Positions 1 to 37,227 of a stretch of 37,227 nt of DNA are shown one piece after another. This stretch comes from Anaerolinea sp. (lineage in GTDB: Bacteria > Chloroflexota > Anaerolineae > SpSt-313), in assembly GCA_020725765.1 (NCBI GenBank), contig DYEI01000017.1, positions 1 through 37,227 on the forward strand, read 5' to 3'. The notes below the pieces were generated by a model that was given only the letters and a program-made list of their open reading frames with translations, did no database searches and had not been told where the DNA came from. The translations under genes were made by a program, and so were the position numbers. Position 1 is the first letter of the stretch. Each line of letters starts with the position of its first letter.

Positions 1-32
1 GCCTGCCTGGGGGAGGGGCAGGGGTGGGGGCC
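1..32. repeat. Partial copy of a G-rich intergenic repeat
   Basis: The first 32 bases (GCCTGCCTGGGGGAGGGG, then CAGGGG and TGGGGG) match the right end of the palindromic element at 28957-29159, allowing for two single-base gaps (compare 29123-29155). It looks like a truncated or edge-cut copy of the same repeat family. The remaining bases up to the hppA promoter hold nothing I recognise. Confidence 0.55.
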
Positions 33-101
33 CTGCGAGCAGCGCATGAACGAGCCCCCAAGGCGAACTAGACCCTTACCTTGTGCCCAGAAGTGCCGAG
101 C

Positions 102-130
102 TTGACAGGAAGGTGACTTTGTAGTAGCAT
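102..130 (+). promoter_or_regulatory. Sigma70-type promoter of hppA
   Basis: TTGACA (102-107), a 17-base spacer and TAGCAT (125-130). Transcription would begin near 137, leaving a leader of about 217 nt before the hppA ATG at 354. The leader contains a short GC hairpin (CCGCG/CGCGG, 258-271) but no riboswitch class that I recognise. Confidence 0.7.
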
Positions 131-353
131 TCACAATGGCGGTATATGGGCCTGCGTCACCTGCACTCGGCAAGACGCCGCTTCAGTGCCCCTCCTCGCT
201 GTGTGCCTTCCCCAACGCCGGTGTTGGAGCAAGACCGCAACGCCTGGGCGCCCGTTGCCGCGCTCGCGCGGGGCTGACGGGAGGTTTGCTGCGTCTCCGC
301 CGGGCCGACGGTGCGCGACATCTTGTCTTCGCTGTTGCTGAGGAGGCACAGGC

Positions 354-2354
354 ATGGATTGGTCGTGGATTGCCCTTGCGTCAAGTGTGGCGTCGCTGTT
401 GGTGGGAGGCTACCTGTACCTCTGGGTACGGCGACAGGAGAACCCCTCAGCGAGGATGCACGAGATCTCGCACGCCATCGAGACGGGGGCGACGGCGTAC
501 ATGCGGCGGCTGTACATGGCGCTTGCCTGCGTGGCGGCCGTCGTGGGTATCCTCGTGCTGCTGGGCTTTGGGATCAAGGTGGCCGGAGCCTACCTCTTTG
601 GGTCGCTGTGCTCAGCGCTGGCCGGCTTCTTTGGTATGAGCGTGGCCCTGCGCGCCAACTCGCGCACGGCCTGGGCAGCGCAGCGCGGTCTGCCGGCGGC
701 CTTTGCGGTGGCCTTTTATGGCGGCGGCGTCATGGGCATGTCGGTGGTGGGGATGGCGCTCTTGGGGATGAGCGCCCTCTACATCCTCTTCCGGGATCCG
801 CAGATCGTCCTGGGCTTTAGCTTTGGCGCGAGCTCGCTGGCGCTTCTGGCCAAGGCCGGAGGCGGGATCTATACCAAGACGGCGGACATTGGCGCTGACC
901 TCGTGGGCAAGGTCGAGCTGAGCATACCGGAGGACGACCCGCGGAACCCTGCCGTGATCGCCGACAATGTGGGCGACAACGTCGGCGACGTGGCGGGCAT
1001 GGGCGCCGACATCTTTGACTCCTATGTGGCCTCGGTGGTGGCCGTGATGATCCTCGGTGCGTCGCTGTTTGCCGGCAAGCTCGAGTACGTGGCGCTGCCG
1101 CTGATGCTGGCCGCGGCGGGCATCTGGGCGTCGCTCTTTGGCATGGTGCTCATGCGGATTGGCGTGCGTGAGAACCCGGGCCGCGCCCTCAACATGGGGA
1201 CGGTCATCACCTGTGTGATCTTTGCGGGCCTGGCGCTGGGTGTCATCCGCCTGATGGGGATCAACCCAGGAGCGTTCTACGCCACTCTGGCCGGGCTGGT
1301 CGTCGGCGTGGTGATCGGGTTCACCTCCGACGTGTTCACCTCCGAGCAATGGGGCATCGTGCAGCGCACGGCGGAGGCTTCCAAGACCGGCCCCGCGATC
1401 AACATCCTCACGGGTTTCTCCTACGGACTGATCAGCATACTGCCGTCGATCGTCGGCATCTGTCTGGCGACGCTGGTTTCCTGGTATGCCGCGCAGCACT
1501 TTGGGCTGCCGGGCGTGTACGGAGTCTCCCTCTCCGCGGTAGGGATGCTCGCGGTGACGGGTATGGTCGTCTCGGCGGATGCCTATGGGCCCATTGTGGA
1601 TAACGCCAAGGGCATTGCGGAGCAATCGGGGCTGAGCAGGGAGGTCATCGACACCGCCGACAGGCTCGACGCGGCGGGGAACACGGCCAAGGCTATCACC
1701 AAGGGCTTTGCGATCGCCGCTGCCGGGTTGACGGTGCTGGCGCTCTTTGCTGCCTATGCCGAGACGGTAGACCTCCAGGCGCTCGACCTCCTGCATCCGC
1801 ATGTGATCGTGGGCATCTTCCTCGGGGCGGTTATGCCGCCGCTTTTCTCGGCGTTGACCATCCTCTCGGTGAGCCGGAATGCCTTTGCGATGGTGAACGA
1901 GGTGCGGCGGCAGTTCCGTGAGATTCCGGGCCTCCTCGAGGGTCTGGCCAAGCCCGACTATGCGCGCTGCGTCGACATCGCAGCTCAGGGCGCACTGAAG
2001 GAGCTCATCCTGCCTGGCACGCTGGCGCTGGTCACCCCCGTTGCCGTGGCACTTCTCTTCGGGCGTGAGGCGCTTGGAGGTCTGCTTGCCGGCAGCATCT
2101 TCACCGGGCTGATCTTTGCGCTCTTTATGGCCAACTCCGGCGGCCTGTGGGACAACGCCAAGAAGTACATCGAAGCGGGGAGCTGCGGCGGCGAAGGCTC
2201 CGAGGCACACAAGGCAGCGGTGGTTGGGGATACGGTGGGAGACCCCTTCAAGGACACCGCTGGCCCCTCGCTGAACACGCTGATCGCGGTCATGTCGCTC
2301 GTGGCCGTGCTCATCGCGCCCCTTCTCGTTGGGCGCTCGCTTCTGGGCTCGTGA
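354..2354 (+). CDS. hppA: Membrane-bound proton-pumping pyrophosphatase
   Basis: Integral-membrane pyrophosphatase that couples hydrolysis of PPi to ion pumping across the cytoplasmic membrane. At 666 residues it has the usual length and many hydrophobic segments. The substrate-site signature DIGADLVGKVE lies near residue 178, followed by the Asp-rich stretch NVGDNVGDVAGMGADIFDS. A second acidic patch near the C-terminus contains GDTVGDPFKDTAGPS. Residue 446 is Lys (context GNTAKAITKG). In this family Lys at that position marks the K+-independent class, which pumps protons, whereas K+-dependent enzymes have Ala. The ATG at 354 follows AGGAGG at 341-346. The gene has its own promoter at 102-130 and terminator at 2381-2420, so it appears monocistronic. 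Family assignment is very secure; the ion specificity is inferred from that one residue. Confidence 0.97.
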   Translation: MDWSWIALASSVASLLVGGYLYLWVRRQENPSARMHEISHAIETGATAYMRRLYMALACVAAVVGILVLLGFGIKVAGAYLFGSLCSALAGFFGMSVALRANSRTAWAAQRGLPAAFAVAFYGGGVMGMSVVGMALLGMSALYILFRDPQIVLGFSFGASSLALLAKAGGGIYTKTADIGADLVGKVELSIPEDDPRNPAVIADNVGDNVGDVAGMGADIFDSYVASVVAVMILGASLFAGKLEYVALPLMLAAAGIWASLFGMVLMRIGVRENPGRALNMGTVITCVIFAGLALGVIRLMGINPGAFYATLAGLVVGVVIGFTSDVFTSEQWGIVQRTAEASKTGPAINILTGFSYGLISILPSIVGICLATLVSWYAAQHFGLPGVYGVSLSAVGMLAVTGMVVSADAYGPIVDNAKGIAEQSGLSREVIDTADRLDAAGNTAKAITKGFAIAAAGLTVLALFAAYAETVDLQALDLLHPHVIVGIFLGAVMPPLFSALTILSVSRNAFAMVNEVRRQFREIPGLLEGLAKPDYARCVDIAAQGALKELILPGTLALVTPVAVALLFGREALGGLLAGSIFTGLIFALFMANSGGLWDNAKKYIEAGSCGGEGSEAHKAAVVGDTVGDPFKDTAGPSLNTLIAVMSLVAVLIAPLLVGRSLLGS

Positions 2355-2380
2355 CGGCTGAGCCCGGTCTCCAGTTCCCG

Positions 2381-2420
2381 GAAGGGCCTGGCTGATTGCG
2401 GCCGGGCCCTTCTTCTTATT
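2381..2420 (+). terminator. Rho-independent terminator after hppA
   Basis: A 12-bp stem (GAAGGGCCTGGC at 2381-2392 pairing with 2401-2412, one G-U pair) with an 8-nt loop, followed by the T-rich run TCTTCTTATT. It lies 27 bases beyond the hppA stop codon and separates it from the convergent recombinase-like gene. Confidence 0.85.
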
Positions 2421-2438
2421 CAGCCAGGATTCCCCGCT

Positions 2439-3224
2439 TCACGCGCTCCGCGCACAAGGCTCCGGCGGACACGTGGTGAGGATTCGTGGCCTGTACCGCG
2501 GGACGGAGGTGTGTCGCGTCTTCTTCTTCAGTGTAGCGGGCCGATGGCCGGTCGGAGGGGCGGGAGTGTGGAAGCGGGGTAGGCCGAAAAGAGGAGAGTC
2601 GTCGGCGACCTCCCTGCGCCCCAGGTAGCCCTCGATGGCCTGTGCGAGCGCCTCCGGCAGGGACAGCTCCTGCGCGGGTTCGCTGAGGCCGGGTGCCAGG
2701 CGGAGGTAGCCCTCACCTTCGTCGTATCGAAAGTCCGCTACTCGCAGCGAGGGGACCCGCTCCCTGGGCACGGCGGTCTCGGTTGCCAGCAGGCACAGCG
2801 CATAGTCGCGGAGCCCTGCCTCGGTCTGCCGATTGCACCGGTGCAGATACTGCTCCGCGACGCGGAGCGGAGGCGGCAGGCACGAGGGGTCGGGTGTATA
2901 GTCGGGGAGCGAGACCTCTGCTGCGGGATTGATTGGCACCCAGCCGCGGGCTACCGCCTCGTCGTAGAGCTCTCTTACGATACGAAGCCGCAGCGCCACG
3001 ATGACTGGAGTGCAGTACAGGAGCAGCTCGGCCTTGTAGTTGTTGACGAGGATGGCGCTGGCGCGGAAGGGGTCGTACTCGATCCAGGCCAGGTAAGCGA
3101 GCGCCGTCTGGAGGTAGGTGCGACGCGCGTGCGGGCTGGAGAGCCGGGCGAGAAGCGGCTCGATGGGCGGCGGCGGGTGGTTTGTCACATGCTCGTAGGC
3201 GCCAAGCTCCACCAAATCCTGCAT
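2439..3224 (-). CDS. Degenerate tyrosine-recombinase-like protein
   Basis: A 261-residue product that resembles XerC/D-type recombinases in layout. An N-terminal helical region (about residues 20-95) looks like the core-binding domain and ends WVPINPAAEV, a typical linker. It is followed by RDYALCLLATETAVPRERV, which aligns with the box I region. The catalytic features are poor: box I lacks the usual TGLR pattern, the beta-hairpin Lys is not obvious, and there is no HxLRH box or terminal Tyr before a low-complexity basic/proline tail. The ATG at 3224 is preceded by GGGAGG at good spacing, so it may still be translated. It lies just downstream of the anti-sigma gene on the same strand. I read it as an inactive, C-terminally eroded integrase relative; a diverged protein of another function is possible. 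Confidence 0.5.
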   Translation of the reverse strand: MQDLVELGAYEHVTNHPPPPIEPLLARLSSPHARRTYLQTALAYLAWIEYDPFRASAILVNNYKAELLLYCTPVIVALRLRIVRELYDEAVARGWVPINPAAEVSLPDYTPDPSCLPPPLRVAEQYLHRCNRQTEAGLRDYALCLLATETAVPRERVPSLRVADFRYDEGEGYLRLAPGLSEPAQELSLPEALAQAIEGYLGRREVADDSPLFGLPRFHTPAPPTGHRPATLKKKTRHTSVPRYRPRILTTCPPEPCARSA

Positions 3225-3292
3225 GGTAGCCTCCCGCTGCACCAAGGCGGCTGTGGCTGCTCCAGCACAAAGGGTGCCAGGGAGGCGATGGC

Positions 3293-3847
3293 TCAGGGGC
3301 GGGGAGCAGGGAACTGGTCTCCCGTCGGCGGTGCGTCGTGGCCGGGCTGGGAGGAAGCCCTGAAGCCGACGACGGCACTGAGGAGGGTCACGAGGACGCC
3401 AACCATTGCTGCCAGCACTACCTGGGCGACGCGGTCGCCTTGTGCAGAGAGCCACCGGCTGGCGGTGCTTGGCCAGGCCATCTCGGCGGCGGGGCGGCCG
3501 AAGGTGGTCGCGACCATGGATGAAGCCGCAGCGGCGCGCTGCAGGGCGTAGGCACCTGCGACCAGAGCGCACAGGAGCGCCGCCATGCCAAGGAGCCAGC
3601 CGGCCTGAGAGAAGGGGCGGGGCGGTCTTTCGCTATCGGCCCAGGCTAGCGGCCCTGCGGCGACGAGGGGGCTGTCGGGCAGGGCGAGGGGCCGCGCCGC
3701 GAGGGCGGCGTCGACCTCGAGCATGGCCTGCCAGTAGCGTCGGCAGTCGCTGCAGTGGATCAGGTGTCGGCGAGCGAGGGGGCTGCGTGGAACGACAGTC
3801 CCGACCGGCTCGAAGGACAGCATGCGGCGGATCTGATCACAGGTCAT
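3293..3847 (-). CDS. Anti-sigma factor with zinc-finger (zf-HC2/ZAS) domain
   Basis: A 184-residue protein, partner of the ECF sigma factor encoded immediately upstream. The N-terminal 40 residues carry the His-x3-Cys-x2-Cys pattern (H28, C32, C35; context HLIHCSDC) of zinc-binding anti-sigma domains, preceded by MTCDQIRRML. Two hydrophobic stretches follow (about 78-97 and 130-150), so the protein is probably membrane-anchored with the sigma-binding domain in the cytoplasm. I chose the ATG at 3847, which overlaps the sigma gene's TGA (3837-3839) by 11 bases and indicates translational coupling. The C-terminal tail is proline-rich and unremarkable. Known role of the family: holding the cognate ECF factor inactive until an envelope or redox signal. 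The signal cannot be told from sequence. Confidence 0.8.
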   Translation of the reverse strand: MTCDQIRRMLSFEPVGTVVPRSPLARRHLIHCSDCRRYWQAMLEVDAALAARPLALPDSPLVAAGPLAWADSERPPRPFSQAGWLLGMAALLCALVAGAYALQRAAAASSMVATTFGRPAAEMAWPSTASRWLSAQGDRVAQVVLAAMVGVLVTLLSAVVGFRASSQPGHDAPPTGDQFPAPRP

Positions 3848-4415
3848 GGGCGTCCTCCCGGAGGCCTGCAAGCCTGCTGGCAAGCAGGTGCCGTGCGCGT
3901 GCCAGATGGGTCTTGACGGTGTTCAGCGGCAGGTGGAGGATCTGGGAGATCTCCGCGTAGGACCGCTCCTGCTGATAGTAGAGCGTGATGACCAGGCGGT
4001 ACTTCTCGGGCAGGGCGTCGACCTGCTGCCAGATGAACTCTCGCCGCTCACGCTCGTCCTCGAGGGTCTGCGGGTCGGCTGAGACAGCCGCCGCAGCTGG
4101 CGGCGCGTGCTCGTCGGGCATCGGGGACGCCTGACTCCGACGGAGATGGGCCAGGCGGTTGAGCCCCAGGTTCACGACCAGCCGGTACAGCCAGGTCGTG
4201 AAGCGCGCCTCTCCGCGGAAAGAGGGCAGCATCTGCCAGACCCGGAGGAGTGCCTCCTGGGCCAGGTCGCGAGCCTCCTCTGCCTCGCCCATGAGGCGGT
4301 AGGCCAGGTTGTAGATGAAGGCCTGCTGCTGGCTCACGAGCTCGGCAAAAGCCTGCTTGTCGCCACGGCTGCAGCGTGCCAGGAGTTGGGACGATGGTTC
4401 CGGCATCGCGCTCAC
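3837..4415 (-). CDS. ECF-family RNA polymerase sigma factor
   Basis: A 192-residue sigma factor with the two-domain architecture of the extracytoplasmic-function group. Region 2 (about residues 24-90) includes YNLAYRLMGEAEEARDLAQE and the promoter-melting segment FRGEARFTTWLYRLVVN. A short variable linker follows, then region 4 (about 130-182) with LPEKYRLVITLYYQQ and the helix-turn-helix YAEISQILHLPLNTVKTHLA. The first possible start is GTG 4415; ATG 4406 is an in-frame alternative. Its end overlaps the anti-sigma gene. Upstream on the same strand, 49 bases away, is the DUF6249-like membrane protein, and the sigma70-type promoter at 5003-5031 could serve all of them. Which promoters it directs is unknown. 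Confidence 0.92.
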   Translation of the reverse strand: MSAMPEPSSQLLARCSRGDKQAFAELVSQQQAFIYNLAYRLMGEAEEARDLAQEALLRVWQMLPSFRGEARFTTWLYRLVVNLGLNRLAHLRRSQASPMPDEHAPPAAAAVSADPQTLEDERERREFIWQQVDALPEKYRLVITLYYQQERSYAEISQILHLPLNTVKTHLARARHLLASRLAGLREDAHDL

Positions 4416-4463
4416 CAGCCCTGCCTGCGGATGGCTGCCCGGTGAACGGGCGTCGCGTCGCGA

Positions 4464-4892
4464 TCAGGCATCGGGTTGGGCGGGACTCGTATCACCGGAA
4501 GGCGTGTCGCACCGGTTCTCTGGCGATGCGGCAGCCTTCGCCGGTGTGGCCTGCCCGGCCGACCCGCGTGTGATGTGATAGATGCCCAGCATCCCGAGGC
4601 CGACGCAGAGCGGCACAAAGCCGACGAGCAGCCATGCTCCCGGTCCGAGCGTCCACAGTCCGAGGAGCAGGCCGAGGCCGGTTGTTGCCGTGATCATGCC
4701 GGCCCACAGGATGCCCCTGTTGCCCTGGGCCGATGGGCCCTGGCTCCGATAGAGCATATCGAGATCGACCCCGCGCTCGACGAGCGCCACGCGCTCCCTA
4801 TAGGAGATGTAGCGCATGACCATGGCAAAGATGAGGGCACAGATGATAAGAACGCTGGGGCTGAGCAGGATGATAAAGTTGTAGAGGTCCAT
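4464..4892 (-). CDS. DUF6249-like small membrane protein
   Basis: A 142-residue protein with an N-terminal membrane helix (about residues 7-27), the charged segment YRERVALVERGVDLDML, then two adjacent hydrophobic segments (about 62-105) and a polar C-terminal tail. This arrangement, with a juxtamembrane RE-R-ALIE-G motif, is that of the DUF6249 family often found beside ECF sigma factors and their anti-sigma factors. ATG 4892 has GGAGGA a few bases upstream. It is the first gene of a probable operon with the sigma and anti-sigma genes. Its biochemical function is not known; by position it may sense or tune the sigma/anti-sigma pair. Confidence 0.7.
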   Translation of the reverse strand: MDLYNFIILLSPSVLIICALIFAMVMRYISYRERVALVERGVDLDMLYRSQGPSAQGNRGILWAGMITATTGLGLLLGLWTLGPGAWLLVGFVPLCVGLGMLGIYHITRGSAGQATPAKAAASPENRCDTPSGDTSPAQPDA

Positions 4893-5002
4893 AGGTCCTC
4901 CATGATGGCGACGTCGAGCCCCGATGCCGGGCCACGGCGCCGGACGCGTTGCCAGATTGGGCGTGCGGCCCGTGCTGGAGTTGCTTGCTGCATCTGAGAA
5001 AG

Positions 5003-5031
5003 AGTATAGCCGGTTGGGGCGGCGCTGGCAA
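5003..5031 (-). promoter_or_regulatory. Sigma70-type promoter of the DUF6249/sigma/anti-sigma operon
   Basis: Read on the minus strand: TTGCCA (5031-5026), a 17-base spacer and TATACT (5008-5003). Transcription would start near 4996, about 100 nt before the ATG at 4892. The site has a housekeeping rather than ECF-type pattern, so the operon has basal expression independent of its own sigma factor. Confidence 0.65.
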
Positions 5032-5056
5032 GAGCAGGGCAGGACGTGGCTGCTCA

Positions 5057-5096
5057 GACTCGCACCCTGGCGGCGCCGCTTGCCAGGATGCGAGTC
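5057..5096. repeat. 14-bp imperfect inverted repeat upstream of the sigma operon promoter
   Basis: GACTCGCA plus CCTGGC (5057-5071, C bulge position 65) pair with GCCAGG plus TGCGAGTC (5082-5096, A opposite), leaving a 10-base loop. It lies about 25 bases upstream of the minus-strand promoter. There is no T-run on either side, so it is not an obvious terminator. It could be an operator or part of an uncharacterised RNA. Confidence 0.6.
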
Positions 5097-5202
5097 TCAG
5101 CATCACGGGGCATGAGATAGCGCCCGTCGCCCATCCCAGCGGAGCGCCCGCCGCACACACTGCTGCTCAGGACACGCCGGGTGGCAGCCGCGATGGGTCC
5201 AA

Positions 5203-5279
5203 CTTCGGAGTGCCCCCACCCCGCTTTGCCCAGTGGGCAAGGCGGGGAACGCTCCGAGGGGTGGGGGCGCTCATCGAAG
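5203..5279. repeat. Nested palindromic element in the 4893-5508 gap
   Basis: Outer arms GAGTGCCCCCACCCC (5208-5222) and GGGGTGGGGGCGCTC (5258-5272) pair over 15 bp with one G-T, with CTTCG/CGAAG further out (5203-5207, 5275-5279). An inner palindrome CCCCGCTTTGCCCA / TGGGCAAGGCGGGG (5219-5232, 5234-5247) shares the C-rich arm, so the two foldings compete. Apart from this, the hairpin at 5057-5096 and the promoters at both ends, I see nothing in the 616-base gap. Confidence 0.7.
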
Positions 5280-5443
5280 GACACACGCCGGCACTCCTTA
5301 CAGCCAGCGCCCACGGGGCACAGAGGAGGGGCACCGGCCAGAGGGTGACAGGACGCGGGCGGCCTCAACGCGAGTTGCATCCCGCCGGCATCTGCGATGG
5401 GGCCAGAGCCGGGCCATAGCTGGCCCTGAGCCGGGGCCCGAGC

Positions 5444-5472
5444 TTGTCGGTGACTGTCCCAGAGGCTATACT
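5444..5472 (+). promoter_or_regulatory. Sigma70-type promoter of the amidohydrolase gene
   Basis: TTGTCG (5444-5449), a 17-base spacer and TATACT (5467-5472). The expected start near 5479 gives a 30-nt leader with a strong ribosome-binding site, GAGGAGGGG (5497-5505), before ATG 5509. Confidence 0.7.
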
Positions 5473-5508
5473 GCCGAGGGCTGCTGATGCAGGCCAGAGG
5501 AGGGGACG

Positions 5509-7101
5509 ATGGCAGCAGATCTCGTAGCAGTTAATGGCACAATCTACACGATGGAGCCGGCGCGGCCGGTCGTCAGGGCGGTGGCGATCTCCGGTGGCAG
5601 GGTGGTGGCAAGGGGCGACGATGCGGAGGTCCGTCCCCTCATCGGCCAGCGGACTGAAGTGCTCGATCTGCGGGGACGTGCCGCGATTCCCGGGCTGACT
5701 GACGCCCATGTGCATCTCGTGAGCTATGGACTGTCGCTTCAGCGGGTGGATCTGACGGGCGCGGGGTCGGTGGATGAGGCGATCGAGCGGGTGCGCAGGC
5801 GGGCGGAGCGGACGCCGCCCGGCCAGTGGATCATTGGGCGCGGCTGGGATCGCAACCTCTGGTCTCCGCCGCGCTTTCCGGACCGGACAGCGCTCGACGC
5901 AGCGGTGCCCTCACACCCGGTGGCGCTCGGCGCCAAGGATGGGCATGCCCTGTGGCTCAACTTGGTGGCGCTCAAAGCTCTGGGCCTTGACGATGCGCTG
6001 GGGCGCTGGCCGGGGCAGGTGCTGCGTGAGGAGGACGAGGGAGAGCCGACCGGCATCCTGCTCGAAGATGCGGCACAGGAGGCCTGGCGCCGCCTGGACG
6101 AGGCTGCGCCCGCAGACCTCCGCGGAGCGATCGTGGAGGCGACGAGGGCGGCGCATCGCCTGGGGGTGACCGGGGTGCATGACTGCGAAGGGGGCCGGGA
6201 GCTGGCGGCCTTCCTCGGCCTGTGGCATGACGGTGCCCTCGAGCTCCGTATCTATATGATGATCCCGCGGGAGAGCCTGGATGCGGCCATACGCCTCGGC
6301 CTGAGGACCGGCTTTGGTGACGAGTGGCTGCGGATCGGGCATCTGAAGCTGTTCGCCGACGGGGCACTCGGGTCGCACACAGCGGACATGCTCGAGCCCT
6401 ACGAAGGCGAGCCGGCCAACAGGGGCATCGCGCTTCTGGAGGGGGAGGAGCTGCCGGCCATTGTGAGGGAAGCGGCTCGCGCGGGTATCGCCCCTGCGAT
6501 CCATGCCATTGGGGATCGGGCAAACCGGCGGGTGCTCGACGCCCTGGCCGAGTGCCGGGCGATCGTGGATAAGGCCGGCCTGAGGCCACGGATCGAGCAT
6601 GTGCAGTTGCTGGCCCATGGGGACATCCCACGGCTGGCGCAGGTCGGGGCGATCGCTTCGATGCAGCCGATCCATGCGACATCGGACTGGCCGATGGCCG
6701 AAGCGTATTGGGGGCGTCGCTGCGCAGGTGCCTATGCCTGGCGTAGCCTGCTGGATGCAGGGACGGTACTCGCCTTCGGCTCGGACTGTCCAGTCGAGAC
6801 CATTGACCCCATCGCCGGCATCCATGCTGCGGTGACGCGGCAGCGACCTGATGGGTCGCCGCCGGGAGGGTGGTATGCGGCGCAGTGCCTGACGGTGCAG
6901 GAGGCCGTGCGGGCCTACACCCAGGGGGCGGCCTACGCTGCCGGTGAGGAGCGGCTCAAGGGGAGCCTGGCGCCGGGCATGGTGGGGGACCTGGTAGTCC
7001 TCTCGGAAGACATCTTTCGCATCGCTCCGGAGGCCATCGTGCGGACGCAGGTCGTGACGACGGTATGTGGCGGGAGGATCGTGTACAGCGCCGAGGGCTA
7101 G
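5509..7101 (+). CDS. YtcJ-like metal-dependent amidohydrolase
   Basis: A 530-residue member of the amidohydrolase superfamily, YtcJ/exoenzyme-regulator-like branch. It starts with the small beta-sandwich half-domain (ADLVAVNGTIYTM), then the metal-binding AIPGLTDAHVHLVSYGL near residue 65. Later segments include LFADGALGSHTA, AIHAIGDRANRRVLDALAEC and RIEHVQLL (metal/His region), and FGSDCPVETIDP near residue 425. The C-terminal part returns to the sandwich domain (GSLAPGMVGDLVVLSEDIF). Known members hydrolyse amide bonds in diverse substrates, so the substrate here cannot be named. It has its own promoter and ribosome-binding site and appears monocistronic. Its TAG stop (7099-7101) shares bases with the stop codon of the convergent LysM gene (CTAG), so the two genes meet with no intergenic space and no room for a terminator. 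Confidence 0.9.
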   Translation: MAADLVAVNGTIYTMEPARPVVRAVAISGGRVVARGDDAEVRPLIGQRTEVLDLRGRAAIPGLTDAHVHLVSYGLSLQRVDLTGAGSVDEAIERVRRRAERTPPGQWIIGRGWDRNLWSPPRFPDRTALDAAVPSHPVALGAKDGHALWLNLVALKALGLDDALGRWPGQVLREEDEGEPTGILLEDAAQEAWRRLDEAAPADLRGAIVEATRAAHRLGVTGVHDCEGGRELAAFLGLWHDGALELRIYMMIPRESLDAAIRLGLRTGFGDEWLRIGHLKLFADGALGSHTADMLEPYEGEPANRGIALLEGEELPAIVREAARAGIAPAIHAIGDRANRRVLDALAECRAIVDKAGLRPRIEHVQLLAHGDIPRLAQVGAIASMQPIHATSDWPMAEAYWGRRCAGAYAWRSLLDAGTVLAFGSDCPVETIDPIAGIHAAVTRQRPDGSPPGGWYAAQCLTVQEAVRAYTQGAAYAAGEERLKGSLAPGMVGDLVVLSEDIFRIAPEAIVRTQVVTTVCGGRIVYSAEG

Positions 7102-8162
7102 GGGATCACGAGCACCTGGCCAACGCGCAGCCGGGTTGTCGTCAGTCCATTGACTTCCATCAGCAGCCTCGCACTCGTCTCGAGGCTCGCCGCAAGGTGA
7201 AAGAGGCTGTCGCCTCGCTGTACGACGTGTACTCTGACCCCCCCCGTGGTGCACTCGCAAGCTGGCGACGTTGCTCCGGTGGGGCAACTGGGGAAGGCTG
7301 TCGCCGGGCAGGGCGTCGGCTGTACCGGCGGTGAGGCCGGAGGGCAGATGAGCACACCCGAGCACGCGCCCGACGGAGTGCCACACGTGGCGCAGGTTGC
7401 GCAGCAGGTTGGGATGATCAGCACCTGGCCGATGCGGATCGTGGTGCTGGTCAGGTTGTTCGCGGCCATGATGGCCTTGACGGTGGTGCCGAAGCGACGC
7501 GCGAGGGTGAAGAGAGTGTCTCCGCGGGCTACGACGTGCACGACGGGCGGGCAGCCCGGCGCAGTTGCGCCTGGGCAGGATGGAAGCTCCGCGGCCGGTG
7601 TTGAGCCGCCCTGAGGGGGCGTGACGGCTGACAAGGCAGCGGGTGCCCCAGCCGACAGGGCGGCCGACGGGGAGAGGCTGTCCAGCAGCCTCAGGCCCTC
7701 CGGCGCGCCAATCCCGTTCGGGTTCACCTGGATGGCCGCCTGAAACGCCCGCCGGGCCTCGGCAAAGCGGCGCTGCACCAGGAGCCTCCAGCCCAGGTTG
7801 GTGTGTGCCTCGTACAGGCGCTGGCGCAGCGCTGCGTCTGCTGGCTGGCGAGCAACGGCCTGCGTCAGCAGCTCAATGCAGAGCGTCCAGTCTGCCGCTC
7901 TCCGGGCCTCGTCGGCGCGGGCGAGGAGCAGCCCGGCCTCGAGATCGATGGGAGGTGCGCCCCCGGCCTCGAGCGCAGGAGCGGCAAGGACAGTGGCAGG
8001 AACGCTGGCAAGCGACCGGTGCAGGAGCGACGGGGCGGTCACCGTGGCGAGGATGCCGGCGACGAGGACCAGGGCGATGCTTCGCTTGACTCCGCCAGCG
8101 GGGGGCATTCTCTGTGATGCCTGCTGCGGGGGGCTTGTGCACTGCGCCCTCAGATCACCCAT
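7098..8162 (-). CDS. Membrane-anchored TPR and double LysM protein
   Basis: A 354-residue protein. An N-terminal signal or anchor helix (about residues 26-48, RSIALVLVAGILATV) is followed by a TPR-like helical region (about 75-145) with LGWRLLVQRRFAEARRAFQA. A proline/cysteine-rich linker comes next, with two LysM domains: VVHVVARGDTLFTLARRFG (about 210-255) and VRVHVVQRGDSLFHLAASLE (about 310-354, ending exactly at the C-terminus). LysM domains bind N-acetylglucosamine-containing polymers such as peptidoglycan, so it should act on the outer face of the membrane. The linker between the LysM units holds many Cys residues. Its ATG lies within the last codons of the PilO-like gene (8-base overlap), so it is translated from the pilN-pilO transcript. 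By context it may anchor the pilus-like machine to the cell wall. Confidence 0.85.
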   Translation of the reverse strand: MGDLRAQCTSPPQQASQRMPPAGGVKRSIALVLVAGILATVTAPSLLHRSLASVPATVLAAPALEAGGAPPIDLEAGLLLARADEARRAADWTLCIELLTQAVARQPADAALRQRLYEAHTNLGWRLLVQRRFAEARRAFQAAIQVNPNGIGAPEGLRLLDSLSPSAALSAGAPAALSAVTPPQGGSTPAAELPSCPGATAPGCPPVVHVVARGDTLFTLARRFGTTVKAIMAANNLTSTTIRIGQVLIIPTCCATCATCGTPSGACSGVLICPPASPPVQPTPCPATAFPSCPTGATSPACECTTGGVRVHVVQRGDSLFHLAASLETSARLLMEVNGLTTTRLRVGQVLVIP

Positions 8163-8787
8163 CGCCCGAGGGACCTCCAGGCGCGGGCGCCAACGGCAGG
8201 AGTGCGAAGCGGGCGCCGTGGCGACTGGTTGGCGGGGCCTCGGGGCGGACGGCCACCATCAACTCAAATGACAACTCGCTCTCGGCCGGGCCCTCTCGCA
8301 GCGTGAGGTGCTCCACCCGGGCGGTCGATGGACAGGTCTCGACAACGCGGGTGAGGAACTGCGTCAGACGGGACCACTCTCCCTGCACGCGCACTCCGTA
8401 TCGTCGCACGGGGATGGCGCCGGCTATGGACGGCCGTACGTCGAGCTCCGTGATGGCGACTCCCGTCCCCCAGGCGTGGGCGCGCAGGCCAGAGACGTAC
8501 CGGGCAACGTCGGTGTCGGTCGGAATCACTTCCAGTGTGCCCGAGATGCTGGCCCGGGCGAGGGCAATCATCTCGCGCAGCGCAAGGGCCTCCCTCTGAG
8601 GGTCCTGAAGCTGGATGACATCCTCCTGGCGCATGCGGAACCGGATCTCGGCGAGGGTGGACCGCCTCCAGACGGCCCAGCCGATCATGGCCAGCATCAC
8701 AAGGTCCAGTGCGGCGACGAGGATCAGCACCATGCCGAGGAGCGAGTTCACCAGGGGCGCCGGGCGAGGCGAGGCGGTCTCTGCCAC
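8155..8787 (-). CDS. PilO-like pilus assembly protein
   Basis: A 210-residue protein with a short cytoplasmic N-terminus, one membrane helix (about residues 14-36, LGMVLILVAALDLVMLAMIG), a helical stalk, and a C-terminal ferredoxin-like fold region (about 85-195). The segment IPVRRYGVRVQGEWSRLTQF resembles the PilO core strand-helix. Known PilO forms heterodimers with PilN in the alignment subcomplex of type IV pili. Its GTG start shares one base with the TAG of the PilN-like gene, showing tight coupling. No pilM, pilB, pilC or pilin gene is in this window, so assignment rests on fold pattern and the partner gene; a type II secretion GspM-like role is an alternative. Confidence 0.65.
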   Translation of the reverse strand: MAETASPRPAPLVNSLLGMVLILVAALDLVMLAMIGWAVWRRSTLAEIRFRMRQEDVIQLQDPQREALALREMIALARASISGTLEVIPTDTDVARYVSGLRAHAWGTGVAITELDVRPSIAGAIPVRRYGVRVQGEWSRLTQFLTRVVETCPSTARVEHLTLREGPAESELSFELMVAVRPEAPPTSRHGARFALLPLAPAPGGPSGDG

Positions 8788-9317
8788 TACTGGTACCCCC
8801 TGACGCGCAGGCTGATGGTGTATCGCTCCGAAGGCCTCTCGATCTGTACCTCGTCAAAGAGGGGTGAGCCCCGCAGGTGTGCGGCATAGGCGGCCAGGGC
8901 AGCCTCGTCTGTGGCGACGCCATGGATGAGCAGGCGGCCTTGCTCCTGGCTCAGCTCGGTAAGCTGCACGCCGGAGCCTGGCTGGGGGACCACGCACTGG
9001 AGCACGGCCCGCCAGGGCACGCCTCCCTGGCTCATGCGGGCCAGCGTGCTCTGCACATACTCCTCGACGGCCGCCGCCTCGGCTGCAGCAGCGCGCAGCG
9101 AGGCAAGCTCCTGCTCGGTGACGGGGGCGACTCGTGCCACCTGGGCTTCGACTACGGCCATCTGCTGGCGAGTGATCTCGCCCTGCAGGCCATCGTAGAG
9201 CCCAAACAGGGGGACAAAAAGCATGGCAAGCCCCGCGGCTGCCGCCCAGAGTACGAGCGCGCCGCGCGCGTGGCAGAGAGCCTCTCGGAGCCCCTGTGAG
9301 TGAGACACTTCGGCCAT
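8787..9317 (-). CDS. PilN-like pilus assembly protein
   Basis: A 176-residue protein with one N-terminal membrane helix (about residues 18-40, ALVLWAAAAGLAMLFVPLFG), a long coiled-coil-like stretch rich in Ala and Glu (about 45-90), and a C-terminal alpha/beta domain ending FDEVQIERPSERYTISLRVR. This is the plan of PilN/GspL C-terminal domains, where the last part is a ferredoxin-like fold. It directly precedes the PilO-like gene, the usual pilN-pilO order. ATG 9317 is preceded by GAGGGGCG. The HD-GYP gene lies 107 bases upstream on the same strand; I see no convincing promoter in that gap, so the two units may be co-transcribed. Confidence 0.65.
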   Translation of the reverse strand: MAEVSHSQGLREALCHARGALVLWAAAAGLAMLFVPLFGLYDGLQGEITRQQMAVVEAQVARVAPVTEQELASLRAAAAEAAAVEEYVQSTLARMSQGGVPWRAVLQCVVPQPGSGVQLTELSQEQGRLLIHGVATDEAALAAYAAHLRGSPLFDEVQIERPSERYTISLRVRGYQ

Positions 9318-9424
9318 CGCCCCTCACGCCGCACGGGAATCGGGAGCCGGTGGCTCCTTAACTACCATTTTGAGCAGGTTCCGTGCCACGAGGGATGGCG
9401 GGGTCACAACGGCCGCGCGTCGCT

Positions 9425-10834
9425 CTAGTGGGTGGAGCTGAGGAGGCGGGCCACGATCTGCTGCCAGGCGGCGACCATAACCGGGTCCCACTGCTGACCA
9501 GCGCCGGCCGAGAGAATCTGCAGTGCTTCGGCGACGGACCGGCCCGCGCGGTAGGCGCGGGTGGCGGTCATGGCCTCGAAAGAGTCGGCGACGGCGAGGA
9601 TGCGCGCACCGTAGGGTATCTGCTCGCGGGCGAGCCGCTGAGGGTAACCGAGCCCGTCATAGTGCTCCTGATGGTGCAGGATCAGCGGGAGGACTGGGGT
9701 GAGGGATTGGACGCCGGCGATGATCTGACAGCCCATGGCCGGGTGCTCCTCGATCTGCTGCCGCTCGGCGGGGGTGAGCGGACCGGGCTTGTTGAGCAGC
9801 AGATCGCTGATGCCTATCTTGCCGACGTCGTGCAGCAGGGCGGCGACGCGCAGCGTCTCGACGTCGGCTTCGTCGACGCCGAGGGCGCGCGCGAGGGCAA
9901 CGGCGTAGCGAGAGACCCTGACGGAGTGGCCGGCGGTGTGGCGGTCGCGCATCTCGACAGCGCGCACGAGCGCGCGGACCGTCTGCAGACTCAGCTCGCG
10001 CAGCTCTCGCAGGGTCAGATCGAGCGAGTGGCCCGCCAGGACGTTGCCGAGGGCGATCGAGATCTGGTCCGCCACGAGGGGAACCGTCCGGGCCTCTTCG
10101 GCGGTGAAGGGTGGCGCGGTGGGCGAGCGCCACACCTGGAGCGAGCCCGCATGGCCGTGACTGGTTGGTGGGACCAACGCCACGTGGACGGCATGGCCAG
10201 CGTCCCCTTGGTCGGTGGCTGCAGAGAACTGAGGTGCGTGCTGGGTTGGGCCATCCGCGACGCCATGCTCAGCCCGCACGATCTCTCTGCCGGTCGAGAG
10301 GTCGACGACGCTCATGCAGGCCCGCGCCGAGAGCATGGACGAGACGATCTCGACGCTGCCCTGGGCGAGTTGCTCGAGGGAGAGGGAGGGCTGGGCAAGG
10401 AGCCGGGTCAGGGCAGCCAGGGTGCTGACCTCGTGCGTCGGGGAGGGCGTCGGTCGCACCGGCTGGCCGCGCTCAAGCGTGGCGCGAACAGCCTGGAGGA
10501 ACTCGTCAAAGACAATGGGCTTGGAGATATAGTTGTCAGCGCCGAGCTTGGTTGCCTCGACGGCGCTCTGTATGGAGCCGTACCCCGTGAGCACGATGGC
10601 TCGCGAGGTTGGGAACTCGGTGGCGATACGCCGGAGGAGCTGAAGCCCATCCATACCCGGCATGCGCAGGTCTGTGATCACCAGATCACAGGGGGTCTCC
10701 CGCAGCTTGGCAAGTGCCTCCTCGCCGCTCTGGGCGACGGACACCTCGTATCCGGCGCGCCGCAGGAGTGCTGCGAGCAGCTGGCGGATGTCTTCCTCGT
10801 CGTCGACAACCAGGATGGTGGCAGGTGTTCCCAT
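9425..10834 (-). CDS. Response regulator with HD-GYP output domain
   Basis: A 469-residue two-component regulator. The receiver domain (about residues 5-120) has ILVVDDEED, phospho-acceptor Asp55 in LVITDLRMPGMDG, VLTGYGS and the Lys in YISKP. A middle segment (about 160-285) looks like a GAF-type sensory domain. The C-terminal HD-GYP domain (about 290-465) carries DRHTAGHSVRVSRYA, the metal-binding LLHDVGKIGI, HHQEHYDGLGYP (the GYP signature) and ILAVADSFEAM. Such domains hydrolyse cyclic di-GMP, so this protein probably links a sensor kinase to c-di-GMP turnover. I chose ATG 10834 (MGTPATILVV); upstream in-frame codons encode low-complexity sequence. Its neighbours downstream are pilus-like genes, which c-di-GMP commonly controls. 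No histidine kinase is adjacent. Confidence 0.93.
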   Translation of the reverse strand: MGTPATILVVDDEEDIRQLLAALLRRAGYEVSVAQSGEEALAKLRETPCDLVITDLRMPGMDGLQLLRRIATEFPTSRAIVLTGYGSIQSAVEATKLGADNYISKPIVFDEFLQAVRATLERGQPVRPTPSPTHEVSTLAALTRLLAQPSLSLEQLAQGSVEIVSSMLSARACMSVVDLSTGREIVRAEHGVADGPTQHAPQFSAATDQGDAGHAVHVALVPPTSHGHAGSLQVWRSPTAPPFTAEEARTVPLVADQISIALGNVLAGHSLDLTLRELRELSLQTVRALVRAVEMRDRHTAGHSVRVSRYAVALARALGVDEADVETLRVAALLHDVGKIGISDLLLNKPGPLTPAERQQIEEHPAMGCQIIAGVQSLTPVLPLILHHQEHYDGLGYPQRLAREQIPYGARILAVADSFEAMTATRAYRAGRSVAEALQILSAGAGQQWDPVMVAAWQQIVARLLSSTH

Positions 10835-10889
10835 GTGTGCGCTCGATGCCCACCGGACAGGCGGGATCGTCGCCCGCACACCGTCCAGT

Positions 10890-10918
10890 TTGGCGAGGGT
10901 TGTCGGAATACCTATACT
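10890..10918 (+). promoter_or_regulatory. Sigma70-type promoter of the YfhO-like gene
   Basis: TTGGCG (10890-10895), a 17-base spacer and TATACT (10913-10918). The start near 10925 gives a leader of about 66 nt before TTG 10991. The site lies in the divergent region shared with the HD-GYP regulator gene. Confidence 0.65.
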
Positions 10919-10990
10919 TGCTTCACCACTACTATCGTCGGGGCAACACGGTTTTTCCCTGCAAGCCATCTCGGATTGTGAGGATGAGCG

Positions 10991-13732
10991 TTGGGTGTGG
11001 CTGTGCGGGCGGTACGGGCAATCGTCGGCAGGCATGGGTCTGCAGCATGCTTGGTTGGCCTGCTGGGTCTGCTGGTCGTGCTCTACTGGCCGGCGGCGAC
11101 GATGCAGCAGGTCTTTTACGTCGGTGACATCTACCGCCTCGGCTACCCCGCCCGCGTCGAGTACGCGCAGGCACTCTGCGAGGGGCGTCTGCCGCTGTGG
11201 ACTACCGGGGCCCTTGGAGGCTACCCGGTCCTCGCCGAAGGGCAGACGGGCGCCTGCTACCCGCTGAATCTCCTCCTCTACCGGTTCCTACCCGTGCCGG
11301 TAGCATTGAACTGGTCAGTGCTGGCTGCCTTCTGGCTGGCCGGTGTCGGCACCTTCCTCTACATCCGCGCGCTGAACCTGGGACGTGCCGCGGCATTGCT
11401 GGCCGCTGTCATCGTGATGCTGGGCGGCTTTATGCCGGGGCACCTCAATCACCTGAACATGCTGGCCGCGGCCTCATGGCTGCCCTGGGTGCTGTGGGCT
11501 GTCGAAAGAGCCAGCGCACAACGGACCCTCGGGCGCTGGGCTCTCGTGAGCCTCTTTTTCGCTCTGCAGGGCCTGGCAGGCCATCCACAGGTGTCACTCC
11601 TGACGGCACTGCCCGCGCTTGCGCATGCGGCCCTTGGCCCCCTGGGCGAGCCGGTGAAGCAGCCTTCCGCCCGCAAGGCAGCCGGCCGGCTGATCTGGGC
11701 AGCGGCGGCACTGGTGGCGGGAGCGGCCCTCGCGGCCGTGCAGTGGCTGCCGACGTACGAGCTGACGCGCCTCTCCGAGCGCGGGCACGGGGTGGATCTC
11801 GAGTTCTTTACCTCCTTTTCACTGCATCCAGCACACTTTGCCACGATGCTGTGGCCGTTCCTGCGTGGCAATCCGTATCCGTTGACGTCTCTGGAGACGA
11901 TTGGTTACGCGGGGGCGCTGCCGGTGATGCTGGCAGTCGTTGCGCCGCTCCGCCGACGGGACAGGCTGGTCCTCTTCTGGGGGTGTACCTCGGTGGTGGC
12001 GGTGCTCCTGAGCCTGGGCCGCTGGAACCCCGCCTACAAGTGGCTGGGCTATGTGCCCGTCCTGAACTACTTCCGGGCGCCGGCGCGCTACCTGCTGTGG
12101 CTCGATGTGGGCATCGCCGTGCTTGCTGCTGCCGCGATGGAATCGCTTCTGCATTGGACGAGGGGGCCGGTTGCTCAGCGGGGAGCGGGCGCGACAGCGC
12201 CCGTGCTGGTGGCTCTGGGGCTTGGCGCGTGGTGGCTCTCGCGGGTTCCGCTGGAGCCGCTGGTTGACGCCTGGCGGATCCTGCCCCTGGTGTGGCTGCT
12301 GGCGGGTGTGCTGCTGCTCGCGTCCCTGCGGCTGAGGCCGGGGAGGGCCCTGTGGGCGAGTGCGGTGGTCGGCCTGGTCGTGATGGACCTGTTCGCCTTC
12401 AATGGGGTCTATAACCAGACGTACAACGCCGTCATGCCGCGAGCCGAGCTCGAGCGTCCGCCTCAGGTGCTGGCATTTCTGCGGGAGGATGCCGGGCCCA
12501 GCCTGTACCGCGTCTATACCTCTGAGGAGATCGTACCGGTGTTGCCGGTGATGCGGGAGTCGCTGTATCCGAACATCCAGCTGTTGCATGGCGTGGAGAG
12601 CCTCAACGGGTACTACCCGCTGCTCCCGGGTCCTCAGCGCTGGTTGCTTGGCAACATGAACGCGCGGCTCGCAGACCTCCTGGGCGTGCGCTATGTGTTG
12701 ATCCCGCAGTTGCTGCCCGTCGACGAAGCGTCGGAAGCCTACGACACGAGGGATCCTCTTGCGCTCCCCCTGGCCGACGGCACGTTTGACATAGGGCCGG
12801 TGCAGGTTCTGGCTGTGGAGGTCGAGGGTTACCTGAGCCACTCGGCCGATCTGGCCGATGGTACGCCCGTCGGCGATGTGGTGCTGCGCGCCAGAGATGG
12901 CATGGAGGCGGTGTGGACGCTCCGGGCTGGGCGCGACCTGGCCGAGTGGGCATATCTGCGGGACGACGTGCAGGAGGCCATCGGGCATCGCCTCGCCGAA
13001 GGGATCGTCCGGCGCTGGCCGGCAAGGTCAGGCTTTCCTCCGCGCGACCATGAAGGGCTGACATTCCTCGCGCGCCACGATCTCGACGAGCCCATGGAGG
13101 TGGCCCGGATAGAGGTACGTGCGCGCGTGCCTGCCGCCTTCCTTCATCTGGAGCGCATGCGCCTCATCGGTCCTCAGGGGAGCACCTGGCTCCTCTCTGA
13201 GCTTGTGGGGCAAGGGGATCACGTGCTCGTCTATCGAAGTGAGGACGTGGCGGTGTTCCGCAACGAGCGGGCTGGGCCGCGCGCCTTTTTGGTCCATCGG
13301 GCGCGAGTGGCTCGAGACGAGGCGGAGGCACAGCGCCTGGTGCTCGGCCGTGACTTTTCGCCCCACGAAGAGGTCATTCTCCTGGGAGGGACGGAGTTGC
13401 AGGGGGCGCCTGTGCCGGGCGACGAGGTGAGCGTAGAGGTGTATCGGCCTGAGCTGGTTCGGGTGCGAGTCCGGACGGCCGTCGAGGCATATCTGGTCCT
13501 GGCGGATAGCTACTACCCTGGATGGAAGGCGCGGGTCGACGGTCGCGAAGCTGCTCTGCTCCGCGCCGATGTCGCGCTGCGGGCTGTGCGCGTACCTGCC
13601 GGGGAGCACATGATCGAGTTCACCTATGACCCGCTCAGCTGGAGGCTGGGGCTGGCCGTGAGCCTCGTCGCCGGGGTGGCCCTGGTCGCGGTGGCAACCA
13701 CCCGTCTGCGGAAGGTAGTTGTGCATCCCTGA
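10991..13732 (+). CDS. YfhO-like multi-pass membrane protein
   Basis: A 913-residue membrane protein of the YfhO family (GT-C glycosyltransferase-like fold). The first membrane helix is at about residues 15-33, then a large loop with GDIYRLGYPARVEYAQAL and LPLWTTGALGGYPVLAEGQ, resembling the acidic first loop of GT-C enzymes. Further helices run to about residue 475, followed by a long soluble region. Near the C-terminus is the YfhO hallmark strand region LVLADSYYPGWKARVDG and VPAGEHMIEFTYDP, then a last membrane helix (about 883-903). B. subtilis YfhO is tied to glycosylation of lipoteichoic acid; the sugar acceptor here is unknown. The start is TTG 10991, supported by GAGGATGAG six bases upstream; GTG 10997 is an alternative. 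It has its own promoter. Confidence 0.85.
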   Translation: MGVAVRAVRAIVGRHGSAACLVGLLGLLVVLYWPAATMQQVFYVGDIYRLGYPARVEYAQALCEGRLPLWTTGALGGYPVLAEGQTGACYPLNLLLYRFLPVPVALNWSVLAAFWLAGVGTFLYIRALNLGRAAALLAAVIVMLGGFMPGHLNHLNMLAAASWLPWVLWAVERASAQRTLGRWALVSLFFALQGLAGHPQVSLLTALPALAHAALGPLGEPVKQPSARKAAGRLIWAAAALVAGAALAAVQWLPTYELTRLSERGHGVDLEFFTSFSLHPAHFATMLWPFLRGNPYPLTSLETIGYAGALPVMLAVVAPLRRRDRLVLFWGCTSVVAVLLSLGRWNPAYKWLGYVPVLNYFRAPARYLLWLDVGIAVLAAAAMESLLHWTRGPVAQRGAGATAPVLVALGLGAWWLSRVPLEPLVDAWRILPLVWLLAGVLLLASLRLRPGRALWASAVVGLVVMDLFAFNGVYNQTYNAVMPRAELERPPQVLAFLREDAGPSLYRVYTSEEIVPVLPVMRESLYPNIQLLHGVESLNGYYPLLPGPQRWLLGNMNARLADLLGVRYVLIPQLLPVDEASEAYDTRDPLALPLADGTFDIGPVQVLAVEVEGYLSHSADLADGTPVGDVVLRARDGMEAVWTLRAGRDLAEWAYLRDDVQEAIGHRLAEGIVRRWPARSGFPPRDHEGLTFLARHDLDEPMEVARIEVRARVPAAFLHLERMRLIGPQGSTWLLSELVGQGDHVLVYRSEDVAVFRNERAGPRAFLVHRARVARDEAEAQRLVLGRDFSPHEEVILLGGTELQGAPVPGDEVSVEVYRPELVRVRVRTAVEAYLVLADSYYPGWKARVDGREAALLRADVALRAVRVPAGEHMIEFTYDPLSWRLGLAVSLVAGVALVAVATTRLRKVVVHP

Positions 13733-13747
13733 CGACTGCTGTATAAT
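13719..13747 (+). promoter_or_regulatory. Sigma70-type promoter of the AmaP-like gene
   Basis: TTGTGC (13719-13724), a 17-base spacer and a perfect TATAAT (13742-13747). The -35 element lies inside the last codons of the YfhO-like gene. Transcription should begin near 13754, about 48 nt before ATG 13802. Confidence 0.75.
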
Positions 13748-13801
13748 GCCGACACCCTGGCGAATCCGCGCACCATGCTGATCAGAGAAGAGGTTGTAAC
13801 C

Positions 13802-14434
13802 ATGAACATCCTCAACCGGGTGCTCGTGATCGTCTGCCTGGTTGCCCTTATTGCAGCCGTTGCGTTCGCTCTTGTGCAGCCGGATGCCGCGATCGGTGTG
13901 CTGCGGGGAGCCGTCGACGGCCTCGATGTCTTCTGCCGGACGTACTACTATGCGTACGAAGGTGCCGGCATCGCGCTGATTGTGCTGGCTCTCGTATTGC
14001 TGGTGCTGGAGCTCCGCCGGCCGCGGCGTCGCACTGTGAGGGTGCGGCAGGCCAGCGGGGGCATGGTCGAGATCACGACCGAGTCCGTGGCGCGTGGGCT
14101 GGAGTATCACATCGCACAGCTGGCGGGGGTCCGTCAGGTGCGGCCTCACGTCAGCTCGAGCGGGAAGGCGGTCGGCGTGGCCCTTGACTTGGAGTTGGAC
14201 CCGGCCGTCGATATTCCTGCCAAGAGCGAGGAGATCCTCCAGCTGGCGCGCGAGATCGTCGAGCTGCGCCTGGGCCTTCGGCTTGGGCGCATCGCAGCCA
14301 ACGTCCGCCAGGGCGCATACTCCAAAGACGTAGCCCCTGCGCGGCCGTTGGCAGGGCCGCTGAGCGATGTGCCGACCAGGATCGAGCCGTCCGAACCCGA
14401 GTCCGGCGGAGGGCCGTCGAGCAGTCTGCCGTAG
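13802..14434 (+). CDS. amaP: AmaP-like alkaline-shock membrane anchor protein
   Basis: A 210-residue protein with two N-terminal membrane helices (about residues 4-26 and 49-72) separated by a short loop, then a cytoplasmic domain. That domain includes GGMVEITTESVARGLEYHIA and VRPHVSSSGKAVGVALDLEL, the pattern of Asp23/Gls24-related domains, as in AmaP. Known AmaP anchors Asp23 at the membrane in Gram-positive bacteria and relates to envelope stress. No separate Asp23 gene is next to it here. I prefer ATG 13802 (MNILNRVLVIV) because it has GAAGAGG upstream and begins right at the first helix; ATG 13775 lies upstream in frame. The C-terminal tail is Pro/Ser-rich. A strong promoter with perfect TATAAT drives it. 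Confidence 0.8.
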   Translation: MNILNRVLVIVCLVALIAAVAFALVQPDAAIGVLRGAVDGLDVFCRTYYYAYEGAGIALIVLALVLLVLELRRPRRRTVRVRQASGGMVEITTESVARGLEYHIAQLAGVRQVRPHVSSSGKAVGVALDLELDPAVDIPAKSEEILQLAREIVELRLGLRLGRIAANVRQGAYSKDVAPARPLAGPLSDVPTRIEPSEPESGGGPSSSLP

Positions 14435-14484
14435 CCGCCGTTTGCGGACCCGTTTCTTTCCGCGCGGGACTGCGGTTACGGGCC

Positions 14485-15045
14485 TCAGGGCTTCAGGCGG
14501 CGTCCGCTGATCACTATGCGTCCGGGGAGCAACTCGATCTCGTCGATCACGATATCGGGGCTGCCCCGTTGGAGCATTTCGGTCATGCTCTCGGACATCG
14601 AGTCGAGCACGGGGCCGCTGACGGTGAGAGGGCCGATTCTTGCCTCGCGGAACTGGATGCGGGGCCTTCCATTGACGACAGTAACGCTGCCGCTCAGGAC
14701 GATATGCCCACGGACGGGGCTCGTCACGTCACCCTCGACCACGATCTCGTCGGTGTAGAAGTAGACCTCAGGTGAACTGAGGGGCAACTTCTCCCCAAGG
14801 TTCAGGGTCAGGTATGAGGTGACCTCCTGCTCGGTGAGCTCGACGCGGAACGAGGCCTTGTCGAACTGGCGCGTCTTCTCCTCAAAGCGCCGGGCGGCCT
14901 CCTCTGAGACGGCTGCTGTAGGCTCGGCGTTCGGAGCGCGACGCTGACCGAGGACGCAGGGGGAGAGGCGGGGCATGATGCAACTGACCGAGAGAGCGGC
15001 TCCGACGAGAGCTGCAGCAAGCGCGCACAAGGACCTGCGGTGCAT
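14485..15045 (-). CDS. Predicted lipoprotein of unknown function
   Basis: A 186-residue protein with a signal peptide (MHRRSLCALAAALVGAAL) ending in the lipobox LSVSC, so it should be lipid-modified at that Cys and attached to the outer face of the membrane. The mature part begins with a polar region (about 40-60), then a mixed alpha/beta region with LTEQEVTSYLTLNLGEKLPL and several beta-strand-like segments (VEGDVTSPVRGHIVLSGSVT, RIQFREARIGPLTVSGPVLD) ending LLPGRIVISGRRLKP. The alternating hydrophobic strands recall lipid-binding domains that line a membrane, but I do not recognise the family. ATG 15045 follows GGGAGG at the right distance. It is divergent from scpB (57 bases apart) and convergent with the AmaP-like gene. 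Confidence 0.7.
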   Translation of the reverse strand: MHRRSLCALAAALVGAALSVSCIMPRLSPCVLGQRRAPNAEPTAAVSEEAARRFEEKTRQFDKASFRVELTEQEVTSYLTLNLGEKLPLSSPEVYFYTDEIVVEGDVTSPVRGHIVLSGSVTVVNGRPRIQFREARIGPLTVSGPVLDSMSESMTEMLQRGSPDIVIDEIELLPGRIVISGRRLKP

Positions 15046-15102
15046 AGACTTTGCCTCCCATCCGGGTGTGGCCCCTGAGTGACCGCGGAGAGCGGACGAG
15101 TC

Positions 15103-15633
15103 ATGGACAGAGAAGCTCTCAGACGTACTGCCGCTGCGTTGCTCTTTGTCGCCGATGGTCCAGTAGCTCTCGAGCAACTCGCGCAGGTGCTGGAGGTCAG
15201 GCCGGCCGAGGTCGAGGAGGCGCTGGACGACCTTCGCGCCTGGCTGGACCAGGGCGGGCTCAGCCTGCAGCGACAGGGCAACAGGCTTCAGGTGGCGACT
15301 GCTCCGGATCTCGCGCCCTTCGTGGAGCGCTTCCTGGGGCTGGACCTGTCCAGCCGCCTATCGCCTGCTGCCCTGGAAGTGCTCGCTATCGTCGCCTACC
15401 GCCAGCCGGTGACCCGGGTTGACATTGAGGCCATCCGCGGCGTAAACTGTGATAGTGTGCTCCGCTCCCTCTGTTCGAAGGGGCTGGTTGCCGAGGTGGG
15501 GCGCCTCGAGCAGCCCGGCAGGCCCATCCTCTACGGCACGACCTTCGAGTTTCTGCAGCACTTTGGCCTGAGCGATCTGCAGGAACTGCCGCCACTGAAT
15601 CCCCCGGATACCCACCGGATCGGGAGTGCTTAG
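15103..15633 (+). CDS. scpB: Segregation and condensation protein B
   Basis: A 176-residue kleisin-partner protein with two winged-helix domains. The first (about residues 5-75) has AALLFVADGPVALEQLAQVL. The second (about 85-165) has the ScpB signature LSPAALEVLAIVAYRQPVTR followed by IEAIRGVNCDSVLRSLCSKG and GRPILYGTTFEFLQHFGL. ScpB dimers bind the kleisin ScpA and regulate the SMC complex that compacts and separates chromosomes. I chose ATG 15103 with GGAG 12 bases upstream; GTG 15079 is possible. It converges on smc, with stop codons 31 bases apart. No scpA gene is in the window, so the complex's third subunit is encoded elsewhere. Confidence 0.92.
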   Translation: MDREALRRTAAALLFVADGPVALEQLAQVLEVRPAEVEEALDDLRAWLDQGGLSLQRQGNRLQVATAPDLAPFVERFLGLDLSSRLSPAALEVLAIVAYRQPVTRVDIEAIRGVNCDSVLRSLCSKGLVAEVGRLEQPGRPILYGTTFEFLQHFGLSDLQELPPLNPPDTHRIGSA

Positions 15634-15664
15634 GCGCCCGCGGGCGATACCAGGGGCCTCCGCG

Positions 15665-18600
15665 TCAGGCGGCCGGCTCAGCCGGCGCTCCTTCGCTCTC
15701 TTCCCTTGCAGGCAGGGCCAGAGAGAGGACCTGCGAGACGCCTCCTCGCGTCATGGAGATTCCATAGATCGTCGAGGCGCTCTCGACTGTACCGCGGTTG
15801 TGTGTGATGACGATGAACTGCGTCTTTTGCGCGAGATCGGTCAAGAACCGACGGAAGCGGTGGACGTTCGCCTCGTCGAGGGTTGCGTCGACCTCATCGA
15901 GGACGCAGAATGGTAGCGGGTTGACCTTGAGCATCGCAAAGAGCAGCGCGACGGCGGTGAGCGCTCTCTCGCCGCCGGAGAGGAGCGCCAGGCTCTGTGA
16001 GCGCTTCCCGGGCGGCCGCGCCACGATGTCTATGCCGGATTCTGCCGGGTTCTCGGGATCGGTGAGCACGAGGCGGGCCGACCCGCCGTTGAAGAGCGCG
16101 GTGAAACAGGCGGAGAACTCGCGCGCGACCTGCCCAAAGGTCTCGGTGAACCGGTCGCGGATGAGCTGATTGAGGTCTGCGATGATCTGACGTGCCGAGT
16201 CGGCTGCGGCACTGAGGTCAGCGATCTGCTCGCTGAGGAACCGGTGCCGCTGGAGGACCTCGGCGTACTCGGACGGCGCGGACGGGTTGACCGGCCCCAG
16301 CCGGCGGAGACGGGCGCGCAGGTCTCTAACCTGTGCCGACAGGCCCTCGGGCAGGGCCGTCACAGCTGGCAGGGGGGTGGCCTCGGGACCGAGGTTCAGA
16401 CGCAGCTGTGTCGGCTGCCCGGGGTCAGCCACCTCAACAGGGCCGAGCTCCGACTCGATCTGGCGCTTGAGGGTGTCGATGTCCTCGCTGGCCCGCTCCC
16501 GCTCAAAGCTCAGCCGGTTCACCTCGGAGAGCTGAGCCTGCAACTGCTGGCGGTCGCGGTCCTCCTCTGCCTCGAGGCGGGCGCGCTGCTCTTCCAGGGA
16601 CTGGAGGGCATTCTCGGACTCTGCCAGTGGGCCGGCTACGGCCTGACGCGCCTGCTCGGCTGCCTGGAGGCTCTGGAAGAGCACTTCGGACTCCTGCGCC
16701 AGGCTTGCAGCCTCGGCGCGAAGCCGCTCGAGCTGTGATCGCCGCGCCTGTGCCTCGGCGAGCGCCCTCGTGAGGGCCTCGGCCTGGCTGGCTCTGAGTT
16801 GCTCCTCTGCGTGCCTCGTGCGAACCGAGATTGCGAGGGCCGTCTCGCACTCTGCCACCTGGCGTCGCAGCGCTTCGAGATCATCGCGCTCGACCTCGCT
16901 GCGTAGTGCCTCAATCCTCTGTCTCGCCTCAGCCAGGCTGCTCTCGAGGGTACGAAGCTCGGCGTGAACCTGCGCAACCTCAACCTGGAGGTCGTCGAGA
17001 GAGCGCCGGGCCTGCTCCTCCAGAGACCGGCGCCAGGCGAGGTCCTGCAGGAGGCGATCGTAGCGCTGCCGGAGAACGTTGGCCCGTTGCTCCTGCTGGC
17101 TTGCCGTCTCGCGCGAGGATTGCATGCGCTGGGCACAGTCGCGGACGAGCGTGCGGCAGGCCTGCTGTTTCTCTTCCTCGGTGCGCACGCGTGCCTCGGC
17201 TTCGGCCAGTGCCTGCTCGGCCGTGGCCAGGCGGGCAGGGAGATCGCGCCACTCGCGCTCCTGCGATAGGATGCTGCGCCCGCGCGGTCGCGAGCCGCCC
17301 CTCATCACGCCACGGGCCTCGATGACGTCGGCGTCGAGCGTTACCGCCTGGCGCAGGCGGCGCTCAGCGGCAAGCGATTTGCGGCCGGCAGCCAGGTCGT
17401 CGACGATGACGATGTTGCCCAGCAGCAGGTCGCACACGGGGCGAAGCTCGGGCTCGCACTTTACGAGGCGGGCGGCGATCCCACGCACGCCGGGCATGGG
17501 CGGGGCGGTGATGGGCTGGTGAGGACGGATGTAGTCCAAAGGGAGGAATGTGGCCCGGCCCGCGTCTGTGCGCTTCAGGTGCTCGATGCAGGCAACAGCA
17601 TCCTCCCACGTCCGGACGACCACGTCCTGCAGGTGGGCGCCAAGGGCGGCCTCGATCGCTGCCTCGAGCTCGCGCGGGACGGTGATGAGGCTGGCGACGG
17701 TGCCGATGACTCCCGGGAGGCCGGCACGAATGATGGCCTGGCTCCCTGAGTGGAGGTGCAGGGCCTGGCTGCGTGCACGGCGGAGGACCTCGAACTGGGT
17801 GCTGAGGCTCTGATATGCCTCTCGGGCAGAGTCGCGCTCCTGGCGGAGTTGGTCGAGGCGTGCTGCGGTTGCGGCGAGGTCGTCCTCGGCGCGGTGGTAC
17901 TCGCGCTCTGCTGCGTTGAGCGCTTCGAGCGCGGCAAAGTGGTCCGCCTCAGCCGACTCGACCTCACGTGCTGCGATGGCCAGTCGCTCCTCGGCCTGGG
18001 CTACTGCGGCCGCCTGCTCAGCAAGCTCGCGCTCGAGGTCCGTTCGGCGTCGTTCGAGCTGGGCAAGGCGGTTGTGGGCAGCCGCCTGGGCAGTGGCCAT
18101 GTCAAAGGCCGAGGACCGCGCACGCTCGAGCTCATCGCGTTGCGCCTTGAGGGCGGCCTCTGCGGAGCTAAGGGCGGCCTTGGCAGCGGATGCAGCCGTC
18201 TGCTGTTCGGCAGCAGCTGTCGCGAGGGCCGTGAGCTGCTCGTCATGGCGGGCGATGGCGGCACGGAGCTCCTCGCAGCGAGTCTCGGCGGCGGAGAGGT
18301 CGCTCTGCGCCTGCTCCAGCTGGCGCTGCACGGAACGGAGGCGCTCCTGGAGCACGGCAGCCCGCCGGCGCTGCTCCTCGTGATGGGAACGGAGCTGCTC
18401 GGCCTCCTGCCGACGCCGGGCGATCTCTGCCCGAATCGCCTGTTGGCGCTGACGCAGCGCCTCTCGCTCCCGGGCAATCGCCTGTACGCGGGCTCGGAGG
18501 CTCTCGACCTGCATCGTGCGCTCGGCGAGCTGCTCGGTAGCGGCAGCGAGGCGCTCCTGATGGCGGTGCCACTGATAGCCGTACCACTTGAGGAGCGCCG

Positions 18601-19270
18601 CTTCGAGCTCGCGCTTGATGGAATCGTACTCCCGTGTGCGCTCGGCCTGCCGCTGAAGGCTTTCGAGACGTGGTGTGATCTCGTTCAGGATATCGTTCAG
18701 GCGCTCAAGGTTGTGTCGCGTCTCGTCGAGCCTTCGAAGGGCCTCGTTGCGCTTCTCGATGTGAATACGAATCCCCGCTGCCTCTTCGAGGAGGAGACGG
18801 CGCTCCTCGGGGCGCAGGCTGAGCGCCGCATCGACCTGACCCTGACCGATGACCACCGACTCGCTCCGGGTCAGGCCGGCGCGCCCAAGCAGCTCGGTGA
18901 TGTCTCGCAGGCGGACCCGAGAGCCGTTGAGATAGTACTCGTTCTCGCCCGAGCGGTACGCTCTGCGGGTGATGGTGACATCGGTGTAGTCCAGGGGGAG
19001 CCAGCGGGTGCTGTTATCGAGCACGAGCGAGGCCTCGGCAAGGCCGAGCCTTGGCCGCTCGGCACTGCCACTGAAGATCAGGTCCTCGGTCCGCTTTGCC
19101 CGCAGGGCGCCGTGGCTCTGCTCTCCCAGGGTCCAGCGGATGGCATCGGCGATGTTGCTCTTGCCGCTGCCGTTGGGCCCGACGATGGCCGTGACTCCGC
19201 CGTTGAAGACGAACTCGGTACGGTTGGCAAAGCTCTTGTAACCCTGGATCTCCAGTCGCTTCAGGAACAT
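15665..19270 (-). CDS. smc: Chromosome segregation ATPase SMC
   Basis: A 1201-residue SMC protein of full length. The N-terminal head has Walker A GPNGSGKSN (residues 31-39), YKSFANRTEF ahead of it and IGQGQVD with the following EEAAGI. Long coiled coils flank a hinge (about residues 500-660) with GLPGVIGTVASLI, ALGAHLQDVVV and LRQAVTLDADVIEARGVMRGG. The C-terminal head has the ABC signature LSGGERALTAVALLFAM and Walker B PFCVLDEVDATLD. The complex with ScpA/ScpB organises and segregates the chromosome. It is the last gene of the ROK-rnc-smc operon; the rnc-smc pairing is common in bacteria. Translation could start at GTG 19276 or ATG 19270; no ribosome-binding site clearly favours either. 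Confidence 0.97.
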   Translation of the reverse strand: MFLKRLEIQGYKSFANRTEFVFNGGVTAIVGPNGSGKSNIADAIRWTLGEQSHGALRAKRTEDLIFSGSAERPRLGLAEASLVLDNSTRWLPLDYTDVTITRRAYRSGENEYYLNGSRVRLRDITELLGRAGLTRSESVVIGQGQVDAALSLRPEERRLLLEEAAGIRIHIEKRNEALRRLDETRHNLERLNDILNEITPRLESLQRQAERTREYDSIKRELEAALLKWYGYQWHRHQERLAAATEQLAERTMQVESLRARVQAIAREREALRQRQQAIRAEIARRRQEAEQLRSHHEEQRRRAAVLQERLRSVQRQLEQAQSDLSAAETRCEELRAAIARHDEQLTALATAAAEQQTAASAAKAALSSAEAALKAQRDELERARSSAFDMATAQAAAHNRLAQLERRRTDLERELAEQAAAVAQAEERLAIAAREVESAEADHFAALEALNAAEREYHRAEDDLAATAARLDQLRQERDSAREAYQSLSTQFEVLRRARSQALHLHSGSQAIIRAGLPGVIGTVASLITVPRELEAAIEAALGAHLQDVVVRTWEDAVACIEHLKRTDAGRATFLPLDYIRPHQPITAPPMPGVRGIAARLVKCEPELRPVCDLLLGNIVIVDDLAAGRKSLAAERRLRQAVTLDADVIEARGVMRGGSRPRGRSILSQEREWRDLPARLATAEQALAEAEARVRTEEEKQQACRTLVRDCAQRMQSSRETASQQEQRANVLRQRYDRLLQDLAWRRSLEEQARRSLDDLQVEVAQVHAELRTLESSLAEARQRIEALRSEVERDDLEALRRQVAECETALAISVRTRHAEEQLRASQAEALTRALAEAQARRSQLERLRAEAASLAQESEVLFQSLQAAEQARQAVAGPLAESENALQSLEEQRARLEAEEDRDRQQLQAQLSEVNRLSFERERASEDIDTLKRQIESELGPVEVADPGQPTQLRLNLGPEATPLPAVTALPEGLSAQVRDLRARLRRLGPVNPSAPSEYAEVLQRHRFLSEQIADLSAAADSARQIIADLNQLIRDRFTETFGQVAREFSACFTALFNGGSARLVLTDPENPAESGIDIVARPPGKRSQSLALLSGGERALTAVALLFAMLKVNPLPFCVLDEVDATLDEANVHRFRRFLTDLAQKTQFIVITHNRGTVESASTIYGISMTRGGVSQVLSLALPAREESEGAPAEPAA

Positions 19271-19313
19271 CGTCACACGATCCGTTTCTTCGGCGAGCGA
19301 CTGAGCCGCGACA

Positions 19314-20072
19314 TCAGGGCCGGGCGCGCTGAGAGTTCTGCGTCTGGGGGGAAGTGCTCTGCGTGGCCCCGGTCTCGGGGTTCTCCAGAGCGGCGCGAGC
19401 TGCCGCCTGCTCAGCCGCCTGCTTGCTGGGTCCCTTTCCGGTGCCGACTACCAGGCCATCGACGAGCACCTCGACGAGGAACTCTTTGGCGTGATCCGGG
19501 CCCGTCTCGGCTACGGTACGATACACGGGAGTGCAGTGGAGCCGGGCCTGTACCCGCTCCTGGAGGAGGCTCTTGGGGTCGCGCATGGCCGCTCGATCCA
19601 AAGCGTCGATGGCGTCGCCGAGGAGGCGATGCATGAGACGGCGGGCCTCGTCGACCCCCCGGTCAAGATACGTGGCGCCGAGGACCGCCTCGAGCGCAGC
19701 GCACAGGTTTGCTGGCCGGTAGCGTCCTCCGCTGGCTTCCTCGCCCCGGCCGAGGAAGAGGTGGCCGGGGAGGTCGATGCGCCGGGCTGCGCGGGCCAGT
19801 GCGTCGGTGCGCACGAGGGCGGCGCGCATGGCCGTGAGCTCGCCTTCGCGCGCCGCCGGGAAGCGCAGATACAACTCCTCGGCGGCCAGGAGGTCAAACA
19901 CCGCATCGCCGAGGAACTCGAGGCGCTCGTTGTCCGATGTCACTTCGCAGGGGTTCTCGTTGACGTATGAGCTGTGGGTCAGTGCCTCTCGCAGCAGCTC
20001 AGGCCTGCGGAAGCGAATCCCCAGCTTGCTCTGCATTGAGGCCAGCACGGCCTCGGGGTCACGTTCGGCCAT
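19314..20072 (-). CDS. rnc: Ribonuclease III
   Basis: A 252-residue endonuclease for double-stranded RNA, used in rRNA processing and mRNA decay. The RNase III domain (about residues 8-155) has THSSYVNEN and the signature NERLEFLGDAVFDLL (catalytic E49, E52 and D56). The later Glu lies in LCAALEAVLGATYLD. The double-stranded RNA-binding domain (about 160-232) includes PKSLLQERVQARLHCTPVYR and GKGPSKQAAEQAAARAAL. A short disordered tail follows. The chosen start, ATG 20072, overlaps the end of the ROK gene by 14 bases, indicating translational coupling. It lies 37 bases ahead of smc on the same strand. Confidence 0.97.
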   Translation of the reverse strand: MAERDPEAVLASMQSKLGIRFRRPELLREALTHSSYVNENPCEVTSDNERLEFLGDAVFDLLAAEELYLRFPAAREGELTAMRAALVRTDALARAARRIDLPGHLFLGRGEEASGGRYRPANLCAALEAVLGATYLDRGVDEARRLMHRLLGDAIDALDRAAMRDPKSLLQERVQARLHCTPVYRTVAETGPDHAKEFLVEVLVDGLVVGTGKGPSKQAAEQAAARAALENPETGATQSTSPQTQNSQRARP

Positions 20073-21015
20073 ATTCAAGGAACAGGGCGATGGCACCGAG
20101 GACCCCCGCGTCGTCGCCAAGAGCTGCCGGCTCGATGCGCACCTGCGCTGCCATACAGGGGATTGCCCGCTGGCGGACAACGCTCCGAATGGTGTCGAAC
20201 AAGAGGTCGCCCGCGTGAGCCACGCCGCCTCCTATCAGAATGAGTTCGGGCTCCAGAATATGTATCAGGTTCACGAGTGCCACGCCGATGTAGAATGCGG
20301 CGTTCTGTAGTACGTCTGCGGCCAGGCTGTCCCCCCCGCGCGCTGCCTCCGCTACGATCTCTGCCGTTATGCGCTTGGGGTCGCCGCCAGCCAGAGAGAG
20401 CATCACCGATGGCTCGCCCCGCCCGACGCGCTCCGCTGCCGCCCGCGCGATCGCCGGGCCCGAAGCCAGAGCCTCCAGGCATCCGGTGTTCCCACATTTG
20501 CAGGGCGGGCCGTGTGGCTCTATGGCGGCGTGCCCGATCTCGCCAGCAAAGCCACGGCGGCCGAGGAGCAGCCTTCCGCCCGTGATGATCCCGCCGCCGA
20601 TGCCGGTGCTGACAGTCATGTAGACCAGGTTGTCGACACCGCGCGCGGCCCCGAAACGTCTCTCGGCAAGGGCGGCAGCGTTGGCATCGTTGCCGACGAC
20701 CACGGGGAGCCCAAGCTCGGCTTCGAGCCTCGCCTTGAGAGGTACATTGATCCACCCAAGGTTGGGGGCGGCCAACACGACGCCATCCCGGTAATCGAGG
20801 GGACCGGGCGAGCCCGCGCCGACCCCGGCGATGGGAAGGCCCCCGGCCTGCGCCATGACTGTGCGCGCCGCCGCCACGATACGCCCCATCACGGCTTCGG
20901 GGCCATCCTCAGGAGCGGTACGTGTGCGGTAGCGTGCGAGGACCCTCCCATCCTCTGTTGCCAGGATGGCACGGACCTGAGTGCCTCCGAGGTCAATGCC
21001 TACGAGCGCCGTCAC
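20059..21015 (-). CDS. ROK-family sugar kinase (glucokinase-like)
   Basis: A 318-residue cytoplasmic kinase. It begins with the ATP-binding phosphate-1 motif LVGIDLGGTQVRA, has the substrate Asp in VVGNDANAAALAERRFG and the ST-GIGGGII glycine loop, and carries the ROK zinc motif CKCGNTGCLEALASG. There is no helix-turn-helix at the N-terminus, so it is a kinase rather than a ROK repressor. Glucokinase activity is the usual one for this subgroup, but other hexoses or N-acetylmannosamine are possible. The start is GTG 21015 with GGGAG upstream. It is the first gene of an operon with rnc and smc, driven by the promoter at 21099-21127. Its last bases overlap rnc. Confidence 0.9.
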   Translation of the reverse strand: MTALVGIDLGGTQVRAILATEDGRVLARYRTRTAPEDGPEAVMGRIVAAARTVMAQAGGLPIAGVGAGSPGPLDYRDGVVLAAPNLGWINVPLKARLEAELGLPVVVGNDANAAALAERRFGAARGVDNLVYMTVSTGIGGGIITGGRLLLGRRGFAGEIGHAAIEPHGPPCKCGNTGCLEALASGPAIARAAAERVGRGEPSVMLSLAGGDPKRITAEIVAEAARGGDSLAADVLQNAAFYIGVALVNLIHILEPELILIGGGVAHAGDLLFDTIRSVVRQRAIPCMAAQVRIEPAALGDDAGVLGAIALFLEYGRT

Positions 21016-21098
21016 TGCTACTCCCGACTCTCCGCCCTGCCAGACTGCATGGCGCCACAGACCCCGGCCCGCGATACAGGAGGATTGGGCCGCGCGCT

Positions 21099-21127
21099 AG
21101 TATACCACAAGTGGGAAGGCGTCACAA
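21099..21127 (-). promoter_or_regulatory. Sigma70-type promoter of the ROK-rnc-smc operon
   Basis: On the minus strand: TTGTGA (21127-21122), a 17-base spacer and TATACT (21104-21099). Transcription should begin near 21092, about 77 nt before GTG 21015. Confidence 0.7.
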
Positions 21128-21136
21128 GGCCCGGGG

Positions 21137-21206
21137 CCATTCTCGGGTGTATCCCAGAGTCGCCGGCGCAGACTACAACCATTGTGGGATATACCCGCCA
21201 TTCTCG
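21137..21206. promoter_or_regulatory. Paired inverted motifs between divergent promoters
   Basis: GGGTGTATCCCA (21145-21156) and TGGGATATACCC (21185-21196) are inverted copies with one difference and centres exactly 40 bases apart. The 9-mer CCATTCTCG also appears directly repeated at 21137-21145 and 21198-21206. The block lies between the minus-strand ROK promoter and the plus-strand mutS promoter. It looks like a pair of regulator-binding sites; the regulator is unknown. Confidence 0.5.
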
Positions 21207-21212
21207 ACCCCG

Positions 21213-21241
21213 TTGACATCGCCATGCCATTCCTCTACAAT
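21213..21241 (+). promoter_or_regulatory. Sigma70-type promoter of mutS
   Basis: A perfect TTGACA (21213-21218), a 17-base spacer and TACAAT (21236-21241). Transcription should begin near 21248, leaving about 25 nt with GGAGG (21262-21266) before ATG 21273. Confidence 0.85.
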
Positions 21242-21272
21242 AGCCTCGCTTCCCCGTTCATGGAGGCCTGTG

Positions 21273-23915
21273 ATGACCACGCCGCTACGCCAGCAGTACC
21301 TGCGCATCAAGCGAGAGTATCCCGGCACCATACTCTTCTTCCGGCTGGGGGACTTTTACGAGACTTTTGACGACGACGCCAGGATCGTCTCAGAGGTCTG
21401 CGATATTGTGTTGACCTCGCGCCCGGTTGGGAAGGATCAGCGCGTGCCGCTTGCCGGCGTGCCGCACCATGCGGTCGAGGGGTACATAGGGCGGCTCATC
21501 TCTGCGGGCTACAAGGTTGCCATCGTCGAGCAGATGAGCGAGCCAGGTGCAGGGCATCTGGTAGAGCGGGAGGTCGTCCGCGTCGTGACACCGGGCACGG
21601 TGGTGGAGCCATCGCTGCTGGACGCGCGGCGGAACAACTATCTCGTGGCACTCGCCCTCCAGCCCGAGCGGGGCGGGGTGGCATACGTTGACATAACTAC
21701 GGGAGAGTTTGCCACGACCGAGGTCCAGGGGGAGGGGAGTACGGGAGCCATCTGGCAGGAGGTGGCGCGGCTGCAGCCGGCGGAGTTGCTCGTGGCGCCC
21801 GAGTTGGAGGCGCAGGCAAGGTCGTGGGCGGCGGAGCGCGTCGACGGCCTTGCCGATCGCATCAGCGTCGTTGACGGCTGGCGATGGGAGGAGGAAACGG
21901 CCCGGCAGGCGTTGCTACAACACTTTGGAGTGGCCTCTCTGGCTGCCTATGGCTGCGAGGGCCTGCCCGCCGCCATTCAGAGCGCGGGCGCCATCGTGCA
22001 GTATCTCCAGCAGACCCAGCGCTCCGCTCTGGCGCAGCTCACCGGGTTGGTCACCTACTCGACGAGCAGCTTTATGACGCTCGATGCAGCGACTCGGCGG
22101 AATCTGGAGCTTACCGAGGGCCTGCGGAGCCGCACTACCAAGGGGTCGCTGCTTGGAGTGTTGGACCTGACCGTCTCTCCCATGGGGGCACGACTGCTGC
22201 GACGCTGGATCCAACAGCCCCTCCTCCAGGTGGACCAGATCACGGCGCGTCAGGAGGTCGTGGCCGCCCTGGTGGCGCATCCGGCGTGTTGCGCGGCGAT
22301 TCAGAAGGCTCTCCGGCAGGCGGGGGACCTGGAGCGCCTGACGAATCGGGTGGTGCAGCGGGTCGCCACACCAAGGGACCTCCTCGCCCTGCGCACGGCG
22401 CTGGCAACCGTTCCCGGGGTAGTGGCGGAGCTGAATCGGATCGTTGAGGCCTCGGAGAGTGAGGCGCCGGAGGTGCAGGGGCTTCTCTCCCGGCTCGACC
22501 CTTGTGGGGAGGTCTCGGAGCTCATTGCGAACGCGATCGCAGACGATGCGCCCGCCTCGATGCACGAGACCGGTGTCATCCGGCCGGGCTACTCCAGCGA
22601 GTTGGATGCAGTCGCTCGGGCCAGCCGCGATGCGAAGCAGTGGGTGGCTGACCTCGAGCGCACCGAACGTGAGAGGACCGGGATCAAGTCTCTCAAGGTG
22701 GGGTACAACCGCGTCTTTGGCTACTATATCGAGGTGACCCGGGCCAACCTGGGCGCCGTCCCGCCGAACTACATCCGCAAACAGACGCTGGTCAACGGCG
22801 AGCGCTTCATCACGCCCGAGCTGAAAGAGCAGGAAGCCCTCATCCTGCACGCTGAGGAGCGGGTCGCCGAGCTCGAAGCCCGGCTCTTCCGGGAGGTGCT
22901 GGACCGGATCGCAGCCGAGTCCAGGCGGCTGATGGGGACGGCGCAGGCCCTCGCCCACGTGGACGTGTACGTGGCGCTCGCGGAGGTTGCGAGGCGCTAC
23001 GACTACTGCCGGCCCGCCATTGACGATGGGCCAGTGATCGAGATTGTTGAGGGGCGGCATCCGGTGGTGGAGCGCACGCTGCCACGGCTGAGCTTTGTGC
23101 CCAACGACACGCGGCTCTCTCCGGAGGAACAGATCCTCATCATCACGGGGCCCAACATGAGCGGCAAGTCCACGTATCTGCGACAGGTAGCGCTGATTGT
23201 GTTGCTTGCCCAGATCGGCTCCTTCGTGCCGGCCAGGCAGGCGCATATCGGCATCGTGGACTGTATCTTCACGCGTGTGGGCGCGCAGGATGAGATCACC
23301 GCCGGGCAGAGTACCTTCATGGTCGAGATGCTCGAGACGGCACTGATCCTGTCCCAGAGCACCCGCCGAAGCCTGCTGATCCTCGACGAGGTCGGCCGTG
23401 GTACCAGCACATATGACGGCCTGGCCATCGCACAGGCTGTGGTGGAGTACGTGCACAACAATCCCCGGATACAGGCCAAGACCCTGTTCGCCACCCATTT
23501 CCACGAGCTCACGGAGCTGGAGAAGTACCTCCCCCATGTACGGAACTATAACGTGGCCGTGGTCGAAGAGGGCGACAGGGTCACATTCCTGCACAAGATC
23601 GTTCCGGGTGGTGCGGACCGCTCCTACGGCATACATGTGGCACAGATCGCTGGCATTCCGCGCCCCGTCATCCGACGTGCCCGAGAGCTGCTCGAAGAGC
23701 TCGAGCGCAGGGTGGAGGCAGATTCTGAGCGGCGTCCGGCCGCGCCCGCGCGCAGCCGGCGAGTGCCCCCGGCGCAGCTTCCGCTCTTCTCGAGTGCTGA
23801 GGATCCCCTCATTGAAGAGTTGAAGGCGCTTCGCATCGACGAGATGTCGCCGCTCGAGGCGCTGAGCAAGCTGTACGAGCTGCAGAGACGCGCGCGCGAG
23901 CGGGGCAGTGCGTGA
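21273..23915 (+). CDS. mutS: DNA mismatch repair protein MutS
   Basis: An 880-residue MutS1. The mismatch-recognition domain starts with PLRQQYLRIKREYPGTILFF and contains the Phe-x-Glu motif in GDFYETFDDDA. The connector, lever and clamp domains follow (about residues 130-590), including KSLKVGYNRVFGYYIEVT. The ATPase domain has Walker A GPNMSGKSTYLRQ (from about residue 626), TRVGAQDEITAGQSTFMVEM, Walker B LLILDEVGRGTSTYDG and FATHFHELTEL. The C-terminal tail (APARSRRVPPAQLPLFSSAE) contains a QLPLF segment resembling a beta-clamp-binding motif. I chose ATG 21273, which has GGAGG upstream; an open frame continues further upstream without supporting signals. No mutL follows; trmFO starts 77 bases later from its own promoter. 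Confidence 0.98.
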   Translation: MTTPLRQQYLRIKREYPGTILFFRLGDFYETFDDDARIVSEVCDIVLTSRPVGKDQRVPLAGVPHHAVEGYIGRLISAGYKVAIVEQMSEPGAGHLVEREVVRVVTPGTVVEPSLLDARRNNYLVALALQPERGGVAYVDITTGEFATTEVQGEGSTGAIWQEVARLQPAELLVAPELEAQARSWAAERVDGLADRISVVDGWRWEEETARQALLQHFGVASLAAYGCEGLPAAIQSAGAIVQYLQQTQRSALAQLTGLVTYSTSSFMTLDAATRRNLELTEGLRSRTTKGSLLGVLDLTVSPMGARLLRRWIQQPLLQVDQITARQEVVAALVAHPACCAAIQKALRQAGDLERLTNRVVQRVATPRDLLALRTALATVPGVVAELNRIVEASESEAPEVQGLLSRLDPCGEVSELIANAIADDAPASMHETGVIRPGYSSELDAVARASRDAKQWVADLERTERERTGIKSLKVGYNRVFGYYIEVTRANLGAVPPNYIRKQTLVNGERFITPELKEQEALILHAEERVAELEARLFREVLDRIAAESRRLMGTAQALAHVDVYVALAEVARRYDYCRPAIDDGPVIEIVEGRHPVVERTLPRLSFVPNDTRLSPEEQILIITGPNMSGKSTYLRQVALIVLLAQIGSFVPARQAHIGIVDCIFTRVGAQDEITAGQSTFMVEMLETALILSQSTRRSLLILDEVGRGTSTYDGLAIAQAVVEYVHNNPRIQAKTLFATHFHELTELEKYLPHVRNYNVAVVEEGDRVTFLHKIVPGGADRSYGIHVAQIAGIPRPVIRRARELLEELERRVEADSERRPAAPARSRRVPPAQLPLFSSAEDPLIEELKALRIDEMSPLEALSKLYELQRRARERGSA

Positions 23916-23946
23916 GCTCGCCGAGAGCCCCCATCCCCTTCCCCTC

Positions 23947-23975
23947 TTGACCATAAGTGATGCCTGTGCTATCAT
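23947..23975 (+). promoter_or_regulatory. Sigma70-type promoter of trmFO, very close to its start
   Basis: TTGACC (23947-23952), a 17-base spacer and TATCAT (23970-23975). A start point about 7 bases downstream falls at 23982-23983, next to GTG 23984, ATG 23987 and ATG 23993. The trmFO mRNA would therefore be leaderless or nearly so. Confidence 0.65.
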
Positions 23976-23992
23976 GGCCACGGGTGATGCGT

Positions 23993-25324
23993 ATGGCAGA
24001 GGTGATCACGGTGATCGGCGGTGGCCTCGCCGGCTGCGAGGCAAGCTGGCAGGCCGCGAGGCTGGGCTGCAGGGTGCACCTGTACGAGATGCGCCCGACG
24101 GCAATGACGCCGGCACACCAGACGGGCGACCTTGCGGAGCTGGTCTGCAGCAACTCGCTGGGGTCGGACCTCGTTGACCGGCCGCTCGGGCTGCTGAAGG
24201 CCGAGCTACGTCGACTTGGATCGCTCATCCTGGCCTGTGCCGACGCCACCTCTGTGCCGGCGGGGAGCGCGCTTGCGGTCGACCGCGAGCTGTTCGCGCG
24301 CGAGGTCACGCGGCGCATTGAGGAGCACCCCCTGATTGAGCTGAGGAGAGAAGAGGTGACCAGCCTGCCCGAGGATGGCCCCGTGGTCGTGGCGACGGGC
24401 CCATTGACCTCGGCGACCCTCTCGGAGGCAATCCGGCGGCTGACGGGCCAGGAGTACCTGCACTTCTACGATGCCATGGCGCCGATCGTCACGGGCGAGT
24501 CGGTCGACATGACGCGGGCCTTCCGCGGCGGGCGCTATGGTCGAGGCGACAGTGACTATATCAACTGCCCGATGACCCGCGAAGAGTACGAGCGGTTTGT
24601 CGCAGAGCTGGTATCGGCCGAGACCGCTCCGCTGCGGGATTTTGAGGTGCAGGACGAGCGCTTTTTCGAGGCCTGCCTTCCGATCGAGGTTATGGCGAAG
24701 CGAAGCCCGGACGCTCTGGCCTTTGGTCCTCTGCGGCCGGTTGGGCTGGTAGATCCGCGCACAGGGATGCGTCCCTATGCCGTGGTTCAGTTGCGGCAGG
24801 ACAATCTGGCGGCGACGCTGTACAACATTGTCGGCTTTCAGACCAACCTGCGCTGGAGCGAGCAGAAGCGTGTGTTCTCGTTGATACCCGGGCTCGAGCA
24901 CGCCGAGTTTGTGCGCTTTGGTCAGATGCATCGCAACACCTTCCTGGCCTCTCCGGCGCTTTTGGAGCCGACGTTCCAGTGCCGCCTGAGGCGAGACCTG
25001 TTCTTTGCCGGGCAGATCACGGGCACCGAGGGGTACGTTGGATCGACGATGAGCGGCCTGGTAGCGGGGATGAACGCCGCGCGCCTGTTGCGAGGCGAGC
25101 CGCTCATCGCTCTGCCGCGCACGACCATGGCGGGTGCTCTGTGTCACTACGTATCGAGTGGCGACGCAGCGACGTTCCAGCCGATGAAGGCGAACTTTGG
25201 CCTGCTTCCGGAGCTGTCAACGCGGGTGCGGAGCAAGAGGCTCCGCCAGCAGGAGATGGCGCGGCGGGCCCTGGAGGATCTGGAGCGAGCATGCAGGGAA
25301 ATGGAGGGGGCCCGGGTCGACTAG
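23993..25324 (+). CDS. trmFO: Folate/FAD-dependent tRNA (m5U54) methyltransferase TrmFO
   Basis: A 443-residue flavoprotein that methylates U54 in the T-loop of tRNA using methylenetetrahydrofolate. The N-terminal FAD site [20 protein letters not shown] is followed by the TrmFO signature [14 protein letters not shown] and [10 protein letters not shown]. Further segments are [50 protein letters not shown] and the C-terminal [15 protein letters not shown]. The length fits the family. Several in-frame starts exist (GTG 23957, ATG 23960, GTG 23984, ATG 23987, ATG 23993); I favour 23993 because [11 protein letters not shown] begins right at the FAD fold and the first two lie inside the promoter. 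The next gene starts inside its last codons. Confidence 0.95.
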
Positions 25325-26244
25325 ACCGGGCTCGGGTTGTCCTGTCGACCGGGTCGCTGTACAATCTGGCTCTCGATCGGGCGTTTGAGCTGGCAGGCAG
25401 TTGTGGCTACGATGGGGTAGAGGTGCTGGTCGACGCGCGTCCGGACACGTATGACGTCGGCTATCTGCGGCGACTGGTGAGGCGTTGGGGCGTTCCAGTG
25501 CTCGCGCTGCACACGCCTTTTGCGCCGCGTGTCGATGGGTGGGGGGCGGCATCCGAGAGGCGGGTCGAGCAGACCGTGCAACTGGCACAGGAGCTGGGGG
25601 CGGAGACGGTGGTGGCGCATGCTCCGCTGCGCTGGCACATCGTGCGCTTCCAGGTCCACAGCACATTGGGTCAGCGCGGGCTGCACTTTGTGCTGCCACT
25701 CTCGAACCGTGCTGAGGAGCGCTATGGGCGCTGGCTGCGGGAAGAGCTGCCGGGGCTTGAGGAGCGCACCGGGGTCAGGGTTGGCGTGGAGAACATGCCG
25801 GCCGGGCGGATGTTTGGCCGGCGGGTGGCGCACTACCGGCTCACGACGGTGGAGGAGTGCCTGGGCTGGCCGCGGCTGGTTCTGGACACCACCCATTGGG
25901 GCACATGGGGTGTGGATCCGGCGGAGGTGTACGGGCGGGTCCGGGAGCGGGTCGTGCACGTGCACCTTTCGGACTATGACGGGCGCGAGCACCGGATGCC
26001 GTTTTCGGGGCGGCTGGGGCTGGAGCGGTTGCTGAGGGCGTTGGCTGCCGGGGGGTATGCGGGGCTCGTGAGCGTGGAGGTAGACCCATGGGCCATAGCG
26101 GGGGGTGACTGGGGGGAGAAGCAGATTGGGCGGGTGCTGGCCCTGGCGGCGGAGCGCGTGCGTTGCTATCTGCAACCGCCTTCGCATAGTCCCGACGGCC
26201 ACGCTGCGCCCGGCCACCCTCTTTCGGCCAGGGAGGGGACCTAG
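25291..26244 (+). CDS. TIM-barrel sugar-phosphate isomerase/AP-endonuclease-2-like protein
   Basis: A 317-residue protein of the xylose-isomerase-like TIM-barrel superfamily. After a short basic lead it has [46 protein letters not shown] (a metal His), [50 protein letters not shown] and LVSVEVDPW. The conserved His, Glu and Asp residues at the barrel strand ends are the metal ligands expected of this fold. The superfamily includes isomerases, epimerases and endonuclease IV, so the reaction cannot be named. It starts at ATG 25291 inside trmFO, with GGAG just upstream, so the two are coupled. The C-terminal 25 residues are Pro/His-rich and fall outside the barrel. Confidence 0.8.
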
Positions 26245-26256
26245 GCTATGCGAAGG
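26179..26256. repeat. Inverted repeat across the end of the TIM-barrel gene
   Basis: CCTTCGCATAG (26179-26189) and CTATGCGAAGG (26246-26256) are perfect 11-bp inverted repeats, 56 bases apart, spanning the stop codon at 26242-26244. There is no T-run after the second arm. It may form a long-range stem in the mRNA. Confidence 0.5.
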
Positions 26257-26324
26257 GCGGTGAGGGCCGCCCTGCGATCTCTTTCCGCTCTGCCCGGAGG
26301 CGTCGGACGAGCCCGAGGAGGGAT

Positions 26325-26388
26325 GCCCGGCGGTGGGAGAGGCGGGGGAGAGCCATGGTCACGCCGGTGCCTCAGGCAACCGCCGGGC
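26325..26388 (+). other. GC-rich structured leader before the aminotransferase gene
   Basis: The 187-base gap 26245-26431 contains a perfect 10-bp stem, GCCCGGCGGT (26325-26334) with ACCGCCGGGC (26379-26388). It encloses a second stem GAGGC/GCCTC (26339-26343, 26369-26373). The shape suggests a structured 5' leader. AGAGGCGGGGGA and GGCAACC recall parts of the S-box riboswitch, but the required core is not complete, so I make no riboswitch call. Confidence 0.35.
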
Positions 26389-26431
26389 GCGGGCCCGGCG
26401 AGCAGGCAGAAGTGAGGGAAAGGAGCTTACT

Positions 26432-27610
26432 GTGAAAGTTGCGGACCGCGTCGAAAATCTTCCGGCCTACGTCTTTGCCGAGGCAGGCAAGACTCTCTCA
26501 GAGCTGAAGGCACGAGGCGTTGACGTCATCAACCTGGGCATTGGCAGCCCAGATCTCGCACCGCCGCAGTGGATCATCGACGCCCTGTACAAGGCAGCGC
26601 TCGACCCGACGAAGCACGGCTACGCGGGATACTACGGCCTGCCGGTCCTGCGCAAGGCAACCGCCACCTACTATGCGCGGCGGTTTGGGGTAGAGCTGGA
26701 CCCCGAGCGAGAGATCGTGATCCTCATCGGGTCGAAGGAAGGGATCTTTAACGTCGCGCTCGCATTCATTGATCCGGGCGACGTAGCCCTGATACCGGAC
26801 CCGGGCTACCCCACGTATGCGATGGGCGTGCGGATGGCCGGGGGGGAGCCCGTGTCGCTTCCGCTCCTGCCGGAGAAGGGCTTTGTTCCCGACCTGGCCA
26901 GCGTGCCGCCAGAGACGCTTCGCCGCGCCCGCTTGCTCTGGCTCAACTATCCGAATAACCCCACCGCCGCCACGGCCGACATGGACTTCCTGGCCCAAGC
27001 GGTCGCCTTTGCGCGAGAGCACGATCTGGTGCTCTGCTACGACAATCCCTACTGCGATGTGACCTTTGACGGCTATGTGGCACCCAGCATCCTGCAGGTG
27101 CCCGGGGCGAAGGATGTCGTCCTGGAGTTCAACTCGCTCTCCAAGACCTATAACATGGCGGGCTGGAGAGTCGGGATGGCCGTTGGCAACGCACAGGCAG
27201 TCGATGCCCTGGCGCGAGTAAAGACTAACATCGACTCGGGCATCTTTGCGCCGATACAGGAGGCGGCCGCGGCGGCCCTCCTCGCGGACCAGTCCTGGCT
27301 GCAGGAGCGGAACGCCATCTATCAGGCTCGGCGGGATGTCGTCATGGACTTTTTGCCCGCAGCAGGGATGAAGGCGGAGTGTCCGCGTGCCACGCTGTAC
27401 GTCTGGGCGCGTGTGCCCGAGGGAGAGACAAGCGCTGGCTTCTCGAGGCGCATACTGGAGGCGACTGGCGTGTGGCTCACGCCCGGAACAGCTTTTGGGC
27501 CCAACGGTGAGGGGTACGTGCGCATCTCCCTCACTACCCCGGAAGAGCGGCTCAGGGAGGCCGGCGAGCGGCTGCGCCGGCTGGGCGAATCGCCCGTCCA
27601 GGAGGAGTAG
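26432..27610 (+). CDS. LL-diaminopimelate aminotransferase-like PLP enzyme
   Basis: A 392-residue class I/II aminotransferase (PLP fold type I). Features in order are INLGIGSPDLAPPQ, GYAGYYGLPVLRKATATYY, ILIGSKEGIFN, PDPGYPTYAMGVRMAGGEP, LLWLNYPNNPTAA, the PLP-ring Asp and Tyr in VLCYDNPYCDVTFDG, and the Schiff-base Lys in EFNSLSKTYNMAGWRVGMAV. The C-terminal FGPNGEGYVRISLTTPEERL holds the carboxylate-binding Arg. Sequence style is that of DapL-type enzymes that make LL-diaminopimelate for lysine and cell wall, but related enzymes use Met, Ala or aromatic substrates. The start is GTG 26432, with AGGAG (26421-26425) ahead of it. hflX follows 27 bases after the stop, in the same reading frame. 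Confidence 0.85.
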   Translation: MKVADRVENLPAYVFAEAGKTLSELKARGVDVINLGIGSPDLAPPQWIIDALYKAALDPTKHGYAGYYGLPVLRKATATYYARRFGVELDPEREIVILIGSKEGIFNVALAFIDPGDVALIPDPGYPTYAMGVRMAGGEPVSLPLLPEKGFVPDLASVPPETLRRARLLWLNYPNNPTAATADMDFLAQAVAFAREHDLVLCYDNPYCDVTFDGYVAPSILQVPGAKDVVLEFNSLSKTYNMAGWRVGMAVGNAQAVDALARVKTNIDSGIFAPIQEAAAAALLADQSWLQERNAIYQARRDVVMDFLPAAGMKAECPRATLYVWARVPEGETSAGFSRRILEATGVWLTPGTAFGPNGEGYVRISLTTPEERLREAGERLRRLGESPVQEE

Positions 27611-27637
27611 GAGACGAAAGACAGAGGAAGCAGCAGC

Positions 27638-28906
27638 ATACCGACGCAGCGACCCCAGCAGCGAGCCTTGCTGGTCGGCGCTCAGGTCAGGGGGAGTGGG
27701 AGCGTCTGGAGCCTGGACGACTCGCTCAAGGAGTTGGCCGCCCTCGCGCAGACGGCTGGAGTGCTCGTTGTCGGCGAGGCCAGGCAGTACCTCGAGGAGA
27801 TCAATCCGGCCACCTACATCGGCAAGGGGAAGGTGCAGGAGATCGGCGACTTGCGAGCCGACCTCGCCTTCGAGCTGGTCATCTTTGACGATGAACTGTC
27901 GCCCCGGCAGATACGCAACCTCGAGAACGCCTGGGATCTCACCGTGCTGGACCGTACGGCTCTGATCCTGGACATCTTTGCCAAGCACGCCCGTACCCGG
28001 GAAGGGGCCTTGCAGGTCGAGCTGGCGCAGTACCAGTATCGGCTGCCCCGCCTCACACGGCGGTGGACGCACCTCTCGCGGCAGACTGTGGGTGGGGTCG
28101 GCCTGCGAGGCCCCGGTGAGACGCAGCTCGAGGTGGACCGGCGAGAGATCCGTCGGCGGATTGCCCAGCTTGCCGCCGAGCTCGAGAAGGTCCGTGCCCA
28201 CCGATGGCTCTACCGCCATCAGCGGAAGCAAGAGGGGATTCCCGTGGTCGCGATCGTGGGATACACGAACGCGGGCAAGTCCACCCTGCTCAACGCAGTG
28301 TCGAACGCCGGGGTGCTGGTGGAGGACAAGCTGTTTGCCACCCTTGACCCCACGACCAGGCGTGTGCGGCTGACCACCGGAGCAGAGATCCTGCTCACGG
28401 ATACCGTCGGCTTTATCCAAAAGCTGCCGACATCGCTGGTTGCCGCTTTCAGGGCCACCCTTGAGGAGATCGAGGACGCGGATGTGCTGTTGCACGTTGT
28501 GGACCTGACGCACCCCAACGCGACACAGCAGGCGCAGACGGTGTCTGAGGTGCTGCGCGAGCTGGGGGTGGACGACCGCCCGGTGGTCGTGGCCCTGAAC
28601 AAGATCGACCTGCTGCCCGACCCCGAGGCAGCGCAGGCCATGGCGGCGCGCTATCCTTACGGCGCTGCAATCTCGGCACAGAACTGTGTGGGCATCGAGC
28701 AGTTGCTGGGCCGCATCGAGGCCGCGCTCACAGAGTCGATGGTGCCGGTCGTGGTCTGCATCCCCTACAGCGATGGGGCGCTCGTGGCCCAGTTTCGGCG
28801 GCACGGAGTGGTGCGCAAGGAATCCCACGGCGTCGAAGGAACGCGCCTCGAGGGCTTTTTGCCGAGGCGGCTGCTTCCGATGTACCGCAGTTTCATGCAT
28901 CGCTAA
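27638..28906 (+). CDS. hflX: Ribosome-associated GTPase HflX
   Basis: GTPase that binds the 50S subunit and helps split stalled or stressed ribosomes. The N-terminal HflX domain includes RALLVGAQV, WSLDDSLKELAALA, PATYIGKGKVQEI and LSPRQIRNLENAW with VLDRTALILDIFAKHARTRE. A coiled coil follows with GGVGLRGPGETQLEVDRREI. The G domain has G1 GYTNAGKST, G3 DTVGFIQKLP and G4 NKIDLL. The start is uncertain. The first standard start codon in frame is TTG 27668 (412 residues), but it has no good ribosome-binding site and removes the conserved PxxRA lead. An ATA at 27638 lies 7 bases after GAGGAAG (27624-27630) and would give 422 residues, so I list that. The frame is open back to the aminotransferase stop. 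Family call is certain. Confidence 0.93.
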   Translation: MPTQRPQQRALLVGAQVRGSGSVWSLDDSLKELAALAQTAGVLVVGEARQYLEEINPATYIGKGKVQEIGDLRADLAFELVIFDDELSPRQIRNLENAWDLTVLDRTALILDIFAKHARTREGALQVELAQYQYRLPRLTRRWTHLSRQTVGGVGLRGPGETQLEVDRREIRRRIAQLAAELEKVRAHRWLYRHQRKQEGIPVVAIVGYTNAGKSTLLNAVSNAGVLVEDKLFATLDPTTRRVRLTTGAEILLTDTVGFIQKLPTSLVAAFRATLEEIEDADVLLHVVDLTHPNATQQAQTVSEVLRELGVDDRPVVVALNKIDLLPDPEAAQAMAARYPYGAAISAQNCVGIEQLLGRIEAALTESMVPVVVCIPYSDGALVAQFRRHGVVRKESHGVEGTRLEGFLPRRLLPMYRSFMHR

Positions 28907-28973
28907 CTGCCCCATGCGCTGGCATGGACGGACGGGGGCTGCCCACCTCCGTTCCACGATGCCCCTCCCCCTG

Positions 28974-29019
28974 CCCCCTCGCCGGGACAGACGCCGCGGC
29001 GTCCGTCCCGGGGAGGGGG
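28974..29019. repeat. Palindrome 1 of the composite element
   Basis: A 23-bp-arm palindrome centred at 28996/28997 with two mismatches and essentially no loop. The left arm begins CCCCCTCGCCGGGAC and the right arm ends GTCCCGGGGAGGGGG. Confidence 0.85.
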
Positions 29020-29030
29020 AAGACGTTACA

Positions 29031-29086
29031 GGGTGTTTTGGGCTCCGCGGGCGCGCCGCGGCGCGCCAGCGGAGCCCAAAACACCC
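29031..29086. repeat. Palindrome 2 of the composite element
   Basis: A 56-base palindrome with a single mismatch (29049 against 29068). Outer arms GGGTGTTTTGGGCTCCGC (29031-29048) and its exact complement (29069-29086) surround GGCGCGCC-GC-GGCGCGCC-type inner arms. Confidence 0.9.
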
Positions 29087-29094
29087 GTCAGGAA

Positions 29095-29143
29095 TGACCC
29101 CTCCCCCAGGCGGGCACCACGTGCCCGCCTGGGGGAGGGGTCA
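29095..29143. repeat. Palindrome 3 of the composite element
   Basis: Perfect 23-bp arms with a 3-base loop (29118-29120). The left arm begins TGACCCCTCCCCCAGGCG; the right arm is its exact complement. No T-run follows, so it does not look like a canonical terminator, although it lies 188 bases past hflX. Confidence 0.9.
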
Positions 29144-29265
29144 GGGGGTGGGGGTATCGCAGCACGAGCCGCGCCACACGACTGTTGGCGGGCGACGGAT
29201 GCAATAGTGAGGGGCGAGGACCTCAAAAGGCCAAACTCCACCAAGCCCCTAACAAAAGGTCCTGC

Positions 29266-29295
29266 ACCGGGCTCCAGCGAAGCGCAAAGCCCGGT
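29266..29295. repeat. Short hairpin upstream of the CstA promoter
   Basis: ACCGGGCT (29266-29273) pairs with AGCCCGGT (29288-29295) across a 14-base loop. Apart from this hairpin I see no feature between 29160 and the promoter at 29376; no ORF there looks coding. Confidence 0.45.
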
Positions 29296-29375
29296 TGCCG
29301 ACAGGGCACCCCCGCTGGCTGCCTCACTGCGACTCTGCTCACCGATCTTGGATGCACCCCGGAGCCTCCAATACA

Positions 29376-29404
29376 TTGACTCTAGACCTCAATGATGTTA
29401 CAAT
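29376..29404 (+). promoter_or_regulatory. Sigma70-type promoter of the CstA-family gene
   Basis: TTGACT (29376-29381), a 17-base spacer and TACAAT (29399-29404). The expected start is A29411, giving a leader of about 199 nt before ATG 29610. Confidence 0.8.
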
Positions 29405-29434
29405 ACCTACAGATTGCTGCGGCACGGAAGGACA

Positions 29435-29453
29435 CGCACGTTGACAACGCGTG
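29435..29453. promoter_or_regulatory. Palindromic operator-like site in the CstA leader
   Basis: A perfect odd palindrome CGTTG-A-CAACG (29439-29449), extended imperfectly to 29435-29453. It lies about 25-40 bases downstream of the predicted start point. The shape is that of a LacI-type operator, but a small mRNA hairpin is equally possible. No regulator gene is adjacent. Confidence 0.4.
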
Positions 29454-29609
29454 ATATGGCACGTTGCTCCTGTCTGCCCTGAGCGGCGCGACGGCAGGTG
29501 GACTCCAGAGGCGCCAGGAAAGGAGGTGGTTCCGGGCTCAGAGGCGGACCGGGCGGGAAGCGGTTTGGACAGGAGCTGCCTCGTTCAGCACTCAAGGAGT
29601 AAAAGTGCG

Positions 29610-31355
29610 ATGAACGCTCTCCTCGTGCTACTGCTCGCATGTGCCGCCGTCGTCTTGGGCTATGGCTGGTATGCCAGAAAGATCGACCGTGAGGTCATCC
29701 AGCCGGACGACAAGAAGGCCACGCCTGCCAAGATGTTCATGGATGGCGTGGACTTTATGCCGACCAACCGGAACGTCCTCTTCGGCTACCAGTTCAAGTC
29801 CATAGCCGCGCTAGGGCCGATCCTCGGCCCCATCGTCGCCGTGCAGTTCGGATGGCTGCCGGCTCTCCTGTGGATCCTCCTCGGAACGATCTTCATCGGC
29901 TGGGTGCAGGACTATGCCAGCATCATCGTCGGTGCGCGCGAGGAGGGTCAGACCTTCGGTGCGCTGAGCTACCGGCTCATTTCCCCTCGCGCCCGCACGA
30001 TCCTCCTGGTATTCATCTATTTCTACCTGTGGTTGATCATGGGCTCCTTTGGCGTGCAGGTCGGCTTCAACCTCCTCACGCAGCCGGCCGTGCCGCTCGG
30101 AGTCCTGGCCACCATCTTGCTGGGCGTCCTAGCCGGGCAGATGACCTACAAGTGGAAGCAGGACATCATACTGACCACCGTTGTCACCGTCGTGCTCTCG
30201 TTCGTGGGCATCTGGCTCGGGACGCTTCCGGCAGTGCGCGACTTTTTCTCGGCGATCCTCGGCTACCGGATGGTCGAGGGCAAGCTTGTGTCGCCCACGC
30301 TCTTCCTCGCTGTGACGCAGGCCAAGCTCATCGGCAGCCTGGCCGTCGTGCTGATCTGCTACTTCGGCGGCGTGCTGCCGATCTGGCGATGGGCTCAGCC
30401 CATCAACTATGTCGCCTTCTGGATCGTCTTCCTCGGCGTGGTGGGTGGCGTGCTCGGGCTCCTGATCTGGCGTCCGGACATGGGTGATTTTCCTGTCTTC
30501 ACGCGCTTCAACCCGGGGGTTGGCCCGCTCTGGCCGATCCTCTTCGTGACCGTGGCGTGCGGAGCGATCTCGGGATGGCACAGCCTGGTCTCCAGCTCGG
30601 GCAGTGCACGGCAGCTGGAGAAAGAGACTGATGCTCTCTTTGTTGGTGGCGGTGCCATGTACCTGGAGATGTTCTTTGCGATCATCGCCTATCTGACGGC
30701 AACGGTCGCGTTCGGTGGTCTGAAGGGCTATCAGGATGCCGGCGGTGGCGCCGCGCCCGCGAGCGTGTTCTCGACCGGCCTGGCGACCTTTATGAACAAG
30801 TGGGGCCTGCCGATGGACCTGGGCAAGGCCTACGGCGCAGTGTTCCTCACCCTGATGGCCCTCACGATCATGTACCTGGTCGTGCGCTTCATGCGCGTCG
30901 CCAGCGCCGAGGCGTTGGGGGACCGCATCCCCATCCTGCACAACGTCCACGTAGGCACGATCGTGGCGCTGGTGCTCACCCTGATCCTGATCTGGATCGT
31001 GCCGTTCCTGCAGATATGGGTGGTGTTCGGTGCGGCGAACCAGCTCATGGCCTCACTGGCACTGCTGCTGATCTCGCTGTGGCTGCTGTCCAGGGGCAAG
31101 AACTTCCAGTGGTCGTTCTGGCCCTTTGTGTTCATGTTCGTGACGACCATCGCTGCCCTGCTGTGGAACGCCTACTCAGCGCTTCTGGTAAAGCTGCCCC
31201 AGGCCAAGACGGCCGACGCCTTTGCTGCGCAGCTCATCATCGGCATTGTGGCTCTCGTGCTGGTAGTGGCTGCGGGCCTTCTGGCCTACGATGGCCTGCG
31301 GGCTCTGTTCCGTGCACGGGCCGCTGCGGCGGCGCCAGCGGCTGCCCGGGAGTAG
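29610..31355 (+). CDS. CstA-family carbon-starvation/peptide transporter
   Basis: A 581-residue multi-pass membrane protein of the CstA family. Motifs in order are GYQFKSIAALGPILGPIVAV, then FGWLPALLWILLGTIFIGWV with QDYASIIVGAREEGQTFG (residues about 70-125). Many hydrophobic segments run to about residue 560, including SGWHSLVSSSGSARQLEKET and GGAMYLEMFFAIIAYLTATV. Known family members import peptides or pyruvate under carbon limitation; which applies here is not visible. It is shorter than E. coli CstA (about 700 residues), as in many CstA relatives of other phyla. ATG 29610 follows AAGGAG (29594-29599). It has a strong promoter and a long leader with a palindrome. A hairpin at 31385-31412 separates it from the ATPase module. 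Confidence 0.9.
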   Translation: MNALLVLLLACAAVVLGYGWYARKIDREVIQPDDKKATPAKMFMDGVDFMPTNRNVLFGYQFKSIAALGPILGPIVAVQFGWLPALLWILLGTIFIGWVQDYASIIVGAREEGQTFGALSYRLISPRARTILLVFIYFYLWLIMGSFGVQVGFNLLTQPAVPLGVLATILLGVLAGQMTYKWKQDIILTTVVTVVLSFVGIWLGTLPAVRDFFSAILGYRMVEGKLVSPTLFLAVTQAKLIGSLAVVLICYFGGVLPIWRWAQPINYVAFWIVFLGVVGGVLGLLIWRPDMGDFPVFTRFNPGVGPLWPILFVTVACGAISGWHSLVSSSGSARQLEKETDALFVGGGAMYLEMFFAIIAYLTATVAFGGLKGYQDAGGGAAPASVFSTGLATFMNKWGLPMDLGKAYGAVFLTLMALTIMYLVVRFMRVASAEALGDRIPILHNVHVGTIVALVLTLILIWIVPFLQIWVVFGAANQLMASLALLLISLWLLSRGKNFQWSFWPFVFMFVTTIAALLWNAYSALLVKLPQAKTADAFAAQLIIGIVALVLVVAAGLLAYDGLRALFRARAAAAAPAAARE

Positions 31356-31384
31356 CCGCGGGTTGGCGGTGGGGCGTCTGACCG

Positions 31385-31412
31385 GGTGAGGGAGCCGCTG
31401 TGCTCCCTCACC
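31385..31412 (+). terminator. Hairpin after the CstA gene, overlapping a start region
   Basis: A perfect 11-bp stem, GGTGAGGGAGC (31385-31395) with GCTCCCTCACC (31402-31412), and a 6-nt loop. No T-run follows (TGATCTCAGC), so it may be a weak terminator, an attenuator, or an RNA stability element. It contains the SD-like GAGGGAG and the possible start GTG 31400 of the next gene, and could therefore control its translation. Confidence 0.5.
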
Positions 31413-31432
31413 TGATCTCAGCAAGGTGCAGA

Positions 31433-31777
31433 GTGGGAGAGCAGGGCGGCTGCAGCCGTTGGGGCGACGGGTGGGCAGCGGAGGGTACTCCTCCGGCGCG
31501 CGCACCTGGACGCCTGCGCAGGGCTATCCGCAGCATTGGCCAGTTCCTCTTCGGCATGACGACCTATGAGCTGGCGCGTGAGGCACGGAGGGCGCAGGCG
31601 GAGCTGCACCGGCTGTTCCTGACCCTTGCATTCGGGGATCTGGTCGGCCTGCCGGTCCATCCCTCCCCTATCAGTCTGCGCCTCCTTCCGTACGTGGCGC
31701 CGGGCCTTCCCGGCTGGCGACGAAGTGTGTCACGACCGCGGGATATCCTCGATCTCTGCACCGAGGATGTGAGCTAG
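31433..31777 (+). CDS. Small conserved-motif protein, copy 1 (ArsA-like module)
   Basis: A protein of about 114 residues that I do not recognise. From about residue 33 it aligns with the next gene: RRAIRSIGQFLFG against RRSLWDSFKSVLYG, then LFLTLAFGDLVGLPVHP, SLRLLPYVAPGLPGWRR and RPRDILD. The shared core is GDL-x-G-x-P, SLRLLPYV-x-P and W(R/K)R. The middle is hydrophobic enough to insert into or lie along a membrane, flanked by basic residues. The start is uncertain: GTG 31433, or GTG 31400, which has a better ribosome-binding site but sits in a hairpin loop; both give a low-complexity N-terminus lacking in copy 2. It lies 12 bases before copy 2 and upstream of two ArsA/Get3-like ATPases, so it may be a receptor, adaptor or client of them. 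Confidence 0.65.
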   Translation: MGEQGGCSRWGDGWAAEGTPPARAPGRLRRAIRSIGQFLFGMTTYELAREARRAQAELHRLFLTLAFGDLVGLPVHPSPISLRLLPYVAPGLPGWRRSVSRPRDILDLCTEDVS

Positions 31778-31789
31778 GAGAGGAAGTCG

Positions 31790-32065
31790 ATGTCCGAAGG
31801 CGAAGAAAGGGTGCGACGCAGCCTGTGGGATTCGTTCAAGAGTGTCCTCTATGGCATGGCCGGGCACGACATGGCTCGCTTCGCGCTCAAGACGCGCGGC
31901 AGTATGGAGCACCTCTTCATCCTCATCACGATGGGTGACCTGCTGGGCGTGCCCATCCTGCCCCCTTACTACTCGCTACGTCTCCTGCCGTACGTGGTGC
32001 CGCAGATCAGCACCTGGAAACGTCGGATGCTGCGCGAGCGCGATCTGACCGATGCGCTCGCCTGA
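31790..32065 (+). CDS. Small conserved-motif protein, copy 2 (ArsA-like module)
   Basis: A 91-residue paralogue of the preceding gene and clearly translated: ATG 31790 follows AGGAGAGGA. The N-terminal part (residues 1-35) is charged and helical with VRRSLWDSFKSVLYGMAGHD. A hydrophobic segment HLFILITMGDLLGVPILP (about 41-58) is followed by YYSLRLLPYVVPQISTWKRR and RERDLTDALA. The pattern of one hydrophobic span followed by a basic tail suggests a small membrane-associated protein, possibly a re-entrant hairpin. The invariant residues in both copies (GDL-G-P, SLRLLPYV-P, W, RD) point to a shared binding surface. No database family comes to mind. It ends 97 bases before the first ATPase gene. 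Confidence 0.8.
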   Translation: MSEGEERVRRSLWDSFKSVLYGMAGHDMARFALKTRGSMEHLFILITMGDLLGVPILPPYYSLRLLPYVVPQISTWKRRMLRERDLTDALA

Positions 32066-32162
32066 CAGGGCGTCCGGCCGCGGCTCCTGACGCGTGCCGC
32101 GCCCGGCTGGCCACGCGGAGGGGAGGGCGCGCCGCTCGTGCCACATGAGATGGGAGGTCACC

Positions 32163-33137
32163 TTGTCGCTGCGACGCTTCTTTGAGGAACATCCAGATCG
32201 GCGCTACATCATGTTTGGGGGAAAGGGCGGGCTCGGGAAGACCACCTTCTCGGCTGCGACCGCCTACTGGCTGGCCCGGCAGGGGCATAGGGTCCTCGTG
32301 TTCTCGGTCGACCCTCAGGCCTCGCTCTCGGACATCTTCCAGCGGGATATCTTTGGCCGCGGCCCGGTAGAGATCATCCCCAACCTGTATGCTCAGGAAA
32401 TCGACGCGGACCAGCGCATCCGGGCCTTCCAGGATGAGATCCGCGAAAAGATCAAGAGCATGTATGGACTGGACGAGTGCCCGGAGGAGATCGAGCGGTA
32501 CATGCAGGCCGCGGCTGGCGAGCCGGCTATGGAGGAGTCGGCGATCTTTGATGCGGTAGTCGACATTGTCGTGAGCGCTGAGTACGACTACTACATCTAC
32601 GATCTCGTGCCTCTAGGGCATGCTCTGTACTACCTGAGCATGGGGAGCATCTACGACGAGTGGATCAACAAGATCACCCGCCTGCGGGAGGAGATGGCCG
32701 AGTACGCGCAGGTCGCGGCTATCATGCAGCGCTCACGGCAGACCGAAGAGGACCAGATACTGCTCGAGCTGCAGGATATCAAGCGCCGGATCAACACGTC
32801 GTCCAGCATCCTCACCGATCGCCAGAAGACGGGCTTCTTCTTTGTGATCATCCCTGAGGAGATGGCCATCCTGGACACGATCAAGGCCGCGAGCCTGTTC
32901 GCCAAGTACGACGTTCCACTCTGTGGCTATATCGTGAACCGGGTGATCCCAGCCTCGCTGGCAGACCAGGCGATTCCCGAATACCTGCGACACCGGCTGG
33001 AGATGCAGAGGGGTCACCTCGAGCGGATCCGCCGGGAGTTCGGGAGCGACGTGCTGGCCGAGATCCCCGAGTTCGAGCGCGACATCACCGGCCTCCCCAT
33101 GATTGAGCGCATGGCCGAGGCCATGTTCGGGGCATAG
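32163..33137 (+). CDS. ArsA/Get3-family ATPase 1 (catalytic residues kept)
   Basis: A 324-residue soluble P-loop ATPase of the ArsA/Get3 branch. The deviant Walker A is FGGKGGLGKTT (signature Lys21, Lys26). Switch I is VFSVDPQASLSD with Asp50, where the family has DPAHSLSD, so the His is replaced. Switch II is YDLVPLGHALYYL (Asp147, Gly152, His153), a variant of DTAPTGHTLR. The family-typical PAMEESAIFD and the late CGYIVNRV strand are present. There is no CxxC zinc motif and no arsenite-type cysteine set. I chose TTG 32163: GGGAGG lies five bases upstream and the product MSLRRFFEEHPDRRYIMFGG lines up with ATPase 2. Upstream in-frame ATG 32145 and GTG 32094 are alternatives. It ends 10 bases before ATPase 2. 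Related ATPases deliver tail-anchored proteins or drive pumps; its own role is unknown. Confidence 0.88.
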   Translation: MSLRRFFEEHPDRRYIMFGGKGGLGKTTFSAATAYWLARQGHRVLVFSVDPQASLSDIFQRDIFGRGPVEIIPNLYAQEIDADQRIRAFQDEIREKIKSMYGLDECPEEIERYMQAAAGEPAMEESAIFDAVVDIVVSAEYDYYIYDLVPLGHALYYLSMGSIYDEWINKITRLREEMAEYAQVAAIMQRSRQTEEDQILLELQDIKRRINTSSSILTDRQKTGFFFVIIPEEMAILDTIKAASLFAKYDVPLCGYIVNRVIPASLADQAIPEYLRHRLEMQRGHLERIRREFGSDVLAEIPEFERDITGLPMIERMAEAMFGA

Positions 33138-33147
33138 GGGGCGGGGC

Positions 33148-34122
33148 ATGATCACTCAGAGCATGAGCGGCTTTGTCGCAGAGCATCCCAACCTGAAGTA
33201 CATCTTTTTTGGCGGCAAGGGAGGTGTCGGCAAGACGGTTCTGGCAGGCGCGGCGGCATTGTGGTTCGCGAGGAGTGGCAAGCGAACACTGCTGGCCTCC
33301 ACCAACCCGGTGCACAGCCTCACGAGCCTGCTCGGTCAGGACGTCTTTGGCCGGCACACGCCAGTGGCAGGGGTGCCCAATCTGCACGCCTTTGAGATCG
33401 ACACGCGGGACACAATCGAGCGCTCGAAAAGGGAAATCCGCGAAAAGGTCGAGTGGTTCCTGCGCTATGCCGAGATCAAGACCAAGGCCGACGAGTTCGT
33501 CGAATCGGCCACCATGAACCCGGCCTTTGAAGAGTCGGCCATGTTCGAGAACATGATCGACCTCATGTTCGAGGATCAGTATGAGGTCTATGTGTTCGAC
33601 ACGGCCCCGACGGCCAACGCGCGGCGTCTTCTCGGGATGTCCAGCGTCTACTCGATGTGGGTGAACAAGATGGTGCAGAGCCGGCAGGAGGCGATGTCGC
33701 TGCGGGAGCTGCTCTCCTACAGCCGGAGGAAGAAGGAGAAGGATCCGCTGCTCGAGTATCTGCTGAGCCTTCGCGAGCGGATGGACCGGGCGAAGGGGCT
33801 GCTCACCCGGCCGGAGAAGACCGCCTTCTTCTTTGCGACCCTTCCCGAGGCGCTGCCCATCGCTGTGATCCGTCGCTTCATCGGGTGGTTCGAAGAGTTC
33901 GGGATTCCGGTGGGCGGGGTCGTCGTGAACATGGTGATCGACCCGCGGGTGCTCAAGGAAGACACGCCAGACTTTGTGCGGAACCGCGTCGCCATGCAGA
34001 GCGAGTACCTCAGGGAGATCGAGCGCACGTTCCCGAACGTCCGTGCCATCGTGCCGCTGTTCGATACCGAGGTGCGTGGGATCCCGATGCTGAGCCAGAC
34101 GGCAGAATGCCTGTTTGCTTGA
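33148..34122 (+). CDS. ArsA/Get3-family ATPase 2 (switch residues altered)
   Basis: A 324-residue paralogue of the preceding ATPase. Walker A is FGGKGGVGKTV (signature Lys24, Lys29), so nucleotide binding is expected. Switch I reads ASTNPVHSLTS: Asn53 replaces the Asp of the DPAHS motif. The equivalent Asp in yeast Get3 (D57) is the one whose Asn mutant is used as a hydrolysis-defective form. Switch II reads FDTAPTANARRLL: Asp151 stays but Gly-His is replaced by Ala-Asn. The rest is well conserved (PAFEESAMFENMIDLM, EKTAFFFATLPEALPI, GGVVVNMVIDPR), so this is not a decaying gene. It has a single Cys near its C-terminus and no zinc motif. ATG 33148 follows GGGGGCGGGG; ATG 33163 is an alternative. 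I infer a regulatory or slow-hydrolysing partner of ATPase 1, probably as a heterodimer. Confidence 0.88.
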   Translation: MITQSMSGFVAEHPNLKYIFFGGKGGVGKTVLAGAAALWFARSGKRTLLASTNPVHSLTSLLGQDVFGRHTPVAGVPNLHAFEIDTRDTIERSKREIREKVEWFLRYAEIKTKADEFVESATMNPAFEESAMFENMIDLMFEDQYEVYVFDTAPTANARRLLGMSSVYSMWVNKMVQSRQEAMSLRELLSYSRRKKEKDPLLEYLLSLRERMDRAKGLLTRPEKTAFFFATLPEALPIAVIRRFIGWFEEFGIPVGGVVVNMVIDPRVLKEDTPDFVRNRVAMQSEYLREIERTFPNVRAIVPLFDTEVRGIPMLSQTAECLFA

Positions 34123-34128
34123 GAGGCT

Positions 34129-34734
34129 ATGGACCCGTATCTGACGCTTGTGCTGGTGCTGCTTGTCTTTTCACTCATGCAGGGTGGGCTGAGCCTGATG
34201 CGGCGAGAGCCTCTCTCAGGACGGCAGGTCGCGGAGACCCTGCTCGCGGGCGTGGTGATCATGGCCATCGCGAGGGCGGCGGAGGCGCCCCCTCCGGCGG
34301 TCCTTTTCTTCATGGTCCTGTACCTTGTGACGATGCGTGCGCGCATCCTGGTGGACATTGCCAACGGGCTCGCCCGGCGGGGGCGTGTGGGGGTTGCCTC
34401 CCGGCTGTATGACCTGGCCCTGAAGCTGGCGACCGTGCCCGTCGAGCGGCTGACGGTACGGGCGAACCAGGGGGCCGTGTTGCTCCAGCAGGGGCAGGTC
34501 GATCGGGCGGTCGGCGTCTTTGAGGATATCCTGAAGGCGCCGGCAGCGTTGGGTGTGAGGCTGGAAGCTGCCTGCCGCTGCAACCTGGGCCTGGCTTATC
34601 TGCGGCAGGGACGCGTTGGCCAGGGGCGTGCCCAACTTCACGAGACGGTTGACCTGCTGCCGGGCTCGCTCTATGCCCAGCGGGCGCGGCTGGCCCTCCG
34701 CCGTCTGGAGGGGGAGGGCCCTCGGGAGGGCTAG
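34129..34734 (+). CDS. Membrane-anchored TPR protein (ArsA-like module)
   Basis: A 201-residue protein with three N-terminal hydrophobic segments (about residues 5-24, 36-52 and 55-72) and a cytoplasmic-type helical domain of two to three TPR-like repeats (about 80-195): SRLYDLALKLATVPVERLTV, QGAVLLQQGQVDRAVGVFED and NLGLAYLRQGRVGQGRAQLH. TPR domains bind peptides or partner proteins, so it could dock the ATPases or their clients at the membrane. ATG 34129 lies six bases after the stop of ATPase 2, with GAGAGG upstream, so it is almost surely in the same transcript. It is the last gene of the module and converges on the DUF6504-like gene. I do not recognise a named family. Confidence 0.78.
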   Translation: MDPYLTLVLVLLVFSLMQGGLSLMRREPLSGRQVAETLLAGVVIMAIARAAEAPPPAVLFFMVLYLVTMRARILVDIANGLARRGRVGVASRLYDLALKLATVPVERLTVRANQGAVLLQQGQVDRAVGVFEDILKAPAALGVRLEAACRCNLGLAYLRQGRVGQGRAQLHETVDLLPGSLYAQRARLALRRLEGEGPREG

Positions 34735-34803
34735 CTGGCAGCGCATGCCGTGCACTTGCCCGGAGGCGAGAGGGCGCTCGCATCGAGGGGATGATCGACG
34801 CCC

Positions 34804-35055
34804 TCAGTCGTAGATGCGGGCGAGGTGCCAGCGCTCCCTGAGCCGATCGTAGTAGAGGATGCAGAGCAGGCCATCGTCGGTCTGCACCTTGTAGTAGTCC
34901 CGCCATACTTCCTGCTGCCACCATCCGGTGTGCAGGCGCCAGGAGTTGCAGAGGGTAGCGACGCGGTGCGTGCGGCCGGCCCAGATAAAGGTCCGTGGCC
35001 CCTCATTGTCCTCGGAGACGGTGACCTCGGGTCCTACAGTCCAGGAGTGGGTCAT
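34804..35055 (-). CDS. DUF6504-like small protein of the mutagenesis cassette
   Basis: An 83-residue protein rich in Trp, Arg and Tyr: FIWAGRTHRVATLCNSWRLH near residue 23, then WWQQEVWRDYYKVQTDDG and LLCILYYDRLRERWHLARIY to the end. This short all-beta-looking pattern resembles the DUF6504 family, which is typically encoded beside or fused to ImuB-type polymerases. Its ATG overlaps the imuB stop codon in an ATGA arrangement, so it is translated with imuB. Its activity is unknown; a small DNA- or ImuB-binding accessory is the simplest reading. The stop is 69 bases from that of the convergent TPR gene. Confidence 0.75.
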   Translation of the reverse strand: MTHSWTVGPEVTVSEDNEGPRTFIWAGRTHRVATLCNSWRLHTGWWQQEVWRDYYKVQTDDGLLCILYYDRLRERWHLARIYD

Positions 35056-36236
35056 GGCATCATCTGGAATCGCTCATAGGTGAAGCGCTGCTCCGGGAGC
35101 AGCGCTTCCGGGCTGATTGCGCGTGCGCGCTGGAAACAATCAGCGCCATAGCGAACCGCGAGGGCTGCGAGCGTCGCATCAAGGTCTGCAGCCAGTTGCC
35201 GCTCCATAAAGAGGTCCAACTGGTGCCCGGCCTCCAAGCGTGTGAGCCGGGTCAGCGTCACTGTCAGGCTCTGCACAGCAGCCGACATCCTGGCCAGAAG
35301 AGCCATGATCGCTGCCTGCAGGCGGCCCGGGTCGGCAGTTGGCTCCTGCAGGACGTGGCGGTCCGTTACTGCCGGGCCCTTCTCCATCTCGGTCATCAGC
35401 AGCAGCTCCTGGCAGGCCAGGCCTTCGCGCTGCAGCGAGTCACAGAGGGGACGCAGCAGGCGCTCCACGGCCCTTGCCAGGAGGGATTGATCCCGCACCG
35501 GGTCGTCAAGGCTGGTCGTTGCCCAGAGCTGGCGCTCTTCTTGATGGCGCAGGAGCGGCCGGTTATCGGTGCCTCGAGCCCGGTGCCAGCTCTCACAGCC
35601 CGGCCTGCCAAGACGGGATTGCACGGCATCGTAGGGCAGCTCGGAGTACTGTTCCAGCGTTCGGATCCCGAGCAGGCGCAACTGACGGTGGCTTTCCGCA
35701 TCCAGAGGCAGAAGTGTGACCGGCAAGTCCTGTAGAAAGTAGCGCTCGGCCCCGGTCGGCACGACCAGGACCTGGCCAGGGCAAGCCTGCGAGGCTGCCG
35801 CTTCGGCGACGAACCTGCCGTCGGCAATGCCAATGCCCCCTGCCAGGCCCAGGCACTCTTTTGCGGTCTGCCCAACGGCCAGTCCGAGCTGCAGCTCGGT
35901 CCTGTAGTGGCGCTCCAGGCCTGCGGAAGGAAAGCAGGCTAATCCCTCCCGCGCTGATTCAATCAGAGGACTGAACCGGCCGAGGGCAGCCAGCAGCTGT
36001 CGCCAGGCCAGTCGGGGCCTGGCTTCCTCCATTTCCTGAATACAGGCTTGTGGGCAACGCACCAGCGCAAGCCTCTCCGTCTGGCCGGGCTGCACGCCGG
36101 CCAGGCTGGCCTCACTCGAGCAGGCCCGTACCCGGCCGCCAACCGTCAGGATGACGGGGCGATCCGAAGGTGCGCGCTCGTGAGACCTGGCCCAGGCGAG
36201 CCAAAAGTCGTTGATGGAAAGGCAAAGCACTCTCAT
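35052..36236 (-). CDS. imuB: ImuB-like catalytically dead Y-family polymerase homologue
   Basis: A 394-residue Y-family DNA polymerase relative. It starts MRVLCLSINDFWLAWAR, where active enzymes have a DxD motif: here Ser and Asn stand in the acidic positions. The second acidic motif (SxDE) is also missing from its expected place in GLACFPSAGLERHY. Thus it should not polymerise, as in known ImuB. The thumb/HhH region has DLPVTLLPLDAESHRQLRLLGI and LEQYSELPYDAV. The little-finger region follows, then QLDLF at residues 339-343, a match to the beta-clamp-binding consensus. The start ATG 36236 overlaps the imuA stop (ATGA), and its end overlaps the DUF6504-like gene the same way. Known ImuB bridges the clamp to DnaE2 or another polymerase in SOS mutagenesis; no dnaE2 is in this window. 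Confidence 0.87.
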   Translation of the reverse strand: MRVLCLSINDFWLAWARSHERAPSDRPVILTVGGRVRACSSEASLAGVQPGQTERLALVRCPQACIQEMEEARPRLAWRQLLAALGRFSPLIESAREGLACFPSAGLERHYRTELQLGLAVGQTAKECLGLAGGIGIADGRFVAEAAASQACPGQVLVVPTGAERYFLQDLPVTLLPLDAESHRQLRLLGIRTLEQYSELPYDAVQSRLGRPGCESWHRARGTDNRPLLRHQEERQLWATTSLDDPVRDQSLLARAVERLLRPLCDSLQREGLACQELLLMTEMEKGPAVTDRHVLQEPTADPGRLQAAIMALLARMSAAVQSLTVTLTRLTRLEAGHQLDLFMERQLAADLDATLAALAVRYGADCFQRARAISPEALLPEQRFTYERFQMMP

Positions 36237-37045
36237 GGCTCGTCTTCGCTCCACGTGTTGTTGTGTCCCTGCACGGTGCCATCAAGGGCGATAGAGATCG
36301 TCGCTTGTCGTGCGGGTGCCCCCAGCCTGTTCTTGGCCACGACGATAGTTGCCGTATAGCCGGAGATATCCTCCCACGGGCGTTGAATCCACCGCTCACA
36401 GGTCACGCTCAGGCGCAGCGCAGCGTTCTCAGGCAAGGGGAGCCGCCCCGGGTAATCCAGGGCCGATGAGAGACTCTGGCCGGCCTCCTGTAGCGTCAAA
36501 AAGAGGGCGACGCAGGGTGTAGCGGCCAGCGCCGCGCTGAGGAGGCGCAGGCCTGAGGCCAGGGACCGCTCTGGGCCGGGGTCGGCCGGCAGCCAGGCCT
36601 CCGGCCGGGCATCGAACACCACCAGCTGCAGGCCACGGCGGCGCACCAGGTTGGCGGCAATCGCCAGGGCCTCCGCTCCGCTGTGCGGACGGATGATCAG
36701 GAGGCGGTGCAGGTCCACACCGCAGAGCCGGGCGTACTCGGGGTCCAGCGTCCATCCCAGGTCAAAGTATGCGCCGATACCTCCGCCGCGCTGGGCACTG
36801 GCCAGAGCAATCAGGGCTATCGTGGTCTTGCCCGAGGTAGCGGGACCCAGGAGTTCGGTGATCTGCCCGCGGGGGAAGCCACCGGTGCCGGTAGCAGCAT
36901 CCAGTGCCGCAAAGCCGGTAGGCAGGGTGGGGAAGGAGGGAGCAGCCTGTGACAACAGCCGCAGGGCCCGCGGGCCCCATTGACGTTGCACCTGGCTCAC
37001 GGCGAGCTCCAGGCGACGATACCGGGAGTGTTGCTGGGAGGCCAT
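36233..37045 (-). CDS. imuA: ImuA-like RecA-related protein of the SOS mutasome
   Basis: A 270-residue RecA-fold protein. The Walker A motif is GPATSGKT (residues 67-74), preceded by LPTGFAALDAATGTGGFPRG and followed by IALIALASAQ. The Walker B-like strand is LQLVVFDARPEAW. It lacks the full RecA C-terminal domain and is shorter than RecA, as expected for ImuA/SulA-like proteins of mutagenesis cassettes. Known ImuA interacts with ImuB and modulates recombination and translesion synthesis. ATG 37045 has CGGAG upstream. It is the first gene of imuA-imuB-DUF6504, each pair overlapping by ATGA. The LexA-box promoter at 37090-37119 lies directly upstream, so SOS induction is expected. Confidence 0.85.
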   Translation of the reverse strand: MASQQHSRYRRLELAVSQVQRQWGPRALRLLSQAAPSFPTLPTGFAALDAATGTGGFPRGQITELLGPATSGKTTIALIALASAQRGGGIGAYFDLGWTLDPEYARLCGVDLHRLLIIRPHSGAEALAIAANLVRRRGLQLVVFDARPEAWLPADPGPERSLASGLRLLSAALAATPCVALFLTLQEAGQSLSSALDYPGRLPLPENAALRLSVTCERWIQRPWEDISGYTATIVVAKNRLGAPARQATISIALDGTVQGHNNTWSEDEP

Positions 37046-37089
37046 GTCGAACTTGCTCCGGGATAGTCTTGGGCTTTCCGGCTACTCCC

Positions 37090-37119
37090 ATTATATCAGA
37101 ACATTAGTTCTATAGTCAA
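37090..37119 (-). promoter_or_regulatory. SOS-controlled promoter of the imuA-imuB cassette
   Basis: On the minus strand: TTGACT (37119-37114), an 18-base spacer and a perfect TATAAT (37095-37090). The spacer contains the LexA box. Transcription should begin near 37083, giving a leader of about 38 nt before ATG 37045. Confidence 0.85.
37098..37111. promoter_or_regulatory. LexA (SOS) box, Gram-positive type
   Basis: AGAACATTAGTTCT is a palindrome with 5-bp arms and matches the GAAC-N4-GTTC core of LexA/DinR boxes known from Bacillus and Actinobacteria. It lies between the -35 and -10 elements of the imuA promoter, where bound repressor would exclude RNA polymerase. The last 108 bases of the window beyond it hold nothing I recognise. 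Confidence 0.85.
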
Positions 37120-37227
37120 GGCGCAGGAGCGTCAGGGGCATTCCAACCTGGAGAAGGGAGGTACTGACGACCCCAGTTCTCCATTACCCACAAGTGACCT
37201 ACGGGAAGCGAGATCGGAAACGCACAC

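Follow-up and report, generated by a model that had tools for sequence, protein, structure and literature searches.

Six genes on the forward strand make up an operon in the window, that is, in the whole 37-kb stretch of DNA analysed here. They are cstA, the genes of two small proteins, the genes of ATPase 1 and ATPase 2, and the gene of a TPR protein. The intergenic gaps are 45, 12, 97, 10, and 6 bases, the first of them between cstA and the gene of small protein 1, and these gaps fit one transcription unit. The last five genes had been noted in a preliminary description as closely spaced on one strand. They were placed correctly, apart from small corrections of the starts, but cstA had been left outside the module. 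A promoter scan gave a single match (29376-29404), which was not above chance.

The first gene, cstA (29610..31355, + strand), encodes a CstA-family transporter of 581 residues (PF02554, E 2.6e-112). The best PDB matches of its predicted structure (AF2, 45 rows, pLDDT 86, pTM 0.88) were LeuT-fold transporters (best E 5e-6). CstA is a predicted LeuT-fold transporter and belongs to a pyruvate/peptide transporter family; the LeuT fold has also been predicted for CstA by others (PMC10862720).

Small protein 1 (31400..31777, + strand) has an uncertain start, GTG at 31400 or GTG at 31433, and its conserved part begins at about 31511. Small protein 2 (31790..32065, + strand) consists of 91 residues. 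A search with small protein 2 retrieved small protein 1 at 40% identity (E 2.5e-16); in other words, the two are paralogues, and each has the hydrophobic core that had been ascribed to it, of about 20 moderately hydrophobic residues. The core of small protein 2, MEHLFILITMGDLLGVPILPPYYSLRLLPYVVPQISTWKRRMLRE, is nearly invariant, and the identity of this protein across phyla is 74-88%. Neither small protein was matched in the Pfam profile search. Against NF041419 (cory-CC-star; cut-off 80 bits), small protein 2 scored 33.6 bits (E 2.8e-8) and small protein 1 scored 18.3 bits (E 1.7e-3). The C-terminal Cys-Cys of cory-CC-star is absent from both, and small protein 2 ends in ALA. A profile of the two small proteins found the RefSeq cory-CC-star proteins of Cytobacillus spongiae and Paracoccus aestuarii (1e-14 and 1e-11, respectively), and hhalign joined the close and the distant sets of small proteins with a probability of 98%. 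As judged by these profile comparisons, the small proteins are homologous to cory-CC-star, yet they are not members of that family. The halo-CC-star proteins HcsL and HcsS, encoded beside haloarchaeal arsA, showed no homology to them, and a plasmid search with the small-protein query gave no match. The AF2 model of a small protein alone was a poor helical one (pLDDT 66) and was left out of the fold claims. Castillo and Saier gave the name CstX to a protein of about 90 residues with one membrane segment (PMC2963123). In view of their size, single hydrophobic segment, position, and context, the two small proteins are best read as paralogues of CstX.

The last gene (34129..34734, + strand) encodes a protein of 201 residues. 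Two N-terminal hydrophobic helices (residues 5-23 and 57-75) were indicated by hydropathy, and TPR_2, TPR_12, and TPR_14 matched above their cut-offs. It had thus been correctly described as a membrane TPR protein. The gene was found downstream in 37 of the 60 loci with room for it, and in none of the 19 Desulfobacterota loci. This means that it is accessory.

ATPase pair and the switch-I position

ATPase 1 (32163..33137) and ATPase 2 (33148..34122), both on the + strand and both of 324 residues, are TRC40/GET3/ArsA-family proteins, in agreement with the earlier assignment to the ArsA/Get3 family: both exceed the cut-off of TIGR00345 (225.6 and 196 bits, respectively, versus 135). The start of ATPase 1 is most likely TTG at 32163, which is preceded by a good GGAGG (GGGAGGTCACC); the listed ORF opens at 32094. 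The nearest solved structures of ATPase 1 are the archaeal Get3 entries 3zq6 (E 1e-60) and 3ug6 (E 1e-58), and those of ATPase 2 are archaeal Get3 and, equally, algal ArsA1. The statement that neither protein has the arsenite-binding cysteines of ArsA or CxxC also held. The only cysteines are C106 and C254 in ATPase 1 and C321 in ATPase 2.

The P-loop and the signature lysine are intact in both ATPases. The sequence DTAPTGH of Get3 corresponds to DLVPLGH in ATPase 1 and to DTAPTAN in ATPase 2. The two differ at switch I. In ATPase 1, its sequence is SVDPQAS, in which the Asp (D50, codon GAC at 32310..32312, + strand) aligns, through 3zq6, with D57 of yeast Get3; this catalytic Asp is kept in 96 of 97 loci. 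In ATPase 2, the sequence is STNPVHS, and the catalytic position is occupied by Asn (N53, codon AAC at 33304..33306, + strand), as it is in all 94 loci compared. The Asp is present in 16/16 single-ATPase systems. D57 is the catalytic switch-I residue of yeast Get3, and the D57N variant binds ATP and does not hydrolyze it (PMC12506534). By analogy with this variant, the Asn of ATPase 2 should prevent cleavage of ATP. The fixed, one-sided Asp/Asn asymmetry of the pair is well supported by these counts, and it appears to be new.

A quick tree, in which branches are long, placed ATPase 1 and ATPase 2 as sister clades, apart from the ArsA of ars operons, Get3, and the single ATPases (SH-aLRT 98). 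The sister relationship, together with the one-sided change from Asp to Asn, points to a single duplication, after which one copy lost the catalytic residue. This pattern is best read as that of an obligate heterodimer.

Conservation of the gene order

Small protein 2 was searched for in 84,980 species genomes, which yielded 347 encoding stretches; the best 80 of them, together with the window, were taken as 81 loci. These loci were picked by similarity to small protein 2, which biases them to close relatives. They are mostly from Chloroflexota; the others include MAGs labelled Desulfomonile, Syntrophaceae, Methylomirabilota, Acidobacteria, and Phycisphaerae, although such labels may be wrong. 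In this set (best 80 of 347 plus the window), and counting only loci with room, ATPase 1 followed the small protein in 78 of 78, ATPase 2 was present in 69 of 69, small protein 2 had a second small protein nearby in 65 of 69, and cstA lay upstream in 55 of 59; the remaining four genomes have cstA elsewhere. The co-occurrence of the small proteins with the ATPase pair, which had been proposed as a check, was thus observed, and small proteins separated from the ATPases in most relatives were not. Altogether, about 100 loci of several phyla share the order cstA, small protein(s), ATPase 1, ATPase 2, and chance is excluded.

Two further tests, in Chloroflexota and Desulfobacterota, are free of the similarity bias of the best-80 set. 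Among 121 Chloroflexota genomes, 14 were found to have CstA, and each of the 12 with the small-protein family belongs to these 14 (p 8e-15). As for the two with CstA and no small protein, cstA lies at a contig end in G137, and the partnerless CstA of G122 belongs to a different branch. Among 297 genomes of Desulfobacterota (the phylum of L108, a locus labelled Desulfomonile), 144 have CstA and 51 the small protein, and 48 of these 51 have both (p 3e-14). The other three (G320, G377, and G413), in which CstA was not detected, have only a solitary small paralogue, an observation that speaks against the partnership with CstA. Solitary paralogues occur in some genomes, where their neighbours are heterogeneous and share no common theme.

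More distant homologues of the small proteins were found in operons of the type cstA, small protein, single ATPase in all 16 cases. Fourteen of them are weak matches (22-38 bits), all 14 in this order, and nine of the 14 loci encode another membrane protein, of about 200 residues. In RefSeq, plasmids of Cytobacillus spongiae and Paracoccus aestuarii have genes annotated as carbon starvation protein A, cory-CC-star, and ArsA family ATPase in succession, with a hypothetical gene between the first two in Cytobacillus.

Other CstA proteins have other partners. YbdD/YjiX (DUF466) is encoded next after cstA in E. coli, Tsukamurella, Actinomyces, Paraburkholderia, Novosphingobium, and Azospirillum. 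On the CstA tree, the type of partner required five changes, compared with 25.3 for shuffled labels. CstA of the YbdD type formed one clade, and so did CstA of the two-ATPase type, provided that two truncated loci are counted as members; many CstA on the tree have no ATPase. YbdD did not exceed its cut-off in any of the 121 Chloroflexota or 297 Desulfobacterota genomes, or in the genome of the window. Adjoining cstA on haloarchaeal plasmids (Halococcus and Natrinema), neither a small protein nor an ATPase was found. Many CstA of Desulfobacterota were found with neither YbdD nor CstX, and strict mutual exclusion of these two is therefore not claimed.

A putative ATPase-coupled CstA complex

Because the operon begins with cstA, the paired ATPases most likely power or gate CstA. 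Probably, a CstA transport complex is driven or gated by a heterodimeric ATPase of the Get3/ArsA type by way of two CstX adaptors, as the gene order and the sequences suggest. In this complex, the two CstX would sit peripherally at the membrane as adaptors between CstA and its dedicated cytosolic ATPase. The latter would be an obligate heterodimer of ATPase 1 and ATPase 2, in which both subunits bind ATP. Hydrolysis would take place at the site of ATPase 1 only, whereas the Asn site of ATPase 2 would be a binding-only, structural one. Binding and hydrolysis of ATP would then open and close the ATPase dimer, and this motion might drive or gate CstA. The findings at the level of genes (content, order, co-occurrence, homology, the Asp/Asn asymmetry, and the sister relationship of the ATPases) are well supported, and the LeuT fold is predicted; from these features we infer a physical complex, the heterodimer, its single active site, the coupling to transport, and the substrate.

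It should be mentioned that ATP is not intrinsically needed by CstA, since E. coli CstA, a pyruvate/H+ symporter whose uptake needs the proton gradient, works without it (PMC7730263) and many CstA have no ATPase. This argues against ATP drive: the ATPase may regulate or assemble CstA rather than energize it. One such role would be that of an energy-state switch, in which the ATPases gate CstA open or shut by ATP/ADP without powering it and the degenerate site is a sensor. The proton-driven transport in E. coli, the carbon starvation context, and the invariance of the putative binding-only site in ATPase 2 agree with such a switch. However, the strict retention of the catalytic site in ATPase 1 implies a role for turnover, and we consider the switch unlikely. 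Assembly, on the other hand, would resemble the GET pathway, with the ATPase pair delivering the small proteins, the TPR protein, or CstA to the membrane and the TPR protein acting as a co-chaperone. The archaeal Get3 structures closest to the ATPases and the missing arsenite-binding cysteines are in line with this, and dedicated assembly factors are often encoded next to their client. Nevertheless, CstA is a multi-helix protein that SRP/Sec would serve, it exists without any ATPase, the operon has no tail-anchored protein, the TPR gene is optional, and such a strict tie to one transporter family is unexpected of a general targeting factor. A biogenesis factor of this kind therefore seems improbable.

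The preliminary description had taken the genes as one module not concerned with arsenic export, and this part stands; their reading as a GET-like system of targeting or insertion does not. The constant partner is the polytopic transporter CstA. The operon lacks an insertase and any homologue of Get1 or Get2, and it encodes no tail-anchored client; the neighbourhoods hold CstA, small proteins, and TPR proteins. The TPR protein, which had been likened to GET-type chaperones, is encoded by an optional gene and has N-terminal membrane helices, unlike Sgt2. Since the transporter gene cstA adjoins the cluster, there is a simpler explanation without GET, and it has already been published (PMC2963123). 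In terms of function, the GET analogy finds no support; the similarity of the ATPases to that family is real. As for arsenic or metal export, the ATPases would have to drive an ArsB or Acr3 that lies out of sight. The family name ArsA and the split ArsA pairs in some plasmid ars operons (Alicyclobacillus) might suggest this. However, arsB, acr3, arsR, arsC, and arsD are all absent from the 37-kb window, as had been noted for three of them, the cysteines of ArsA are missing from both ATPases, the pair lies outside the clade of ars-operon ArsA, and no ars gene occurs in any CstA operon surveyed by Castillo and Saier (PMC2963123). In related genomes, no arsenic or metal export set consistently adjoins the cluster; the non-arsenic transporter CstA does so instead. 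Export of this type is very hard to credit.

The preferred reading, in which the ATPase pair drives or gates CstA, can be sharpened. A LeuT-fold secondary transporter might be made ATP-driven or ATP-gated by a heterodimer of which one site is catalytic and the other only binds ATP, joined to it by two small adaptors. We put this forward only tentatively. The idea that ArsA-type ATPases energize transporters besides ArsB was put forward in 2010. If it is true here, there would be an ATP-coupled class of LeuT-fold transporters with a heterodimer of the Get3/ArsA type. The strict conservation and the natural D57N-type ATPase 2 make drive or gating of a LeuT-fold transporter by Get3-type ATPases directly testable. 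For annotation, cory-CC-star beside cstA would denote a partner of a CstA-linked ATPase, and some bacterial "Get3/ArsA" pairs would be neither GET nor arsenic genes.

Comparison with known systems

In E. coli, cstA is likewise followed by the gene of a small protein, and pyruvate uptake there depends on both CstA and this partner: single mutants retained 13% (cstA) and 20% (ybdD) of the wild-type uptake (PMC5847655). In contrast to the window, this system has no ATPase, and no homology of YbdD (PF04328, KCU-star family) to the small proteins of the window was detectable. A relationship was considered, since both kinds of small protein are encoded after cstA and a short G-M...D motif is common to them; it was rejected at an hhalign probability of 0.3%. 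Cory-CC-star (NF041419) is homologous, and its gene likewise lies between those of CstA and an ArsA family ATPase.

The ATPases share family and fold with Get3. They differ from the GET system in lacking CxxC, which in eukaryotic Get3 binds zinc at the dimer interface, in being two unequal proteins of which only one keeps the catalytic switch-I Asp, and in accompanying a transporter, not an insertase. The mycobacterial BagA/BagB (6bs3-6bs5) are also a known pair of adjacent bacterial Get3-like ATPases. As candidates for the closest kin they were rejected, being weakly similar (E 4e-7 or worse with ATPase 1), and the window ATPases scored about 50 bits or less with NF053622/NF053621, against cut-offs of 400 and 521. 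The ArsA-ArsB pump offers a mechanistic analogy: there, too, a soluble ATPase with two unequal nucleotide sites serves a membrane transporter. In the window, however, the transporter is predicted to have the LeuT fold, metal-site cysteines are absent, the ATPases are two genes that are not fused, and one site lacks the catalytic Asp.

The closest system is CstA-CstX-ArsA. Castillo and Saier described 26 operons in which cstA occurs together with a homologue of arsA, gave evidence of co-evolution, and proposed that the ArsA homologues energize CstA via CstX (PMC2963123). Their system shares with the window CstA, a small protein of about 90 residues with a single helix, single-domain ATPases of about 330 residues, and the absence of ars genes. 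Their Cluster 15 has adjacent ATPase pairs with CstA and CstX in Pyrobaculum arsenaticum and Symbiobacterium thermophilum (PMC2963123); these pairs show 25-31% identity, and Pyrobaculum has two CstX. They also observed that the Asp of the SXD motif is replaced by N in some ArsA homologues, which they left uninterpreted (PMC2963123). No later paper on the proposal was found in a limited literature search. Compared with their description, the type found in the window occurs in Chloroflexota, Desulfobacterota, and scattered MAGs of other phyla, has the change from Asp to Asn fixed in one ATPase only, and may include a TPR gene. CstY, of about 210 residues, was reported from archaea only (PMC2963123), whereas a CstY-like protein, matched to it by size, topology, and position only, is also present in bacteria here. 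The window operon is best read, from its gene content, as a two-ATPase form of the CstA-CstX-ArsA system, which is itself a published proposal. Added here are its breadth, the unbiased co-occurrence, the link to cory-CC-star, the one-sided replacement of Asp by Asn, the sister relationship of the pair, and the bacterial CstY-like proteins.

Additional proteins in or beside the operon in relatives

A protein of approximately 130 residues, thioredoxin-like in appearance and with a C-x-x-C motif close to the N-terminus, is encoded between cstA and small protein 1 at about 24 of the loci compared (for example L055, L058, L074, L082:4304-4771, and L174). It is absent from this position in the window, and present in many relatives. 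A search of Pfam and NCBIfam with one member gave no match.

The CstY-like protein, so called from its size, topology, and position, has about 210 residues and a single N-terminal membrane helix. It was found at L070:7129-7923 and 28 more loci, and at L204-L211 and L213. In many Chloroflexota its gene adjoins the operon in antisense orientation; in single-ATPase Desulfobacterota it lies inside the operon. None of the members tested matched Pfam or NCBIfam. CstY was reported from archaea only in the 2010 study (Castillo & Saier 2010, PMC2963123).

Genes outside the operon

Small-protein paralogues also stand alone, apart from cstA and the ATPases, in Desulfobacterota (L172, L173, L200, L217-L222) and Chloroflexota (L178, L180, L181). 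In three genomes with such a paralogue (G320, G377, G413), CstA was not detected. Mercuric-reductase-like genes lie near a few solitary paralogues.

Elsewhere in the window's genome, another Get3/ArsA-like ATPase of 449 residues (G000:C62:4335-5681; L182) scored 153 bits against the NosAFP model, below the cut-off. Downstream of the operon and convergent with it, DUF6504, an ImuB-like Y-family polymerase, and a RecA/ImuA-like protein (34804-37045, minus strand) form what looks like an SOS mutagenesis cassette.

C-terminal cysteines of small partner proteins

The window-type small proteins lack the C-terminal Cys-Cys in which the small partners of CstA and ArsA from mutually unrelated families all end: YbdD (..RCC or ..KCC; L120, L123, L225, L229), cory-CC-star (..RCC; L223, L224), and halo-CC-star (..CC; HcsL and HcsS at L245). 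The families ending in Cys-Cys may have a C-terminal function in common.
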